NCBI GenBank assembly: GCA_903844385.1
Contig: CAIMTJ010000018.1
Coordinates: 124,001 to 188,000, forward strand
DNA: 64,000 nucleotides
Direction: 5' to 3'
Source of the DNA: an uncultured Burkholderiales bacterium
GTDB taxonomy: Bacteria; Pseudomonadota; Gammaproteobacteria; Burkholderiales; Burkholderiaceae_C
A program made the translations under genes and the position numbers. The notes under the pieces are model-generated. The model was not told where the DNA came from and did not search any database. It was given only the letters and a program-made list of their open reading frames with translations. Below are positions 1 through 64,000 of this stretch, one piece after another (the stretch's first letter is position 1; each line of letters begins with the position of its first letter).

Positions 1-842
1 ATACGCTCAAAGGCATAAACTCGATTGACCCCATCAAACAATTGATTGGAGGTGAAAGACCCCTCCATCTTGTCGTTGACGTCCATGGGTAAATTCACCA
101 CAACATTTTCTTTCATGTTGACGACTTGAGTTCCGATTTGGATCACCCTCGAAACACGGTCCAATCCCACGAGCGCCACCACGCCTTTTTCACCCAGATC
201 AATGCTTTTATAAAAATCCGTCAAATAATTGGGATTGAAGGAGACCACTGTGACGCCAGCAAAACCACCTCTGGAATCTTCAATTCTTCGGGTGAGTTGA
301 ATTGACAACTTCTTGCTCACACGCCCTATCACGGGCTTACTGACAAAGACGCCATAGGGGTAATGCTCTTGGTGAATCTTAAAGTGCTCACGATCAGCCA
401 AATTGACTTTGGGTGGATTGGGTAAGTTGGAGAACACATAATCACCCAATGGATCAATAATCCCGATCTGATTGATAAACCGAGTATCAATGACCCCATG
501 GTCAAAGTAATTCTTGAGGGCCTTGTACTTCAAGTCACTGCCTTGCTCACGGTGGTAGTTGATGATCCTTAGCACTTGGTCGGAGGTGCTGATCGTTTGC
601 TCGGTGTGGGCTTTGAAGCTTTTGGTGAGATTTTGGAGATTCAAGATCCCTTTTCTGAGCACCACTTGCTGGTCGGCATTCACCGCCACATAAGCGCCTC
701 CCCATATGGCCATCAAAAGCAAAGCCGTGATGAAAAAGAGGACCCTCACTTTGGTCTGAGATACCAAATGGGTCAATTTAAAGGGAAAAGTTTTGATGCT
801 TGGCTGTCCGCTGGCCAATTGCACAGTGATTTTCTCAAGCAT
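1..842 (-). CDS. Membrane sensor protein with dCache-type domain (3' part outside window)
   Basis: This is the N-terminal part (about 280 residues) of a leftward gene that runs off the window start. I read it directly from the reverse strand. The ATG at 842-840 opens a cytoplasmic leader, then a hydrophobic membrane segment around residues 33-52 (FFITALLLMAIWGGAYVAV), then an extracytoplasmic sensor region. That region has the typical double-Cache wording: DREHFKIHQ, FVSKPVIGRVSKK, SIQLTRRI, GGFAGVTVVSFNPNYL and LGEKGVVALVGLDRV. Such heads are normally followed by a second membrane helix and an output module such as GGDEF, EAL or a histidine kinase. The output lies beyond the window, so the signalling class cannot be stated. 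The gene follows the winged-helix-like gene after about 130 bp on the same strand and may be co-transcribed with it. Confidence 0.75.
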   Translation of the reverse strand, partial: MLEKITVQLASGQPSIKTFPFKLTHLVSQTKVRVLFFITALLLMAIWGGAYVAVNADQQVVLRKGILNLQNLTKSFKAHTEQTISTSDQVLRIINYHREQGSDLKYKALKNYFDHGVIDTRFINQIGIIDPLGDYVFSNLPNPPKVNLADREHFKIHQEHYPYGVFVSKPVIGRVSKKLSIQLTRRIEDSRGGFAGVTVVSFNPNYLTDFYKSIDLGEKGVVALVGLDRVSRVIQIGTQVVNMKENVVVNLPMDVNDKMEGSFTSNQLFDGVNRVYAFER

Positions 843-975
843 AGCAAACTGATTTGGCAATTTGCATGCAGGCGATCCAACACAGTAAGTCGCAAGCAGT
901 CATTTCAATTCGATGGATTGAATCAAAAATTATTTTTACACAGATCACTTTCTTTGCCACCTTATCGCTCCTTCG

Positions 976-1545
976 CTAAATTTGAAATGCGAACAAAGCA
1001 ACTCGCTCTGCTTTGGTCAGCAAGGCACTGGGCTTCATGAGTTTGGTTGCAGATTTGTTGTTCAAATAGTGCTGCAAGTTGTCAGTCAGTATTTGATGAT
1101 TTTGCTCGACGAGAGATATGGCGTTGTCTTTTACGCCTTGCTTGTCAACTTCTTGGTCTGCGATATCCACCAAATAGTAATGACTTCGAATGATGTAGTT
1201 CACTTGCTCGGCATAGTTGATAATTTTTCTGATCAATAAGTCAGTAGGAATTGCACATTTAGAGCGCATATCCTCACTCAGCGATACAAATTGAATCAAT
1301 CCGTCGGCATGAAAATCTTTTAATTTATTGCGAATCGATTTTTCACTGATTCGATCGGTCTGATAGATGCTCTTTAAAGGCGTTGAGTCCGATAGGGGGT
1401 TGGTCTGATTACAGAAATAGCTCAATAAATTCAAGAAAATGAACCGCCCACTGGACGTATCCAACTCCGGCAAATTTTCTGTCTCCCAATTGTGTATGGC
1501 CAAGACAATTTGTAGCATTGTTCTAATATTTTGGAATTGTTCCAC
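976..1545 (-). CDS. Unknown protein with a winged-helix-like segment
   Basis: An ORF of 189 residues starting with GTG; an internal ATG at codon 10 is an alternative start. I do not recognise a named family. Residues about 60-95 read like the recognition part of a MarR/ArsR-type winged helix (TDRISEKSIRNKLKDFHADG followed by LIQFV), so a DNA-binding role is possible. The C-terminal half is charged and helical and ends in KAERVALFAFQI. The base composition is AT-rich compared with the core genes further right. It lies upstream of the dCache sensor gene on the same strand. Its own upstream region carries two direct copies of a 10-bp sequence (1595-1617) that could be an operator. The function is inferred only from this local motif. 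Confidence 0.6.
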   Translation of the reverse strand: MEQFQNIRTMLQIVLAIHNWETENLPELDTSSGRFIFLNLLSYFCNQTNPLSDSTPLKSIYQTDRISEKSIRNKLKDFHADGLIQFVSLSEDMRSKCAIPTDLLIRKIINYAEQVNYIIRSHYYLVDIADQEVDKQGVKDNAISLVEQNHQILTDNLQHYLNNKSATKLMKPSALLTKAERVALFAFQI

Positions 1546-2026
1546 GACGATTCAAGTCTCTCTTTTTAGTTATCGCGACCACTCATAATCCTAATCAAAT
1601 CAATCAGTCAAATCAATATGATTGTTTATTTTTCGATAAAGAATCACCATCAACTAATTCTAAAAATCATATGCTTTTAGCTTTGAACATGATCAATGCA
1701 TGTTCTCATTCTGTCGCTTTTGACATAGCCTTTTCTAGAATTCATGTTGAGTAGCTTTAGCAAATTCCAACGAAGACGTCAATGAATTGCAACAACGCTC
1801 ATTTCTCAGAAACATTGAATACAAATAATTTTTATAACGACTTTGGCTGGCTGTACTCGATCTGACTCGTCGTGAATTTTGAATGCGAGGTATGCGATTT
1901 GATGGGGTAGATAGAACAATTAGCGGTAAAAATTACCATTAATTAACGATTAAACAATATTACTGTTTCTCCAGAGCAACTATATTGGCGCTACTTCATA
2001 GTGCAATGATTAAAAGGCGTCCCCAC
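1546..2026. other. AT-rich divergent intergenic region with direct repeats
   Basis: No convincing gene is present. The stretch separates two divergently read genes and must hold both promoters. The clearest element is a pair of identical TCAAATCAAT sequences at 1595-1604 and 1608-1617, spaced 13 bp start to start, so they sit on roughly one face of the helix. The rest is AT-rich with many short A/T runs and no strong terminator-like hairpin. Confidence 0.5.
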
Positions 2027-2473
2027 ATGGTTCAAACTCAAACCAACAGCAATTTCGAAGCGGCCAGCATCGTTGAAGTTGTTTGGCAGGAAGATTTCGG
2101 ATTTTCATCACGTTTGAATGAAAATAAATACCAATCCTTTGTCCCCTTGACCTTGTCGATTGTCAAGCACGTGGACCAGCAACTCATGGGGTTTATTGAG
2201 TACTCGAGCTCCATTTATGGCCTGGTGATCAACCGCTACTATTGCGTGATTCACTTTAAAGAGTGTGATCAGGAATGGGGATTTGTGCCATCCCAGCTTA
2301 ACGCTGATCAGAGTCCATCGTTCGAGCGGTTTTTAGCGCGCGTTCACACCTACCTCACACAAAAACTACAAGTAGATCTCTCTCTATGCAAAGAACATTT
2401 AGGAGAATTTGAGAAAAAAGAGATTATTTTTAAGTCTTTGCCCAGTCAGATTTCTTTAAATCTAGATCTGTAG
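2027..2473 (+). CDS. Unknown small protein (148 aa)
   Basis: The open frame extends upstream to a TTG at 1985, with ATGs at 2006 and 2027. I chose the ATG at 2027 because an AAAAGG sequence lies 9 nt before it; the ATG at 2006 has no visible Shine-Dalgarno. The protein has no signal peptide and no membrane segment. It is rich in aromatic residues in the middle (SSIYGLVINRYYCVIHFKE) and mixed charged/hydrophobic at the C-terminus. I do not recognise a family. It stands alone, convergent with rimO, in AT-rich surroundings that suggest accessory DNA. It is probably a real gene because the frame stays open with coherent composition, but its function is unknown. Confidence 0.5.
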   Translation: MVQTQTNSNFEAASIVEVVWQEDFGFSSRLNENKYQSFVPLTLSIVKHVDQQLMGFIEYSSSIYGLVINRYYCVIHFKECDQEWGFVPSQLNADQSPSFERFLARVHTYLTQKLQVDLSLCKEHLGEFEKKEIIFKSLPSQISLNLDL

Positions 2474-2544
2474 CCGCTCGCGATTGAAATTATTCGCAAG
2501 GTTACCGATAGAGTGGACCGACTCCCTCTCAATTCGCATACTGC

Positions 2545-3939
2545 TTAAAGCGGCTGCGCAATCAAATCGTGCCCTTGAGTGTCCACCACCAAGGCTTGCA
2601 CAAAACTGCCTACCTTCAAGCGTTGACTCAAGCGCTTGGGTGGCAGCAAATTCACCACACCATCAATCTCAGGTGCATCGGCGTAACATCGACCCACGGC
2701 ACCCTTTTTACCACCCGCTGGTGCGTGGTCGATCAAGATTTGCATCGTTTGCCCAATGCGAGCGCGCAATTTTTGAATCGACACGTCCTCTTGAACTTTC
2801 ATAAATCGGGCCTGTCGCTCTTCGCGAAGCTCCTGACTGAGCATGCCTGGAATTTCATTGGCCAAGGCGCCTTTGACAGGACTGTAGGCAAAGCATCCAG
2901 CTCGATCAATTTGAGCCTCTTGGACAAAATCCAGTAAATGCTGAAACTCTGACTCGGTCTCTCCCGGGAAACCGGCGATAAACGTGCTGCGGATCACCAA
3001 TTGTGGGCACTCTCTTCGCCAGGCCTGTATCCGTTCCAAGTTTTTCTCGCCATTGGCTGGACGCTTCATGCGAGCCAAAACATCGGGATGACTGTGCTGA
3101 AAAGGCACATCCAAATATGGCAAAACCGCACCCGTGCTCATCAAGGGCATCAAATCGTCCACACTGGGGTAAGGATACACATAGTGCAAACGCACCCAAG
3201 CGCCATAGGTTGTTGCCAAGAGCGACAACTCTCGCACCAATTCCAAGGTTTTGGTTTTGATCGGACGGCCTTGCCAAAACCCTGTTTGATATTTCACATC
3301 CACACCGTAGGCAGAAGTGTCTTGACTGATCACCAACAATTCCTTCACGCCTTGCTCAAACAGCACCTGGGCTTCGCTCAAAACATCGCCGATGGGTCTT
3401 GAGACCAAGTCTCCCCGCATCGATGGGATGATGCAAAAAGTGCAACGGTGATTGCAACCCTCTGAGATTTTCAGGTAAGCATAATGCCTTGGCGTCAATT
3501 TGATGCCAGCTGGTGACACCGTTGCTGGCGTTAAATCTAAAAAAGGCTGTGAAACTTGTGGCAAATGCTCTTGGACTCGCGCCATCACTTCATCTGTGGC
3601 ATGAGGCCCCGTGACCGCCAAAACTTTAGGATGGGTTTTGAGGACCAAGTTTTGTCCATCGTCATCCGATTTGGCTCCCAAACAACCCGTCACAATGACA
3701 CGACCATTTTCTGTCAAAGCCTGAGAAATAGCATCCAGGCTCTCCTTGACCGCATCATCAATAAAGCCACAGGTATTGACAATCACCAAGTCAGCTCCCT
3801 CAAAGGTTTTGCTGGTCTCGTAACCTTGAGCGTTCAAACGGGTGAGAATTAATTCAGAGTCGGTTAAGGCTTTGGGGCAACCCAAGCTCACAAACCCTAT
3901 TTTTTTGGGAAGTTGAAAAGTGGTCAATGCGTCATTCAT
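2545..3939 (-). CDS. rimO: Ribosomal protein S12 methylthiotransferase RimO
   Basis: RimO is a radical-SAM enzyme that adds a methylthio group to the conserved aspartate of ribosomal protein S12. The 464-residue product has the usual three parts. The N-terminal UPF0004 domain carries the auxiliary-cluster cysteines C21 ([11 protein letters not shown]), C57 ([10 protein letters not shown]) and C86 (TGCLGAK). The radical-SAM core follows with C162, C166 and C169 in [16 protein letters not shown]-terminal TRAM-like segment includes the ligand-like stretch [20 protein letters not shown]. The [11 protein letters not shown] and SEGCNHRC wording separates RimO from the tRNA enzyme MiaB. The length fits the family. 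It points left, with phaR upstream on the same strand after about 245 bp of noncoding DNA, so the two are probably separate transcription units. Confidence 0.95.
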
Positions 3940-4185
3940 ACCCCTATTGTCGCTTCAAATCGCGGCAATTTAGCGCCATTTGGGCCTAGACACATCGAAT
4001 TTCGTCTGTGTGTTGCCCAGCGCCCAGACCCAAGGTATTGAAAGATGAATTTAAACCTTTTTGCAAGATAGGCGCTCAACCCAAGAAACCCCAAAAATGA
4101 GCTCTCCATCCTGATTTGATTGGACAACTTGATTACAAGAAGAATGCCAAAATCACAGAGCCATCGACCGTATCAATGGGCGACT

Positions 4186-4854
4186 TCAATGGTCAGCCTG
4201 TTTGGGGGGGTGTTTCAGATTGAAGGACTCGACCATTTTCTCGGTTTGCTCCTGGAGTTTCGCCTGCATTTGTTCTTGCATTTTTTGAAAGATTTGAGTG
4301 GATTCGTCGGCGTAGCTGCCCATCATTCCTTGCAGCATGGGGGCTTGCATATTCATGACTTGAAGCCACAATTCAGGAGAAATGGACTTTGAGTTTTGTG
4401 TCATTTTTATTTGCAAATCAACAAAAGACTGAACATTTTGCTCCAGGTAACTGCCCATGAAGGTCTGCATCGCATGACCATAAAATCGGATCATATTCTC
4501 TAAAATCTTGGCACTGAACATGGGCGCTCCGGCCGTCTCTTCCTCCAAGATCACCTGCAACAAGACGGCACGTGTCAGATCGACTTGGGTTTTGGCGTCC
4601 ACGACTGAAAAACCGACACCCTGCATTACCAAATCTTTCACCTCATTCAAGGTAATATAAGAAGAGGTGGAGGTGTCATACAAACGACGATTCGGGTATT
4701 TTTTGATCACTCGTTTGGCGTTTGCCTCGACATTGGATTTCTTATTCTTACCTGTCTTGAGCGGCGTTGGAGTGGCCTGTTCTGATTCAGAAAAATCTGA
4801 CTTTTGCTCCTGAGCCTCGCTCAGCAGGGTGTCGTGACGATTTTTTGAATTCAC
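4186..4854 (-). CDS. phaR: Polyhydroxyalkanoate synthesis repressor PhaR
   Basis: PhaR binds both DNA and PHA granules and represses phasin and its own gene until granules appear. The 222-residue product has the PHB/PHA accumulation-regulator DNA-binding domain at about residues 46-105, with the hallmark RVIKKYPNRRLYDTSTSSYI followed by TLNEVKDLVMQG. A second conserved block (TRAVLLQVILEEE, then FSAKILENMIRFYGHAMQ) follows, then a helical, Gln- and Met-rich C-terminal tail. The Ser/Lys-rich N-terminal 40 residues are probably disordered. The target phasin gene phaP lies 28 kb away in this window and has a TGCA-rich site at its start. phaR itself is monocistronic here. Confidence 0.93.
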   Translation of the reverse strand: MNSKNRHDTLLSEAQEQKSDFSESEQATPTPLKTGKNKKSNVEANAKRVIKKYPNRRLYDTSTSSYITLNEVKDLVMQGVGFSVVDAKTQVDLTRAVLLQVILEEETAGAPMFSAKILENMIRFYGHAMQTFMGSYLEQNVQSFVDLQIKMTQNSKSISPELWLQVMNMQAPMLQGMMGSYADESTQIFQKMQEQMQAKLQEQTEKMVESFNLKHPPKQADH

Positions 4855-5420
4855 AAAGTCTCCTTCATCTCGTTGAGCTCCAACATTTGTTTGCTTGCAG
4901 TTCGCATTTTGTGACTTGGATACTATGCGTCAAGCCTATGTTTACCCCTATGTCTGATGAAAGCACCACTTGATTGACTGCACCTTCAAACGCTTTAACA
5001 ACAGGCATCAGCAGATCAAAATGTGGCCATCAAAGACCCGACTTTGGGTGACGTATTTCGTCATTACTTTGTGCTCAACCCCGGTATTCGGCGAGAAATA
5101 ATCGCTTCTGATATCTGAATACAAAACCCATCAAATCATTATTTTAATACTTTAATACTATTTACGGATTTGAGCACCCTAGTATCAGCCCCAATCCAGT
5201 GCATTGCCCACCAGATTCAATCCCGATAGCGACCAAGAATTCAAATGAATAGCATCTTCATTCCAAACCAAGGTGAAAAAAATTTAAAGTCATCAGTGCG
5301 GATGGATTGGGTTTGCGACAACAAAGCCATATCTTTTCATCGTCGAGACAAATTACCAAGCTGGAAAAAAGATGGCATCAATTGCTGTGAGGATAGCCAA
5401 TTAACTGGACACGTAACGTG
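4855..5420. other. Gene-poor, AT-rich intergenic stretch
   Basis: About 565 bp without a supportable gene between the phaR start and the end of the caspase-like gene. Two small frames were considered and not called: a 24-codon frame at about 5020 with a signal-peptide-like reading, and a 64-codon frame at 5245-5439 with poor composition. The stretch marks the change from core-like sequence into the AT-rich accessory block. The phaR promoter must lie in its left part. Confidence 0.5.
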
Positions 5421-6395
5421 TTATTTGGGGAAAAAATAATAGCGCGCAGTGAGATCATCGTGAAAAGCCGGACTTTGGGCTCCCGATGAGGCTATTCGCA
5501 TATTTTCCCTCACGTTTTCAAAAATTTCAGTCAAGCTTAAACTGGGGTTGAGAATTTCCGTTTTAAAGAAATGGGTGAACAGTCCATTTTGAACGTCATC
5601 ACCACCATCGCTTGCACTTTTGTCGTGAGACGCAGAATAAATGATGGCATGCCCAAAAGTGGGGGCATTTGATCTGTCCATTACTTTTTTTGACAAATCC
5701 TGCTTGGGTGGAAGGTTGAACTGTTCAAACCAATCGTCTAACACTTCCCAATTTTCTTGATTGGAAGTATTGGAATCGTCAATGTCGATTCTTTCTTGGT
5801 TTCGACATGCATCAATAATGATCACGGCCGACTTAGCGCCAGTTACCTTCAATTGGTCGATGAACTCAGCATACAAATTGATGGCGTCTTCGCGTCGGCA
5901 TGCATCGATTGGAAACAAATGCGCTTCAGAATTGAATGAGGCCCCATGCCCAGCAAAGGTCAGAACAACATCATCGCCTTCCTCAATTGAGGCAAGAAAT
6001 CGATGGAGATAACTTTTAGTCTGTAGTGAGTCTCGATCAAAGATACTGGTGACCTCATAGCCTAGGTGATTCATGACTGAGGCCATATCTTGTGCGTCTC
6101 TGGTCGCATTTTCTAGTGGATTTAAAAATTGATATTGATTCATGCCTATGCAAAGCGCCTTGCATTGAGTTCTTGGCAAAACCTTGTGAGACAAATGAGA
6201 TAAACTTGAAGACGAATCAGACACATTAGCAAATCGACTTCTGAAGGCCTGTGGCGGAGATTCAGACTTCAAAGAACGTGAGGAACTCAAAACACTTGCA
6301 TCTTTTGCACCCAATTGAGTAAGGGTCTTGTCTGTCTCGTCTTTAATTTGTTCGCGTATTTTTTGACGGATCTCATCTAGCCTTGATGCGCACAT
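5421..6395 (-). CDS. Caspase-like (peptidase C14 / metacaspase-type) protein
   Basis: The 324-residue product has the caspase p20-like fold signature. With the start at ATG 6395 (M-C-A-S-R), the catalytic His is H150 in LTFAGHGASF and the Cys is C197 in IIIDACRNQ. The start of the domain is marked by ALCIGMNQYQFLNPLENATR and DAQDMASVMNHLGY. The start was chosen because GGAAG lies 5 nt upstream of that ATG. The first 75 residues are charged and Ser-rich, without a signal peptide, so a cytoplasmic location is likely. No further effector or sensor domain is fused. Bacterial caspase homologues cleave after Arg/Lys or Asp and act in programmed responses and some phage defences. Which role applies here cannot be told. 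It lies in the AT-rich block next to a small exported protein and near a tRNA gene. Confidence 0.85.
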   Translation of the reverse strand: MCASRLDEIRQKIREQIKDETDKTLTQLGAKDASVLSSSRSLKSESPPQAFRSRFANVSDSSSSLSHLSHKVLPRTQCKALCIGMNQYQFLNPLENATRDAQDMASVMNHLGYEVTSIFDRDSLQTKSYLHRFLASIEEGDDVVLTFAGHGASFNSEAHLFPIDACRREDAINLYAEFIDQLKVTGAKSAVIIIDACRNQERIDIDDSNTSNQENWEVLDDWFEQFNLPPKQDLSKKVMDRSNAPTFGHAIIYSASHDKSASDGGDDVQNGLFTHFFKTEILNPSLSLTEIFENVRENMRIASSGAQSPAFHDDLTARYYFFPK

Positions 6396-6618
6396 ATGGA
6401 CTTCCAAAGGGTAATTTATTCGCGAATGAAAGAGGACGGAACTTTAAGTTTTAATACAAATATTGATCCTATCACAAATCAAACAATCAAATTCAAGTTG
6501 ACTTTTTTATCAAGAACAAGTCAATCAATGTCAGATCAAAAAATCAGATACATCAAAACCGATGGTATCAATAAATTATAATTATGAAAACTAACCAAAA
6601 CCCATCCATTGGAATCCT

Positions 6619-7293
6619 ATGAAAACGACCAAGTTCTTGCTTTCAATCGCCATCGTATTGATCTCGACAATTACCCTAGCGGATCAGGAGAAAAAAGAAA
6701 CGCCTGAGACCGAAAAACCATTGCTCAAGTCTGAATCCAACACTCAAGAAGTCTCCCCCAAGATCGAAGGATCTAAACCACAAGAAAATACGGGTTCTGA
6801 TCCAGTAGCGCTGGCAAAAGATATCAATGAAAAAGCAACAAAGTTTCTTTTGAATTTCTCGGGTATTGCCACCAACATCATTTCGGCCTACAAAGAAACT
6901 GATGATCGTACCCGGTTGCAAGACCAATACAAAAAGATTAAATCAATCACAGACCCCAATGATTTATCAGCCAATTTGAAAGTCTCCACCCCTCAACTTG
7001 TCGAAGAACTCAAAGAAATTACAAATTCACCTGAATTTTTAGAACAAAGTAAAAAGGTTTCAGCAGAAAACATAGCTCTCATCAAATCATCGATGTTCGG
7101 ATTTATGATTTCTACACTACAACTCAAGAAACTATTAGACTCCGGTAAAGCATTAACTTCTTCAATAGCGCCGAACAATGTTGCTGATCCTGAAATCATG
7201 CGCGCCGCTCAAAACTTATCGCTTGCTACCAATGCAATGACCTCATTGATGACGGCCATGCCCAAGTTGATCAATTTGAAGGCGCAACAGTAA
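6619..7293 (+). CDS. Small exported protein of unknown function (224 aa)
   Basis: The N-terminus is a clear Sec signal peptide (MKTTKFLLSIAIVLISTITL followed by AD), so the mature protein should be periplasmic or secreted. Residues about 23-65 are Glu/Lys/Pro/Ser-rich and probably disordered. The remaining 155 residues are predicted helical with no cysteines after the signal peptide. I do not recognise a family. The gene diverges from the caspase-like gene and shares its AT-rich composition, so both may have arrived together. A functional link is only inferred from position. The ATG at 6619 has a weak TTGGAA upstream; an ATG at 6584 is out of frame. Confidence 0.65.
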   Translation: MKTTKFLLSIAIVLISTITLADQEKKETPETEKPLLKSESNTQEVSPKIEGSKPQENTGSDPVALAKDINEKATKFLLNFSGIATNIISAYKETDDRTRLQDQYKKIKSITDPNDLSANLKVSTPQLVEELKEITNSPEFLEQSKKVSAENIALIKSSMFGFMISTLQLKKLLDSGKALTSSIAPNNVADPEIMRAAQNLSLATNAMTSLMTAMPKLINLKAQQ

Positions 7294-7374
7294 GCAATAG
7301 AAAGCTCATGCCCATATAAAAAGTATCAGAAAATACCAAAGGTATTCATATAAAAAATTTGAGCGGGATTTTTC

Positions 7375-9165
7375 TCAAACTGCAGTTGTAATCACGCTGG
7401 TGGAGGTGTCAGCCACAATCACAATTTGAGCCGTATTCGAGTCTTCAATTTCAAAAGTTGTGGTGACCGTTGAGCCAGGCGACACTTGATGGAGCGTTGG
7501 CGTAAAGACAAGGGCTTGAATGGCCGCGGTCACATCTGCGGGATTCCCAGTGTAAGTGTACACACCCGTTTGAGTGTCGTAACTCCCTACACCATTTACA
7601 GGACTCAACACGCCATTCGATGGTGCCGACGAAGTGATTTTGACAGTGTCCGTTGGATTAAAGTTAAGGTCAGAAATCACCACCGAAGAAAATGGATGAA
7701 CCGTACCCGCATCGGTCACAGGTTGAGATGACATGGCGCCACTGATGGAGGACTGCACAGCAATCGCCATAGAGTTCACTGTGATGGTCGGACTCGTGAT
7801 CGATGTATTGACAGAAGTTGTGTCTTGCAGAATGAATGTGCTGGTAACAATTGAACCAGGCGCCACCTGATGTGGCGTTGGAATAAAGATCAAAGCACTG
7901 ATAGCTGCATTCACAGCAGCAGCGGTCCCGGAAACGGTATAAATACCCGAACTGCTGCTGTAAGTTGCGCCTCCACTTAAGTTGCTCAAAACACCATTGC
8001 TAGGATTAGACAAGGTGATGGTCACCGTCTCGGTTTGACCGACATTGGGGTCCACAATCACCACTTTGCTGAATGGCGCAAGCGTTGTTGAATCATTGAC
8101 CAATTGCGAAACCTTGACCCCAGTGATGGTGGGATTGGACGCAACTGCGGTCGCAATAACGGTGGTGTTGGAGCTCTCTACCCTTGCATTGATGCTATCG
8201 GAGTCTACAATAGTGAAGGTGGTGGTAACAGTCGATATAGGTGCCACCTGGTGAGGCGTTGGTGTGAATAAAAGATCATGGATAGCTGAATTGACGGCTG
8301 TGGCAGACCCAGTGATGCTATAAACGCCGGTACTGGCGTCATAGCTGCCGCTACCAAAGCTACCAAGAACACCGTTCTCGGGATGATCCAAAGTGATCGT
8401 GACCGTTTCTGTTTGATCTGCGTTGAGATCGGCGATCATCACCGACGCAAACGGATGCAGCGTGGAGTTATCATTAACAGGCTGAGATGCCATAGTCCCT
8501 GTGATCGTTGGAACTGTCGCGATTGCTGTTACCGTAACGCTGGTCGTATTGTCGATGACCACAGCCTTAGCCGTATCCCTGTCTTGGATGGTAAACACGG
8601 TCGTCATCGTTTGACCAGGTGCCACCTGGTGCGCCGTCGGCGTAAAAACAAGACCCTGGATGGCTGTCGTCACGCTGGCTGCAGAGCCTGAAACCGTATA
8701 CAAACCCAAAGCTTTGTCATAACTACCTCCCCCCAACTGACTCAAAATACCATTGAGGGGAGCCGACAAAGCGATCGTCACTGTCTCAGTTTGATTGATG
8801 TTGGGGTCACCAATCACCACGAACTCAAAGGGCTTAATCGTCTCGTCATCATTGAGCGGTTGAACTGAATCTGTATAGGATATTGTTGGCAATTGAGCAG
8901 TGGCAGTTGTGATAACACTGCTGGTATTGTTCACTGCAACAGCGCTTGCAGAATCCGTGTCTTGGATCATGAATGTTGTTGTAAAGGTCTCGCCCGGAGC
9001 AACCAAATGAGCTTTAGGCACAAATACCAGGCCTTTAATGACAGAGGTCACGACAGCGGCTGACCCAGTGATTGTAAAAACTCCCGATGTAGGCTCGTAT
9101 ATGCCGAGTGAACCCGTAGCCTTGCCATCGATACCCTTGAATTCAGGATCTGGGGGAACTTCATA
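7375..9165 (-). pseudogene. Truncated tandem-repeat surface protein fragment
   Basis: The open frame holds half a repeat followed by four copies of a roughly 125-residue beta-rich domain. Each copy contains a P-T-I-x-G start, a VNDxxTxxPF stretch, QTETVTITL, GSYDxxTGVYTVSG and LVFTPTxHQVAPG. Such repeats build large secreted or surface proteins. The frame begins after a TGA at 9166-9168 in the middle of a repeat, has only a GTG (9051) as a late possible start, lacks any signal peptide, and stops exactly at a repeat end without an anchor or export domain. I therefore read it as an internal piece of a larger gene, broken at both ends. The right break lies about 170 bp from the tRNA-Val gene. 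Alternatively, an intact but unexported repeat protein starts at 9051. Confidence 0.6.
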
Positions 9166-9338
9166 TCAATAGAATCAATGACTGGCAATAAAGATGGGGG
9201 GATTGCAGTCATTGCAATTTCCAAACTTCCAGCAGTCGACATCAGAAATGGTAATGATTTCCACCGATTTGAAGTACGTCTAATCAATTCCTTTCATAAA
9301 AGGAATCGTGCTCAATTCAAACTAAATTGGAAATTAAT

Positions 9339-9415
9339 TGGTAGGCGATATTGGATTCGAACCAACGACCTCTTCCATGTCAAGGAAGCGCTCTAACCAA
9401 CTGAGCTAATCGCCT
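9339..9415 (-). tRNA. tRNA-Val (anticodon GAC)
   Basis: Read on the reverse strand, the 77-nt gene folds into a standard cloverleaf. The acceptor stem AGGCGAT pairs with ATCGCCT. The D arm is GCTCAGTTGGTTAGAGC, and the anticodon stem CTTCC/GGAAG encloses the loop TTGACAT, giving anticodon GAC. The T arm contains GGTTCGAATCC. CCA is encoded at 9341-9339. The 3' end faces the accessory block to the left, which is the usual side for island integration, but I found no second copy of the 3' end in the window. Confidence 0.95.
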
Positions 9416-9583
9416 AAATATCATGAACAAAAGTCATGAACAAAAGATGTATTTTCTTTTGTTGATGCTCATTATAGCTTGTGTTTACTCACTTGGACAT
9501 GAATGAAACCTAAATTAGCCTCAATGCAACAGGAATTCATCAAGATTGAGTCGCCATGGAAGTGCTCTCGTAGAGGCCCTTCA

Positions 9584-11851
9584 TCAACGGCGCCGAACAG
9601 CCCTCACACCCTTCACCTCTTTGACGATAGCCAGCACCTTCTCGACCTTGGAGGAGTCTTGAACCTCTACAGTAAAAGTCATCCAGGCCAGCCCCTTGAT
9701 CGTCTGCGTTTGAACACCCACCACGTTCATGCGCTCTTTGGCAAAGACTTCAGAGATGTCTCGCAATAGGCCTTGCCTGTCATAGGCTTCCAGCGCCACA
9801 TCCACTGGATAAAAAGCTTGGGTTTGCGCCTTACCCCATTGCACTTGAATCACGCGATCGGCATCTTTGACAAGCAATTGTTTGAAATTGGGACAGTTTT
9901 GGCGATGAATACTGACCCCTTTGCCACGCGTCACAAAACCTTGGATCGCATCCGGGGGAGCTGGCTTACAACAGCGGGCGAGTTGCGTGAGCAGCGAATC
10001 CATCCCGACCACCAGCAACGCGCCTTTACCCGTATGGTCCTCCGACTTGGAGCGTTTCTTGAGCTTCGCGATCTCATCGGGCACTGGGCTCAAGGCCACA
10101 GGACGGATGATTTGCTCGATGTTTTTGAGAGAAAACTCGTCCTTTCCTACCCCTTCAAACAATTGCTCTGAAGACTTGAAGCCGAGTTGAGTGGCCAAAC
10201 TCTCCAAATTCATGGCGGTTTTGCCTTCACGCTGCAGCAGTTTTTCAACTGCATCGCGCCCTTTGTGGATGGTCTCTTGCATCAACTGGGCGTTGAACCA
10301 TGCCCGTACCTTGGACTTGGCTCTGGGAGACGCCAAAAAACCCAGCTCAGGATTGAGCCAATCCCGAGAAGGACTGCCCTCTTTGACCGTGACCACTTCC
10401 ACCGTTTGTCCATTTTTGAGCGGGGTATTGAGTGGGACCATCACCCCATCCAATCGCGCACCTCGGCAGCGGTGTCCTAAATTGGTGTGGATCGTGTACG
10501 CAAAATCCACCGCCGTTGAGCCTTGCGGGAGCTCAACAATCTCGGCCGCGGGAGACAGCACATAGATGCGGTCGTCAAGTTCGGCACCAACACTTTTGTC
10601 CTGCATCGCGCCATTGTTGTCGCTCGCCCCTGGGGGGTCAACCAGCTCACGCTCCCAAGCCAAGAGTTGTCTGAGCACCGCAATTTTGGCGTCATAAGAC
10701 GATGAGGCATTCACCCCTTGGTAGCCCTTGACACCCGCCTCTTTGTAGGCCCAGTGCGCTGCCACACCAAACTCGGCATGCTCGTGCATGGCCTGGGTTC
10801 TGATCTGGATTTCAATGGGCCGTCGACTCGCATCAATCACCACCGTGTGCAACGACTGGTAGCCGTTTTGTTTGGGACGTGCGATGTAGTCGTCAAACTC
10901 CTGAGCAATGGGCTCAAAGTGCTGATTGATCCAATCAAGCGCCGCATAACAGTCCTCAACATTGGGCACCACGATTCTGAGCGCACGCACATCAAAAATG
11001 CGCTCAAAACCCAAGGATTTGCCCCTCATTTTTTTCACAATGCTGTAGATGTGTTTGGGCCTGCCCTGTACCTCGGCTTGGATGCCCAAGACTTTGAGTT
11101 CTTGCTGAATGCCTGCTTGAAGCCCGGAGATATACACCTCCCGCTCGACGCGTTTTTCATCCAGCCAAATGGCCACCTCTTTGTAGGTTTGAGGCTCCAA
11201 GAAGCGAAACGCCAAGTCCTCCAACTCCCACTTGATTTGCCAAATACCCAAGCGGTTGGCCAAAGGGGCAAAAACACTCAAAGTCTCCTGGGCTAAACTG
11301 GGCTCACACGTTTTGGTGGTGGCCGCGCAATAGCGCAGGGTTTGTAATCGCGAGGACAGCCTGAGCAAGATCACCCGCAAATCCTTGGAAAAAGCCATCA
11401 ACATGCGCCGCACCGCCTCGTTTTGCTTGGGCAAGCCAATCGACTGCGCTGAGGATGCTGTGGTTGGGAGTGCATGGGCATGGCTGAGCAATGAAGCTTG
11501 CGCGCGCGAGTGTTTTTGCAGCTGCACGAGTTTGGTGGTCTCGATGGCCAACACGGCAAAGGGCTCGCCAAAGGCCTTGGTGATCACCTCCATCGGTTTA
11601 TTCAAGTGCTCGCAGGCGTAGACCAAATAAGAGGCCGCTTGCAAAGACACGGCTCCACCCAACGAAGCCACCAGTTGTGCCACCGCATGAGCGTGATCCC
11701 AGGTGTTCTCGCCGCTCGAGAGCAGCTCACCCGAGATCAATGGTCGGGCGAAATCTTGGGCGCGCACGAGCACATCGATGTCACTCTCCAGGGAAGTGTC
11801 ACCCATCATTGGCGTTGGCAGCGCAGAGGAATTTTCAGTTGTACTCATCAC
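9584..11851 (-). CDS. relA: (p)ppGpp synthetase RelA
   Basis: RelA makes (p)ppGpp on ribosomes carrying uncharged tRNA and triggers the stringent response. The 755-residue product has a degenerate HD region (residues about 50-110, reading TWDHAHAVAQLVAS where SpoT has intact metal-binding His-Asp), so hydrolase activity should be absent. The synthetase domain at about 265-370 carries KMRGKSLGFERIFDVRALRI and the EFDDYIARPKQNGYQSLHT block; E318, D320 and D321 form the EXDD motif typical of RelA rather than SpoT. A TGS domain (DRIYVLSPAAEIVELPQGST), a ZFD-like CCKP segment (LARCCKPAPPDAIQGF) and a C-terminal ACT domain follow. The gene is leftward, directly downstream of a divergent spacer shared with bdhA. 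Confidence 0.93.
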   Translation of the reverse strand: MMSTTENSSALPTPMMGDTSLESDIDVLVRAQDFARPLISGELLSSGENTWDHAHAVAQLVASLGGAVSLQAASYLVYACEHLNKPMEVITKAFGEPFAVLAIETTKLVQLQKHSRAQASLLSHAHALPTTASSAQSIGLPKQNEAVRRMLMAFSKDLRVILLRLSSRLQTLRYCAATTKTCEPSLAQETLSVFAPLANRLGIWQIKWELEDLAFRFLEPQTYKEVAIWLDEKRVEREVYISGLQAGIQQELKVLGIQAEVQGRPKHIYSIVKKMRGKSLGFERIFDVRALRIVVPNVEDCYAALDWINQHFEPIAQEFDDYIARPKQNGYQSLHTVVIDASRRPIEIQIRTQAMHEHAEFGVAAHWAYKEAGVKGYQGVNASSSYDAKIAVLRQLLAWERELVDPPGASDNNGAMQDKSVGAELDDRIYVLSPAAEIVELPQGSTAVDFAYTIHTNLGHRCRGARLDGVMVPLNTPLKNGQTVEVVTVKEGSPSRDWLNPELGFLASPRAKSKVRAWFNAQLMQETIHKGRDAVEKLLQREGKTAMNLESLATQLGFKSSEQLFEGVGKDEFSLKNIEQIIRPVALSPVPDEIAKLKKRSKSEDHTGKGALLVVGMDSLLTQLARCCKPAPPDAIQGFVTRGKGVSIHRQNCPNFKQLLVKDADRVIQVQWGKAQTQAFYPVDVALEAYDRQGLLRDISEVFAKERMNVVGVQTQTIKGLAWMTFTVEVQDSSKVEKVLAIVKEVKGVRAVRRR

Positions 11852-12093
11852 AGTGACAGTCTAGCGCACCTCAAGCTTCTAAAAACATGCCGCCTTGAGA
11901 AGGTTCAAATCATCCATAGTCTGCACCAAAAAGGTTCAAGTTCTCGCTACAAGGGGCGAGCAGCAGATTGAAGGATGGCCCCAGCCGGAAATTTTTCACT
12001 GGATCAAGTCCGAATCTTTTCCCCCAGCCTCAAAATTCACTTAAGATCAATTCCAGACCCATTTTTTGAACCCACATCTCAGGAGTCATTTGC

Positions 12094-12873
12094 ATGAACA
12101 CCAACTTAGCTGGACGAAACGCCTTGGTCACCGGATCCACCAGCGGCATTGGCCTCGGGCTGGCCGTCTCTTTGGCCAAACAAGGCGCCAACATCGTGCT
12201 CAATGGCTTTGGCGACCATTTGCCAGCGCAACACCAAATTGAGTCTCTCGGTGTCAAGGTGGCTTACCATGGGGCCGACATGACCCGGCCAGACGAGATC
12301 AAAGACATGGTCCATTTCTCGCAAAAAACCATGGGCAGCTTGGACATCTTGGTCAACAACGCTGGCATCCAGCACGTGGCCAACATTGAGGACTTTCCCG
12401 CCGACAAATGGGATGCCGTCATTGCCATCAACCTCTCGAGCTCTTACCACACCATTCACCACGCCATGCCCGCCATGAAGGCGGCCAATTGGGGGCGCAT
12501 CATCAATATCGCCTCTGTGCATGGATTGGTGGGCTCTCCTCAAAAGGCAGCCTACGTGAGCGCCAAGCACGGCTTGGTGGGATTGACCAAGGTGGTGGCC
12601 TTGGAGACGGCTCAAACGGGAGTGACTTGCAACGCCATCTGCCCAGGCTGGGTCCTCACCCCCTTGGTGCAAGCGCAAGTGAACGCCAAGGCCAAGGAGT
12701 TGGGGATTGACATCGCCCAGGCCACCGAACTTCTTCTTGGCGAAAAAATGCCTTCCAAGCAGTTCACCACCCCTGCAGAATTGGGCGACTTGGCGGTGTT
12801 TTTGTGTTCAGACACAGGTCACAATATTCGCGGCGTGGCGTGGAATATGGACGGGGGTTGGGCCGCCCAGTAA
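12094..12873 (+). CDS. bdhA: D-3-hydroxybutyrate dehydrogenase
   Basis: The enzyme oxidises (R)-3-hydroxybutyrate to acetoacetate with NAD and mobilises carbon from PHB. The 259-residue protein is a classical short-chain dehydrogenase. It has the cofactor motif TGSTSGIGLG near residues 14-23, NNAG at 88-91, and catalytic S141, Y154 and K158 in YVSAKHG. The family-specific C-terminal region (NAICPGWVLTPLVQAQV, then MPSKQFTTPAELGDLAVFL) identifies it as hydroxybutyrate dehydrogenase rather than a general reductase. An AGGAG lies 9 nt before the ATG. It is transcribed alone and converges on ispF. It belongs functionally with phaR and phaP elsewhere in the window. Confidence 0.9.
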   Translation: MNTNLAGRNALVTGSTSGIGLGLAVSLAKQGANIVLNGFGDHLPAQHQIESLGVKVAYHGADMTRPDEIKDMVHFSQKTMGSLDILVNNAGIQHVANIEDFPADKWDAVIAINLSSSYHTIHHAMPAMKAANWGRIINIASVHGLVGSPQKAAYVSAKHGLVGLTKVVALETAQTGVTCNAICPGWVLTPLVQAQVNAKAKELGIDIAQATELLLGEKMPSKQFTTPAELGDLAVFLCSDTGHNIRGVAWNMDGGWAAQ

Positions 12874-12881
12874 TGCTGAAC

Positions 12882-12909
12882 GCTTGAGCGCGCTCCAAAA
12901 CGCTCAAGC
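12882..12909. terminator. Convergent stem-loop between bdhA and ispF
   Basis: A perfect 9-bp stem (GCTTGAGCG at 12882-12890 with CGCTCAAGC at 12901-12909) lies right between the bdhA stop and the ispF stop. There is no clear T-run on either side, so it may act as a 3'-end-stabilising hairpin or a factor-assisted terminator for both genes. Confidence 0.5.
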
Positions 12910-12910
12910 C

Positions 12911-13402
12911 TTAAGCTTTGTAGAGCAAGACCACGGCGCGGGCTTCCATGCTTTGCTGCAGGCCAACTGGGCCCATTTTTTCAGCGGTCTTGGCTTTGAC
13001 GTTGACCTGGGTGAGGTCAAGCCCCAAACAAGTCGCGATGTTGTCGCGCATGCCCAAAATATGGGGCGCCAATTTGGGCGTTTGCGCATGGATGGTGCTG
13101 TCAATATTGATGATGACATAACCCTCGCGCTTTAACAACTCCCCCACGAGCTTCAAGAGCACTTGCGAATCCGCACCCAGATACGCCGCATCGGTGTCTG
13201 GGAAATGCTGCCCTATGTCCCCCAAGGCACTGCCGCCCAAGAGGGCATCGGTGATGGCGTGCAACAAGACATCCGCATCCGAGTGACCCATCAGACCCAC
13301 CGGATGAGGAATGTGCACGCCCCCCAATATCAAGGCTCGCCCTGGAACCAAGGCATGGACGTCAAACCCCTCGCCCACTCTCATTTGCATGGCATTGAAC
13401 AT
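12911..13402 (-). CDS. ispF: 2-C-methyl-D-erythritol 2,4-cyclodiphosphate synthase IspF
   Basis: IspF catalyses the fifth step of the MEP isoprenoid pathway, cyclising CDP-ME-2-phosphate with release of CMP. The 163-residue product has the zinc-binding GEGFDVHAL near the N-terminus and the second metal/substrate block [16 protein letters not shown]. It also has [12 protein letters not shown] and the C-terminal [12 protein letters not shown]. The ORF extends to a GTG at 13414; I prefer the ATG at 13402, which has a GTGAG sequence about 7 nt upstream, although ATGs further in (13390, 13384) are closer to the conserved start. It follows ispD after 27 bp on the same strand, so the two consecutive-pathway genes form an operon. 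Confidence 0.94.
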
Positions 13403-13429
13403 GATTGATCTCACTGAAACAATAAAAAA

Positions 13430-14227
13430 CTAAACCTCACCCAAAACGCCCAGCAGTGCTTGGGCCAACACAAAATCCTCGGCATACGTGATCTTGATGT
13501 TGAGCGCACTGGCTTGAACCAATAAAGGCGACAAACCCATGGCCTCCAGTGCCGAGGCTTCATCGGTCACTTGGGGCTCCAAGTCGGCCTCTTGAGCCGC
13601 ATCGGCGCGTAGCATCTCTTGTAAAGCTCGCTCAAGAGCCTGCCTCAAGGCCCCCAGCCGAAACATTTGCGGCGTCTGCGCCAACCATTTGTGCCGTCTG
13701 GGAACGGTTGCGACAATTCGCTCGTTGGGCACAGCTTGGGCGCTCAGCCCTGGATTGCAAGGCCGGGCCTGCTTGAGTGTGTCGCTCAATGGCCATGCCA
13801 AAATCCCACCCACCGCATCGTCGCCCACCTCCCGGATCAACTGCTCGACCCACCGGGCTTGGACCAAGCAACGAGCCGCGTCGTGCACCAGCACCCAATC
13901 GTGCTCCTGAGCACCCAGGCCCGCCAAAGACCTCACACCAGCCAGGACCGATTCCATGCGGGTGGCACCCCCTTGGGCAAGAACGCTAAAATGATCAAAC
14001 CAACTGGCACAGTTGTAGGCCTGCATCAACTCTTGAGCCTTGCGGTCCTCGGGAGAGACCACCAGCACTGCGTTTTTGACAGAGGGCACCCGCGAGAGAC
14101 TTTGTAGCGAGCGCACGACCAACGGCAAACCTTGGAGCATTTGGTACTGTTTGGCCACGTCGCCCCCGGCCCTCAGACCCGACCCCGCGCAAGGCATCAC
14201 CAAAAAACACCGACTCTCATTGACCAT
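13430..14227 (-). CDS. ispD: 2-C-methyl-D-erythritol 4-phosphate cytidylyltransferase IspD
   Basis: IspD attaches CMP to MEP in the third step of the MEP pathway. The 265-residue product has the nucleotidyltransferase start MPCAGSGLRAGGDVAKQY with the conserved Gly-rich loop and Lys. It continues with the WVLVHDAARCLV block, which binds metal and substrate, and the late TPQMFRLGALRQAL motif. The frame is open to 14251, but the ATG at 14227 is preceded by AGGGG at a 6-nt distance and fits the family start. The segment around residues 155-175 (TLKQARPCNPGLSAQAVPNE) is slightly longer than in the E. coli enzyme. It sits upstream of ispF and divergent from mfd. Confidence 0.92.
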   Translation of the reverse strand: MVNESRCFLVMPCAGSGLRAGGDVAKQYQMLQGLPLVVRSLQSLSRVPSVKNAVLVVSPEDRKAQELMQAYNCASWFDHFSVLAQGGATRMESVLAGVRSLAGLGAQEHDWVLVHDAARCLVQARWVEQLIREVGDDAVGGILAWPLSDTLKQARPCNPGLSAQAVPNERIVATVPRRHKWLAQTPQMFRLGALRQALERALQEMLRADAAQEADLEPQVTDEASALEAMGLSPLLVQASALNIKITYAEDFVLAQALLGVLGEV

Positions 14228-14338
14228 AGCCAACCCCTTTTTGAACCTCATTCTAAAATCTCTTTTTTCAATACCTCAGCCAGGGGCCAACTCCAGCGCC
14301 TTTAAGAGGGTATTGAACGCGTCGATTTGAAAGTTTTC

Positions 14339-17300
14339 ATGCATTTGCCCACCCTCCTCCCCGGTAAGCGCTTTGGTTTACCAAAGCCCACAGGCTCCTC
14401 GGATGCCTTGCTGATCGCGCACTTGGCCAACCGCGAAAAAAGCAAAGGCTTGCGCTTGGCCGTGGTCACCGAGCAAGCCCAAGATGCCCAGCGTCTGTTG
14501 GAAGAAATTCAGTTCTTTTCGCCGTCTTTGCATTGTGTTCTTTTCCCTGACTGGGAGACCCTGCCCTACGACTCATTTTCCCCTCACCAAGACCTCATCA
14601 GTGAGCGACTCGCCACGCTGTGGCAAATCTCCCAAGGCGAGGCAGACCTCATTGTCATGCCCGCCACCACGGCGCTCTACAGACTCGCGCCACCGTCCTT
14701 TCTCGCAGGATACACCTTTCACTTTCAGACCGGACAAAAACTCGATGAAGCCCAACTCAAACACCAATTGACCTTGGCCGGCTACGAGCATGTGAGCCAA
14801 GTGGTGAGCCCAGGGGAATACGCCGTTCGCGGAGGGTTGATCGACCTCTTTCCAATGGGCTCGGTCGTGCCCTACCGCGTCGATCTCTTTGACCAACAAA
14901 TCGACTCCATCCGCACTTTTGACCCCGATAGCCAACGCAGTTTATACCCCGTGCCTGAGGTGCGACTCCTACCCGGTCGAGAGTTTCCCATGGATGAGGG
15001 CGCTCGAAGCAAGTTCAGGAGCCGCTGGCGTGAGCTCTTGGAGGGTGACCCCACGCGAAGCCGTTTGTACAAGGACATGGGGATGGGACTTGCGACCGCG
15101 GGTATTGAGTACTATTTGCCCCTCTTTTTTGAAGACACCTCGACGGTGTTTGATTACTTGGGCACCAACGCCGCCGTCGTGCTGCACGGTGAGATGGAGC
15201 GCGCTTTTGAGCATTTCTGGCACGACACGAACGAACGTTTCAAGCTGGCCTCGGGCGACCCCGACCGCCCGGTGTTGCCACCCCATGCCTTGTTTTTGAG
15301 TGCTGAGGAGTTTTACCTCCGGGCCAAGCCTTATGCCCAACTTGCCTTGAGACCCAGCGCTTTGCTAGGCACCCAAGAGACCCCAGACAATCCCCCCCCT
15401 AGCGAGATCGCCTGGAGCCAAGCGCTGCCAGACCTGCGGGTGCTGCGCGGTCAAGAAGATCCCTTGAGCCTTTTGAAGCGCCACGCCAAGCAGTCCCCCA
15501 ACCGCTTGCTGCTCTTGGCCGAGAGCGAAGGGCGGCGCCAGAGCTTGCTCGATTTCTTGCATGCCAGCCATGTTGAGCCCACCCTCTTTGAGTCCTTGGA
15601 GGACTTCAACGCCAGCCCCTCTCGATTGGGATTGGCCACGGCCTCGCTTGCCAATGGCTTCACCTGGGGTGAGGCGGGCATTGACTTCATCACCGAGACC
15701 GAGCTCTTTTTAACCAGCAGTTTTTCCAGGCGTCGCAAAAAACAAGAACAAGTCAGTGATCTTGACGCGCTGATCAAAGACTTGTCCGAGTTGCAAGTGG
15801 GCGACCCCGTCGTGCACAATGCCCACGGCATTGGCCGCTACCAAGGCCTGGTGAATTTGGATTTGGGACTGGGCGTGAACGAGCAAGGCGAGCCCATCAC
15901 GCAAGAGTTCTTGCACCTGGTCTATGCTGACCAAGCGGTGCTCTATGTGCCAGTGAGTCAACTCCATTTGGTCTCTCGCTACACCGGTGTGAGCGCCGAT
16001 GAGGCGCCTTTGCACAAACTCGGCTCAGCCCAATGGGACAAGGCCAAACGCAAAGCGGCCGAACAAATCCGGGACTCGGCCGCCGAACTCTTGAACCTCT
16101 ACGCTCGGCGTGCCGCTCGCGAGGGTTTTGCCTTTCGCTTCTCAGCCGACGACTACGAGACCTTTGCCAATGCCTTTGGCTTTGAAGAAACCGCCGATCA
16201 AAAGGCCGCCATCCATGCGGTGATCCAAGACATGATCAGCCCCAGACCCATGGACCGGCTCATCTGCGGCGATGTGGGATTTGGTAAAACGGAAGTGGCC
16301 ATCCGCGCCTCGTTTGTGGCAGTGACGGGTGGCAAACAAGTGGCCATCTTGGCACCCACCACCCTCTTGGCCGAGCAGCACTACCAGACCTTGGTGGACC
16401 GTTTCTCCAAGTGGCCCGTCAAAATCGCAGAACTCTCACGCTTTCGAAGCACCAAGGAAGTCAACGCATCCATTGCCGGCTTGGCCGATGGCAGTGTGGA
16501 TATCGTGGTGGGCACACACAAGCTCTTGAGTCCGAGTATTCAATTCAAACAACTCGGACTCTTGGTGATTGATGAGGAGCACCGCTTTGGCGTGCGTCAC
16601 AAAGAGGCGATGAAGGCCATGCGCAGCGAAGTTGACGTGCTAACACTCACCGCGACCCCCATTCCCCGAACCCTCGGAATGGCGCTCGAGGGCCTGCGAG
16701 ACCTGAGTGTGATTGCAACAGCGCCACAGCGTCGACTTGCCATCAAAACCTTTTTGCGCACCGAGGGCTCTGGTGTCATCCGTGAAGCGGTCCTGAGGGA
16801 GATCAAACGCGGTGGCCAGTGCTATTTCTTGCACAACGAGGTGAGCACCATCGAAAACCGCCGTGCTCAGTTGCAAGAACTCTTGCCCGAGGCCACCATC
16901 GAGGTGGCCCACGGGCAAATGCCTGAGCGTGAACTCGAGCGCGTGATGCGCGACTTTGTGGCACAACGCTTCAATGTGCTGCTGTGCTCGACCATCATCG
17001 AGACGGGCATTGATGTACCGAGCGCCAACACGATTTTGCTCTCCCGCGCGGATAAATTTGGCCTGGCTCAACTTCACCAATTGAGAGGCCGTGTGGGCAG
17101 AAGTCACCACCAAGCCTACGCCTACCTCTTGGTGCCCGATATTGAGGGACTCACCAAGCAAGCCGGTATGCGACTCGAGGCCATCCAACAAATGGAGGAG
17201 TTGGGCTCGGGCTTTTACTTGGCCATGCACGACTTGGAGATTCGGGGTTCGGGTGAAGTTTTAGGGGAAAACCAAAGTGGCAATATGCTCGAAATTGGCT

Positions 17301-17842
17301 TTCAGCTCTACAACGACATGCTCAGCGAGGCCGTGCGCGCGCTCAAAGCGGGCCACGAGCCCGATCTCTTGAGCCCCTTGCAAGTCACCACTGAAATCAA
17401 TTTGCACTCCCCTGCCTTGCTGCCCAGCGACTACTGCGGCGATGTTCACTTGCGCTTGTCGTTTTACAAAAAACTCGCCACCGCCAAAAACGATGCCCAA
17501 ATTGACGCATTGCAAGAGGAGATTGTGGACCGTTTCGGCAAGCCCCCCGAACAAGCACAGACCTTGATCGATGTGCACCGCTTGCGCATCCTCGCCAAGT
17601 CCTATGGCGTGGCCAAGGTCGACTCGGGTGCAGAAGTCACCCACATCACGTTCACACCACACGCGCCAGTGGAGCTGGCCAAAATCATTGAGTTGGTGCA
17701 GAAAAACAAATACATCAAACTCGCGGGCAACGACAAATTGCGCATTGAGCGCGAGTGTGAAAAGCCCAAACACCGCAGCCTCCTCGTGCGGGAGATTTTG
17801 CAAAAGCTCGGCCACCCGCTCACCCCCAAAGCCATGGCCTGA
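14339..17842 (+). CDS. mfd: Transcription-repair coupling factor Mfd
   Basis: Mfd removes RNA polymerase stalled at lesions and recruits UvrA. The 1167-residue product (the frame also offers a TTG 12 nt upstream) contains the UvrB-like N-terminal modules with LHCVLFPDWETLPYD and GEYAVRGGLIDLFP. The RNAP-interaction domain starts near residue 480 (VHNAHGIGRYQGL). The RecG-like translocase has Walker A ICGDVGFGKTEVAIRA near residue 645, DEEH near 745, TATPIPRTL, and RADKFGLAQLHQLRGRVGRS. The C-terminal TRCF domain is present. Length and order match the family. It is divergent from ispD and followed by serB after 24 bp, so mfd-serB may be one transcript. Confidence 0.96.
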   Translation: MHLPTLLPGKRFGLPKPTGSSDALLIAHLANREKSKGLRLAVVTEQAQDAQRLLEEIQFFSPSLHCVLFPDWETLPYDSFSPHQDLISERLATLWQISQGEADLIVMPATTALYRLAPPSFLAGYTFHFQTGQKLDEAQLKHQLTLAGYEHVSQVVSPGEYAVRGGLIDLFPMGSVVPYRVDLFDQQIDSIRTFDPDSQRSLYPVPEVRLLPGREFPMDEGARSKFRSRWRELLEGDPTRSRLYKDMGMGLATAGIEYYLPLFFEDTSTVFDYLGTNAAVVLHGEMERAFEHFWHDTNERFKLASGDPDRPVLPPHALFLSAEEFYLRAKPYAQLALRPSALLGTQETPDNPPPSEIAWSQALPDLRVLRGQEDPLSLLKRHAKQSPNRLLLLAESEGRRQSLLDFLHASHVEPTLFESLEDFNASPSRLGLATASLANGFTWGEAGIDFITETELFLTSSFSRRRKKQEQVSDLDALIKDLSELQVGDPVVHNAHGIGRYQGLVNLDLGLGVNEQGEPITQEFLHLVYADQAVLYVPVSQLHLVSRYTGVSADEAPLHKLGSAQWDKAKRKAAEQIRDSAAELLNLYARRAAREGFAFRFSADDYETFANAFGFEETADQKAAIHAVIQDMISPRPMDRLICGDVGFGKTEVAIRASFVAVTGGKQVAILAPTTLLAEQHYQTLVDRFSKWPVKIAELSRFRSTKEVNASIAGLADGSVDIVVGTHKLLSPSIQFKQLGLLVIDEEHRFGVRHKEAMKAMRSEVDVLTLTATPIPRTLGMALEGLRDLSVIATAPQRRLAIKTFLRTEGSGVIREAVLREIKRGGQCYFLHNEVSTIENRRAQLQELLPEATIEVAHGQMPERELERVMRDFVAQRFNVLLCSTIIETGIDVPSANTILLSRADKFGLAQLHQLRGRVGRSHHQAYAYLLVPDIEGLTKQAGMRLEAIQQMEELGSGFYLAMHDLEIRGSGEVLGENQSGNMLEIGFQLYNDMLSEAVRALKAGHEPDLLSPLQVTTEINLHSPALLPSDYCGDVHLRLSFYKKLATAKNDAQIDALQEEIVDRFGKPPEQAQTLIDVHRLRILAKSYGVAKVDSGAEVTHITFTPHAPVELAKIIELVQKNKYIKLAGNDKLRIERECEKPKHRSLLVREILQKLGHPLTPKAMA

Positions 17843-17866
17843 CCCCGTCAAAAAGGCTCTCCTACG

Positions 17867-18598
17867 ATGCACCACACGCAACCCCACCCCTTACCCCCAA
17901 GTCTGTCAGTGCGAGGCGTCGATTTGCCTTTGCAGTGGTCGAGCTTCAAAGTGATTGCCTTTGACATGGACTCCACCTTGATCAACATCGAGTGCATCGA
18001 TGAGTTGGCCAAAGTCGCTGGCGTTGGGGATGAAGTCGTTCGCATCACCGAGGCCACCATGCGTGGCGAGATCAAAGACTTCAAAGAAAGTTTGCGCGCA
18101 CGCGTGTCACTCTTGAAAGGCTTGGCGCTCGAGGAACTCGAGCGGGTTTACCATGACCGACTGCAACTCAACCCTGGGGTTGAGACTTGGGTGCGCGCCT
18201 GCCAAGACCATGGCCTTCAGACGGTGTTGGTGAGTGGGGGCTTTACCCACTTTGCCGATCGAGTTGGTGCGCGTTTACGCATCAACTTTTCACGCAGCAA
18301 CGCCTTGGCAATCCAAGATGGTCGCTTGACGGGAGAGCTGCTTGACCAGGCCTGGGGAGACATTTGTGACGGCGAGGAAAAGAAAAAAATGCTCGAGCAC
18401 ACTTGCGCGCTTTTGGGCGTGTCCATGTCCCAGGCCATTGCTGTGGGCGACGGCGCCAACGATTTGCCCATGATGCGGGCATGTCAACACGCTGGCGGGC
18501 TCAGTGTCGCCTACCACGCCAAACCCGCTGTGAAGGAACAGGCCATGGTGAGTGTGGACAGGGGTGGTATGGACGAATTGCTTCACCTCTTTCATTGA
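17867..18598 (+). CDS. serB: Phosphoserine phosphatase SerB
   Basis: SerB hydrolyses phosphoserine to serine in the last step of serine synthesis. The 243-residue HAD-family protein has motif I AFDMDSTLINIECIDE with nucleophile and acid Asp, motif II VLVSGGFTHFADRV, and motif III AIAVGDGANDLPMMRA. Residues 1-25 are a Pro/His-rich leader without the regulatory ACT domain found in longer SerB proteins. The start at 17867 is the first ATG in frame; a later start cannot be ruled out. It follows mfd closely and converges with uvrC. Confidence 0.93.
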   Translation: MHHTQPHPLPPSLSVRGVDLPLQWSSFKVIAFDMDSTLINIECIDELAKVAGVGDEVVRITEATMRGEIKDFKESLRARVSLLKGLALEELERVYHDRLQLNPGVETWVRACQDHGLQTVLVSGGFTHFADRVGARLRINFSRSNALAIQDGRLTGELLDQAWGDICDGEEKKKMLEHTCALLGVSMSQAIAVGDGANDLPMMRACQHAGGLSVAYHAKPAVKEQAMVSVDRGGMDELLHLFH

Positions 18599-18703
18599 CA
18601 CGTCACAAGTCGCGCTCAGTCAATTGCCCTGAGGACACCCGCCCTGAAGTCTCAAGGCTTGGGGTCCAAGTTGACCCGGCGCCCACGCTGGTGCCTTCGA
18701 ACT

Positions 18704-21043
18704 TTATCGCAAGGCCTTGTAAATGGCCTGGGCCAAAACCTCTGAGATGCCCTCCACCCCCATGAGGTCTTGCACGGACGCTTGGGCGACGCCCTTCACG
18801 CCACCAAAGCGCTGGAGCAAGCGGGCGCGTTTTTTCGGACCCACACCGTCGATGTCTTCAATGCTCGACGCCCCCACTCGGGTGCGCGCGCGCTTGGCAC
18901 GCATGCCGGTGATGGCAAAACGGTGGGCCTCATCGCGAATTTGAGCCACCAGCATGAGGGCAGCCGAATCGGCACCGAGATAGATTTTTTCACGCCCGTC
19001 GGCAAACACCAACTCCTCCAAGCCCACGCGGCGACCTTCGCCTTTTTCAACCCCCACCAAGCGGGTGAGGTCCAGCCCCAAGCTCTCAAACACCGCTTTG
19101 GCCACACCCACTTGCCCCTTGCCGCCATCAATGAGGACCAAGTCTGGCATCTTGGCCTCGCCCGAGTTCACGCCTTCGGCCACTTTGCTGTAGCGCCGGG
19201 TCAAAACTTGTCGCATCGCCGCGTAGTCGTCCCCGCCGGTGATGTCCTCGATGTTGTAGCGCCGGTACTCGGCGCCTTGCATTTTGTGGTGATGAAACAC
19301 CACACAAGACGCCTGCGTGGCCTCACCCGAGGTGTGAGAGATATCAAAACACTCGATGCGAAAGCTCTCCAAGTCCTCGACCAAGACATCAAGGGCGTCG
19401 ACCAAGGCGCGGGTTCGCGCTTTTTGCGAGCCCTCTTCGGCCAGGAGTCGGGCGAGTTGAATTTGCGCATTTTGTTGCGCCATCTCGAGCCACACCTTGC
19501 GCTGCTCGCGCGGCTGCCAGACACAGAGAATCTTTTGACCCGATTGCCGCCCCAGCAAATCAATCAACTCCTTTTGCACGGGGTGACTCGTCACCAAGGT
19601 ACTGGGCACGGGCAAGTCCACATAATGTTGCGACAAAAAAGCTTCGAGAACCTCGAGCGCTTCGGCGTCTTCAACGTGCGCGGGGAAATAGGGCCGGTCT
19701 CCCAAATGTCGCCCACCGCGCACCATGGCCAAGTTCACACAGGCGCGCCCACCCTTGATTTCCACGGCCAAGATGTCCGCGTCTTGGTCGCCCACACTCT
19801 CCACCCCTTGCTGGTGCAGCACTTTGGACAAAGCACTGATTTGATTGCGTATCTCAGCGGCTTGCTCGAACTCGAGCACCTGGGCGTGCGAGTTCATGCG
19901 CGACTCCAGTTGCGCCATCACCTCTCGCGTCTCGCCTCGCATCAAGCGTTGGGCATGCTCCACATCGGCCATGTAGTCTTCGACGCGGATGGCCCCCACA
20001 CAAGGGGCGGAGCAGCGCTTGATTTGATAAAGCAAACACGGCCTGGAGCGATGCGCAAACACACTGTCCTCGCAGGTGCGCAACTTGAAGACCTTTTGCA
20101 TGAGCCAAATGGCCTCGCGCACCGCCCACACACTGGGATAAGGTCCAAAGTAGTCGTGCTGCTTGTCCACGGCTCCGCGGTAATACACCACGCGTGGGAT
20201 GTCTTGGGGTCTGGGGTTGTTTTTGAGCACTGCGCTGGGCACCCCTCGTGAAGCGTTCACTTCGCCTGGCGTCACGACTTGGGGGCTCGCGGCTTCATCG
20301 CTCGGTGCCGTCTTCAAGGCTGCAGGCGTGTGCTGAGCGGTCAACTTCGCTCGAGTGATCTTTAAATAGGGATAGCTCTTGTCGTCTCTGAACAAGATGT
20401 TGTATTTGGGCTTCAAGCTCTTGATGAGGTTGTTTTCCAAGATCAAGGCTTCGGCCTCGGAGCGCACCACGGTGGTTTCCATGCGGTGAATTTTGCTCAC
20501 CATGTGACCGATCCGGGTGCCACCATGGTCACGCTGGAAGTAACTGGTCACGCGTTTTTTAAGGCTATTGGCTTTGCCAACATAAAGAATTTGATCTTGC
20601 GCATCAAAGTAGCGGTACACACCAGGCAAGGTTGGCAAGGCGCTCACTTGCTCGAGCAAGCTGTCCGCAAAGCCGCGTTCTGGGCTGGCTGTCGGTTTTG
20701 GCTCGGAGCTCACTGGGGAGCTTTTTGTGGGACTTGAAGGCTCAACACTGCCCAAAGCGATCAAACCATCGGGGCTTGGGCTCTCCAAGGGCTTCTTCAA
20801 ACGCGCTGCATCACGACCCAGCGGCTTGATGGGTGCCCGTGTCTTTGCTCGTGGTCGAGCGGCTTTGCTGGGGACGGGCGAGAGCGCTGAAGGCTCAGTG
20901 GCTTTATTGGATCCGTCTAGGGTTAAAGTGTCTGCGGTGCCAGTGGTGCCAGTGGTGCCAGTGGTGCCAGTGGGGTCTGTGAGCTTATGCATGGTCAAAA
21001 GGCTCAGACCGCGGTTTCGTTGAAATGGTTCTTCATGAGGCAT
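18704..21043 (-). CDS. uvrC: UvrABC system protein C, with N-terminal extension
   Basis: UvrC makes the dual incisions in nucleotide excision repair. The GIY-YIG domain begins about 125 residues in from the chosen start ([20 protein letters not shown]) and contains the [20 protein letters not shown] block. A UVR motif ([11 protein letters not shown] onward), the RNase H-like nuclease part ([24 protein letters not shown]) and C-terminal helix-hairpin-helix motifs ([20 protein letters not shown]) follow. The frame is open to 21220. I chose ATG 21043, which gives 779 residues; ATG 20992 would give 762. Two oddities stand out: a Ser/Pro/Ala/Lys-rich head, and an insertion of about 55 residues inside the GIY-YIG region (from [18 protein letters not shown] to NNPRPQDIP). 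The usual family length is about 610-650. Confidence 0.93.
20940..20975. repeat. 9-bp tandem repeat inside the uvrC head
   Basis: Three perfect copies of CCAGTGGTG and a fourth with one change, read on the + strand. On the coding strand they encode a Thr/Gly run (GTTGTTGTTGT) in the variable N-terminal extension of UvrC. The unit is a multiple of three, so copy-number changes would not shift the frame. Confidence 0.85.
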
Positions 21044-21071
21044 GACTATAGCCTGAATCAAGCAAGAAGAG

Positions 21072-22358
21072 GTGCGCCTAAAATCCAATGATCCAGTCTT
21101 GAGCGAGCACACCGCCTTGCCTTTCAAAACCACCCCAAAAAAAGAGCTCAATCCCACCACCGAAGAACGCCGCCCCTCAGGTGTTTGGGTCTGGGACGTG
21201 TTTTGCCGCGTGATCGACAACCATGGCGACTTGGGGGTGTGCTGGCGCTTGTCGCAAGCCCTGGCGTCTCAGGGTCACACCGTGCGGCTCTTCGTGGACC
21301 ACCCCGAGGATTTGAGCTGGATGGCCCCCCACTGGGCCAACCCCCACGGCCACGCACCCACTCTTCATGGCGTGAGCGTGTGGCCTTGGCCAAGCGTCGC
21401 CCAGGACCTCCGAGCCCTGCCTGATCAAGCGCAAGTGGTCATCGAAGCCTTTGGTTGCGACTTACCGCTTGTTTACTTGACCCAACTGGGCGAGCGGCTC
21501 CAACAAGAGCCCCATTCTTGCTGGGCTTGGATCAACGTGGACTACTTGAGCGCCGAGGCCTTTTACCAAGACATCCACCGCATGCCCTCCCCGCAACTCT
21601 TTGGGCCAGCGCTTGGGCTCACGAAGTGGTTTTACCAACCCGGCTTCACGCCCACCAGTGGGGGCTTGCTCAGAGCGCACCGGACAGCGGTTGCCCAGCC
21701 CGAGTGGACCCAAGCCAAGTACACCCCTCCTTCAAAGACAAAGCCTGATACAGAAACTTGGGTTTTGTTTTGTTACGAGCCGCCTGCACTCAAAGAGCTC
21801 TTGCTTCAATTGAGTCTTCGCCCCACACCCGTGCTGCTGCAAATTGCCCCGGGTCGCGCTGCGCGCCACACGCGTCATGTTCTCCAAGCGCTGGGGGTCA
21901 CCACGCAGGCCCATGCCCAGGAGTCTTGTGCTTTGGGCAACTTGACACTCACATTTTTACCCTACCTCGATCAGGCGCAATTTGATCAACTGCTGGCCCT
22001 CAGTACCCTCAATTTTGTGCGTGGCGAGGACTCCTTGGTGCAAGCCATTTGGGCTCAGCACCCCTTCATCTGGCAAATCTACCCCCAAGACGATGGCGCG
22101 CATGGCCCCAAATTGGAGGCGTTTTTACAAACCCTCCAAGCCCCAGAAAGCTTGGCGCAGTTCATGCGGGTGTGGAATGGTTTATCGACAGCGGCATTGC
22201 CCGTGCTGAGCCCAGATCTGCTGCAAGAGTGGCGCGTTTGGAGCGAGACCTATGCCCAAAGAATGCGGGGTATTCCCGATTTGGCCCAAGAATTGGCGCT
22301 TTTCGCCCAACACATCATGGATGGCGCCCAAGAGACGCCTCAACACAAGCGTTCATGA
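21072..22358 (+). CDS. earP: EF-P arginine rhamnosyltransferase EarP
   Basis: EarP transfers rhamnose from dTDP-rhamnose to Arg32 of elongation factor P and so activates it. The 428-residue ORF has the family N-terminus [24 protein letters not shown] after a 35-residue leader. The C-terminal donor-binding motif is [20 protein letters not shown] followed by [19 protein letters not shown]. The start is uncertain: GTG at 21072 opens the frame, but the conserved part only begins near residue 39. It is immediately upstream of efp, its substrate gene. The efp product has Arg at position 32, which agrees with this modification route rather than EpmA lysylation. Confidence 0.93.
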
Positions 22359-22436
22359 TAAAATTCAAGGCTTCACTTGAAGACTGGCTCTCAAGTTCGT
22401 CCAACCACTTCTTTGGTCATCAAAGCCTCACTTATT

Positions 22437-22991
22437 ATGAAAATAGCTCAAGAAATTCGCGCTGGTAACGTCATCATGCACGGCAAAGACCCCATGGTCG
22501 TATTGAAATCTGAATATGCCCGTGGCGGCAGAAACGCAGCCACCGTGCGCATGAAACTCAAGAGCTTGCTCAACAACTTCGGCACCGAGGTGGTCTTCAA
22601 AGCCGATGACAAAATGGATCAGGTCATTTTGGACAAAAAAGACTGCACCTATTCTTATTTTGCCGACCCCATGTACGTGTGGATGGACCCCGAGTACAAC
22701 CAGTACGAAGTCGAAGCCGAGAACATGGGTGACTCGCTCAACTACTTGGAAGACGGCATGACCGCTGAAGTGGTGTTTTATGACGGTAAAGCCATCTCTG
22801 TGGAATTGCCCACCTCTGTGGAGCGCGAAGTCACCTGGACCGAGCCCGCCGTTAAAGGCGACACCTCTGGCAAGGTCTTGAAACCCGCCAAGATTTCCAC
22901 TGGCTATGAAATCCCCGTGCCGATCTTCGTGGCTCAAGGCGACCGCATCGAAATCGACACCCGCACCAACGAATACCGCCGCCGCGTTTGA
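22437..22991 (+). CDS. efp: Elongation factor P (Arg32 type)
   Basis: EF-P relieves ribosome stalling at polyproline stretches. The 184-residue product starts at ATG 22437 ([19 protein letters not shown]), although the frame is open to 22377. The tip loop of domain I is [17 protein letters not shown] with the modified residue R32, matching the upstream rhamnosyltransferase gene earP. Domains II and III follow with [19 protein letters not shown] and the signature [18 protein letters not shown]. The protein ends in [16 protein letters not shown]. No clear Shine-Dalgarno is seen. earP and efp are probably one transcription unit. Confidence 0.96.
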
Positions 22992-23124
22992 ACCTCCAGC
23001 CAGAGTTCAAGTGGCCGCGCTCGACAAGAGATCTGGCCAGGCGTGTTTTCTGGCGCCAACAGGCCCTTCAGTGCCTGCCCACTGATGCACTGCTGCGGCC
23101 CTTCTTTTAAGAAAAGCTTTTGCA

Positions 23125-24003
23125 ATGAATGACAAAATTGGCCAACACAGCTTTGAGCTTCTCAAAGACTGGCAAGCTTTGGAAGACGCCAAGGTGCTGG
23201 AGAACTTGGCGCCTGAGGCCAACCGATTGGCCTTTGCCGACCCCGAATTCTTGACTCGGCGCGAGACGCGCGGCATTCGCATTCAGCTCGAGCTGCTCAA
23301 ACCCGACCTCGATCAAAGCCAAATGGGCATCGAAAACACGGTGGTGATCTTTGGTTCGGCTCGGTTCACGAGTTTAGACCAAGCGCAGGACAACTTGAAG
23401 TCGGCCGAGATGGGCGGCGATGTCAACACGATTCGACGCGCCAAAGCGATCGTCAAAAACTCGATTTACTACGATCAAGCCCGCCAGCTCGGCCGTTTGA
23501 TTTCCGAAGAAAGCAAAGCCTTGGCACCCAAGGACCGCTTGTATGTCTGCACCGGGGGTGGCCCAGGCATCATGGAAGCGGCCAACCGAGGCGCCCACGA
23601 TGTGGGTGTGAAAAACGTCGGTCTTGGCATTGTGTTGCCCTTTGAACAACAAGCCAATCCTTATATCACGCAGAACTTGAGTTTTCGCTTTCACTACTTT
23701 GCGCTCAGAAAAATGCATTTCATGATGCGCGCCAAGGCCTTGGTGGCGTTTCCGGGTGGCTACGGCACCATGGATGAGCTGTTTGAAACCCTCACCTTGG
23801 TGCAGTGTAAAAAATCCAAGCCTGTGCCCATCATTTTGTTCGGCTCGAACTACTGGAAGCGGGTGTTTCACCCCGAGGTTTTACTCGAAGAAGGCGCCAT
23901 TGGCGAGGATGACTTGAAGCTGTTTCACCACGTGGACTCGGTGCAAGAGGCGTGGCGAATCATCCAAGATTTTTATCCGCTCGCAGCCCCCAAGCCAGCC
24001 TAG
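23125..24003 (+). CDS. LOG-family (lysine-decarboxylase-like fold) protein
   Basis: The 292-residue product belongs to the LOG/TIGR00730 Rossmann-fold family, which includes cytokinin riboside 5'-monophosphate phosphoribohydrolases and nucleotide 5'-monophosphate nucleosidases. The domain begins at VVIFGSARFTSLD, contains CTGGGPGIMEAANRGA, and has the hallmark PGGYGTMDELFETLTLVQ, whose PGGxGTxxE binds the substrate phosphate. A helical N-terminal segment of about 70 residues precedes it, as in the larger members. The actual substrate cannot be told from sequence. Its 3' end overlaps the convergent MFS gene by 44 bp. Confidence 0.88.
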   Translation: MNDKIGQHSFELLKDWQALEDAKVLENLAPEANRLAFADPEFLTRRETRGIRIQLELLKPDLDQSQMGIENTVVIFGSARFTSLDQAQDNLKSAEMGGDVNTIRRAKAIVKNSIYYDQARQLGRLISEESKALAPKDRLYVCTGGGPGIMEAANRGAHDVGVKNVGLGIVLPFEQQANPYITQNLSFRFHYFALRKMHFMMRAKALVAFPGGYGTMDELFETLTLVQCKKSKPVPIILFGSNYWKRVFHPEVLLEEGAIGEDDLKLFHHVDSVQEAWRIIQDFYPLAAPKPA

Positions 24004-25111
24004 AGCCCGTTGTCACGACGGCGCTCACGCACCAAAAAAGACCACTCACCCCAATGGTGGCACCGGCCAGACCAAACAGCATGGGCATGCAAACACTGGA
24101 AGCGTTCACCATCATCAAGCGCACACCCAGCGCCTCGCCTTGACGCTTGGGTGGCGTGATTTGGTGCATGGTGCTCATGAGCATGGGCTGCACACACCCC
24201 AAAAACACCCCCAAGGCCACCGAGCACACCCCCATGGCCCACGCCGAGGACACCAGGGGGTAGATCCCCATCACGACACCCGTCATGAGCATGGCCATGG
24301 TCATGATTTGCCACTCGGTGAGTTTTTGCGCGATGAGCGGTAGCACCGTTCGGATGAGGGCTGCAGCGATGGCAAACGCGCCCATGATGGTGCCAATGGC
24401 CGAGGCACTGATGCCTCTCTCATGCCCGAGCAAAGGCACGACAAAGGTGTGCACATCCCAAGACGAGGACATGAACCAGTTCACCCAGAGCAGCCGCCTG
24501 AGCATGGGGATCTTGAGCAAATCCCAAGCCCTTTGACCCTCAGGCACGGTCTCGGGCTCGATGGGCTCATGGCGCACTTGAGTGCGAATGCCAAGCCAGG
24601 CGAACAACGGGATCACGGTTAAAAAGACAAAGGCCGAGGTGAATCCCGAGTGGTCAATCAACAAGCCCACACTAAAGGGGCCAATGAAATTGGATATCGC
24701 CGGTCCAATGGAGAGCCAACTGAACGCGAGTTTGAGCTCATCGTGGTCCCGGGTCATGCGCCCGACGTGACGCTGCAGTGCAATGGTGGTGATCCCAGTG
24801 CACCCCCCGGTCAAGAGAGCGGCCAAGCACAGCACCGGATAGTTTGGAAAAAACACCGCCAAGCCAGCCCCCAAAGAGGCCATGGCGACACCGAACGCAA
24901 TGAGGGGCTTCATGCCATGGCGGTCCGCAAAACGGCCTGCTGGCAAGGCCAAAAAAATCTGGGAGAGGGAGAAAAACGCCAGCATCACCCCCACTTGAGC
25001 CGCGCCGTATCCGAGCCTCAAGGCCAGCAAGGGGGCGGCCAGTCGCAACCCCGTCATGCAAGAGTGCAAACAAATCTGAGACGCAATCAAGCGCGCGAGT
25101 TGGCGCTTCAT
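23960..25111 (-). CDS. MFS transporter
   Basis: The 383-residue product is a major-facilitator membrane protein with about 11-12 hydrophobic segments. The loop 2-3 motif is GRFADRHGMKPLIAFG, and a central cytoplasmic loop holds RTQVRHEPIEPETVPEG. The second half starts with WFMSSSWDVHTFVVPLLGHERG. The substrate is unknown; the architecture resembles drug/sugar efflux-type MFS members. Its stop lies inside the end of the LOG gene on the other strand. Its start overlaps the rmuC stop by 4 bp, so it is translationally coupled in the chain hydroxyacid dehydrogenase-rmuC-MFS. Confidence 0.88.
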   Translation of the reverse strand: MKRQLARLIASQICLHSCMTGLRLAAPLLALRLGYGAAQVGVMLAFFSLSQIFLALPAGRFADRHGMKPLIAFGVAMASLGAGLAVFFPNYPVLCLAALLTGGCTGITTIALQRHVGRMTRDHDELKLAFSWLSIGPAISNFIGPFSVGLLIDHSGFTSAFVFLTVIPLFAWLGIRTQVRHEPIEPETVPEGQRAWDLLKIPMLRRLLWVNWFMSSSWDVHTFVVPLLGHERGISASAIGTIMGAFAIAAALIRTVLPLIAQKLTEWQIMTMAMLMTGVVMGIYPLVSSAWAMGVCSVALGVFLGCVQPMLMSTMHQITPPKRQGEALGVRLMMVNASSVCMPMLFGLAGATIGVSGLFWCVSAVVTTGSRLAWGLRADKNLG

Positions 25112-26430
25112 TCGTCCGCACCTGGAGCGTTGAGCTCATCCTGGGCGGCCACAGCGCTCAAATGGGGCAACAAACCCAAGGCTTCGCTCTCACTCACACT
25201 CTCCACATCTTTTAAAGCGCGTCGCATCTGCCTGCCACGGGTGTCGGCTTTGTCCAAGGTGTCGGCCGCTTTTTGCACCTGCTCTCTTACCTTGGCCACC
25301 CACTCGCCATAGCGCTCGAACTCGGTTTTGACCGCCCCCAAGACGCGCCAAACCTGGGAGGCCTGCTCCTCCAGCGCCAACGTGCGAAAGCCCATTTGAA
25401 GGCTGTTGAGCATGGCCAAAAGCGTGGTGGGCCCGGCCAAGGTCACGCGGTAATCGCGCTGCAAGCTGTCCATGAGGCCAGGACGCCTCAAGACTTCGGC
25501 ATACAAGCCCTCCACGGGTAAGAAAAGAATGGCGAAATCGGTGGTCTGAGGTGGGCACAAATAGTTCTCGGCAATGCTCTTGGCTTCGGTCTTGATGCGG
25601 CTCTCCAAGGCCTTGGCCGCCGCCTCTGCCGCACTGGCGTCGGCTTGGTCTCGCGCATCAAGCAGCCGCTCATAATCGTCCCTTGGAAACTTCGCATCGA
25701 TGGGCAACCACACGGTCTCGCCCTCGAGCCCACGGCCTGGAAACTTGATGGCAAAGTCCACCCGCTGGTTACTCCGGGGGCGAGTTTCCACTTGTTTACC
25801 GTATTGCTCGGGGGTCAAGACTTGCTCGAGCAAAGACTCCAACTGGGCCTCGCCAAAGATGCCTCTGGACTTGACGTTGGTGAGCACGCGCTGCAAGTCC
25901 CCCACCCCTTGCGCCAAGGTTTGCATGTGCCCCAGGCCCTGGTGGACTTGCTCGAGGCGCTCGGCGACTTGTTTAAAGCTCTCGCCCAAACGCTTCTCCA
26001 AGGTCGACTGCAGCTTTTCGTCCACGGTGTGGCGCATCTCATCGAGCTTTTGGGCATTGCTCGCCAAGAGTTGCTGCAGTTGAGCATCCAAGGTCTGGCG
26101 AACCTCAAAGAGGCGCTGCGAGTTGCTCTCGCTCAAGGCGTGCACTTGGGTGCTCAAGGAGTCACTCAAACCTTTTTGCAAGACCCCCATTTGCTCGGCT
26201 TGGCTGGTTTGGAACTGGCTCAAGCTTTGCTGCATTTCCATGCGCGACTCGCGCGACGAGTCAGAGACCTCGCGTCTCATATCGCGCTCAAACTTGTCGA
26301 GTTTTTCTTGCAGTTGCTTGAACTGCACCATGAGCTCGGTGTTCTCTGGCGCCCTTGGGCGGCGCAACATTGAAAATGCAAACACCATCAACACCACGAT
26401 GACGACCAGGGCTAGGGAGCCGTCCATCAC
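25108..26430 (-). CDS. rmuC: DNA recombination protein RmuC
   Basis: RmuC limits recombination at inverted repeats and is thought to be a membrane-tethered nuclease. The 440-residue product has an N-terminal membrane helix (residues 7-22) and a long coiled-coil segment to about residue 185. The conserved RmuC domain then runs on: NVKSRGIFGEAQLESLLEQ, VDFAIKFPGRGLEGETVWLP, IDAKFPRDDYERLL, and FAILFLPVEGLYAEVL. The D-A-K in IDAKFP fits a PD-(D/E)xK-type active site. Its ends overlap both neighbours by 4 bp, which indicates an operon. Confidence 0.93.
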   Translation of the reverse strand: MMDGSLALVVIVVLMVFAFSMLRRPRAPENTELMVQFKQLQEKLDKFERDMRREVSDSSRESRMEMQQSLSQFQTSQAEQMGVLQKGLSDSLSTQVHALSESNSQRLFEVRQTLDAQLQQLLASNAQKLDEMRHTVDEKLQSTLEKRLGESFKQVAERLEQVHQGLGHMQTLAQGVGDLQRVLTNVKSRGIFGEAQLESLLEQVLTPEQYGKQVETRPRSNQRVDFAIKFPGRGLEGETVWLPIDAKFPRDDYERLLDARDQADASAAEAAAKALESRIKTEAKSIAENYLCPPQTTDFAILFLPVEGLYAEVLRRPGLMDSLQRDYRVTLAGPTTLLAMLNSLQMGFRTLALEEQASQVWRVLGAVKTEFERYGEWVAKVREQVQKAADTLDKADTRGRQMRRALKDVESVSESEALGLLPHLSAVAAQDELNAPGADE

Positions 26431-27422
26431 TCACCCACTCGCTTCAAGGCCGCCGCATTGAGCGGGGTTTTGGCTGAGCCCTTCAAAAAATAATCGATCA
26501 AATTGTCCGCCGCCAAGTTGGCCATGGCAAGCCGGGTCTTGAGGCTGGAGCTGGCCGTGTGCGGGGTCATCACCATGCGCTGCTGCGCCAAGAGTCTGGG
26601 GTTGACGCTGGGTTCGTTTTCAAAGACATCGAGTGCGGCACCGCCCAAATGGCCACGCTCCAAGGCATCGGCCAAGGCGTCTTCATCCACCAACCCACCG
26701 CGCGCGATGTTGATGAGGTGGCTGCCGGGCTTCATGCGAGCGATTTCTGCCTGCCCAATGGTGTGGTGCATCTCAGGACTGTAGGGCAGCACGAGCATCA
26801 CATGGTCAGAGCGTTCAAGCAACTCATGGCGAGAAACAAAACTCGCCCCCAAGGCCCGCTCAGTCTCAGCGGGCAAAGGGCTTCGGTTGTTGTAGAGCAC
26901 TTGCATATCAAAACCGTGATGCGCGCGCCGGGCCACGGCTTGGCCGATACGCCCCATGCCCAAAATGCCCAAGGTCGAGCCATGGACCTCGGCGCCGGCA
27001 AAAAAATCGTAGCGCCAAGCCCTCCACAGGCCTGCACGCAAATACTGCTCACTCTCGGTGATTCGGCGAGCACAAGCCATCAACAAGGCAAACCCCATGT
27101 CTGCCGTCGTTTGGGTGAGCACATCCGGCGTATTGGTGGCCAAGACCCCCAAGGCGGTGAGTTCAGCAAGATTGAAATTGTTGTAGCCCACCGCCATATT
27201 GGCCGCCACTTTGAGTCGGGTGTTGCCGGCAAGAACTTGGGCGTTGAGCGTATCGGCCATGGTGGTGAGCACCCCATCACAGTGGCGCAAACTCGCCGCC
27301 CAGGCCTGAGCCTCCCAGGGCTTACCCTCTTGGTTATCCACGACAGTGAAGTGCTGGCGCAGCCGCTCCAAGACCTCAGGGAAGATGGGACGGGCAACCG
27401 CAACGGTGATGGACATGGACAC
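26427..27422 (-). CDS. D-2-hydroxyacid dehydrogenase (glyoxylate/hydroxypyruvate reductase type)
   Basis: The 331-residue product reduces or oxidises a D-2-hydroxyacid with NAD(P)H. It has the NAD-binding GSTLGILGMGRIGQAVARRA, the signature HLINIARGGLVDEDALADAL with the catalytic Arg region, and AALDVFENEPSVNPRLL carrying the catalytic Glu. TPHTASSSLKTR holds the catalytic His. The substrate-domain wording ANMAVGYNNFNLAELTALGV and TADMGFALLMACARRI is closest to glyoxylate reductases. It heads the leftward chain with rmuC and the MFS gene (4-bp overlaps). The exact substrate is inferred only from family resemblance. Confidence 0.88.
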   Translation of the reverse strand: MSMSITVAVARPIFPEVLERLRQHFTVVDNQEGKPWEAQAWAASLRHCDGVLTTMADTLNAQVLAGNTRLKVAANMAVGYNNFNLAELTALGVLATNTPDVLTQTTADMGFALLMACARRITESEQYLRAGLWRAWRYDFFAGAEVHGSTLGILGMGRIGQAVARRAHHGFDMQVLYNNRSPLPAETERALGASFVSRHELLERSDHVMLVLPYSPEMHHTIGQAEIARMKPGSHLINIARGGLVDEDALADALERGHLGGAALDVFENEPSVNPRLLAQQRMVMTPHTASSSLKTRLAMANLAADNLIDYFLKGSAKTPLNAAALKRVGE

Positions 27423-27498
27423 GAGACAACCTTGAAACAGTGATGGACCCAGCTAGCCAAACCGAGCCCTGGGGACAAGCAAAGCACGCGAGCGCGCT

Positions 27499-29019
27499 CT
27501 ACGTTCGCGAGAGCACCCCAACAAACGCTGCACCAGCGATATAGGCCAGAAGTACACGAGCGCTGAAATGCAAGACATACCAGTTGAATTTTAAGCCCAC
27601 TTGCCCCATCGCGACCAAACCGGCTGCCGAGCCCACAATCAAGAGCGACCCCCCCGTGCCCGCGCAGTAAGACAACAACACCCACAGCGAGTCGTCTTTG
27701 GGAAAGACCCTGGGGTCAAACATCTGCATGCCCGCGCTCACCAAGGGGATGTTGTCGACCACGGCGCTCAACAGCCCCAAGGCCCAGACGGTATTCCAAG
27801 GTCCGTGTAAAAGCTCTTGCAAGCGGTGCGCCCAGTCGCCCAAGAGGCCCGTCTGCCCGAGAGCCTCCATGCACATCAAAATGGCCCCAATGAAACACAC
27901 CGAGGCGAGGTCGATTTGAGCGAGGTGTCGCAGCATCTGCCCCATTGCCGCTGTCCTTGGCAAGGGCTGCGCGAGGTGTAAGACGGGGGAGACGCCAACA
28001 CACAAGAAGGCCAGCACCCCAAGCGCACAAACAGCAGGCGTCGCATCGCTCAGCCACGTGAGCCCTGGAATCGACACCATGGCCGCAAGACCTAGGCCAA
28101 AGACCCACAAACTCTGCGCACTCTCCACTGGGGAGGGGGTGAGCCCCTCGGGGCTTGCCGCTTTCAAGGCTTGCGCTTGACATGGAGCGCTCGATGGCGC
28201 CCACGTTGTGGGCAGACCCCACAGCAGCATCAGCAGCACGATGGCGCAATGCAGCACAGAGGGCCAAAACGCCTGAGTCAACAAAGCGTAGGCGCTCACC
28301 TTTTGTCCCAGCCACAGCATGGTGCTCGTGACGTCGCCCAGGGGTGACCACACGCCACCGGCGTTGGCCGCCACCACCACCATGCCTGCAAAACGCCAAC
28401 GCATGTCACCCTCGGGCAAGCGGCCTTTGATCAAGGTGAGCATGAGCAAACAAGTCGTCATGTTGTCCAAGATGGCGCTCAGAAAAAAACTCAACACGCT
28501 CACCCCCAGCAAAAAAACGCGCGGATGAGGAGACCACAGCGCTTGCAGTACCCGAGAAAAACCACCCTCGTGGCTCATCCATTGCACCACCCCCATCACC
28601 GCCAGCAAAAACAGCAGCAGTCCGCCCACTCGCTCAGACGACTGGGCCAGTGTCGCGACAAAAAACTCACTCCAATGCCACTGGTGGGCGAGCACCAGCA
28701 GCATGGCGACGGCGCCCCAGCTTGCCAACCAGGCTCTCGAGATGGCCAAGAGGTCTTCCAACACCACCGCCACATAGGTCAGCACAAAAAGCGCGGCCAA
28801 GACCCAGCACGCGCTGAGCGTGAGAGCGTTCGCTGGCAAAGCGCCGAGACTTTGCCAGGCCCCTGAGGGGGTCTGCGGCAAGGTGTCCCAGGCGCCCACC
28901 AGTAAGAAGACCACCATCCCAGCGAAAAGCACTCGCAAGGAGGCTGTTGCTCGATGGATTGGGGCTTGATCGATGGATTCGCTCTTTGGGTCCTGAGTCC
29001 TCACGGGTCCCCAACTCAC
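27499..29019 (-). CDS. nhaD: NhaD-type Na+/H+ antiporter
   Basis: The 506-residue product is an integral membrane protein with about a dozen hydrophobic segments, of the ion-transporter superfamily NhaD branch. Diagnostic stretches are [53 protein letters not shown] and [18 protein letters not shown], and near the end [18 protein letters not shown]. The paired DN(M/I)T/P motifs in the two half-repeats are the likely ion-binding sites. Such antiporters export Na+ or Li+ at alkaline pH. The first 35 residues are soluble. Its start overlaps the pncB stop by 4 bp, so they are co-transcribed, although no functional link is evident. Confidence 0.88.
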
Positions 29020-30197
29020 AGCGGCTGGATGTCAAAGACTTGGCGCAAATAGGCCAGGTATTTTTCATCGGTGCACATGTTCTTGGACGGGGTGTCGGAG
29101 AGCTTGGCCACGGGTTGGCCGTTGCACTCGACCATTTTGATCACGATTTGCAAGGGCTCGTAGCCCAGGTCATTGGTCAAATTGGTGCCAATGCCAAAAG
29201 CGAGTTGGCAGCGACCATTGAACTGCTGATAGAGCTCAATGGTTTTGGGAACGGTGAGTCCGTCGCTGAAAATCAAAATCTTGGTCTTGGGGTCCACGCG
29301 CATGGCCTTGTAGTGCGCGATCATGCGCTCGCCCCATGCAAACGGGTCGCCCGAGTCATGCCGCGCGCCATCAAAGAGCTTACAAAAATACAAATCAAAA
29401 TCTCTCAAAAACGGCTCGATGCCGTACACGTCCGAGAGTGCGATGCCCAAGTCCCCGCGGTACTCGCGCGCCCAAGACTCAAAACCAAACACCTGCGAGT
29501 CGCGTAAACGTGGCCCCAAGGACTGGCAGGCTTGCAAATACTCATGGGCCATGGTGCCCAGTGGGGTGAGTCCGAGGGTCATGGCAAAGTAGACGTTGCT
29601 CGTGCCAGCGAGTTGACCCAGCGCACCCGTGCCGAGCTTGGCACTCAAGACCCGCAGCACCTCTTCTTGCCAGGGCTTGGAGAAACGCCTCCTTGTGCCG
29701 TAGTCGGCGATTTTGAGGTCACCCAAGTTGGCGTTTTGAAGTTGTTCGATCTTGACGTCCAAGCGGGCACGTCCTTGGAGGAAATCGGGCACCGGATAGA
29801 GATCTTTGAAGGCCACTTCGTTGACGATGGCCAGCACCGGGATTTCAAACAAAATGGTGTGTAACCATGGCCCCTTAATCACGATCTCCAAATCGCCCGA
29901 TTCAGAGCAGTCCACATCAATGTACTTTTCATTGAGTTTAAAGAGGGCCAAAAAATCAATAAAGTCACTCTTCATGAAACGCAAGGTGGCGAGCCATTTG
30001 AGCTCTTTTTCGGTGAAGCTCAAAGCGCACAAGGACTTGATTTCTTGGCGAATGTCCGCGGCCAAATGACCGAGCTTGGCGCTTGCATTGCGGCACTTGA
30101 AGCGGTACTGCACTTGCGCGCCGGGGAACTGATGCAAGACCGCTTGCATCATCGTGAACTTGTACAAGTCAGTGTCCAATAGACTGGTGATGATCAT
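29016..30197 (-). CDS. pncB: Nicotinate phosphoribosyltransferase PncB
   Basis: PncB converts nicotinate and PRPP to nicotinate mononucleotide in the NAD salvage pathway. The 393-residue product has the family start [20 protein letters not shown], the block [18 protein letters not shown], the EFGTRR-like [17 protein letters not shown], and [20 protein letters not shown] followed by HEYLQ, in which a conserved His lies. The [18 protein letters not shown] segment and the [15 protein letters not shown] block complete the active site. The length matches bacterial PncB. It lies upstream of nhaD with overlapping stop and start. Confidence 0.94.
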
Positions 30198-30231
30198 GGT
30201 GGTGTTTAAAAAAATGTTCTCTAAGCTTGGG

Positions 30232-31044
30232 CTAGATGGAATTGGCCTGCTGGCCAGGCTTGCTCAACCACTGGGTAAAGTTGTTCACCGACTCTCGCGG
30301 TGTGACAAAGTCGTTGACGCTGGCTGCTGGGTCGGCATAGCCCAAGCACATGCCGCACATGAGCATCTCTTGGTCTTCATTGGCGCCGATGAGGGGCATC
30401 ACCACGCTGGCAAAGGGCAGCCACGCGGCTTGTGGACAGGTGTCGAGCCCACGGGCTTTGGCTGCGAGCATGATGTTTTGCATGAACATCCCCAGGTCCA
30501 ACATCGAGCCACGCTCGAGCGCGCGCGACAGGGTGAACATGAGTCCCACGGGGGCGCCAAAGAAAGAGAAATTGGCCTGGTGTTGTCGGTGCATTTTTTC
30601 TTTTTCTCCCCGCAAGATGCCCAGCTTGTCATACAAGCCCCATCCATTGTCGCGTCTTCGTTGCAAGTAGGGCTCAACCCAAACGCTGGGGTAATAGGGA
30701 TAGGGGGCGCTCAATGGGATCGATGCACTGTGAGATGCGCTGCTAGACGGGCTACTGCTTGGGGCCTTGGGCTCGAGCGACTGATCATGGCAGCGGATGA
30801 CGTCATGGCTGACTTGCCTGAGCGCCTCGCCCATCAACACATAGACCTTCCAGGGCTGAATGTTCGAGCCCGAAGGCGCACGGGCCGCAATTTGCAAGAT
30901 GTCCGCCACCATGCCCTGGGAGACACTTTGCGGCAAGAAGGCACGCACGGAATGCCGAGCTGCAATCAGGTGATCAACATCATTCGACAGGGACTGCGCC
31001 GTGCCGTCTTGTGTGGGCTCCATGTGCACACTGTCGTCAGACAT
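30232..31044 (-). CDS. Nitroreductase family protein
   Basis: The ORF is open to 31176, but the residues before the ATG at 31044 ([14 protein letters not shown]) do not look like protein, so I start there, giving 270 residues. The FMN-binding wording [38 protein letters not shown], and [20 protein letters not shown] marks the NfsB/NfnB-like nitroreductase superfamily. An Ala/Ser/Pro-rich insertion lies around residue 100-120 ([19 protein letters not shown]). The physiological substrate is unknown; related enzymes use NAD(P)H to reduce nitroaromatics or quinones. It is 34 bp upstream of pncB on the same strand. Confidence 0.88.
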
Positions 31045-31238
31045 GGGGCTCGAATGCGATTGGCTCAAAAAAAACCTCCCCTCAAGAGTTCTCAGCAACA
31101 CTGTTTGGCTTCGATACTTAGCAAGAATTCTTGGCAAGGCCGCCTTGCCACTGGGGTTCTCCCCTGAACGCCTCACCGTTCTAGACGATTATCACTCTAA
31201 AAGCAGCCAGCGCGGTGTCCCCTGAGTGGCCTCTAGAA

Positions 31239-32168
31239 CTAGAGGGACAGGTTTTGCCAGCGCTGCCAGTAAGCCCAGGCATGCCCAAACGTCTGGAGTT
31301 GGAGCCCAACGGTGTGCTCGATGGTGGGTCCATACCCCCCCGCCATCACAAATGCCAATGGGGTTTGACGCGCATGGGCCCAAGCAAAGACCCGCGCATC
31401 GCGCTCGGACAAGCCCTGCTCACTCAAGGCCAGACGCCCCAGGCGATCGTCAACATGGGGGTCGGCACCGGCCAGGTAGAACAACAAATCAAAAGGCGCA
31501 TGGCGCTCCAGCTGCCCCAGGGCGACGTCCAGCTCTGCCAAGTAGACTTCATCACTGCACGCATCGGGCAATTCGATATCGAGGTCACTGGTCTCTTTGC
31601 GAAAGGGAAAGTTTTTGGCGCCGTGCATGGAGAGCGTGAACACACTGGGATCGTCCTTGAAGATGGCTGCACTGCCATTGCCTTGGTGCACATCCAAGTC
31701 AATGATGGCGACTCGAAAACGCTTGGCCCCACGGCGTTGGGCCTCGACAGCCATCAAGCGTGCGGCCACGGCCACATCATTGAACACACAAAACCCCCCG
31801 CCGCGTTCACGCAAAGCGTGGTGGGTGCCGCCGGCCATGTTGCCACTCAGACCCTCCAGGCTGGCGCATCGCGCCGCCATGATGGTCGCGCCCACCGAAC
31901 ACAAGGCACGCTCGACCATGCCTGTCGACCAGGGAAAACCAATTTCACGTTGATGCGCAGCCCCCAAGTTGCCCCCCATGACCGCTTGGATGTAATCGGT
32001 GTCATGAACCAAGGCGAGTTCACCCAGCGTTGCCGGATGGGACTGCACTTGCTCAATTTGCGGCCAACGCTGCGCCAGGCTCGATTGCAACAACGCGTAC
32101 TTCCCCATCGGGAAGCGGTGACCGGGGGGCAATGACTGCAAATGGCTCGCCGCATAAAAAACCTTCAT
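31239..32168 (-). CDS. Histone deacetylase-family hydrolase
   Basis: The 309-residue protein belongs to the arginase/deacetylase superfamily, which in bacteria includes acetoin-utilisation proteins and acetylpolyamine amidohydrolases. Zinc and catalytic blocks are visible: AGGTHHALRERGGGFCVFND (His-His pair), VAIIDLDVHQGNGSAAIF (metal Asp and His), LLFYLAGADPHVDD (second metal Asp) and VMAGGYGPTI near the end. The start KVFYAASHLQSLPPGHRFPM is typical of the class IV-like bacterial group. The substrate is unknown. It stands alone on this strand, with the divergent phaP upstream. Confidence 0.88.
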   Translation of the reverse strand: MKVFYAASHLQSLPPGHRFPMGKYALLQSSLAQRWPQIEQVQSHPATLGELALVHDTDYIQAVMGGNLGAAHQREIGFPWSTGMVERALCSVGATIMAARCASLEGLSGNMAGGTHHALRERGGGFCVFNDVAVAARLMAVEAQRRGAKRFRVAIIDLDVHQGNGSAAIFKDDPSVFTLSMHGAKNFPFRKETSDLDIELPDACSDEVYLAELDVALGQLERHAPFDLLFYLAGADPHVDDRLGRLALSEQGLSERDARVFAWAHARQTPLAFVMAGGYGPTIEHTVGLQLQTFGHAWAYWQRWQNLSL

Positions 32169-32283
32169 CTGCGCTTCATCCCTGAGATCTCCAAGCGGAA
32201 AAAAATATCCTGAGCGGCTCTGAGGCCCTTCGAGCTTTTTTAGAGAAGCACCTCTAATCTGATGTCCGGGCAGGCCAAAACCC

Positions 32284-32311
32284 TTGTTTTACCCGGTCCA
32301 AGCCCTATACT
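32284..32311 (+). promoter_or_regulatory. Candidate sigma-70 promoter of phaP
   Basis: TTGTTT (32284-32289) and TATACT (32306-32311) are separated by 16 bp, about 80 bp before the phaP start. The expected transcription start is near 32318. Confidence 0.5.
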
Positions 32312-32320
32312 TTGTTCATG

Positions 32321-32330
32321 TTGCAGTGCA
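32321..32330 (+). promoter_or_regulatory. Candidate PhaR operator at the phaP start site
   Basis: TTGCAGTGCA, a TGCA-rich dyad, lies directly at the expected phaP transcription start, with a further ATTGCAC at 32348-32354. PhaR proteins bind TGCA-containing dyads at phasin promoters, and phaR is present in the window. The assignment is inference from position and motif type. Confidence 0.35.
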
Positions 32331-32389
32331 TCAAATATGTTTGAATCATTGCACAGTTCGAAACTTAATCATCTCACAGGAGTATCACG

Positions 32390-32947
32390 ATGTTAACTGT
32401 TGATCAAATCACCTCTGCACACAAAAACAACCTCGACGTTTTCTTTGGCATGTCAGAAAAAGCCTTTGCTGGCGTCGAAAAATTGGTCGAACTCAATTTG
32501 GCTGCCGCCAAAAGCGCCATCAGCGAGAGCGTTCACCAAGCCCACACCCTGGTCTCCATCAAAGATCCCCAGGACCTCTCCACTTTGTCCACCACCATGG
32601 TGCAACCCATGGCAGAAAAAGCCGTCGCCTATGGCCGTCATGTGTACGAAATTGCTTCGAGCACCAGTGCTGACATTGGCAAGACCATCGAGGCCCAAGC
32701 GGCTGAAGCCCAACACGGCGTGATGAGCTTCATTGATGCGTCCACCAAAAATGCACCCAATGGCACTGAAGCCTTTGTGGCCATGTTCAAAAGCGCCATG
32801 ACTGCGGGTCAAAACGCAGTGGAGACCATGCAAAAAGCGGTCAAACAAGTGAGCGAGACGGCTGAAGCCAATCTCCAAGCGGTTGCCGCCACCACCATGT
32901 CCAACGCACAAGTGGCCACCAAAGCCGCCAGCAAAAAACGCGCTTGA
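32390..32947 (+). CDS. phaP: Phasin family protein PhaP
   Basis: Phasins coat polyhydroxyalkanoate granules and control their size and number. The 185-residue product is small, helical, Ala- and Lys-rich and free of Trp and Cys, as the family requires. The phasin domain covers roughly residues 5-115 ([40 protein letters not shown], then [20 protein letters not shown]), and the protein ends in an Ala/Lys-rich tail ([10 protein letters not shown]). An AGGAG lies 8 nt upstream of the ATG. Probable control is by PhaR through the TGCA site at the promoter. A strong intrinsic terminator follows, so it is monocistronic. Confidence 0.92.
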
Positions 32948-33012
32948 TCGCACCCCAAGTCGTTTTGAGCTCTGAGGGGGTTTGCCCCTGAATTCTCTTC
33001 AATCCGGCTCAG

Positions 33013-33042
33013 GCCCATTTGCTCATGCAAATGGGCTTTTTT
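33013..33042 (+). terminator. Intrinsic terminator of phaP
   Basis: A perfect 10-bp stem (GCCCATTTGC with GCAAATGGGC) closes a 4-nt loop and is followed by six T residues, 65 bp after the phaP stop. Confidence 0.9.
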
Positions 33043-33124
33043 CATGGCGCCAACGCATCTTAAGGGGCGCTCTCGCAGCAGGCAGCGTTCAGCTTGATCG
33101 CCACTTCTGGGGCCGCAGTAGTCA

Positions 33125-34183
33125 TCAGCGTGGTTCGAGTAGCGACTTCAATTGTGGCAGCATGGCCTTCATGGCCGCTCGACCTGCTTCAATGGAGCGT
33201 TTTCTCTCGTTGAAAGCGGCCGACCCCACCCCTGTGAGCTGGGGCTTGACCACCAAGTCGGCATCTTTGAGCTCAAAATCATTGATGCTTTTACTCATGA
33301 TGCTGAAGGTTTGTAACAAAATTTGCAGCATACCGTCGGCCTTATTGCCCTCAGGGGGAGAGGAGATGTCCACCGCCAGCACCACATCGGCGCCCATTTG
33401 TCTGGCAAAGCGCACTGGAACGGGCGAGACCAGACCGCCATCCACATACTCGCGCTCACCAATCTTGACGGGCGGAAAGACAGCAGGCACGGAGCTGGAT
33501 GCGCGCACCGCCGTGGCCACATCGCCACGTTGGAACAAAATGGCCAAGCCTGAATGCAAATCGGTGGCCACCACGCCCAAGGGAATTTTCATGTCCTCGA
33601 TTTTTTTGATGCTGAGCTGCTGATCGATGTACTTGGTCAGGGCATCGCCTCGCATGACGCCACGCGAGACCAAAGGCACAGTCCAATCGGTGAGCATGGA
33701 CTCGTCCATGACCTCGGAGATGCGCTGCAACTGTGCCGATGTCTTACCGCTGGCGTAAAAAGCCGCCACGACACTCCCGGCCGATGTGCCCACAATCAAC
33801 TGTGGCTTGATACCGGCTTCTTCGAGCACTTCAATCACGCCGACATGGGCAAATCCTCGGGCGGCTCCACCCCCCAAGGCCAGCCCCAAGCGAATGGGCT
33901 TTTTCAAGACCGCTGGAGAGGTTTTGCTCGTTGAGAGCTCCGGGGTGGCAGCGGAACTGCCCACCCCAGCGCCATCGGGCGCGAGCGTGGCCACACGGGT
34001 ATTGCGCGGGCCGACACCCAACTCCTCCTTGAGTGGCGATTGTGGCGTGGAGCACGCCACCAAGAGTAGGCTCACGAAGCCTAAAGTCAGGGGGCCAAGT
34101 GCCGTGCGCTTTGACGGCCAACAAGGGCTGAGCGCGCGACCCACGATTTCTGAAAGACGGACAGACACCAGCATGAAGACCAT
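33125..34183 (-). CDS. Patatin-like phospholipase, probable lipoprotein
   Basis: The 352-residue product has the patatin catalytic pieces: oxyanion loop LGLALGGGAARGFAHVGVIE, nucleophile elbow GTSAG (LIVGTSAGSVVAAFYASG), and the catalytic Asp in YVDGGLVSPVPV. It resembles the RssA/YchK-type bacterial group. The N-terminus has a hydrophobic stretch ending in a lipobox-like LLLVACSTPQ near residue 44, so a membrane-anchored lipoprotein facing the periplasm is likely. The leader before it is long for a signal peptide, and the true start may be further in (ATG at 34174, for example). It is divergent from dnaG and converges with phaP. Confidence 0.88.
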   Translation of the reverse strand: MVFMLVSVRLSEIVGRALSPCWPSKRTALGPLTLGFVSLLLVACSTPQSPLKEELGVGPRNTRVATLAPDGAGVGSSAATPELSTSKTSPAVLKKPIRLGLALGGGAARGFAHVGVIEVLEEAGIKPQLIVGTSAGSVVAAFYASGKTSAQLQRISEVMDESMLTDWTVPLVSRGVMRGDALTKYIDQQLSIKKIEDMKIPLGVVATDLHSGLAILFQRGDVATAVRASSSVPAVFPPVKIGEREYVDGGLVSPVPVRFARQMGADVVLAVDISSPPEGNKADGMLQILLQTFSIMSKSINDFELKDADLVVKPQLTGVGSAAFNERKRSIEAGRAAMKAMLPQLKSLLEPR

Positions 34184-34504
34184 TCAAAAAAAGTGCTCTT
34201 ATTGTGATCAAAAAAGGTCAAGAGAGCATCAACACAAAAGACAAGAGGTCTACTTGACCTTTTCACGTGCGCCCATTATCTCCGAGACGAGAAAAGCCTT
34301 ATAAAAAAGGAAAACCCAAGGGCCTCACCAAAGCCACCCGTCTTTTCTCCTTCTTAACCCCTCCAGAAAAAGCTCGCCTGCATGCCCCCCAGTCAGGCAC
34401 TTGCGCCGCGGGGTTGGTCAACGCTGCCAGGGGGCAAAAAACACAGTGCCGGCGAAGCACCTGGGCAAAGCGCCTAAAATCCCACCAAGTCTTCAAACGC
34501 CTTC
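34184..34504. other. Divergent spacer between patatin gene and dnaG
   Basis: No gene is supported here; small frames are composition artefacts. It holds an 11-bp perfect inverted repeat (AAAAGGTCAAG at 34212-34222, CTTGACCTTTT at 34253-34263). A possible promoter toward dnaG overlaps its right arm: TTGACC at 34254-34259, a 17-bp spacer, and TATCTC at 34277-34282. rpsU, which precedes dnaG in many proteobacteria, is not present. Confidence 0.45.
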
Positions 34505-36430
34505 ATGTCCATCCCCCAAACCTTCATTGACGATCTCTTGAGCCGCGCAGACATCGTGGAGGTGATCTCACGCCATGTGCCCTTGAAAAAAGCGGGCGCC
34601 AACTATGTCGGTCTGTGCCCTTTTCACAATGAGAAATCACCTTCGTTTTCGGTGAGCCCTGTCAAACAGTTTTTCCACTGCTTTGGATGCGGCAAAAGTG
34701 GCAATGCACTGGGCTTTCTGATGGAGCACAGCGGCACGCATTTTGTCGATGCCGTTCAAGACTTGGCGCAAAGTTTCGGCATGGCCATGCCGATGACTCA
34801 ATTTTCCCCACAAGAGCAAGAGCAAGCGGTGGCCAAGCGGCGCAAACAAAGCAGCTTGATTGACCTCTTGGAGTCAGCCGCTGGGGCCTACCGCCAACAC
34901 CTCAAAGAATCCCCCAAGGCCATCGCCTATCTCAAACAACGCGGCCTCTCGGGCGAGATCGCCAAGGCCTATGGGCTGGGCTACGCCAAGGACGAATGGA
35001 CACAACTCGCTCAGGTCTTTGACGACTACCAAGACCCCAGGCTCGTGGAATCGAGCCTGGTGATCGACCACCAAGAGGACCCGCAAAGTCAAAAGCGCTA
35101 CGATCGTTTTCGCGATCGCATCATGTTTCCCATTCGCAACATCAAAGGCGAGTGCATCGGTTTTGGGGGGCGAGTGCTCGGTGCGGGGACCCCGAAGTAC
35201 CTCAACTCATCGGAGACCCCAGTCTTTAGCAAGGGGCGCGAGCTCTATGGCCTCTTTGAGGCACGCCAAGCCATCAAGGAAGCGGCCTACGCCATCGTGA
35301 CCGAAGGTTACATGGACGTGGTGGCCTTGGCGCAACTGGGATTTCCTCAAACCGTGGCCACCTTGGGAACGGCGTGCACGAGTGAGCACGTGCAAAAACT
35401 GTTTCGCCACACCGACACCATTGTCTTTAGCTTTGATGGGGATGGCGCCGGGCGGCGCGCGGCCAAGAAAGCCTTGGACGTGTCCTTGCCCTTTGCCAAG
35501 GACACGAGAAGCCTGAAGTTTTTATTTCTACCGCCCGAACACGACCCAGACAGTTTCGTGCGCGAGCAAGGCGTTGATGCGTTTTCTCGCATGATTGCCA
35601 GTGCCACACCACTGAGTCAATTCTTGGTGGAACAAGCCAGGCTTGGCTGTGAGCTCGCCAGCGCTGAGGGTCGCTCCTTGCTCGCTTCCCAGGCGTTTCC
35701 CCTGTGGAGCGCCTTGCCTGAGGGCGTGCTTAAAGCCCAAATTTTGAGTGATATTGCCGCCTTGGTCAATCTCGGCCCCCATGAATTGCGCACCTTGTGG
35801 GCTCAACAATCGATGCCCTCCAGCGGATACACGGGCTCCTCAGGACCCGGCTCTCAACATAGCGCTGGCGCCCAAGGTTTTGGCAACTACACCAATGCCA
35901 ACGGGGTGTTTAAACGGGCATTCTCCAAAGGAGGTCAACGCAAAGGCTTCAAATCCGATGGCCCAGGTGTTGACCACAACACGGCGCCTCGGGGCTCGCT
36001 CAGGCACGCCCCCATGTCTCGGCAAGACCGGGCTGTGCAAATTTTGTTTCAATCCATGAGTGGCTGGGCCAGTTTAAGCGCCGAGGAGCAGCATCTCTTG
36101 TGCCACTTGCCCTCTCCTCACGGCGCAGCCTTCACTTGGTTAGACCAGCAACTCAATGAGCACGGCCTCATGAACTGGGCACAGTTGAGTGCACTGCCCA
36201 TGCCCAACAGTTGGGGCAATTGGCTACTGGGCTTGATTCAAAACATCTCCAGTGATTTGGAAACGGAGCCCAGCGAGCTCATCAGCATTCTCTTGGAACT
36301 TGAAAAAGCTGACCTTTCAGCCCAATTGAATCAAATGGCACCGTTGGTGGGCAATGACCCTCAAATTTATCAACAATTCAAAAGCCTGAGCGCGCGTTTT
36401 GCTTTACTAAAATCCAAAGTTTCAGTATAA
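34505..36430 (+). CDS. dnaG: DNA primase DnaG
   Basis: DnaG makes the RNA primers for replication. The 641-residue product starts with the CHC2 zinc finger, with C38, H41, C59 and C62 in [14 protein letters not shown] and [14 protein letters not shown]. The RNA polymerase core includes [20 protein letters not shown] and the TOPRIM motifs [16 protein letters not shown] near residue 268 and [17 protein letters not shown] near residue 310. A Gly/Ser-rich linker (about 440-500) leads to the C-terminal DnaB-binding helical domain. It precedes rpoD, the usual macromolecular-synthesis order, and its stop codon overlaps the candidate rpoD promoter. Confidence 0.96.
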
Positions 36431-36431
36431 T
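36403..36431 (+). promoter_or_regulatory. Candidate sigma-70 promoter for rpoD
   Basis: TTTACT (36403-36408), a 17-bp spacer and a perfect TATAAT (36426-36431) lie at the very end of dnaG; the -10 box overlaps the dnaG stop codon. It could give rpoD expression independent of dnaG. Confidence 0.5.
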
Positions 36432-36642
36432 CCATTTTAGCAAGTGCGACAGCAGCACCTCCGGGCCGGCCAAATTTGACGCTCAACGCGCATGGATCGC
36501 CACTCACCGCAAGGACTGCACACCAAATGTTCGCCCAAACACCTTGCGTTTGCCAATTTCCCCCGTTCAATTCCCCTTAATTTCATGCGTGAATGCCGCC
36601 TCCAAGGCGGTGGTCACTGCTACTGCTGTCGAGGATTACATC

Positions 36643-39417
36643 ATGCCGGATAAAAAATCAAGCGCCAAGGCTCTCATCAAACCCGCTTCCAAAGCGGCCA
36701 GCAAGACTGCCATCAAGCACGTGAAGTCAACCGCAGCCAAAGTGGTGTCCAAAACCGCAGTGAAACCGACCGCTAAACCGACCACCAAACCGACCACCAA
36801 ACCGACCGCGAAGTCCCCTGTGAAATCATCCGCCAAAGCGCCAGCACCGATGAAATCGCCCGTGAAGGTCGCCGCCAAACCCATCCCATCGAAACCTTCG
36901 GCCTCCAAACCGCCCGCCTCCAAGCCCCTACAGAAAGCAACCGTGCCCGTCTCTAAATCCAATTCCGCCTCCAAAGCACCTGTTGCCGCCAAATCCCCCG
37001 CCAAGCCAATAGCGCCCACCAAAGCAGTCGTGAAAGCCTCGAGCGCCAAGACCTTGACGTCGAAAGCGCCTGCTCCCGCCAAATCTACCGCGGCGACCAA
37101 AGTGGCCGCTAAACCGCTGACCAAACCGCTATCCCCAGCCAAGGCGGCCCCACCCACTAAAAAGCCTGTGGCAGCGACCAAGAGCGCCGCCCCATCGCCC
37201 AAGCCCGCCGTCAAAGAAACCGCTAAACCAGCCACAAAACCAGCCATTAAACCTGCTGCTACAGCACCGCACAAATCGACCCTTGCGGCGAAAACGCCAA
37301 GCTCGACAGCAGCAGCCAAAGCTCCCGTCAAAACAGTGGCAAAAACAGCGGCCAAGACAACCCCTGCCAAGACGGGTAAGCCCCAGGACGCCAAGTCCAA
37401 GCTTCCCGCGGCCAAGGACGTGGTGATCGAGGAAGAAATCGACATCGAAGCCGAGTTTGCCGAAGAAGGCGGTGCAAGCACTGGGGCTGAAAAAGTCAAG
37501 CCCCTGCGCATGAAAATCAGCAAGGCCAAAGAACGCGCCTTGATGAAGGAGTTTGGCCTGGATGAGACCGTGCTGTCTGAGGAAGACATTGCCAAGCGTC
37601 GCCAGCGCTTGAAGACCTTGATCAAACTGGGCAAGACCCGTGGGTATTTGACCCATGGCGAGATCTCTGACCACTTGCCTGACAAACTCGTTGACGCCGA
37701 AACGCTGGAGGTGGTGATCACCATGCTCAACGACATGGCCATTGCTGTGTTTGAGCAAACGCCCGATGCCGAGACACTTTTGATCAACAACACCGGGGCG
37801 ACCACCGCCACCGAGGAAGAAGCCGAAGAGGAGGCCGAGGCCGCCTTGTCGACCGTGGACTCCGAGTTTGGCCGCACCACCGATCCCGTTCGCATGTACA
37901 TGCGCGAGATGGGTACGGTCGAGCTCTTGACTCGTGAAGGCGAGATCGAAATTGCCAAACGCATTGAAGGCGGCTTGATGGCCATGATGGAGGCCATCAG
38001 CGCCTCGCCTGCCACCATTGCAGAGATATTGCGCTTGGCCGACGAAATTCGTGAAGACAAAATTGTCATCTCAACCGTGGTGGATGGTTTCAGCAACACC
38101 GATGAGGCCGATGACTACGTTGCCGAAGAGGACTTTGATGAATTTGATGAAGCCGACGACGATGATGGCAAAGGCGGCTCTAAAGCGTTGACCAAAAAAC
38201 TCGAAGAACTCAAACGCGAAGCCTTGCTGCGCTTTGATCGCATTGTCGGGTTATTTGAAAGCGTGCACAAAATCTACGACAAAGAAGGCTACGGCTCAGC
38301 GGCCTATCAGACTGCACAGCGCGCTTTGAGTGACGAGCTCATGACGATACGCTTCACGGCCAAAACCATTGAGAAGTTGTGCGACATGGTCCGTGCTCAA
38401 GTTGAGGATGTGCGCAAAAAAGAACGCCAACTTCGCCGCATCATTGTTGACAAATGCGGCATGCCGCAAGACACCTTTGTCAAAGACTTCCCACCCAATT
38501 TACTCAACTTGGACTGGGTGATCAAGCAATCGAGTGCCAATAAGAGCTGGTCCAACACCATGGCCAGAAACATCCCACCCATTCAAGAGCTGCAGCAAAA
38601 TTTGATGGATCTTCAGTCCAAAGTGGTGGTACCGCTTGGCGAGCTCAAAGACATCAACAAACGCATGAACGAAGGTGAGGCTTCATCGCGCAATGCCAAA
38701 AAGGAAATGATCGAAGCCAATCTGCGCTTGGTCATCTCGATTGCCAAAAAATACACCAACCGCGGCTTGCAATTCCTCGATCTGATCCAAGAAGGCAATA
38801 TCGGCCTCATGAAAGCCGTGGACAAGTTTGAATACCGTCGTGGCTACAAATTCTCCACCTATGCCACTTGGTGGATCCGCCAAGCCATCACGCGCTCCAT
38901 TGCTGATCAAGCCAGGACCATCCGTATTCCTGTTCACATGATCGAGACGATCAATAAGATGAACCGTATTTCTCGCCAGCACTTGCAAGAGTTTGGTTTT
39001 GAGCCCGACGCCAGCGTACTGGCTGAGAAAATGGAAATTCCCGAAGACAAGATTCGCAAGATCATGAAAATCGCCAAGGAGCCCATCTCCATGGAAACAC
39101 CCATCGGGGATGATGAGGACTCACACTTGGGGGACTTTATCGAAGACTCGGCCAACACCGCCCCGATCGAAGCGGCCATGCAAGCCGGCCTCAGAGATGT
39201 GGTCAAGGACATCTTGGACGGACTCACCCCACGCGAAGCAAAGGTGCTGCGCATGCGTTTTGGCATCGAGATGAGCACCGACCACACCTTGGAAGAGGTG
39301 GGCAAGCAGTTTGACGTGACGCGTGAGCGCATTCGTCAAATCGAGGCCAAAGCCTTGAGAAAACTCAAGCATCCCTCACGCAGCGATAAACTGCGCAGCT
39401 TCATCGACACGATCTAA
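36643..39417 (+). CDS. rpoD: RNA polymerase sigma factor RpoD with Lys/Ala/Pro-rich head
   Basis: RpoD is the primary sigma factor. I start at ATG 36643 ([11 protein letters not shown]), giving 924 residues; the frame is open to 36544. Residues 1 to about 265 form a low-complexity Lys/Ala/Pro/Thr extension resembling histone H1 tails. Region 1.1 follows near residue 285 ([20 protein letters not shown] in context), then region 1.2 ([20 protein letters not shown]), the nonconserved region, and region 2 ([20 protein letters not shown], then [15 protein letters not shown]). Region 3 and region 4 follow ([20 protein letters not shown], then [17 protein letters not shown]). E. coli RpoD has 613 residues, so the extra length lies in the head and the nonconserved region. 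Confidence 0.96.
36762..36812 (+). repeat. 12-bp-period repeat in the rpoD head
   Basis: About four near-identical 12-bp units encode K-P-T-(A/T) tetrapeptides ([17 protein letters not shown]) within the low-complexity head of RpoD. The unit keeps the frame, so the number of copies can change without loss of function. Confidence 0.7.
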
Positions 39418-39438
39418 ATCGCCCAGTTGGGTGGGACT

Positions 39439-39472
39439 GATGACCCAAGCCTTGCTCTGAAGGCTAGTCATC
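39439..39472. terminator. Stem-loop at the rpoD / hemerythrin gene junction
   Basis: GATGAC and AGCC on the left pair with GGCT and GTCATC on the right, with short internal bulges and a 10-nt loop. The hairpin lies between the rpoD stop and the convergent hemerythrin gene and overlaps that gene's stop. No strong T-run follows. Confidence 0.45.
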
Positions 39473-40069
39473 TCCCAGCCCAATCGGGGCAGGCGCGTGA
39501 TGGGTGATTTGGGTAAAAAGGTGCTTAAATTCTTCGGCCAAGGGGATCTGCGCCGAAACGGCTAGCGCACCAAAGTGAGTCAATGGATCGACATTTTTCA
39601 AAAACTCCTCATCCAAGCGCTTCCAGTCTTCCTCGCTCAGGTGTTGCGCGGCTTTGGGCAGTACTTGGATGTTCTCCACATGGATGTGCTCAAGATAGTA
39701 GTCGATGTAGGTCTCACATGCGCTGATGAAGGCCTCCTTGTGGTTCTCGCCCAAGATCTCCCACGCCAAGAGCAAATGCTGCAACTCTCGAACCCGTCGC
39801 TCACCCGTCTCGTGCTCAGCGTCCAAGCGATTGATCACGCCTTGGAGCTCAGGGCAGGCCATTAATATCGCCGGGAACAAATAGAGGGTTTCTTTGGGGT
39901 GATGGGACTTTTCAGGGTACTCGTCGATATAAAACAGCATGGAGCGCATCACTTCAAAAAAAGTCACGGGCTTGTCGCGCGGACCGCGCTTGATCATCAT
40001 GCGAATGGACTGCAGCATGGCCGTCAAACTGGCGTGCTCTTGCTGAACGATTTGTAAGGTGGCGTGCAT
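39464..40069 (-). CDS. Hemerythrin-like domain protein
   Basis: The 201-residue product has the four-helix hemerythrin arrangement of His and acidic ligands: QQEHASLTAML, KSHHPKETLYLFPAIL, RLDAEHETGERRV and LEHIHVENIQVLPKA. Such proteins bind a di-iron centre and sense or handle oxygen or nitric oxide. The C-terminal 40 residues lie outside the domain. It is transcribed away from the second hemerythrin-like gene. The spacer between them contains a perfect FNR-type box at 40161-40174, so oxygen-dependent control is plausible. Confidence 0.85.
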   Translation of the reverse strand: MHATLQIVQQEHASLTAMLQSIRMMIKRGPRDKPVTFFEVMRSMLFYIDEYPEKSHHPKETLYLFPAILMACPELQGVINRLDAEHETGERRVRELQHLLLAWEILGENHKEAFISACETYIDYYLEHIHVENIQVLPKAAQHLSEEDWKRLDEEFLKNVDPLTHFGALAVSAQIPLAEEFKHLFTQITHHAPAPIGLGDD

Positions 40070-40160
40070 AGAACTCTCGCTGGTTAAGTCAATTGTGCTT
40101 TTGTCTCGAAATTGACGGTAGAGTGAGACTTTATTTTTCTATAGCCTGTGTTCAAAGCGT

Positions 40161-40174
40161 TTGATTTGCATCAA
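40161..40174. promoter_or_regulatory. FNR/CRP-type box (perfect FNR consensus)
   Basis: TTGATTTGCATCAA matches the FNR consensus TTGAT-N4-ATCAA at all ten conserved positions. It lies in the 166-bp spacer between two divergent hemerythrin-like genes, about 62-75 bp before the start codon of the rightward gene and about 92 bp before that of the leftward gene. Confidence 0.75.
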
Positions 40175-40235
40175 AGTCAAGATCATAAAACTTGAAACAA
40201 TTGCACTCAACAACTTTCAATGGACACTCCGCCCC

Positions 40236-40790
40236 ATGGATAACCCTGACCAATCCTTATTTGAATTTTTAGACAACACCCATATCGCCATTCACACACA
40301 CTTAAAGACGCTCAAAGAATTGGTGCAACGCATCCATGAGGACCGCCTTCAAAGCAGCGACACAGTGGATCTGGGGCGTCTTTGCCATTTCTTTGACACC
40401 GTGGTGCGAGAACACCATCTGCAAGAAGAAACCCTGGTGTTTCCCTCACTCATTCACTCGGATGATTTGCGCACCGTGAGAGTTGCCAATCAACTCTTTC
40501 AAGACCACGGTTGGCTGGAAGAAAATTGGATTGAACTCGGCCCCATGCTGCGTGCCATAGAGAACGGACAATCCTGGCCCAACATCAGTGAATTGGTGCA
40601 TGGGTTTGATATTTTTTTCTTGCTCAATATGGAACACATGGAGCTTGAGGAGACCGTGGCCTACCCCCAAGCCAAAGCCTCCCTTAAAAAATGGCGAAAT
40701 GAAAAAAGCGGACGCGAATTACACCAACTCAATCAAACACAGCTCAAAGCGGCTCGCCTCATCAAGCCTCACCATCACACCCCCTCATGA
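40236..40790 (+). CDS. Hemerythrin-like domain protein
   Basis: The frame is open to 40161, but the upstream part covers the FNR box and AT-rich promoter, so I start at ATG 40236 (MDNPDQSLFEF), giving 184 residues. Hemerythrin ligand motifs are present: DNTHIAIHTHLKTLKEL, VVREHHLQEETLVFP, FQDHGWLEENW and LNMEHMELEETVAYPQAK. The C-terminus is Lys/His-rich. It is distinct in sequence from the divergent neighbour. Its stop overlaps the next gene's start (ATGA), so the two are translationally coupled. An oxygen- or NO-related role is inferred from the family. Confidence 0.83.
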   Translation: MDNPDQSLFEFLDNTHIAIHTHLKTLKELVQRIHEDRLQSSDTVDLGRLCHFFDTVVREHHLQEETLVFPSLIHSDDLRTVRVANQLFQDHGWLEENWIELGPMLRAIENGQSWPNISELVHGFDIFFLLNMEHMELEETVAYPQAKASLKKWRNEKSGRELHQLNQTQLKAARLIKPHHHTPS

Positions 40791-41521
40791 CACACGCAGA
40801 AGCCGCTCAACGCCGCACGAGCGCTTCTCTTAGAGAACACCGAGCTCTGTGCGAGCTGCCCGTTGGCTGTCGCCGAGAGCGTCACGCCTCTCACCTCCTC
40901 GCCTTGATCATCGCAACTGGAGCGCTCATGCTAATGGGCACGCCAAGCTTCACTTGGGGCCTGGGCAGCAACACGCCAGCAGCCATTCCCATGGCGCCCT
41001 CACGACAGGTGGCCCCACTGCAAACCAACGCAGTGCCCGACAAGATCGCCAAGACCAACGCCGTGAGCCAAGATCACGCTGATCCCATGTTGACATTGGG
41101 TCTGAACCATTTGCCCATGACCGAGATCATCAAGGCACAGGAGAAAGAAAATTTCTACGCCTGTCAAGGCGTGGTTGCCCATTGGTTTTTGGACATCTTG
41201 AGCCAAGAGATGAATTACTTTGCAGGCCTGTCCAAACTCGTGACTATTGACCCCTCCGTTTGCGTGATCAGCATCGAAAACGAGAAAAGCTTGACCCCTG
41301 GTCTGATGACGATTCGTCTGTACCAAACTTTTGATCAATTGAATAACTGCATCCAGCGCCACAAATGCAAAATTGAACACAACGTCACGCTGGTGATCAA
41401 GCGCAATGGGGTCTATCGATCTTATTTTTTAACAGATCTACAACACGAGCGCTACGTCGAGCACTGCGTGAGCGATCAAGGTCAATGGTTCAAGAACACC
41501 AACTGCTACCAAATTGATTGA
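40787..41521 (+). CDS. Unknown exported Cys-containing protein
   Basis: The 244-residue product overlaps the hemerythrin stop by 4 bp and is probably made from the same transcript. A 35-residue Arg-rich leader precedes a hydrophobic helix (HLLALIIATGALMLMGTPSF), which suggests an N-terminal membrane anchor or a long signal peptide. The exported part holds six cysteines (CQG, VCVI, NNCIQRHKCK, HCVS, NCYQ), an even number that suits disulfide bonds in the periplasm. I do not recognise a family. The later half alternates beta-like segments (TIRLYQTFDQLNN, NVTLVIKRNGVYRSYFL). A later start is possible, given the long leader. Confidence 0.6.
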   Translation: MTHAEAAQRRTSASLREHRALCELPVGCRRERHASHLLALIIATGALMLMGTPSFTWGLGSNTPAAIPMAPSRQVAPLQTNAVPDKIAKTNAVSQDHADPMLTLGLNHLPMTEIIKAQEKENFYACQGVVAHWFLDILSQEMNYFAGLSKLVTIDPSVCVISIENEKSLTPGLMTIRLYQTFDQLNNCIQRHKCKIEHNVTLVIKRNGVYRSYFLTDLQHERYVEHCVSDQGQWFKNTNCYQID

Positions 41522-41588
41522 ATGCGCGCGTTGCGTGTATCTCTTTACCGTTGCCAACCCCAAAAGGACAGGATGGTGACTCGGGCCC

Positions 41589-41608
41589 CAAGTGTCGCCC
41601 TCTTGGGT
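41589..41608. terminator. Weak stem-loop between convergent genes
   Basis: CCCAAG and CTTGGG can pair around an 8-nt loop and are followed by only two T residues, between the unknown exported protein gene and the end of the large exoprotein gene. Confidence 0.3.
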
Positions 41609-41617
41609 TCATCGAAC

Positions 41618-44600
41618 TCACTGCGAGACATGGATCCCTAAAAATGCATTCCTCAACTGCGCTGGGGTGATCCCCCAGCTGTACATGCTCGCTGCGATCT
41701 CACTGAATGAGGCACCGGTGGACTGTAAATTCAAAGCCGCAGACTCGACCTCTTGGGGCAAGTAATGAATGCCCGCACCCCAATACGCCGGCAGCAAAGC
41801 GATCATGGGGGTCTGGATTGAATGATACACAAGGCCACCATTGGCTTCGTAACGCGACTGAATCACAGCGACGGGCACACCCACTGCGTTGGCCAAGTCC
41901 GCGGGACTCACCCCATATTGATCCATGTTGGCGACCCACTGCTGATCACTCAGGCCCGGATTGGCCAATAGATAATTCAAAATGGCGGTTGACGAAAAAT
42001 TGGCGGTGACATAACGTTTCACATAGTTCGTGGCAAGTGCAGTGAACTGCGTCTTGGACAAGGCACTCATCTGTAGAGCGGTCAATGCGCTGATTTGCTC
42101 TGGACCCAAGCCACTCAACTGAAGAGTCGTCAAGGCACTCAACTGTGAGGGAAGGATCGCTTGAAATACAAACGGGCTGATTTGCGACAGTTGTAAGGCA
42201 TTCAAGGCTTGAAGTTGTGCCGTATTCATGGCGTTCAATTGCGCTGCGTTCAAGAGAGAAAAAACGCTGGCACTGAGATTTTGAACGGCAAGTGCGGACA
42301 AGTTGCTGATCCCATCAGGACTCAGACTCGCGACAGTTTGAGCCGCAACAGACCTCCATTGCGTCGCACTCAAGGCAGCCATTTGTGCACGACTCCATCC
42401 ACTGATTTGCGCGGGTGAGAGTGTGCTCAACTGCAGACTTGTCAGTGACTGCAACTGTTTGACTGAAAACGCGGCCCACTGTAAGCTTGACAATCGCGCC
42501 AAGTCCGCTGCAGGAATAAAACCAATGGCAGTTAAAGACAAGGCCTGGAGTGTCGCGATGGGGAAAGCCGCCAGGGTACTGGGCTGGAAAAAGGCAAATT
42601 GAGCATCATTGAGATCGGCGATCTGAAATGGTCTCATGCTCGCCACTTGGTTGGGCGTTAAGGCAGCCACCTGAGCGTTGGTCAAGGCTTTGATTTGGGA
42701 GGTGTTCAGATTAACCACTTGCAGCGGTGTGAGGGCTGCGATCAAGAGCGGAGAAATAAGGGGGATCTGGGTGGGTGTGATTTGTGCAATTTGTTGAACA
42801 CTGACCAAGGAGAATTGAACGCCCGACATGGTGAGCAAATCTGTGTTGCTAAGCGGCGGATCTTCTGGCGGTGGGGGTGCAGGGCTATCGTCACCGGGCA
42901 AGCCAACAATTTGGGTGCTGGACGCTTGGGTGGTGACACTGCCTTTGAAGACATTGCCAGGATGGGTCAAGGTGATGCTGCCCGCACCGGCATTGAGGTT
43001 GGCGTTACCCGTGACGCTCACTGCAGCGGTCTGGGTGATATTGCCCCCGCCGCTGTTGAGTGTGAGACCTCCCCCCACACTGGTCGCGCCCAGACTCAAA
43101 GCACCCACACTTTGGAGATTCAAGTCCGAGCTCGCACTCACGCTGCCCAAACTCAATGCCTGTGTGTTGCGAAGGCTCACACTCGAACCACTGAGGCTCA
43201 CCTGGCCTTGAAACAAATTGCCAACATTGCTGACACTGATGCCTGCACCTTGGCCTGACAAGCTCGCACTCAGGGTCGCACTTGATGAGGCACTGAGCGT
43301 GGTCGCGCTCGCTTGTGCAATAGCGCCCGCGCTTGAGCTCACGCTCAATGTGCCGGTACTGCTCAAATTCCCCAAGGTGAGCACACCAGAGTTGCTGCTG
43401 AGCGTGGTGCTGCCACTCACCACAACACTGCCTGCCAAGCCTTGCGTGAAACTCGAATTCACCGTGAAGTTGCCGTTGACATTGAGTGTGCCACCCGACT
43501 GGCTCCAAGACGCCAAATTCACCCCACCAGACCCCACGTTCAAGGTGCCGGCAGTCATGGTCAGACTGCCCAGATTGCCCAAGCTGCTCAAATTGACTGC
43601 ACCACTCTCAGCCGCACCCACCACGGTGGAGCCAAAGCTCACATTGGTATTGGCCGGTATCAACACATTGGAGACGTTGGACAAGTCAGGGACTGCGCCC
43701 GCGGCCCAATTGCTGGGATCAAACCAGTTGCCCGTTGCAGCGCCCACCCAGGAGACTGAATTGAGACGAGAAATTGTGATGGGGGCCATGGAAAAATTCG
43801 CGAGCGTGTAATTGGTGGCCAACCCGGTGCCATTGCCCAAGACCAAACCGCTTGAACTGCTCCAAGCGGTGGTCGCCCCCACATCTTTGCTGTTGGCAGT
43901 GGCAGTTCCGGCCGTGATGGACAACGTTTCTCCATTGACCCCCGCCACCGTCAGACTGCCCGCATTAAAGATGGCACTCCCATCGTAGGTTTTGCTGCCC
44001 CCCAGAGTCACTGGGGCTGCTGTCACGCTCATCGCAACGGCGCTGCCCAGCGCATTGAACGTATAGTTGGTGGAACTCAGACCCGAGTTGTAGGTCAAAG
44101 GATAAGCACCCACACTGGAGGCTGAACTCGGCATGTGATTGAACGTGGCGACGCCTGTGAGTCCAGTCAACCGAGTGTCTGAGGTGAGCAAGGTGCTGCC
44201 GCCAGCATTTGCAGCCGTATTGAAGCTGTAGGTGACTGCACTGGGTGTTGATCCATAAACATTCGTGAGACCGGTGGTGGGCACCACATAGAGCTGAGAT
44301 TTTCCAACGCTCAAGCTGCCTGAGTCGAGCACCACTTTATAGAAATTGGTTTGTCCACTCACATTTCCGGCGATAGCGTACAGATACGACCCCACATTGC
44401 TGCCAGCGGCATAGGTCGTGCTGATTGCTCCCGGACTGAACGACACATTGCTGCTCGTATCCGGACCGATGAGGCCCAGCAAACTGTAACTCACACTGGG
44501 GAAATCAGCCCCATAGGTCACGCTCGAGACCGAGGGCTCGACCAACAACATCGTGGGGGCACTAGTTGACATCGGACCATTTGGACCCATGACCCAATGG

Positions 44601-47600
44601 TTGGTGAAATCAAACCCCGTCAAATTGGCTTGAACCCTGGCTTGGGCTGGGCTCAGCTGACTGCTTTGTGAAGCCGTCCCTGAACCCGAGACTCCCAGGG
44701 GGGTCGAAAAGGAAGTGCCGGCGTTGGTGGAAATGAGACCACTCGCATGGGAGTTGGAAACGCTACCGTTGCTGATGTCACCAATCAAGGAGCCTGCAAA
44801 GGCACTCGCTGGGGCCGTGACGCTGCCACTGGCATAGTCTGTGGTGAGGGTGCCATTGACGCTGTTCAAAATGTTTCGACCCACCAAGCCACCCGCCGCT
44901 GCGGTGGAGGCTGGCGAATAGTTTCCCACGCTCGTGAGGGTGACCAAGGCCGAGCTGTAAGAGTTGCTGATACTTGACGCGCTGCTGCCGACCAGGCCGC
45001 CGATCTGATAGGTCAACTTGCCACTGACTTGGCCACTCACGTCAGTATCGGAGATCGTGCTCGAGCCAACCGTCGTCCCCACGAGGCCACCGACACTGAA
45101 TTTGGTCGAATCGTTCGTTGCACCATTGAACTGCACCGTTTCATTGGTCAATCCCAAATTGCGAATCAACCCGTTGCTGCCCAGCACCGAGATGAAACCC
45201 ACATTTTCCAGAGCAGTGGGCGTCAAATTGGCCGCTGTCACGATCGATAAATTGGCAATGGTGTGACCCAACCCATCCAAGCGAATGGCAGCGGGTACGC
45301 TAAAAAACGCGCCTTGCGACGTGTGGGAGTACCCAATCGGGACAAACCCAGTGAGCCAGGTGTAGGGGCTTGCTGACCAAGTGCTGGTCGCGCTTGCATC
45401 GATGTTGCTGCCCAGTACAAAGTTCTTCTGAGTGGGACTGCTCACGGAGAATTGTCCACTCAAGCCCTGCAAAGTCATGACTGCCGGTGTGGTGGTGGCG
45501 TCCGAGCGGGCACCCAATGCATTGATCACCACCCAAGTGGTTCGAGTGGGGGAATTGAGGGTAAAGAAATTGGGGCCCGCATTGCCCAAGCTCACGGGTG
45601 CATTCACGTAATAGTTCGAGCTGCTGCCATAGCCCAATTGCAATTGAGCCACTTGAGTGGCATCGGCAATGGCGTTGCTCACCCAACTGTAGTTGGCTGC
45701 TATGGGCTGATTGATGAAGATGCTGGCCGCAGCCGATAAATTGAGCAAATGGCTGGTGTAGCTGATCGGATTGTCGATCGTGATATTGCCCGTGCCCGTG
45801 AAGGACGTGGCCGCCAGAGTCGGCGAGTTGCTCACCGTGACGTTTAAATTGCTCGGCGCCGTGACGGTGACGTTCCCAGCACTGAGCCAAGATTGCAAAT
45901 CGAGGGCATTGATGTTGGATTTATTGGTCAAGCTCAGGGTACCAGCGTTGACCAAGGGGCTGTTGGCGGCCAGGGTTGCGCTGCCACTGAGTACCAAGGT
46001 GCCGGCAGTGATGGTGGTCGTGCCGGTATAGCTGTTGTTGGCGGTCATGAAGAGCGAGTTTCCCGGCATATTCATTCCAACATTGCCAGCACCCGTGATG
46101 ATGCCAGACCACACGGAGGTGGCCCCTGCATTGATGTTCAAGCTCGAGCCCTTGGACAAGGTGACGGTGGAGCCTGTATTGATCACTTGCCCCGATGAGG
46201 TCAACGTCAACGCATTGCCCGAGTTGATCGAAAAGGGGCTGGCCACGGTGATGGTTCCCAAGGACGTGCCCGCTGTTTGATCATTGGTGGTGGTGATGGT
46301 GATGTTGTTTTGTGCAATCAAGTTTTGCAATGTATTCACATTGATGGTCGTGAAGTTGTCTCCACTCGTTGGGGTCAGGCTCGAGTTGATGTTGAGGCCA
46401 GCTGCGTCAGCATCGGTACTGATCGTGACATTGGCAGGATCGAGCAACCATGTGCCGGTGTTGCCATGTGGCGCCGAGGTGCTCACTTGTGCGCCATCGA
46501 CCTGGAGTTGCGAGCCCGATGTCTCGACTTGTCCACCATGGCCCGCATTTTTTCCACCCTGGGCTTTGATGACCCCTTGCACCGACGTCAGACTGCCTGG
46601 GTTGTTCAGATCGCTTTTGAGCACCACGGTGCCGCCATCGCCGTCGACTGTGGCACTGGCGTCCACCTGAGCTTGGGGTTGCATCGTGACACGAGTGGCT
46701 GGACGCAAGTCGCTTGCGCCTTGCCAAGCACCACCCACCAAAATTTGCCCCCCACCCAAAGGGCCTGTGGCATTCATGACGCTGGTGCTTGCCAAGTTGA
46801 TCTCATTGGCCTCTAAAACGATGCTTCCTCCTTTGGCCGTCATGCTGCTCGCTTCGAGCGTTCCGGCGTTGTTGATGACACCGCCTTGGAGTTGATTCAA
46901 GGCGTAGGCAGACAATAGGATTTGACCGCCAGGCGCCTTGACCGCCAGTTGATTGGAGATCAAACTCGCGATGGTGCTGGGTGTGGTGGTGATACCCGAC
47001 AAACTGTTGCCACCCACCACGTTCAGGGTGATGGCGTCGCCAGACGCCATGGCAACGGTGCCCAAATTGGCAACCACCACTCCCGCATTTCTGACTTGTG
47101 GTGCAAGCAAGGCGATATAACTGCCCATGGCGGCGTTGAGACTGCCCTCGTTGATGATGGCCCCCTTTGCACCATTTCGAGTGAACGTCCAGCGCCCCAA
47201 CATGAAGTCCTCATCCGACAGGCTTGAGGTGGTGACACTGAGGGCGCCCACATCCACACTGGCAGTAGGGGAGAAATAAAACCCACTGGGGTTGCTCAAA
47301 AATAGTTGGCCGTTGGACTTGATGTGCCCAAATATTTGACTCGGGTTGCTGTCCAAGATGCGATTCAAGAGACTTGAACTCGCCGAGGGTTGGATGAAAT
47401 TGACTTGAGCGTTTTGTCCTACATTGAAGCTCTCCCAGTTGATCACCGCACTGGGTGTGGTTTGGAGCACAGTCATTTGGGGAGCGTTGCTTTGAAGAGT
47501 CTGCGACACATTGACGCTGCCTTGTGCCACTGCCGAGAGTTTGGGCAACTGCGCACTCAAAGGCGGGGCTGTCTGAGTTTGGGCAAGTGCGACCCCGCCC

Positions 47601-47749
47601 AGTAGCCCATTCAATGCCCCCAGCCCTGAGCTCAATAGTTGACGCCAGTGCAGCCGCGGCAAGACAGCGACTGTGCGCTCGTTGGAGGCAGCCATGGATG
47701 GCAAGCCTCGTCGCAGCCCTCTTAAAGTAGCCAGAAACATCGCTCGCAT
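41618..47749 (-). CDS. Large two-partner-secretion (filamentous hemagglutinin-type) exoprotein with octapeptide array
   Basis: The start is ATG 47749, with GGGGAGA 6 nt upstream, giving 2043 residues. An extended signal peptide ends near residue 56 (GGVALAQTQ). The TPS secretion domain follows to about residue 290, with VINWESFNVGQNAQVNFIQP, LNRILDSNPSQIFGHIKSNG and SNPSGFYFSPTASVDVGALS. The middle is Ser/Gly/Thr-rich beta-helix-like, with GLUG-type segments (VGGLVGTTVGSSTISDT), MBG/YDG-like parts (YGSTPSAVTYSF, KTYDGSAIFNAGSL) and NWFDPSNWAAGAVPD. After a Pro-rich hinge (SPAPPPPEDPPL) come 32 gap-free octapeptides (residues 1657-1912), then a 131-residue tail. No TpsB/FhaC transporter gene is adjacent. 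The role is probably adhesion or contact, inferred from the family. Confidence 0.9.
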   Translation of the reverse strand: MRAMFLATLRGLRRGLPSMAASNERTVAVLPRLHWRQLLSSGLGALNGLLGGVALAQTQTAPPLSAQLPKLSAVAQGSVNVSQTLQSNAPQMTVLQTTPSAVINWESFNVGQNAQVNFIQPSASSSLLNRILDSNPSQIFGHIKSNGQLFLSNPSGFYFSPTASVDVGALSVTTSSLSDEDFMLGRWTFTRNGAKGAIINEGSLNAAMGSYIALLAPQVRNAGVVVANLGTVAMASGDAITLNVVGGNSLSGITTTPSTIASLISNQLAVKAPGGQILLSAYALNQLQGGVINNAGTLEASSMTAKGGSIVLEANEINLASTSVMNATGPLGGGQILVGGAWQGASDLRPATRVTMQPQAQVDASATVDGDGGTVVLKSDLNNPGSLTSVQGVIKAQGGKNAGHGGQVETSGSQLQVDGAQVSTSAPHGNTGTWLLDPANVTISTDADAAGLNINSSLTPTSGDNFTTINVNTLQNLIAQNNITITTTNDQTAGTSLGTITVASPFSINSGNALTLTSSGQVINTGSTVTLSKGSSLNINAGATSVWSGIITGAGNVGMNMPGNSLFMTANNSYTGTTTITAGTLVLSGSATLAANSPLVNAGTLSLTNKSNINALDLQSWLSAGNVTVTAPSNLNVTVSNSPTLAATSFTGTGNITIDNPISYTSHLLNLSAAASIFINQPIAANYSWVSNAIADATQVAQLQLGYGSSSNYYVNAPVSLGNAGPNFFTLNSPTRTTWVVINALGARSDATTTPAVMTLQGLSGQFSVSSPTQKNFVLGSNIDASATSTWSASPYTWLTGFVPIGYSHTSQGAFFSVPAAIRLDGLGHTIANLSIVTAANLTPTALENVGFISVLGSNGLIRNLGLTNETVQFNGATNDSTKFSVGGLVGTTVGSSTISDTDVSGQVSGKLTYQIGGLVGSSASSISNSYSSALVTLTSVGNYSPASTAAAGGLVGRNILNSVNGTLTTDYASGSVTAPASAFAGSLIGDISNGSVSNSHASGLISTNAGTSFSTPLGVSGSGTASQSSQLSPAQARVQANLTGFDFTNHWVMGPNGPMSTSAPTMLLVEPSVSSVTYGADFPSVSYSLLGLIGPDTSSNVSFSPGAISTTYAAGSNVGSYLYAIAGNVSGQTNFYKVVLDSGSLSVGKSQLYVVPTTGLTNVYGSTPSAVTYSFNTAANAGGSTLLTSDTRLTGLTGVATFNHMPSSASSVGAYPLTYNSGLSSTNYTFNALGSAVAMSVTAAPVTLGGSKTYDGSAIFNAGSLTVAGVNGETLSITAGTATANSKDVGATTAWSSSSGLVLGNGTGLATNYTLANFSMAPITISRLNSVSWVGAATGNWFDPSNWAAGAVPDLSNVSNVLIPANTNVSFGSTVVGAAESGAVNLSSLGNLGSLTMTAGTLNVGSGGVNLASWSQSGGTLNVNGNFTVNSSFTQGLAGSVVVSGSTTLSSNSGVLTLGNLSSTGTLSVSSSAGAIAQASATTLSASSSATLSASLSGQGAGISVSNVGNLFQGQVSLSGSSVSLRNTQALSLGSVSASSDLNLQSVGALSLGATSVGGGLTLNSGGGNITQTAAVSVTGNANLNAGAGSITLTHPGNVFKGSVTTQASSTQIVGLPGDDSPAPPPPEDPPLSNTDLLTMSGVQFSLVSVQQIAQITPTQIPLISPLLIAALTPLQVVNLNTSQIKALTNAQVAALTPNQVASMRPFQIADLNDAQFAFFQPSTLAAFPIATLQALSLTAIGFIPAADLARLSSLQWAAFSVKQLQSLTSLQLSTLSPAQISGWSRAQMAALSATQWRSVAAQTVASLSPDGISNLSALAVQNLSASVFSLLNAAQLNAMNTAQLQALNALQLSQISPFVFQAILPSQLSALTTLQLSGLGPEQISALTALQMSALSKTQFTALATNYVKRYVTANFSSTAILNYLLANPGLSDQQWVANMDQYGVSPADLANAVGVPVAVIQSRYEANGGLVYHSIQTPMIALLPAYWGAGIHYLPQEVESAALNLQSTGASFSEIAASMYSWGITPAQLRNAFLGIHVSQ
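42014..42781 (-). repeat. 32-copy octapeptide (24-bp) repeat region
   Basis: The coding sequence reads as 32 consecutive octads without insertion or deletion. Examples are LTPLQVVN, LNTSQIKA, LTNAQVAA, LSPAQISG, LNAAQLNA, LTTLQLSG and LTALQMSA. The consensus is L-(T/S/N)-x-x-Q-(I/L/V)-x-A. The DNA copies have diverged, so the array is old and kept by selection on the protein rather than a recent DNA expansion. Confidence 0.9.
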
Positions 47750-48097
47750 CTTGTGTCTCCCCATCTGAAAATGGCACCCTGTGCCGTTCAAAGAAGTTCA
47801 CCCGCTTGTCTGCTCTCAAGAGGATGAGAAAAAGGCAATTCGTTATAATAACTATAATGAATTACTATTTTCGGTATTAATATAGCATAAAGTAGTATTT
47901 ATTGGGAATTTTTGATGAATTGAGGCCCAAAGTACACGCGAAGTTGATTGCCATGGTGGCTCCAGAGCGCCAGGGGGCTTGAGCGCAGGACTGCAAAAAA
48001 TCCAACTCGATTGTGTGAGATTTTTGATGCACATCAAAACGCCGAGCAGTTCGAGCACCTACCATTCAAGCATCCACTCCAACGAAGAGGTGACTTC
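47750..48097. other. Divergent regulatory region between exoprotein and usp genes
   Basis: About 350 bp without a gene. The centre (47836-47915) is strikingly AT-rich with several TATAAT/TATATT-like hexamers and probably holds the leftward exoprotein promoter. The right third carries a perfect FNR-type box and a candidate -10 for the universal stress protein gene. Confidence 0.55.
48024..48037 (+). promoter_or_regulatory. FNR-type box upstream of usp
   Basis: TTGATGCACATCAA matches TTGAT-N4-ATCAA at all ten positions. A TACCAT at 48060-48065 has its centre 32 bp downstream of the box centre, which is the spacing of class II FNR-activated promoters (box at about -41.5). Confidence 0.75.
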
Positions 48098-48541
48098 ATG
48101 TACAACAAAATATTGATCTGCAACGATGGCTCGAGCTTGTCCAAACGCGCGGTGGCACACGCCTTTGAACTGGCCAAATTGATGGATGCAGAGGTCCTCA
48201 TCCTCAAAGTCATTCCACGGGTGATCGAATCGCATTTTGATGGTGCCATGGCTCTCAGAGCCACAGAGATCGCACGTATAGAGAAAAGTTGGGCCAAAGC
48301 AGCCCACGAGGTGGTGGATGCGGACCAAGTCAAGGCCCAGAAAATGGGACTCAAAGGCGACGCGATGGTGGCCAAGTCCGACATCATCTACAAGGCGATC
48401 ATTGAGGTGGCCACCAAGAAAAAAGCCGACCTGATTGTGATGGCTTCACACGGTCGGCATGGTATCCAAAAGTTACTTTTGGGCAGCGAAACTCAAAACG
48501 TACTCACGCACTCGAAAATCCCCGTACTCGTGTTGCGTTGA
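48098..48541 (+). CDS. Universal stress protein (UspA family)
   Basis: The frame is open to 47948, but the ATG at 48098 (MYNKILICNDGSSLSKRAV) is preceded by GAAGAGG and matches the family start, giving 147 residues. The ATP-binding pattern G-2x-G-9x-G-(S/T) is present at the end (ASHGRHGIQKLLLGSETQNV, then LTHSKIPVLVLR). The first beta strand carries the usual Asp-Gly-Ser. The protein is cytoplasmic. The FNR-type box upstream suggests induction under oxygen limitation, as known for several usp genes. It converges with the aldo/keto reductase gene. Confidence 0.92.
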   Translation: MYNKILICNDGSSLSKRAVAHAFELAKLMDAEVLILKVIPRVIESHFDGAMALRATEIARIEKSWAKAAHEVVDADQVKAQKMGLKGDAMVAKSDIIYKAIIEVATKKKADLIVMASHGRHGIQKLLLGSETQNVLTHSKIPVLVLR

Positions 48542-48564
48542 GTTGATTTCGCCTCGGTTGGACG

Positions 48565-49566
48565 TCAAACAAACTCTTCGGTGTCGACCTCCATGGAGCT
48601 TTGCGCGTTGTAGCGATCGCCGCTGACCGTTTGATGATTGATCAAGGCTTCTAGTTTTTGCATGACCGCTTCGCTCAATCGCAAGGAAGACGCCGCCAAA
48701 TTCTCCTCCAGGTGCAAAACGTTTTGCGTGCCTGGAATTGCCACCAAGCCGGGCTCCTTGGTCAACAGCCAAGCCAGCGCCAATTGCGCTGGGGTGCAGT
48801 GCTGCTCCAAAGCAATGGCTAAAAAGGGCACCAAGAGCTTTTGATTGGCTGCCAAATTCACCGCCTCAAAACGAGGCATGGCGCGCCGTATGTCCTTGGC
48901 CTCAAACGCCTCACTATGGAGATCGCTTGAACACAAAAATCCACGTGCAACCGGACTGAAGGCCACAAAAGTAGCCCCAATGTCGCGACACGTTTTGAGC
49001 ACAGCAATCTCAGGGTTTCTTGTCCACAAAGAGTACTCGGTTTGAACGGCCGCAATGGGGTGCACCGCATGGGCGCGCAAAATGCTTGCAGCGGAGACCT
49101 CACTCAAACCAATCGTCCTCACTTTGCCCGCTTTAACCAAGTCGCTCAACGCCCCGACGCTTTCCTCAATGGGAATCTTTTTATCCCATCTGTGCAAGTA
49201 GTACAAATCAATGACCTCGGTTTGCAGCCGCCTCAACGAGTCCTCACAGTTGCGCCGAATCACCTCAGGCCTGCCGTCAATCACGCGCTTGACACCATCG
49301 GGGAACTCGACACCTGCCATACCGCCTTTGGAGCACAAAGTGATCTCCGAGCGATGGGACTTGAGCAAAGGCCCCAACAGCGTTTCGTTGGCGCCAAAAC
49401 CGTAGAGGGCAGCCGTATCGAACAAATTCACCCCCAAATCCAAGGCACGGTAAACCACCTTGGTCGCTTGCTCTGGCGTTGGCGGTACGCCATAAGCGTG
49501 GCTCAAGTTCATACACCCCATGCCAATGGGGTTGACTTCGAAAGGTCCGATGGAGCGTTGGGTCAT
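48565..49566 (-). CDS. Aldo/keto reductase
   Basis: The 333-residue product is a TIM-barrel NADPH-dependent oxidoreductase. Catalytic tetrad pieces are visible: D and Y in LFDTAALYGFGANETLLGP, K in ITLCSKGGM, and H in IDLYYLHRWDKKIP. The NADPH-binding FSPVARGFLCSSD and VAIPGTQNVLHLEENLAA lie in the second half. It resembles the AKR11/13-like bacterial group. It is the last gene of the leftward lig operon, 42 bp after ligC, and might act on an aldehyde arising in aromatic breakdown, but that is inferred from position only. Confidence 0.9.
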   Translation of the reverse strand: MTQRSIGPFEVNPIGMGCMNLSHAYGVPPTPEQATKVVYRALDLGVNLFDTAALYGFGANETLLGPLLKSHRSEITLCSKGGMAGVEFPDGVKRVIDGRPEVIRRNCEDSLRRLQTEVIDLYYLHRWDKKIPIEESVGALSDLVKAGKVRTIGLSEVSAASILRAHAVHPIAAVQTEYSLWTRNPEIAVLKTCRDIGATFVAFSPVARGFLCSSDLHSEAFEAKDIRRAMPRFEAVNLAANQKLLVPFLAIALEQHCTPAQLALAWLLTKEPGLVAIPGTQNVLHLEENLAASSLRLSEAVMQKLEALINHQTVSGDRYNAQSSMEVDTEEFV

Positions 49567-49608
49567 GGTGAGTGCCTCAAGTGAAACAAAGCCGAAAGGA
49601 CAAGGACT

Positions 49609-50562
49609 TCAATGCCCCATTTGCACTTCACAGTCGTGCAAGACTTGGTAGCAGGCCAACACATTGGACACACTCGAGATGGGCTCGCGCCCTTCACGGA
49701 TGGCTCCAAAGAACTCTCGGTCTTGAAGTTCAATACCGTTCAAGCTCACCGCCACTTTCGAGACATCGATTTGCTCCTCTTTGCCGTTGTACAAATCATC
49801 GTACTTGGCCAAATAGGTGCCCGTGTCCCCAATGTAACGAAACCAGGTACCCAAGGGGCCATCGTTGTTAAAAGACAAAGACAGTGTGCAAATGGCACCA
49901 TTGGCTGCTTTGAGCTGAATGCTCATGTCCATGGCAATACCCAGGGCGGGGTGGATTGGGCCTTGTACAGCATGGGCTTTGACCACTGGGCTGCCACACT
50001 GATAAGCGAACAAATCAACCGTATGTGCCGCATGGTGCCACAGCAAGTGATCGGTCCAACTTCTGGGTTGGCCCAAGGCGTTCATGTTGGTGCGGCGAAA
50101 AAAGTAAGTTTGCACATCCATTTGTTGAATGTTGAACTCACCGGCCTTGATCTTTTGGTGAACCCACTGGTGAGAAGGGTTAAAGCGACGGGTGTGACCG
50201 GCCATGGCGACCAAACCGGTGGACTTTTGCAAGGCCACAATGGCTTGGGCGTCTTCGAGTTTGTCGGCCATGGGAATTTCAACCTGCACGTGCTTGCCCG
50301 CTCTCAAGCAAGCCATGGTTTGCTGAGCGTGCATTTGTGTGGGGGTGCACAAAATGACCGCATCCACTTCTGGGATGGCCAAACTGTCGGCCAAGTCAGT
50401 GCTCACGTGATCTATGCCATATTTGGCTGCGATTTCTTTGGTTTTACCCAACTCCCGTCCAACCAAAGAGATGACTTCGACGCCATCGATGTTTTTAATA
50501 CCATCCAAGTGCTTGGAGCCAAAAGCGCCAGCACCCGCCAGCGCAACTTTAATTGTTTTCAT
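49609..50562 (-). CDS. ligC: 4-carboxy-2-hydroxymuconate-6-semialdehyde dehydrogenase (LigC/PmdC)
   Basis: The enzyme oxidises the hemiacetal of the ring-cleavage product to 2-pyrone-4,6-dicarboxylate with NADP. The frame is open to 50577; ATG 50562 (MKTIKVALAGAGAFGSKHLD) has an AGGA upstream and gives 317 residues. It is a Gfo/Idh/MocA-type oxidoreductase with the N-terminal GAGAFGS dinucleotide loop, CTPTQMHAQQTMACLRAGKH, VEIPMADKLEDAQ and WTDHLLWHHAAHTVDLFAYQ. The last wording is characteristic of LigC. It follows ligB after 33 bp, as pmdC follows pmdB in Comamonas. Confidence 0.92.
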   Translation of the reverse strand: MKTIKVALAGAGAFGSKHLDGIKNIDGVEVISLVGRELGKTKEIAAKYGIDHVSTDLADSLAIPEVDAVILCTPTQMHAQQTMACLRAGKHVQVEIPMADKLEDAQAIVALQKSTGLVAMAGHTRRFNPSHQWVHQKIKAGEFNIQQMDVQTYFFRRTNMNALGQPRSWTDHLLWHHAAHTVDLFAYQCGSPVVKAHAVQGPIHPALGIAMDMSIQLKAANGAICTLSLSFNNDGPLGTWFRYIGDTGTYLAKYDDLYNGKEEQIDVSKVAVSLNGIELQDREFFGAIREGREPISSVSNVLACYQVLHDCEVQMGH

Positions 50563-50595
50563 GCGAGTTCCTGTCAATCTATAAAAAAGAAAAAA

Positions 50596-51450
<855 letters not shown>

Positions 51451-51894
51451 TCAATGGGCTCCTTGGGGTGAATGTTGTCCCTGAGGCTGACGGTGGGCTT
51501 GCGCATCCCCATCTTCCCCAACGACTCGGTTGCCGACAACACTTCTGCCGCCTTTGATCATCATATCGCGATACTCTTCTTCGGTCATGCCTGTCATGCT
51601 GCCGGCCATTTGCTGAAAACTTTTGCCATCGGTGGCGCCAATTTTGGCCAAGAAATAGATGTTGCCACCCAAAGCAATACAGCGATTTAAATCACGATCA
51701 AGCACCGCTTGTTTTTGCTCTTCGCTCATGGCCCACTGGTCCAGGTAAGCACGTTCATTGGCCTTGAACACCTCGCGGTTTTGTGACTTCATGAGCGTCA
51801 TGCAAAACTGGTTCAACCAATAACCCTTGCGAGACTGCTCGGCGTCAAAGATGGTGGTGCCCGGCACATCCAAATACGGTTTATCGAGTGCCAT
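51451..51894 (-). CDS. ligA: Protocatechuate 4,5-dioxygenase alpha subunit (LigA/PmdA)
   Basis: The small non-catalytic subunit completes the substrate pocket of the LigAB dioxygenase. The frame is open to 52005, but ATG 51894 (MALDKPYLDVPGTTIFDAEQ) is preceded by AGGAG and lies one base after the ligI stop (TAAGATG), giving 147 residues. Conserved parts are QSRKGYWLNQFCMTLMKSQN, RDLNRCIALGGNIYFLAKIG and FQQMAGSMTGMTEEEYRDMM. The C-terminus is an extended His/Gln/Pro/Gly tail (AQAHRQPQGQHSPQGAH). Confidence 0.95.
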   Translation of the reverse strand: MALDKPYLDVPGTTIFDAEQSRKGYWLNQFCMTLMKSQNREVFKANERAYLDQWAMSEEQKQAVLDRDLNRCIALGGNIYFLAKIGATDGKSFQQMAGSMTGMTEEEYRDMMIKGGRSVVGNRVVGEDGDAQAHRQPQGQHSPQGAH

Positions 51895-51895
51895 C

Positions 51896-52813
51896 TTATT
51901 TCTCCTCTGGCCAGTAAAGCCTGCGTGGGTTGGTGACCAACAATTTTTGCTGGAGCTCAGCTGTGGTGGCAATGTGGGGGATGAAATCCACCAGAAGTCC
52001 ATCATCGGGCATGTGATCTTTCAAGTTGGGGTGCGGCCAGTCGGTACCCCAAATGACGCGGTCGCTGAAGTTGTCCACCAACTTCTTGGCAAACGGGATC
52101 ACATCGTGGTAAGCGTGTCTTTGCCCATTCAACGCCGCTGGCCCAGTCACTGTCAAGCGCTCAGGGCAAGTGACCTTGCTCCAGACATTGGGGTGCTCAC
52201 GCATGAATTTCATAAAGAGCTCAAACTCAGGACCATCGATGGGTTTGCTGACATCGGGGCGTCCCATGTGGTCCACCACCACGGTGGTGGGCAACTGGGT
52301 AAAGAAGTCCCACAACTCGGGCAAGTCCACTGCTTCAAAGTAAATCACCACGTGCCAACCCCAATGAGCGATTCGGGCGGCGATTTCCATCAACTCATCT
52401 TTGGGGGTGAAGTCCACCAAACGTTTGACAAAATTAAAGCGCACGCCACGCACACCTGCGTCATGCAAGGTCTGCAACTCTTGGTCGGTGACGCTGCGCT
52501 TGACTGTGGCGACTCCCCTCGCCTTGCCAGCCGAATGCGCCATGGCGTCGAGCAAAGCGCGGTTGTCCGCACCGTGACAGGTGGCTTGAACAATGATATT
52601 GCGATCAAAGCCCAAATGATCTCTGAGGGCAAAGAGCTGCGCCTTGCTCGCGTCGCAAGGCGTGTACTTCCTCTCGGGGGAATACGGGAAAATATCGCTG
52701 GGACCAAACACATGGCAATGCGCGTCCACTGCACCTGCAGGCAATTGAAATTCAGGCTTGCTCGGTCCTGTGTACCAATCAAGCCATCCCGGGGTTTTGA
52801 TAAATTCAGTCAT
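51896..52813 (-). CDS. ligI: 2-pyrone-4,6-dicarboxylate hydrolase (LigI/PmdD)
   Basis: LigI opens the pyrone ring to 4-oxalomesaconate. The 305-residue amidohydrolase-superfamily protein has the N-terminal metal-site-like DAHCHVFGPSDIFPYSPERK with H32 and H34, then RDHLGFDRNIIVQATCHGAD, GVRGVRFNFVKRLVDFTPKD, VVDHMGRPDVSKPIDGPEFE and IWGTDWPHPNLKDHMPDDG, which carries the late catalytic Asp. The wording is that of LigI rather than other COG3618 lactonases. It sits between ligK and ligA, as in the pmdEFDABC order. Confidence 0.94.
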   Translation of the reverse strand: MTEFIKTPGWLDWYTGPSKPEFQLPAGAVDAHCHVFGPSDIFPYSPERKYTPCDASKAQLFALRDHLGFDRNIIVQATCHGADNRALLDAMAHSAGKARGVATVKRSVTDQELQTLHDAGVRGVRFNFVKRLVDFTPKDELMEIAARIAHWGWHVVIYFEAVDLPELWDFFTQLPTTVVVDHMGRPDVSKPIDGPEFELFMKFMREHPNVWSKVTCPERLTVTGPAALNGQRHAYHDVIPFAKKLVDNFSDRVIWGTDWPHPNLKDHMPDDGLLVDFIPHIATTAELQQKLLVTNPRRLYWPEEK

Positions 52814-52918
52814 TGATTTGTCTTTTCATTGAGGTTAATCACACATTGACGTGGCACCCATCCATGAGGCTCGGGTCGAGCAGGATTTTCATCCGGCCAC
52901 ACCCTTGGAGCTCGGGAT

Positions 52919-53608
52919 TTAGTCCACGTATTTCAATCCGGCCTTCTCCAGTGGCTCACGCATTTTGTACATATCGAGCCCCAAAACACCTGAAGCCAAT
53001 TTGGCACGCTTTTCGCCTTCGTTGTCCTCTCTGGCCTGGGCGGCTTGGGCGGCTTGCTCGGCGTGGGCATAGGGCACCACCACCACACCGTCATCATCGG
53101 CCAAAATCACGTCACCCGGATTGACCTGGGCACCGGCACAGACCACGGGAAAGTTCACACTCCCAAGAGTAGCTTTGATGGTCCCCTTGGCGCTGATGCC
53201 GCGACTCCACACCGGAAAGCCCATGGCAGTGAGTTCGCTCACATCACGCACCCCAGAGTCAATGATCAGGCCTTTGGCGCCGCGAGCTTTGAAAGAGGTG
53301 GCCAAGAGGTCACCAAAAAAACCATCGCAATTGATGGCCGACAAAGCCACCACGACGATATCGCCAGGTTGAATTTGCTCAGCCACCACGTGCATCATCC
53401 AGTTGTCCCCAGGATGGGCCAAAACCGTCACGGCACTGCCGGCAATACGCGCTCCAGAATAAATCGGGCGAAGGTAATTTTGCATCAAGCCCACTCGACC
53501 CATGGCTTCGTGGACGGTGGCCACACCCATTTTCTCCAAGTGGGCGATGGTGGATGCTGGTGCGCGGGGAATGTTGCGTTTGACCATTCCCAGGTGATTC
53601 ATACTCAT
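52919..53608 (-). CDS. ligK: 4-carboxy-4-hydroxy-2-oxoadipate aldolase / oxaloacetate decarboxylase (LigK/PmdF)
   Basis: LigK cleaves CHA to pyruvate and oxaloacetate and can decarboxylate the latter. The 229-residue product is a class II RraA-like aldolase with [40 protein letters not shown] and [20 protein letters not shown], in which the Arg and Asp are the substrate and metal residues. [20 protein letters not shown] follows. ATG 53608 is preceded by an AAGGA. It is separated from ligI by 105 bp and from ligJ by 76 bp, the widest gaps inside the lig genes. Confidence 0.93.
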
Positions 53609-53684
53609 CGTGTTGTCCTTATTTCGGTGGAAGTTGAGATCAAATTCAAAAGTCTTGCGAGTCTATAGTTTCAGTGACAAACAC

Positions 53685-54731
53685 TCAAACGCCTCGAGCT
53701 TTGAGTGCGGTGTCCAAGCGGGGGAAGACGCGGCGAGCGTTGCCCTCAAAAACTTGGTAGCGATCGTCGTCACTCAAATGAGGCGCGGACAAAACGTAGC
53801 GCTTGGTGTCATCGAAATAATGACCGGTTTGCGGATCAATCCCACGCACAGCCCCGATCATCTCACTGGCAAACAAAATGTTTTTGACATCAATCACCTC
53901 GGTGAGCAAATTAATCCCTGGCTGGTGATAAACGCAGGTGTCGAAAAAGATATTGTTCATCAAGTGCTCGCTCAAGAGCGGCTTTTTGAGCTCCTGCGCC
54001 AAGCCCCGGAATCGACCCCAGTGGTACGGTACCGCGCCACCGCCGTGGGGAATCAAAAACCGCAGGGTGGGGAAATCTTTGAACAAATCTGAGGTCAAAC
54101 ACTGCATGAAGGCTGTGGTGTCGGCATTCAAATAGTGTGCGCCTGTGGTGTGAAAACACGCATTGCAACTGGTCGAGACGTGGATCATCGCGGGGATATC
54201 GAGCTCGACCATTTTTTCGTAAATGGGGTACCAGTGACGATCGCTCAAAGGCGGCGAGGTCCAGTGCCCCCCAGAGGGATCTGGATTCAAGTTGATCGCC
54301 ACAAAACCGTACTCGTTCACACACTTGTCAATCTCGGCCAAACTGGTCTTGGGGTCCACGCCAGGTGACTGAGGCAGCATGGCCGCGCCCATGAAATTGT
54401 CTGGAAACAATTGAGAGACGCGAAAGCACAATTCGTTACAAATGGCCGCCCAAGTGGAGGAGACTTGAAAGTCGCCAATGTGATGGGCCATAAAGCTCGC
54501 ACGGGGACTGAAAATCGTGAGGTCACTGCCGCGCTCACGCATCAACTTTAACTGGTTGTTTTCAATGCTTTCACGCAATTCGTCGTCGCTGATCTTGAGC
54601 TCAGAGACTTGAGGGGTGAGTTGTGGATCCTTGATACCCGCAATTTGACGGTTTCTCCAATCCTCAAGCGCCTTCGGGGCGGTGGTGTAGTGACCATGCA
54701 CATCAATGATCAACGGATTTTGGTGACTCAT
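53685..54731 (-). CDS. ligJ: 4-oxalomesaconate hydratase (LigJ/PmdE)
   Basis: LigJ adds water to the enol form of 4-oxalomesaconate to give CHA. The 348-residue amidohydrolase-type protein has the metal ligands H12 and H14 in LIIDVHGHYTTAPKALEDWR. The middle has LNPDPSGGHWTSPPLSDRHW, PAMIHVSTSCNACFHTTGAH and LRFLIPHGGGAVPYHWGRFR, with the later metal His residues. VKNILFASEMIGAVRGIDPQ ends the barrel. This wording is typical of the LigJ branch and distinguishes it from gallate-pathway GalB. It is the first catabolic gene of the operon after the binding-protein gene. Confidence 0.92.
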   Translation of the reverse strand: MSHQNPLIIDVHGHYTTAPKALEDWRNRQIAGIKDPQLTPQVSELKISDDELRESIENNQLKLMRERGSDLTIFSPRASFMAHHIGDFQVSSTWAAICNELCFRVSQLFPDNFMGAAMLPQSPGVDPKTSLAEIDKCVNEYGFVAINLNPDPSGGHWTSPPLSDRHWYPIYEKMVELDIPAMIHVSTSCNACFHTTGAHYLNADTTAFMQCLTSDLFKDFPTLRFLIPHGGGAVPYHWGRFRGLAQELKKPLLSEHLMNNIFFDTCVYHQPGINLLTEVIDVKNILFASEMIGAVRGIDPQTGHYFDDTKRYVLSAPHLSDDDRYQVFEGNARRVFPRLDTALKARGV

Positions 54732-54928
54732 GTGAAATATCCTTTAGCTGAGAAAAGTTTTTTGAGTGAAGGACCCAGGGTTGGGTCTCATCTCAGAGCT
54801 TGGGTCTGTCTCGACAAATGAGACACCCAAACTCCCAAAAATGGGTGGGCAGTGAAGAGCCTAAGATTTTAGATGCAATGACTTCCAAAAAGAATGCAAT
54901 TTTATGTCATCCCTTACCGCCGTATAGT

Positions 54929-55936
54929 TCACTGCTTGGCAATCCCTGCTTTTTCAATCACGCGAGCCCAAGTTTTGATCTCCGAGAGATACCATTCTTG
55001 CGCTTGTGCTGGCGTGGACACTTTGGGATTGATGTTGAGCTCCAAGAGTTTTTTCTCGGTGGCTGGGTTTTGAAGCGCGAGATTGATTTCTTTGTTGAGG
55101 CGCTCGACCACCGCTTTGGGTGTTTTGGCCGGTGCAGCCAAGCCGTTCCAAGAAGCCGCCACCAAGGACTTGATGCCCAATTCCTTGGCGGTCGGTGTAT
55201 CGGGCAGGCTCACTGAGCGCTGCTCACCGGTCAAGGCCAAGACTTTGAAATTTTTAGCTTTGATTTGGGGCAGTACCGGTCCCAAAATTTCAGTGGCCAC
55301 GTCAATTTGCCCACCTTTGAGAGCCGTCATGACCGCGGGGGTGCCATTGAAGGGCACCACTTGGACATCGATGCCTGCGCTGGACTTGAACAACTCGGCG
55401 GCCAAATTTTGCGTGCTTCCGATGTTGATACTGCCCAAGTTGAGCGCACCCGGATGCGACTTGGCGTATTGGATCAAATCCGTGAGGGAGTTGAATTTCG
55501 AATCCGAATTCACCAAGATGGCAATGTCAAAAGTGGCCAACAGTCCCAAGTTGACGAAATCATTGACCGGATCAAAGGGCAAGGTGTGCATGAGAGACGC
55601 ACTCACCGCAGTACCATTGGAGATCAAAAACAAAGTGTAGCCATCGGGCTCAGCCTTTGCAACCAAATCTGCAGCCACCACCCCTCCAGCGCCAGGTCGA
55701 TTGTCGACCACCACCGATTGACCAAGCCCTTCTGATAATTTTTGCGCCACGATGCGCGCCGTGAGATCGGCCACGCCTCCCGCCCCAAAGGGCACCACAA
55801 TGCGAATGGGTTTGACAGGGTATGTTTGAGCCTGCGATTGGACGCCAATCAAAGCCAAGACACTAAAGGCGCCAAAGACGCTGATGGCCTTCAAACGCGC
55901 CAACGACAAATACACCCAACGATTGATCAATTCCAT
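54929..55936 (-). CDS. TctC/Bug-type periplasmic solute-binding protein
   Basis: The frame is open to 55996; ATG 55936 (MELINRWVYLSL) gives 335 residues and a signal peptide ending near residue 37 (IGVQSQAQTYP). The mature part has the tripartite tricarboxylate transporter receptor wording: YPVKPIRIVVPFGAGGVADL, VVVDNRPGAGGVVAADLVAK, EPDGYTLFLISNGTAVSASL and GGQIDVATEILGPVLPQIKA. Such proteins usually work with TctAB membrane partners, which are absent here. The gene lies 46 bp after livF in an operon whose ABC transporter lacks its own LivK-type receptor. It precedes the lig genes and probably binds an aromatic acid, by context. Confidence 0.9.
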   Translation of the reverse strand: MELINRWVYLSLARLKAISVFGAFSVLALIGVQSQAQTYPVKPIRIVVPFGAGGVADLTARIVAQKLSEGLGQSVVVDNRPGAGGVVAADLVAKAEPDGYTLFLISNGTAVSASLMHTLPFDPVNDFVNLGLLATFDIAILVNSDSKFNSLTDLIQYAKSHPGALNLGSINIGSTQNLAAELFKSSAGIDVQVVPFNGTPAVMTALKGGQIDVATEILGPVLPQIKAKNFKVLALTGEQRSVSLPDTPTAKELGIKSLVAASWNGLAAPAKTPKAVVERLNKEINLALQNPATEKKLLELNINPKVSTPAQAQEWYLSEIKTWARVIEKAGIAKQ

Positions 55937-55982
55937 TATCTGTCCAAGGTTAAAAAAACACGATGCCAGTTTGGTGATTGGG

Positions 55983-56711
55983 CTAGTGCTTGACACCCAA
56001 CAAGTCCCCGAGTAAGTCGGGACGAGCCATCAAATTGGCGGCGGACTCTTGCAAGACCACTTGCCCGCGGTCCAGCACCAAAGCCTCATCCGAGATGGCC
56101 AAAATCATTTGCGGGTGCTGCTCCACGATGATCGCGGTCATTCCCTCTTCACGAGTGATGCGCCGAATCGCCGCCAAAATTTCTTGCACAATGATCGGCG
56201 CCAAGCCCTCCAAGGGCTCGTCAAGGAGCAACAAACGCGGATTGACCATCAAGGCCCGAGCCAGTGCCAGCATTTGTTGCTCGCCACCCGAGAGTTGATT
56301 GCCCAAATTGCCTTGGCGCTCGAGCAACCTGGGGAAAAATTCATACGCTCTGGCCGGACTCCAAGCGTGTGCAGACTCGACATGGCGGTACACAGCAGTT
56401 AAGTTCTCGTGCACCGTGAGGGACTTGAAAATATCACGCTCTTGCGGCACCCACCCAATTCCACCTCGACCAAGGGCATTGACCCGTTTAAATGAAGGCC
56501 ACTGCTCAATCGAGTGCCCATCCAACTCAATGTGCCCAGCGTGAAGACGTGTGACCCCCATCAAGGTGTTGATGAGCGTGGTTTTACCCACCCCATTTCG
56601 CCCCAACAAAGCCAAGGTATGCCCTTCTTGGAGCACAAAGGACACATCGGACAAGATGACCGATTCAGCATAACCCGCCACCACTTGATTGACGCGCAAG
56701 ATTTCAGTCAT
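55983..56711 (-). CDS. livF: Branched-chain-type ABC transporter ATP-binding protein LivF
   Basis: One of the two ATPases of a LivHMGF-type importer. ATG 56711 (MTEILRVNQVVAGYAESVIL) overlaps the livG stop by 8 bp and gives 242 residues. Walker A is LLGRNGVGKTTLINTLMG, the signature is QLSGGEQQMLALARALM, and Walker B is RLLLLDEPLEGLAPIIVQEI. The substrate is not encoded in this subunit. Because the operon continues into protocatechuate genes, an aromatic acid is more likely than an amino acid, which is inference. Confidence 0.93.
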   Translation of the reverse strand: MTEILRVNQVVAGYAESVILSDVSFVLQEGHTLALLGRNGVGKTTLINTLMGVTRLHAGHIELDGHSIEQWPSFKRVNALGRGGIGWVPQERDIFKSLTVHENLTAVYRHVESAHAWSPARAYEFFPRLLERQGNLGNQLSGGEQQMLALARALMVNPRLLLLDEPLEGLAPIIVQEILAAIRRITREEGMTAIIVEQHPQMILAISDEALVLDRGQVVLQESAANLMARPDLLGDLLGVKH

Positions 56712-57492
56712 GGGACACCCCAGTGATGGACTCAGCGCCCAAATAGACCTCTTTGACGCGGGGGTCGTTGGCAATTTCTGCGTTGCTGCCCTCACACAGC
56801 AAGGCACCATTGACCAGCACGGTCATTCGATTGGCAAATCGAAAGACCAAATCCATGTCGTGCTCAATGAGCAAGATACAAACATCCGCAGGCAACTGGC
56901 CCAAGGTCGTCAAAATTTCCTCTCTCTCGCCAGCGGGCACGCCCGCCACGGGCTCATCGAGCAAGAGCACTTTGGGCTCACAAGCCAAGGCAATGGCGAT
57001 CTCCAATAGACGCTGCTTGCCATAACTGAGCGTGCTCACCCGCTCCAAGCCCACATCGTTGAGGTGAAACTGCGCCAACAACTCATCCACACGCGACAAG
57101 ACCACGGGGTTGCGTCCCAACGGATTCCACCACTGTGAACCCCAGCCCAAGTGCTGGGACACCACCCAGGCAAGGGTTGAGACGGGCGTCATGGAGCCAA
57201 AGAGTTGGTTGATTTGAAAGGTCCTCACCAAACCGAGTTTGACACGTTGGTTGGCGCTCATCGGGGTGATGTCTTGCCCCAGCAGCTCAATGCGCCCTGA
57301 GCTCAAAGGCAACACGCCGGTGAGTAAATTAATCAGCGTCGTCTTGCCCGCACCGTTGGGGCCAATCAAAGCATGCCGAGCACCACGGGGCAAGGCCAAG
57401 CTCACATTTTGAGTGGCCTTGATGCCGCCAAAATTTTTGCACAAATCACTGGCTTTGAGCACCACATCGTCGGCAAAGAGCTCAGAACTCAA
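56704..57492 (-). CDS. livG: Branched-chain-type ABC transporter ATP-binding protein LivG (TTG start)
   Basis: The second ATPase of the LivHMGF importer. The frame is open far upstream into livM, but the only well-supported start is TTG 57492: AGGAGG lies exactly 6 nt before it and the TTG overlaps the livM stop (TTGA). This gives 262 residues. A GTG at 57465 is the alternative. Walker A is ALIGPNGAGKTTLINLLTGV, the signature is TLSYGKQRLLEIAIAL, and Walker B is KVLLLDEPVAGVPAGERE. The IEHDMDLVF switch region is also present. The 8-bp overlap with livF indicates tight coupling. Confidence 0.9.
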   Translation of the reverse strand: MSSELFADDVVLKASDLCKNFGGIKATQNVSLALPRGARHALIGPNGAGKTTLINLLTGVLPLSSGRIELLGQDITPMSANQRVKLGLVRTFQINQLFGSMTPVSTLAWVVSQHLGWGSQWWNPLGRNPVVLSRVDELLAQFHLNDVGLERVSTLSYGKQRLLEIAIALACEPKVLLLDEPVAGVPAGEREEILTTLGQLPADVCILLIEHDMDLVFRFANRMTVLVNGALLCEGSNAEIANDPRVKEVYLGAESITGVSHD

Positions 57493-58478
57493 GGGCGGCC
57501 TCCTGGCAACAATCGCCTCAAAGGGCTGAACAATTTCTCTCTGCCCACCATCACCAAGATGATGAGCAAAAATCCAATCCAAAACATCCAGTACTGCGGC
57601 GTGATGGAGGAGAGCTCTTGTTGGATCAATTTGAAGACAAGCGCCCCCACCACTCCACCATAAAGCCATCCCACACCACCAATGACCAGCATCAACAGCA
57701 CATCGGCTGAACGCTCAAACGAAAACACATCCAAGGATGCAAAACCAGTGGTTTGTGCAAGCAGTCCACCAGCAAGAGCCGCTACAGCAGCGGACAAACT
57801 GTAGATCACCATCAAACGCCTGGCCACCGGCAGGCCCACCGACTCAGCGCGCAAGCGGTTGTCGCGAATGGCTGTGAGACCCACACCAAACGGGGAATAC
57901 ACCACGCGACGCAAGAACACCAACACCAGCACCAAGGTGGTCACGGAGTAGACACTGGCCACTTGTCCAATCAAGTCAAACTCAAATTGGCCAAGCACCG
58001 GAGCCATTAAAACGCCTTGCAAGCCATCGGCTCCGCCAGTGAGCCCACTGAGCCGATTGGCCAACTCATAACCAATCAAGGACACCCCTAAAGTGACCAT
58101 GATTCGGGTCAAGTCCGTGCCGCGCAAAACGGTCAGACTCAATATCAGCCCCAAGAGCGCGCCACTCGATGAGGCAAACAACAAACCCAGGATTGGATCG
58201 GGCATCCACAATTTGGCAAACAAGCCCGCGCTGTAGCATCCCCAACCAAAAAACGCAGCATGACCCAAGGACACAATGCCACTGTAGCCCAAGATCAAAT
58301 CCAAGGAGACCGCAAAAAGTGCGGTGATGGCGATTTCGTTGAGCAGCATGGCGTGCGACACAAACACCCAGGGGCTTGCCAAGATCAGCACCAAGCCCAT
58401 CCACTCCCAGGTCTTGACCTGAGCGCGTCTTTTTAAATTTAAAAAACTGCTCGATGAACTGCCTTGGGTGCTCATCAT
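57489..58478 (-). CDS. livM: Branched-chain-type ABC transporter permease LivM
   Basis: The 329-residue product is one of the two permeases, with about 9-10 hydrophobic segments. Family wording includes LILGYSGIVSLGHAAFFGWG, LSGLTGGADGLQGVLMAPVL and YSPFGVGLTAIRDNRLRAES, the latter being the EAA-like cytoplasmic loop that contacts the ATPases. A soluble head of 25 residues precedes the first helix. Its ATG overlaps the livH stop by 4 bp and its stop overlaps the livG TTG start. Confidence 0.93.
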   Translation of the reverse strand: MMSTQGSSSSSFLNLKRRAQVKTWEWMGLVLILASPWVFVSHAMLLNEIAITALFAVSLDLILGYSGIVSLGHAAFFGWGCYSAGLFAKLWMPDPILGLLFASSSGALLGLILSLTVLRGTDLTRIMVTLGVSLIGYELANRLSGLTGGADGLQGVLMAPVLGQFEFDLIGQVASVYSVTTLVLVLVFLRRVVYSPFGVGLTAIRDNRLRAESVGLPVARRLMVIYSLSAAVAALAGGLLAQTTGFASLDVFSFERSADVLLMLVIGGVGWLYGGVVGALVFKLIQQELSSITPQYWMFWIGFLLIILVMVGREKLFSPLRRLLPGGRP

Positions 58479-59344
58479 TTGGACCCCCTGACAAACAGGC
58501 CCTGCGGTCGCCAGAGCAATATCAAAATCATCAACACGTAAACCACAAAGCCACCCAACTGCGGAATGTAGTATTTACCAAAGACATCGGCCACACCCAG
58601 GAACACTGCAGCGCACAGCGGTCCTGTGATGGAGGAGGTGCCCCCAACGGCGACCACAATCAAGAAATAGATCATGTACTTCAATGGAAAGAGGGGCTCA
58701 ATTGACAAGATTTCAGCCCCCAAAGCACCACCCAAGCCCGCCAAACCCGAGCCCACGGCAAAGGTGATCAAGAACACCCGATTGACCGGAATGCCCAAGC
58801 CGGAAGCGACCACAGGGTTGTCCACCGACGCACGAAGCTGTGAGCCAAACCGTGTTTGGGACAAAATGAGTTGCAGCACCAGGGTCAACAATGCGCACAC
58901 TGCCACGATGAAAACACGGTAATGTCCAACCCCCAGCACCCAAGGTGCCTCACCCCACTCCTCGCGGCCTCGCAGCCACAGCGGCAAGTCCATGTTTTGC
59001 TGGGACGAACCCATGAAAAAATCCATCGCCGCCACCGACATGAAAGCCAATCCGATGGAAAACAGCACCTGATCCAAGTGCGTTTTTTTGTACATTCGGC
59101 GGTAAAGGGTGACTTCCAATAAAGCCCCCACAGCCGCGGTCAGCACAAACACCAGCGGCAAACACAACAAAAACGGCAGTTGCCATTGTTTTGTCAACAT
59201 CACCATGGCGTAGCCTCCAATCATGGCAAAGGTGCCATGGGCGAGGTTGATGAAGTTCATGAGGCCCAAGGTGATGGACAACCCCACCGCCAAAACAAAG
59301 AGCAGCATGCCGTAAGCCACGCCATCAAATAAGAGCGTCAGCAT
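58475..59344 (-). CDS. livH: Branched-chain-type ABC transporter permease LivH
   Basis: The 289-residue product is the first gene of the leftward operon and the second permease. It has about eight hydrophobic segments and the LivH wording LSITLGLMNFINLAHGTFAM and LRASVDNPVVASGLGIPVNR, the latter being the cytoplasmic coupling loop. GLAGLGGALGAEILSIEPLF follows. The operon promoter must lie in the 197-bp spacer shared with the divergent MetE-like gene. I found no convincing regulator site there. Confidence 0.93.
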   Translation of the reverse strand: MLTLLFDGVAYGMLLFVLAVGLSITLGLMNFINLAHGTFAMIGGYAMVMLTKQWQLPFLLCLPLVFVLTAAVGALLEVTLYRRMYKKTHLDQVLFSIGLAFMSVAAMDFFMGSSQQNMDLPLWLRGREEWGEAPWVLGVGHYRVFIVAVCALLTLVLQLILSQTRFGSQLRASVDNPVVASGLGIPVNRVFLITFAVGSGLAGLGGALGAEILSIEPLFPLKYMIYFLIVVAVGGTSSITGPLCAAVFLGVADVFGKYYIPQLGGFVVYVLMILILLWRPQGLFVRGSK

Positions 59345-59541
59345 GGCAAATTGAACTCACTGGAGTTGGGATAGAGAAACATCATGGTTTTGCCCTATTT
59401 TAGACGCCTGCGCGGCCAAACCAGCGCTTGAAGCCTCGAGCAGGGGTTTTAACATAAATTTTTCACACTCCACACCCATTTCTGACTCAATCGGCGAGAA
59501 TGATGGTTTAACATTCGCGCACTATTAACTGTGGAGACACC

Positions 59542-60666
59542 ATGTCATTGCCTTTAGATAAAATTTTGCCCGCCCGTTTTGATCATGTGGGCAGTTTCTT
59601 GCGGCCAGAGTACTTGCTCACTGCTCGTGCGCAAAAAGCCAAAGGTGAGATCAATGCACAACAATTGCGTGAAGTCGAAGACCGCGCGATCAAAGAAATC
59701 ATCACTTTCCAAGAGGATGTGGGCCTCAAAAGCATCACCGATGGAGAGTTTCGAAGAACTTACTTTCACATCGACTTTTTGGAGCAACTCGGTGGTGTTA
59801 AAACCGACATCCCCGTGACCATCAAAAAACCCGATGGCAGCGAAGAGTTGGCCCCCCCAGTGATCAAAGTCATTGACAAGGTGGTTCACTCCAAAAATAT
59901 CCAGCTCGCGGACTTCGAATTTCTCAAAAACCATGTGAGTGCCGGCCACACCCCCAAGGTCACCATTCCCTCACCCACCATGCTGCACTTCAGGGGCGGG
60001 CGCGCGGGCATCAGCCGAGAAGCCTACCCCGAACTTGATCCCCAGTTTTATGACGATGTGGCCAAGGCCTATGGCGACGAATTGAGGTCTTTGGCCGCTG
60101 CGGGTTGTACCTATGTCCAAATGGATGACACCAATTTAGCCTATTTGTGCGATGACAAAATGCGTCAAGCCGCCTTGCAACGCGGGGATGATCCTGACGA
60201 ATTGCCCCATCGCTATGCCGCCTTTGTCAATAAAGTGGTTGCCCAAAAACCCGAGGGCATGACCTTGGCCATGCATTTGTGCCGTGGCAACTTTAAGAGC
60301 ACGCACGCCGCCTCGGGCAACTATGAGCCCGTGGCCCAAGCCCTCTTGTCCGAGATGAACTTGGATGCTTACTTCCTCGAGTATGACGATGATCGCAGTG
60401 GCGACTTCAAGCCCTTGCGCTATTTGCCCAAAGGCAAAATCGTGGTGTTGGGCCTGATCACCACCAAGTTTGACGCCATGGAGACCAAGGACGATATCAA
60501 GCGTCGTATTGACCAAGCCGCTCAGTACGCACCCATTGAGCAACTGGCTTTGTCACCCCAATGCGGTTTTTCAAGCACCGTGCACGGCAACAACATCGCC
60601 GTTCAAGCCCAGCGCAATAAACTCAGACTGGTGATTGAGACAGCCCAAGAAGTTTGGGGTTCCTGA
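59542..60666 (+). CDS. Cobalamin-independent methionine synthase-like (MetE C-terminal domain) protein
   Basis: The 374-residue product corresponds to the C-terminal catalytic half of MetE alone, as in the YxjG/archaeal MetE-like group. The start RFDHVGSFLRPEYLLTARAQ and KSITDGEFRRTYFHIDFLEQ are typical. Zinc-ligand candidates are the His and Cys of LAMHLCRGNFKS, the Glu of YFLEYDDDRSG and the Cys of LSPQCGFSSTVHG. Such proteins transfer methyl groups from a folate or another methyl donor to a thiol. It diverges from the liv-lig operon. A role in handling methyl groups from methoxylated aromatics is possible but only inferred. A normal housekeeping methionine role is the alternative. Confidence 0.88.
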   Translation: MSLPLDKILPARFDHVGSFLRPEYLLTARAQKAKGEINAQQLREVEDRAIKEIITFQEDVGLKSITDGEFRRTYFHIDFLEQLGGVKTDIPVTIKKPDGSEELAPPVIKVIDKVVHSKNIQLADFEFLKNHVSAGHTPKVTIPSPTMLHFRGGRAGISREAYPELDPQFYDDVAKAYGDELRSLAAAGCTYVQMDDTNLAYLCDDKMRQAALQRGDDPDELPHRYAAFVNKVVAQKPEGMTLAMHLCRGNFKSTHAASGNYEPVAQALLSEMNLDAYFLEYDDDRSGDFKPLRYLPKGKIVVLGLITTKFDAMETKDDIKRRIDQAAQYAPIEQLALSPQCGFSSTVHGNNIAVQAQRNKLRLVIETAQEVWGS

Positions 60667-61027
60667 GCACTTCAAGCGCCCTCCCCTGCGTTAGGGTGCA
60701 GCACCCAGGTCCACCGCGGGCCTGGGTGGTGATGAAGTCCGCACATTCCTGTTTGGCCTCTCTCAGCGTGCCTTCTCCACTGCAATCGTGGAGTAGGCCA
60801 TGGCCCTTTAAAGCCGCCAGTCCCTGGGTGCTCAAGCGCTCTTGTCACCTCACCTCTAGCAAAGAGCGGGGGCGGGACTCCTACTCCCTCGGCCCATTCC
60901 AAGGTCTTGAGCAGCAACCAAGAACTCAGCACCACCAGACTTCCAATGAGTCCTGATCCGCCCTGCCTCAAAGCCAAGGTTTTACTCGCCATCGATTAAA
61001 AAAAGATCAAAAACAGCCAGTTTCGGG
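60667..61027. other. Intergenic stretch between the MetE-like gene and grpE
   Basis: No gene is supported. A 106-codon leftward frame (60672-60992) has a hydrophobic segment but an atypical His/Trp/Pro/Gly-rich remainder, and I treat it as spurious. An imperfect stem (CCCAGG around 60706, CCTGGG around 60720) shortly after the MetE-like stop could be part of a terminator. The right end leads into the grpE heat-shock promoter. Confidence 0.4.
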
Positions 61028-61055
61028 CTTGAAATCCTCACAAAAGGCCCCATTT
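61028..61055 (+). promoter_or_regulatory. Sigma-32 (RpoH) heat-shock promoter of grpE
   Basis: CTTGAAA (61028-61034), a 13-bp spacer and CCCCATTT (61048-61055) match the RpoH consensus almost perfectly. It is 45 bp upstream of the grpE ATG. Confidence 0.8.
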
Positions 61056-61100
61056 GTTGTTGAAATTCGGTTTTTTTTATTCGCATCTCCAACTTCCATC

Positions 61101-61688
61101 ATGTCTGACCCCTCACAACCCTTTGATCCTGCCGCCCACTCGGCGCCCCCCACTGAGCCGTCGTCACAACACGCCCATGAAGCTCAGCACCATGAGGGTG
61201 CCGCCGACGCCTCGCATGAGGATCCTTTGGTCAAAGCCTTGAACGACGTGGCCTTGCTCACGGCCAAAGTGAGCGAACTGCAAGACCAATATTTACGGGG
61301 ACAAGCGGAAGTGCTCAACGCCAGACGCCGAGCCGATGAAGAGGTGAGCAAAGCCCGCAAATTTGCTCTGGAGTCGTTTTCCGAGAGTTTATTGCCCGTG
61401 ATCGACAGCCTAGAAGCTGGCTTGGCAATCAAAGAGGCCACGCCCGAGCAAATCAAAGAGGGTGCTGAAGCCACCTTGCGGCAGCTCAAGAGCGCCTTGG
61501 AGCGAAACAAAGTACTCGCCATTGACCCTGCTGCCGGTACGAAATTTGATCCACATCAGCACCAAGCCATCAGTGTCGTGAGCGCTGAGCAAGCCCCCAA
61601 TACGGTGGTGAGTGTTTTGCAAAAGGGCTACTCCATTGCTGAGCGAATCCTGCGACCAGCCTTGGTCACGGTCACCGCTGCTTCTTGA
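61101..61688 (+). CDS. grpE: Nucleotide exchange factor GrpE
   Basis: GrpE drives ADP release from DnaK. ATG 61101 ([17 protein letters not shown]) is downstream of the heat-shock promoter; the longer frame would run through it. The 195-residue product has a His/Pro/Ala-rich disordered head of about 45 residues. The long dimer helix follows ([20 protein letters not shown]), then [20 protein letters not shown] and the beta domain signature ([20 protein letters not shown], then [20 protein letters not shown]). It is followed by dnaK after 127 bp. Confidence 0.95.
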
Positions 61689-61725
61689 GTGCTACCAAGA
61701 GAAACTTTCATTTTCCCGGGGCGGT

Positions 61726-61753
61726 CTTGTTTTTGTAAAACTCGTCCCAATAT
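61726..61753 (+). promoter_or_regulatory. Candidate sigma-32 promoter of dnaK
   Basis: CTTGTTT (61726-61732), a 13-bp spacer and CCCAATAT (61746-61753) resemble the RpoH consensus with a few mismatches. It lies between grpE and dnaK, about 60 bp before the dnaK start. Confidence 0.45.
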
Positions 61754-61815
61754 CCAATTCAACTGTTTTTAATTAAAGCGTGGGCTTTTAAACCCATGAT
61801 CAACGGAGCATCAAA

Positions 61816-63768
61816 ATGGGCAAAATCATCGGCATTGACTTGGGAACCACCAACTCTTGTGTGGCCATCATGGAGGGTAACACCACCCGTGTCATCGAAA
61901 ACTCTGAGGGCGCAAGAACCACCCCTTCCATCATTGCTTACCAAGAAGATGGAGAGGTTTTGGTGGGTGCTTCGGCCAAGCGCCAAGCGGTGACCAATCC
62001 GAGAAATACCTTGTACGCCGTCAAGAGGCTCATTGGGCGTAAATTTGAAGAAAAAGAAGTCCAAAAAGACATCGACTTGATGCCCTACACCATTGCCAAA
62101 GCGGACAATGGGGACGCTTGGGTGGAAGTTCGTGGCAAAAAACTCGCCCCCCCTCAGGTGAGCGCCGAAGTTCTTCGCAAAATGAAGAAAACCGCGGAAG
62201 ATTATCTTGGCGAAGCCGTCACCGAGGCGGTGATCACAGTTCCTGCTTACTTCAATGACGCACAACGACAAGCCACCAAGGATGCAGGGCGTATTGCGGG
62301 CCTTGAGGTCAAGCGCATCATCAATGAGCCCACCGCTGCTGCCTTGGCGTTTGGCTTGGATAAAACCGAAAAAGGCGACCGCAAAATTGCCGTCTATGAC
62401 TTGGGCGGCGGCACCTTTGACGTCTCCATCATTGAAATCGCCGACGTCGACGGTGAAAAACAGTTCGAAGTGCTCTCCACCAATGGCGACACGTTCTTGG
62501 GTGGAGAGGACTTTGACCAACGCATCATCGACTTCATCATCTCCGAATTCAAGCGCGAGCAAGGCGTTGATTTGGGCAAAGATGTGTTGGCCTTGCAGCG
62601 CCTGAAAGAAGCCGCAGAGAAAGCCAAAATTGAGTTGTCTTCCTCCACAGGAACGGACATCAATTTGCCTTACATCACGGCCGATGCCTCTGGCCCCAAG
62701 CACTTGAGCATCAAGCTCAACCGTGCCAAATTGGAATCCTTGGTCGATGAGTTGATTGAGCGCACCATTGCGCCTTGCCGCATGGCCATCAAGGATGCGG
62801 GCGTGAGTGTGGATCAAATTGACGACGTCATTTTGGTGGGCGGTATGACCCGCATGCCCAAGGTGCAAGACAAAGTCAAAGAATTCTTTGGCAAAGAGCC
62901 CAGAAAAGACGTGAACCCCGATGAAGCCGTGGCGGTGGGTGCGGCCATTCAAGGGCAGGTGCTTTCTGGCGACCGCACTGACGTGCTCTTGTTGGACGTC
63001 ACGCCCTTGTCGTTGGGCCTTGAAACCCAGGGCGGTGTGATGACCAAAATGATCACGAAAAACACGACCATTCCGACCAAATTCGCGCAAACCTTCTCCA
63101 CGGCCGAAGACAACCAGCCAGCGGTCACCATCAAAGTCTTCCAAGGCGAGCGAGAGTTGGCATCGGGCAACAAAATGCTGGGCGAATTCAATTTAGAGGG
63201 CATCCCCCCATCAAGCCGTGGCACACCTCAAATCGAGGTCTCCTTTGACATTGACGCCAACGGTATTTTGCACGTCGGCGCCAAGGATAAGGGCACGGGC
63301 AAAGAAAACAAAATCACCATCAAAGCCAACTCAGGTTTGTCTGAGCAAGAAATTCAAAAGATGGTCAAAGACGCCGAGCTCAATGCAGGCGAGGACAAGA
63401 AGAAACTGGAAATTGTTCAGGCCAAAAATCAAGGCGACGCGGCATTGCACTCCGTGCAAAAGAGCTTGACTGAGCATGGAGACAAGCTTGACGCTGGCGA
63501 GAAAGAAGCCATCCAAACCGCTTGCAAAGCGTTGGAAGAAGCCCTCAAAACAGAAGACAAAGATGACATCACGGCCAAAACCGAGAGCTTGATGACGGTG
63601 AGTCAAAAGCTGGGGGAAAAGGCCTACGCCGATATGCAAGCCCAAACCGCAGCCGCCCAAGCCGCTGGCGCACCCCACGAAGGTGGCCCCCAAGGTGCAG
63701 GCGGGGCCAGTGCTGCCAAGGACGACAACGTGGTTGACGCCGAAGTCAAGGAAGTTAAAAAAGGCTAA
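61816..63768 (+). CDS. dnaK: Molecular chaperone DnaK (Hsp70)
   Basis: DnaK binds exposed hydrophobic peptides in an ATP-controlled cycle with DnaJ and GrpE. The 650-residue product has [16 protein letters not shown] at the start, [17 protein letters not shown], the signature [17 protein letters not shown], and [20 protein letters not shown] in the ATPase domain. The linker [16 protein letters not shown] leads to the substrate-binding domain. The Gly/Ala-rich tail ends in [10 protein letters not shown] (expected DnaK C-terminus). GGAG precedes the ATG by 8 nt. Confidence 0.98.
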
Positions 63769-63794
63769 TCCCTTTCAGCATCATCGACAAACAC

Positions 63795-63829
63795 GCCGCG
63801 CCCTGGCCTCACTGTGAGGTGGGCGCGGC
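63795..63829 (+). terminator. Strong hairpin between dnaK and dnaJ
   Basis: A 9-bp outer stem (GCCGCGCCC with GGGCGCGGC) and a 6-bp inner stem (CCTCAC with GTGAGG) form a long GC-rich hairpin followed by TTTGTTGTT. It may be a leaky terminator or an mRNA-processing or stability element that lowers dnaJ relative to dnaK. Confidence 0.7.
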
Positions 63830-63859
63830 TTTGTTGTTCAACAAGGACGCATGGATATC

Positions 63860-64000
63860 ATGGCAAAACGCGATTTTTACGAAGTTCTGGGCCTGTCCAA
63901 AACGGCCAGTGACGAAGAGATCAAAAAAGCTTATCGCAAAATGGCGATGAAGTACCACCCTGACCGCAACCAAGGTGAAGCGGCCAAGGAAGCTGAGGTG
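63860..64000 (+). CDS. dnaJ: Chaperone DnaJ (5' part, cut by window end)
   Basis: The visible 47 residues are the start of the J domain: [20 protein letters not shown], then [20 protein letters not shown], including the essential HPD. I start at ATG 63860, which is the usual DnaJ beginning (MAKRDxYEVLG); an in-frame ATG at 63851 has AAGGA only 3 nt upstream. DnaJ delivers substrates to DnaK. The rest of the gene lies beyond the window. Confidence 0.95.

Follow-up and report, generated by a model that had tools for sequence, protein, structure and literature searches.

Octapeptide repeats of the ALTTAQ type in a Limnohabitans two-partner-secretion exoprotein: predicted fold, relatives and candidate roles

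Background

What is the role of a long, unbroken row of eight-residue repeats at the far end of a secreted bacterial protein? The question is raised by a locus within a 64,000-nucleotide stretch of DNA from a freshwater Limnohabitans bacterium, which is called the window here. An earlier note, written from the sequence alone, had described the C-terminal part of a two-partner-secretion (TPS) exoprotein as a gap-free series of 32 octapeptides behind a Pro-rich hinge, and had proposed that each unit starts a short helix, that selection on structure keeps the period, and that the resulting solenoid is a display or binding head. For this repeat, which Pfam names, the analysis predicts a fold, proposes a superhelical period and a modifying enzyme, and distinguishes two chemical classes.

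The exoprotein and its octad array

The protein is classed as a TPS exoprotein (TpsA) by a TPS domain (PF05860, 114.8 bits; cut-off 33.5) together with an NPXG region near the N terminus (TIGR01901, 70.2 bits; cut-off 29.1). Its features are as follows.

41618..47791, minus strand: two-partner-secretion exoprotein (TpsA), 2057 aa from the first TTG (open reading frame, PF05860, TIGR01901)
46796..47527, minus strand: TPS secretion domain, residues 89-332 (Pfam PF05860, E 8.5e-33)
42929..43126, minus strand: DUF5649 repeat, the strongest among three stretches, within the repetitive segment upstream of the hinge (PF18886, E 3.6e-16)
42854..42883, minus strand: Pro-rich hinge, residues 1637-1646 (sequence)
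42014..42829, minus strand: ALTTAQ octad array of 34 units, residues 1655-1926, the last 32 of which were counted before (PF20080, periodicity, predicted helices)
41621..42013, minus strand: C-terminal domain, residues 1927-2057, helical in a low-confidence model

The length of 2043 residues given previously would fit a start 14 residues downstream of the TTG that yields 2057. Although a TpsA protein usually (not universally) has its TpsB partner next door, none adjoins the gene at this locus, and the single ShlB-type TpsB in the same genome, which is about 89% complete, lies at an end of another contig (C56). Genes for a hemerythrin and a universal stress protein, both confirmed by Pfam, are found near the exoprotein frame; further open reading frames nearby look, on reading of the sequence, like primase and RpoD. 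The C-terminal domain has no Pfam match above cut-off, and among 399 genomes of the order a homolog is present in just one, the source genome itself.

The array is real and free of gaps. Positions 42014-42781 (768 bp) encode residues 1671-1926, which is exactly 32 x 8 with no insertion or deletion; two extra octads fit upstream (residues 1655-1670), giving 34 units, and a looser pattern spans 36. Compared with 2000 composition shuffles, the period of eight stands out by 21.8 SD and is matched by none of them, and the runners-up among periods 5 to 13 are 12 (7.3 SD) and 10 (3.2 SD). The proposed pattern L-(T/S/N)-x-x-Q-(I/L/V)-x-A holds as a tendency and not as a strict rule. Within the 32 window octads, position 1 is L in 20, position 2 is S, T or N in 24, and position 6 is I, L, V, F, W or M in all 32; Q is missing from position 5 in 11 units (present in 21), and A occupies position 8 in 14. 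Ser and Thr together make up 61% of position 2 and 33% of position 7. At the DNA level the copies are strongly diverged, as claimed, with a mean pairwise identity of 38% over 24 bp and 79% for the best pair, and the hinge is likewise found ahead of the array.

A named repeat family and its spread

The array belongs to the ALTTAQ_rpt family (PF20080), given both its uninterrupted period of eight and its score against the curated Pfam cut-off of 26.4 bits: 62.8 bits for residues 1640-2057 and 49.5 bits for the whole protein. All four PF20080 matches in the source genome fall in this exoprotein. The earlier note would have been refuted by a characterized repeat family with known function; the named family exists, yet no described function was found for it in the literature searched, which excluded preprints and most subscription journals. 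That search returned no paper with the words ALTTAQ or HeliScrew; the string pf20080 does occur, apparently as catalogue numbers.

Similar arrays do occur in other bacteria, as the earlier note had stated. PF20080 matches 28 of 398 genomes of the phylum, 25 of them above cut-off, and a canonical array segment searched against genome contigs detects at least 65 loci; among the matches listed are Pseudomonas, Roseateles, Duganella, Massilia, Nitrospirillum, Rhizobium, Sinorhizobium, Rhodobacter, a Magnetococcales MAG, and others. Plasmids carry the array in 15 of 72,556 records (11 of the 15 from Rhizobium), whereas 50,697 phage records, searched at E 1e-5, contain no relative. Caulobacter vibrioides is the sole PF20080-positive among 14 control genomes and one of two controls with a glycosyltransferase of family GT41. 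Open frames with arrays reach lengths of up to 6361 aa in Limnohabitans (G022:C29 and G031:C474). The family in general shares the octad of the window array, but most other arrays among the matches listed are Thr-rich at position 3 and fill most of their open reading frame, whereas at that position the window array has little Thr/Ser and much Pro, and it is carried by a TPS exoprotein.

Predicted fold

AlphaFold2 was run on the C-terminal 418 residues of the window protein (38 alignment rows) and on a distant array of the canonical kind, that of a second Limnohabitans protein, L046 (26 rows); the alignments combine arrays in arbitrary superhelical phase. For the window protein the model has a mean pLDDT of 83.9 and a pTM of 0.68, and for L046 the values are 89.3 and 0.78. 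The 34 window octads are predicted to form 33 helices, the final two octads sharing one, and pLDDT in blocks along the array is 86-97, except for the last octad (block mean 53). In the L046 model, 34 octads form 32 helices of at least four residues plus two of three residues. Disorder, the outcome that would have spoken against the idea of short helices in a solenoid unlike the preceding part of the protein, is not predicted; instead, two distant models give a helix per octad nearly throughout. Moreover, the predicted helices start at about position 3, so that the Thr or Ser of position 2 stands at the N-cap place, as had been guessed. The short-helix fold of the array is therefore well supported by prediction. 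The C-terminal domain is also predicted to be helical, at pLDDT 45-81.

By sequence, the closest solved chain is 9zem, "HeliScrew4" (120 aa), with E 3.1e-14 for the single sequence and 1.5e-30 for a profile. It is composed of octads of the LTPEQIAA kind, like the window array, and is aligned over residues 6-118; unlike the window array, it is an isolated short chain, and the likeness is one of sequence and not of compared folds. Its name and sequence indicate that it is probably a designed protein. It is not among the best 50 Foldseek matches of either model, perhaps being newer than that copy of the database.

A candidate superhelical period

Each octad was treated as one letter in 42 selected loci, and the recurrence of T/S at position 3 was found to peak near lags 7, 10, 17, and 24. 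The best period is 3.44 octads in six Limnohabitans loci, 3.42 in one Pseudomonas locus, 3.38 in nine from Rhizobiales, 3.44 in eight other loci (mostly Alphaproteobacteria), and 3.40 in 14 other Burkholderiales; in all five groups it exceeds 30 of 30 octad shuffles. Hydropathy at position 4 has a period of 3.38-3.40 in four groups, and in the Limnohabitans giants it is weak, at 3.52, with a power barely above shuffles. About 3.4 octads (about 27 residues) may thus correspond to one superhelical turn, a reading taken from sequence recurrence, and at this pitch the 34 octads of the window would make about ten turns.

The glutamine of position 5 counts against the 3.4-octad reading: its best periods are 5.58-5.66 octads in four groups and 8.0 in Rhizobiales, and its power is greater than that of position 3 in all five groups. 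The Magnetococcales array L141 alternates every two octads and not every 3.4. Block duplication also contributes to the recurrence, as is evident when pairs with more than 50% flanking DNA identity are dropped from 21 pooled Thr-type loci: in these filtered sets, which have no shuffle control of their own, the period of 3.40 persists, the power at position 4 drops from 0.83 to 0.42, and lag 17 is lost. For loci with low T/S at position 3, a pool of eight (1468 octads, the window included, with L133 and L143 shared with the earlier groups) gives a position-4 period of 3.38 with a power of 0.47, the highest of 12 shuffles being 0.17, and position 3 is without a period. No octad-level period is detectable in the window array taken alone or in three exoprotein-borne Limnohabitans loci pooled (192 octads). 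Arrays of the five groups recur strongly at 17 octads (136 residues), partly from block duplication, and the 5.6-octad recurrence of the position-5 glutamine is one third of 17.

Conservation within Limnohabitans

The C-terminal 418 residues were searched against 61 genomes (37 Limnohabitans, including the source, and 24 from other families). Matches are present in 23, all Limnohabitans, and in none of the 24 from other families. Among the matches listed, only two extend far into the C-terminal domain, namely G031 (89% identity along the full query) and G033 (57% over query residues 241-418).

Selection was measured on a single ortholog pair, the window and G031, aligned over 505 codons with zero gaps. 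In this pair dN/dS is 0.30 for the array, 0.19 before the hinge, and 0.18 for the C-terminal domain, and no octad has been gained or lost. The array is consequently under purifying selection, in keeping with the claim that structure is selected, and the same values for this one pair rule out a neutral remnant. Positions 5, 6, and 8 of the octad are best kept (amino-acid identity 97, 97, and 94%), and position 4 is least kept (65%, dN/dS 0.86).

At the G033 counterpart (L038 4458-5207), a frame of 249 residues replaces the exoprotein. This frame opens with a segment resembling a signal peptide and with the first part of the TPS region, and it continues directly into the final octads, followed by the C-terminal domain. 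Unless the assembly is at fault here, the gene has lost its interior by a natural deletion and kept the C-terminal domain, and the seeming retention of that domain without the array slightly favors the array as a support for it.

Glycosyltransferase genes beside sister arrays

When open reading frames around the arrays are clustered, the commonest neighbor is a protein with TPR repeats and a Glyco_transf_41 (GT41) domain, present at 24 of 75 array loci; Pfam confirms this architecture in all six array-linked enzymes checked. By tblastn, GT41 is found at 28 of the 75, namely 24 of 64 named loci (the 65 without a duplicated one) plus 4 of 11 Limnohabitans regions. For 24 of these 28, a distance of 0.65-1.7 kb separates the catalytic part of the enzyme from the outermost octad, the enzyme being encoded on either side of the array and on either strand. 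Chance would give 0.3 to 1.9 of 64 loci, assuming 1-6 GT41 genes per 4 Mb, and about 1 of 64 with up to three per genome, against the 24 observed, although these loci do not count as independent, four of them being syntenic Pseudomonas. The absence of GT41 is often real, since in 12 of the 40 named loci without it the array is flanked on each side by 3 kb or more. Three of the 15 plasmid records were opened, and tblastn finds GT41 in all three, adjacent to the array in two from Rhizobium. In the third, from Pseudomonas asturiensis (L163 11203-24354), GT41 is three genes away from an array gene annotated as heme utilization protein, and the order is array gene, two hypothetical genes, TPR/GT41, TolC, HlyD, and type I permease.

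Two known systems resemble parts of this arrangement. In HMW1/HMW1C, a GT41 enzyme acts as third partner on a TPS adhesin (PMC3983070); HMW1 is, like the window protein, a TPS exoprotein, and its enzyme is of the family found near the sister arrays, but HMW1C acts on Asn and lacks a TPR fold, and the window locus has no GT41 nearby. Caulobacter FlmG contains TPR and GT-B domains and modifies Ser/Thr of flagellin in the cytoplasm (PMC7591256). The array-linked enzymes checked likewise combine TPR with a glycosyltransferase domain, in their case GT41, but the substrate of FlmG is flagellin. If the GT41 link is true, it would connect giant repeat proteins of many Pseudomonadota with cytoplasmic O-glycosylation, for which the examples in these sources are flagellin (O-linked) and, by an N-linked route, the HMW1 adhesin.

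Two classes of array

The composition of position 3 separates most GT41-linked arrays from the window array. In the 28 GT41-linked loci, T/S fills 59-98% of the units at this position, compared with 19% in the window. Five exoprotein-borne sets (the window, its ortholog L037, L044, L048, and L050) have 8-23% T/S and 31-35% Pro there, and no GT41 was seen near any of them. L044 is a TpsA with a TPS domain, a Pro-rich array, and an adjoining TpsB gene; in L048 and L050, part of the protein carries YDG or MBG domains, and a neighbor of L048 clusters with an open reading frame of L044. None of the nine scored loci below 45% T/S has GT41 in the stretch examined, and many above 45% also lack it. Scored by genome (26 of the 28 PF20080-positive ones), position-3 T/S exceeds 40% in 17 of 19 with GT41 versus none of seven without (Fisher 5.5e-5), but 16 of the 19 belong to one family, so that the independent support is weak; the two exceptions are the source genome of the window and G406. 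Eight further GT41-bearing stretches, picked because both matches share a contig, include seven at 72-92%; the eighth, L152, is at 36% with GT41 less than 1 kb away, which counts against a strict class rule.

It may be, as a tentative reading that falls short of an even chance, that the family is a widespread, screw-shaped scaffold of bacteria with two forms, a Thr-type decorated by GT41 and an acceptor-poor Pro-type that stands bare on TPS fibers. Thr-type arrays would be made without a signal peptide and exported by a type I system, and by eye the octads of most GT41-linked giants begin within about 15 residues of a Met. The linked GT41 would add at most one O-glycan per octad, and these glycans would be set out on the 3.4-octad screw, in the fashion of a stiff bacterial mucin. 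The switch between forms would then be marked by Pro in place of Thr at a single helix position. The window array has neither a Thr/Ser majority at position 3 nor a GT41 gene nearby.

Role of the window array

The best explanation, which has about an even chance of being right, is that the window array is a bare, rigid, screw-shaped spacer at the end of a TPS fiber, where it carries the helical C-terminal domain. The exoprotein would be exported unfolded through the unlinked TpsB and would then fold outside the cell. Each octad, L-(T/S)-x-x-Q-phi-x-A, would form one short helix with the T/S of position 2 at the N-cap place, and helix after helix would coil into an unbroken screw with about 3.4 octads to the turn. 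The rod that we infer would hold the C-terminal domain away from the fiber, beyond the Pro-rich hinge. The array is expected to be unglycosylated, because it is Pro-rich with few Thr/Ser at position 3 and no GT41 is nearby.

The earlier proposal of a display or binding head seems less likely than not, a spacer being slightly favored over it. In such a head the exposed face of the array would bind glycans or a protein of some surface, much as mesothelin, the nearest fold found, binds CA-125 in cell adhesion. Mesothelin chains are the top Foldseek matches of both models (PDB 7ued, 8cx3, and others), and for L046 all seven matches with E <= 1e-3 are mesothelin, at probability 0.99-1.00. For the window model, however, mesothelin ranks first with a best E of only 1.3e-3, no match reaching 1e-3, and in both models its TM-scores are 0.15-0.37 and its rmsd 8-14 A. 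The superhelix therefore probably differs, and a likeness is claimed for the local, short-helix build alone. Mesothelin is described as a right-handed solenoid whose 24 short helices form nine layers (PMC10035497), which by our division makes about 2.7 helices per layer versus about 3.4 octads per turn in ALTTAQ arrays, and it is absent from the best 60 of 133 profile matches to solved chains. The rapid change at position 4 between orthologs is in favor of a binding head, as is the array's faster evolution than its flanks, such as a binding surface might show.

O-glycosylation of the array, in which a cytoplasmic GT41 enzyme would modify its Ser/Thr ahead of export, on the model of HMW1/HMW1C, is improbable. 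It would be in line with the GT41 genes beside the sister arrays and opened plasmid loci, with the frequent Ser/Thr at positions 2 and 7, and with the two TPR-GT41 genes of the source genome; the action of HMW1C on a TPS adhesin leaves it some room. However, both of those genes are on contig C30 (L150), to which all GT41 matches of this genome are confined, away from the window; they lie beside two ABC-transporter genes, and the contig contains no array and no flagellin match. The distant GT41 and the low position-3 T/S, well below all 28 GT41-linked loci and below the later L152, thus disfavor glycosylation relative to a bare spacer. Finally, a leucine-rich-repeat (LRR) solenoid with a 24-residue period read at one third can be dismissed despite profile matches to LRR chains down to 5.7e-15, which probably arise because 24 = 3 x 8 makes the leucines coincide, as neither AlphaFold2 model has a strand, both have a helix per octad nearly throughout, and HeliScrew4 is by far the best profile match.

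Other neighbors of the arrays

Flagellin genes lie near Limnohabitans giant array genes at L039, L040, L043, and L046 (L013 and L127 cover the sites of L039 and L040 again), and also at L086, L090, L126, and L132, the last two at 27% identity; clustering adds L128. No other compared locus has one, which rules out flagellin as a common neighbor. Metalloprotease-like or RTX proteins are encoded near array genes at L039 12165-14843, L104 1484-4627, and L139 17602-20922. Near Rhizobiales arrays a UDP-galactopyranose mutase recurs (L096, L100, L114, L118, L122, and L162), at five loci by clustering, one of them confirmed by Pfam, and at one more by annotation, as if a galactofuranose glycan were involved.
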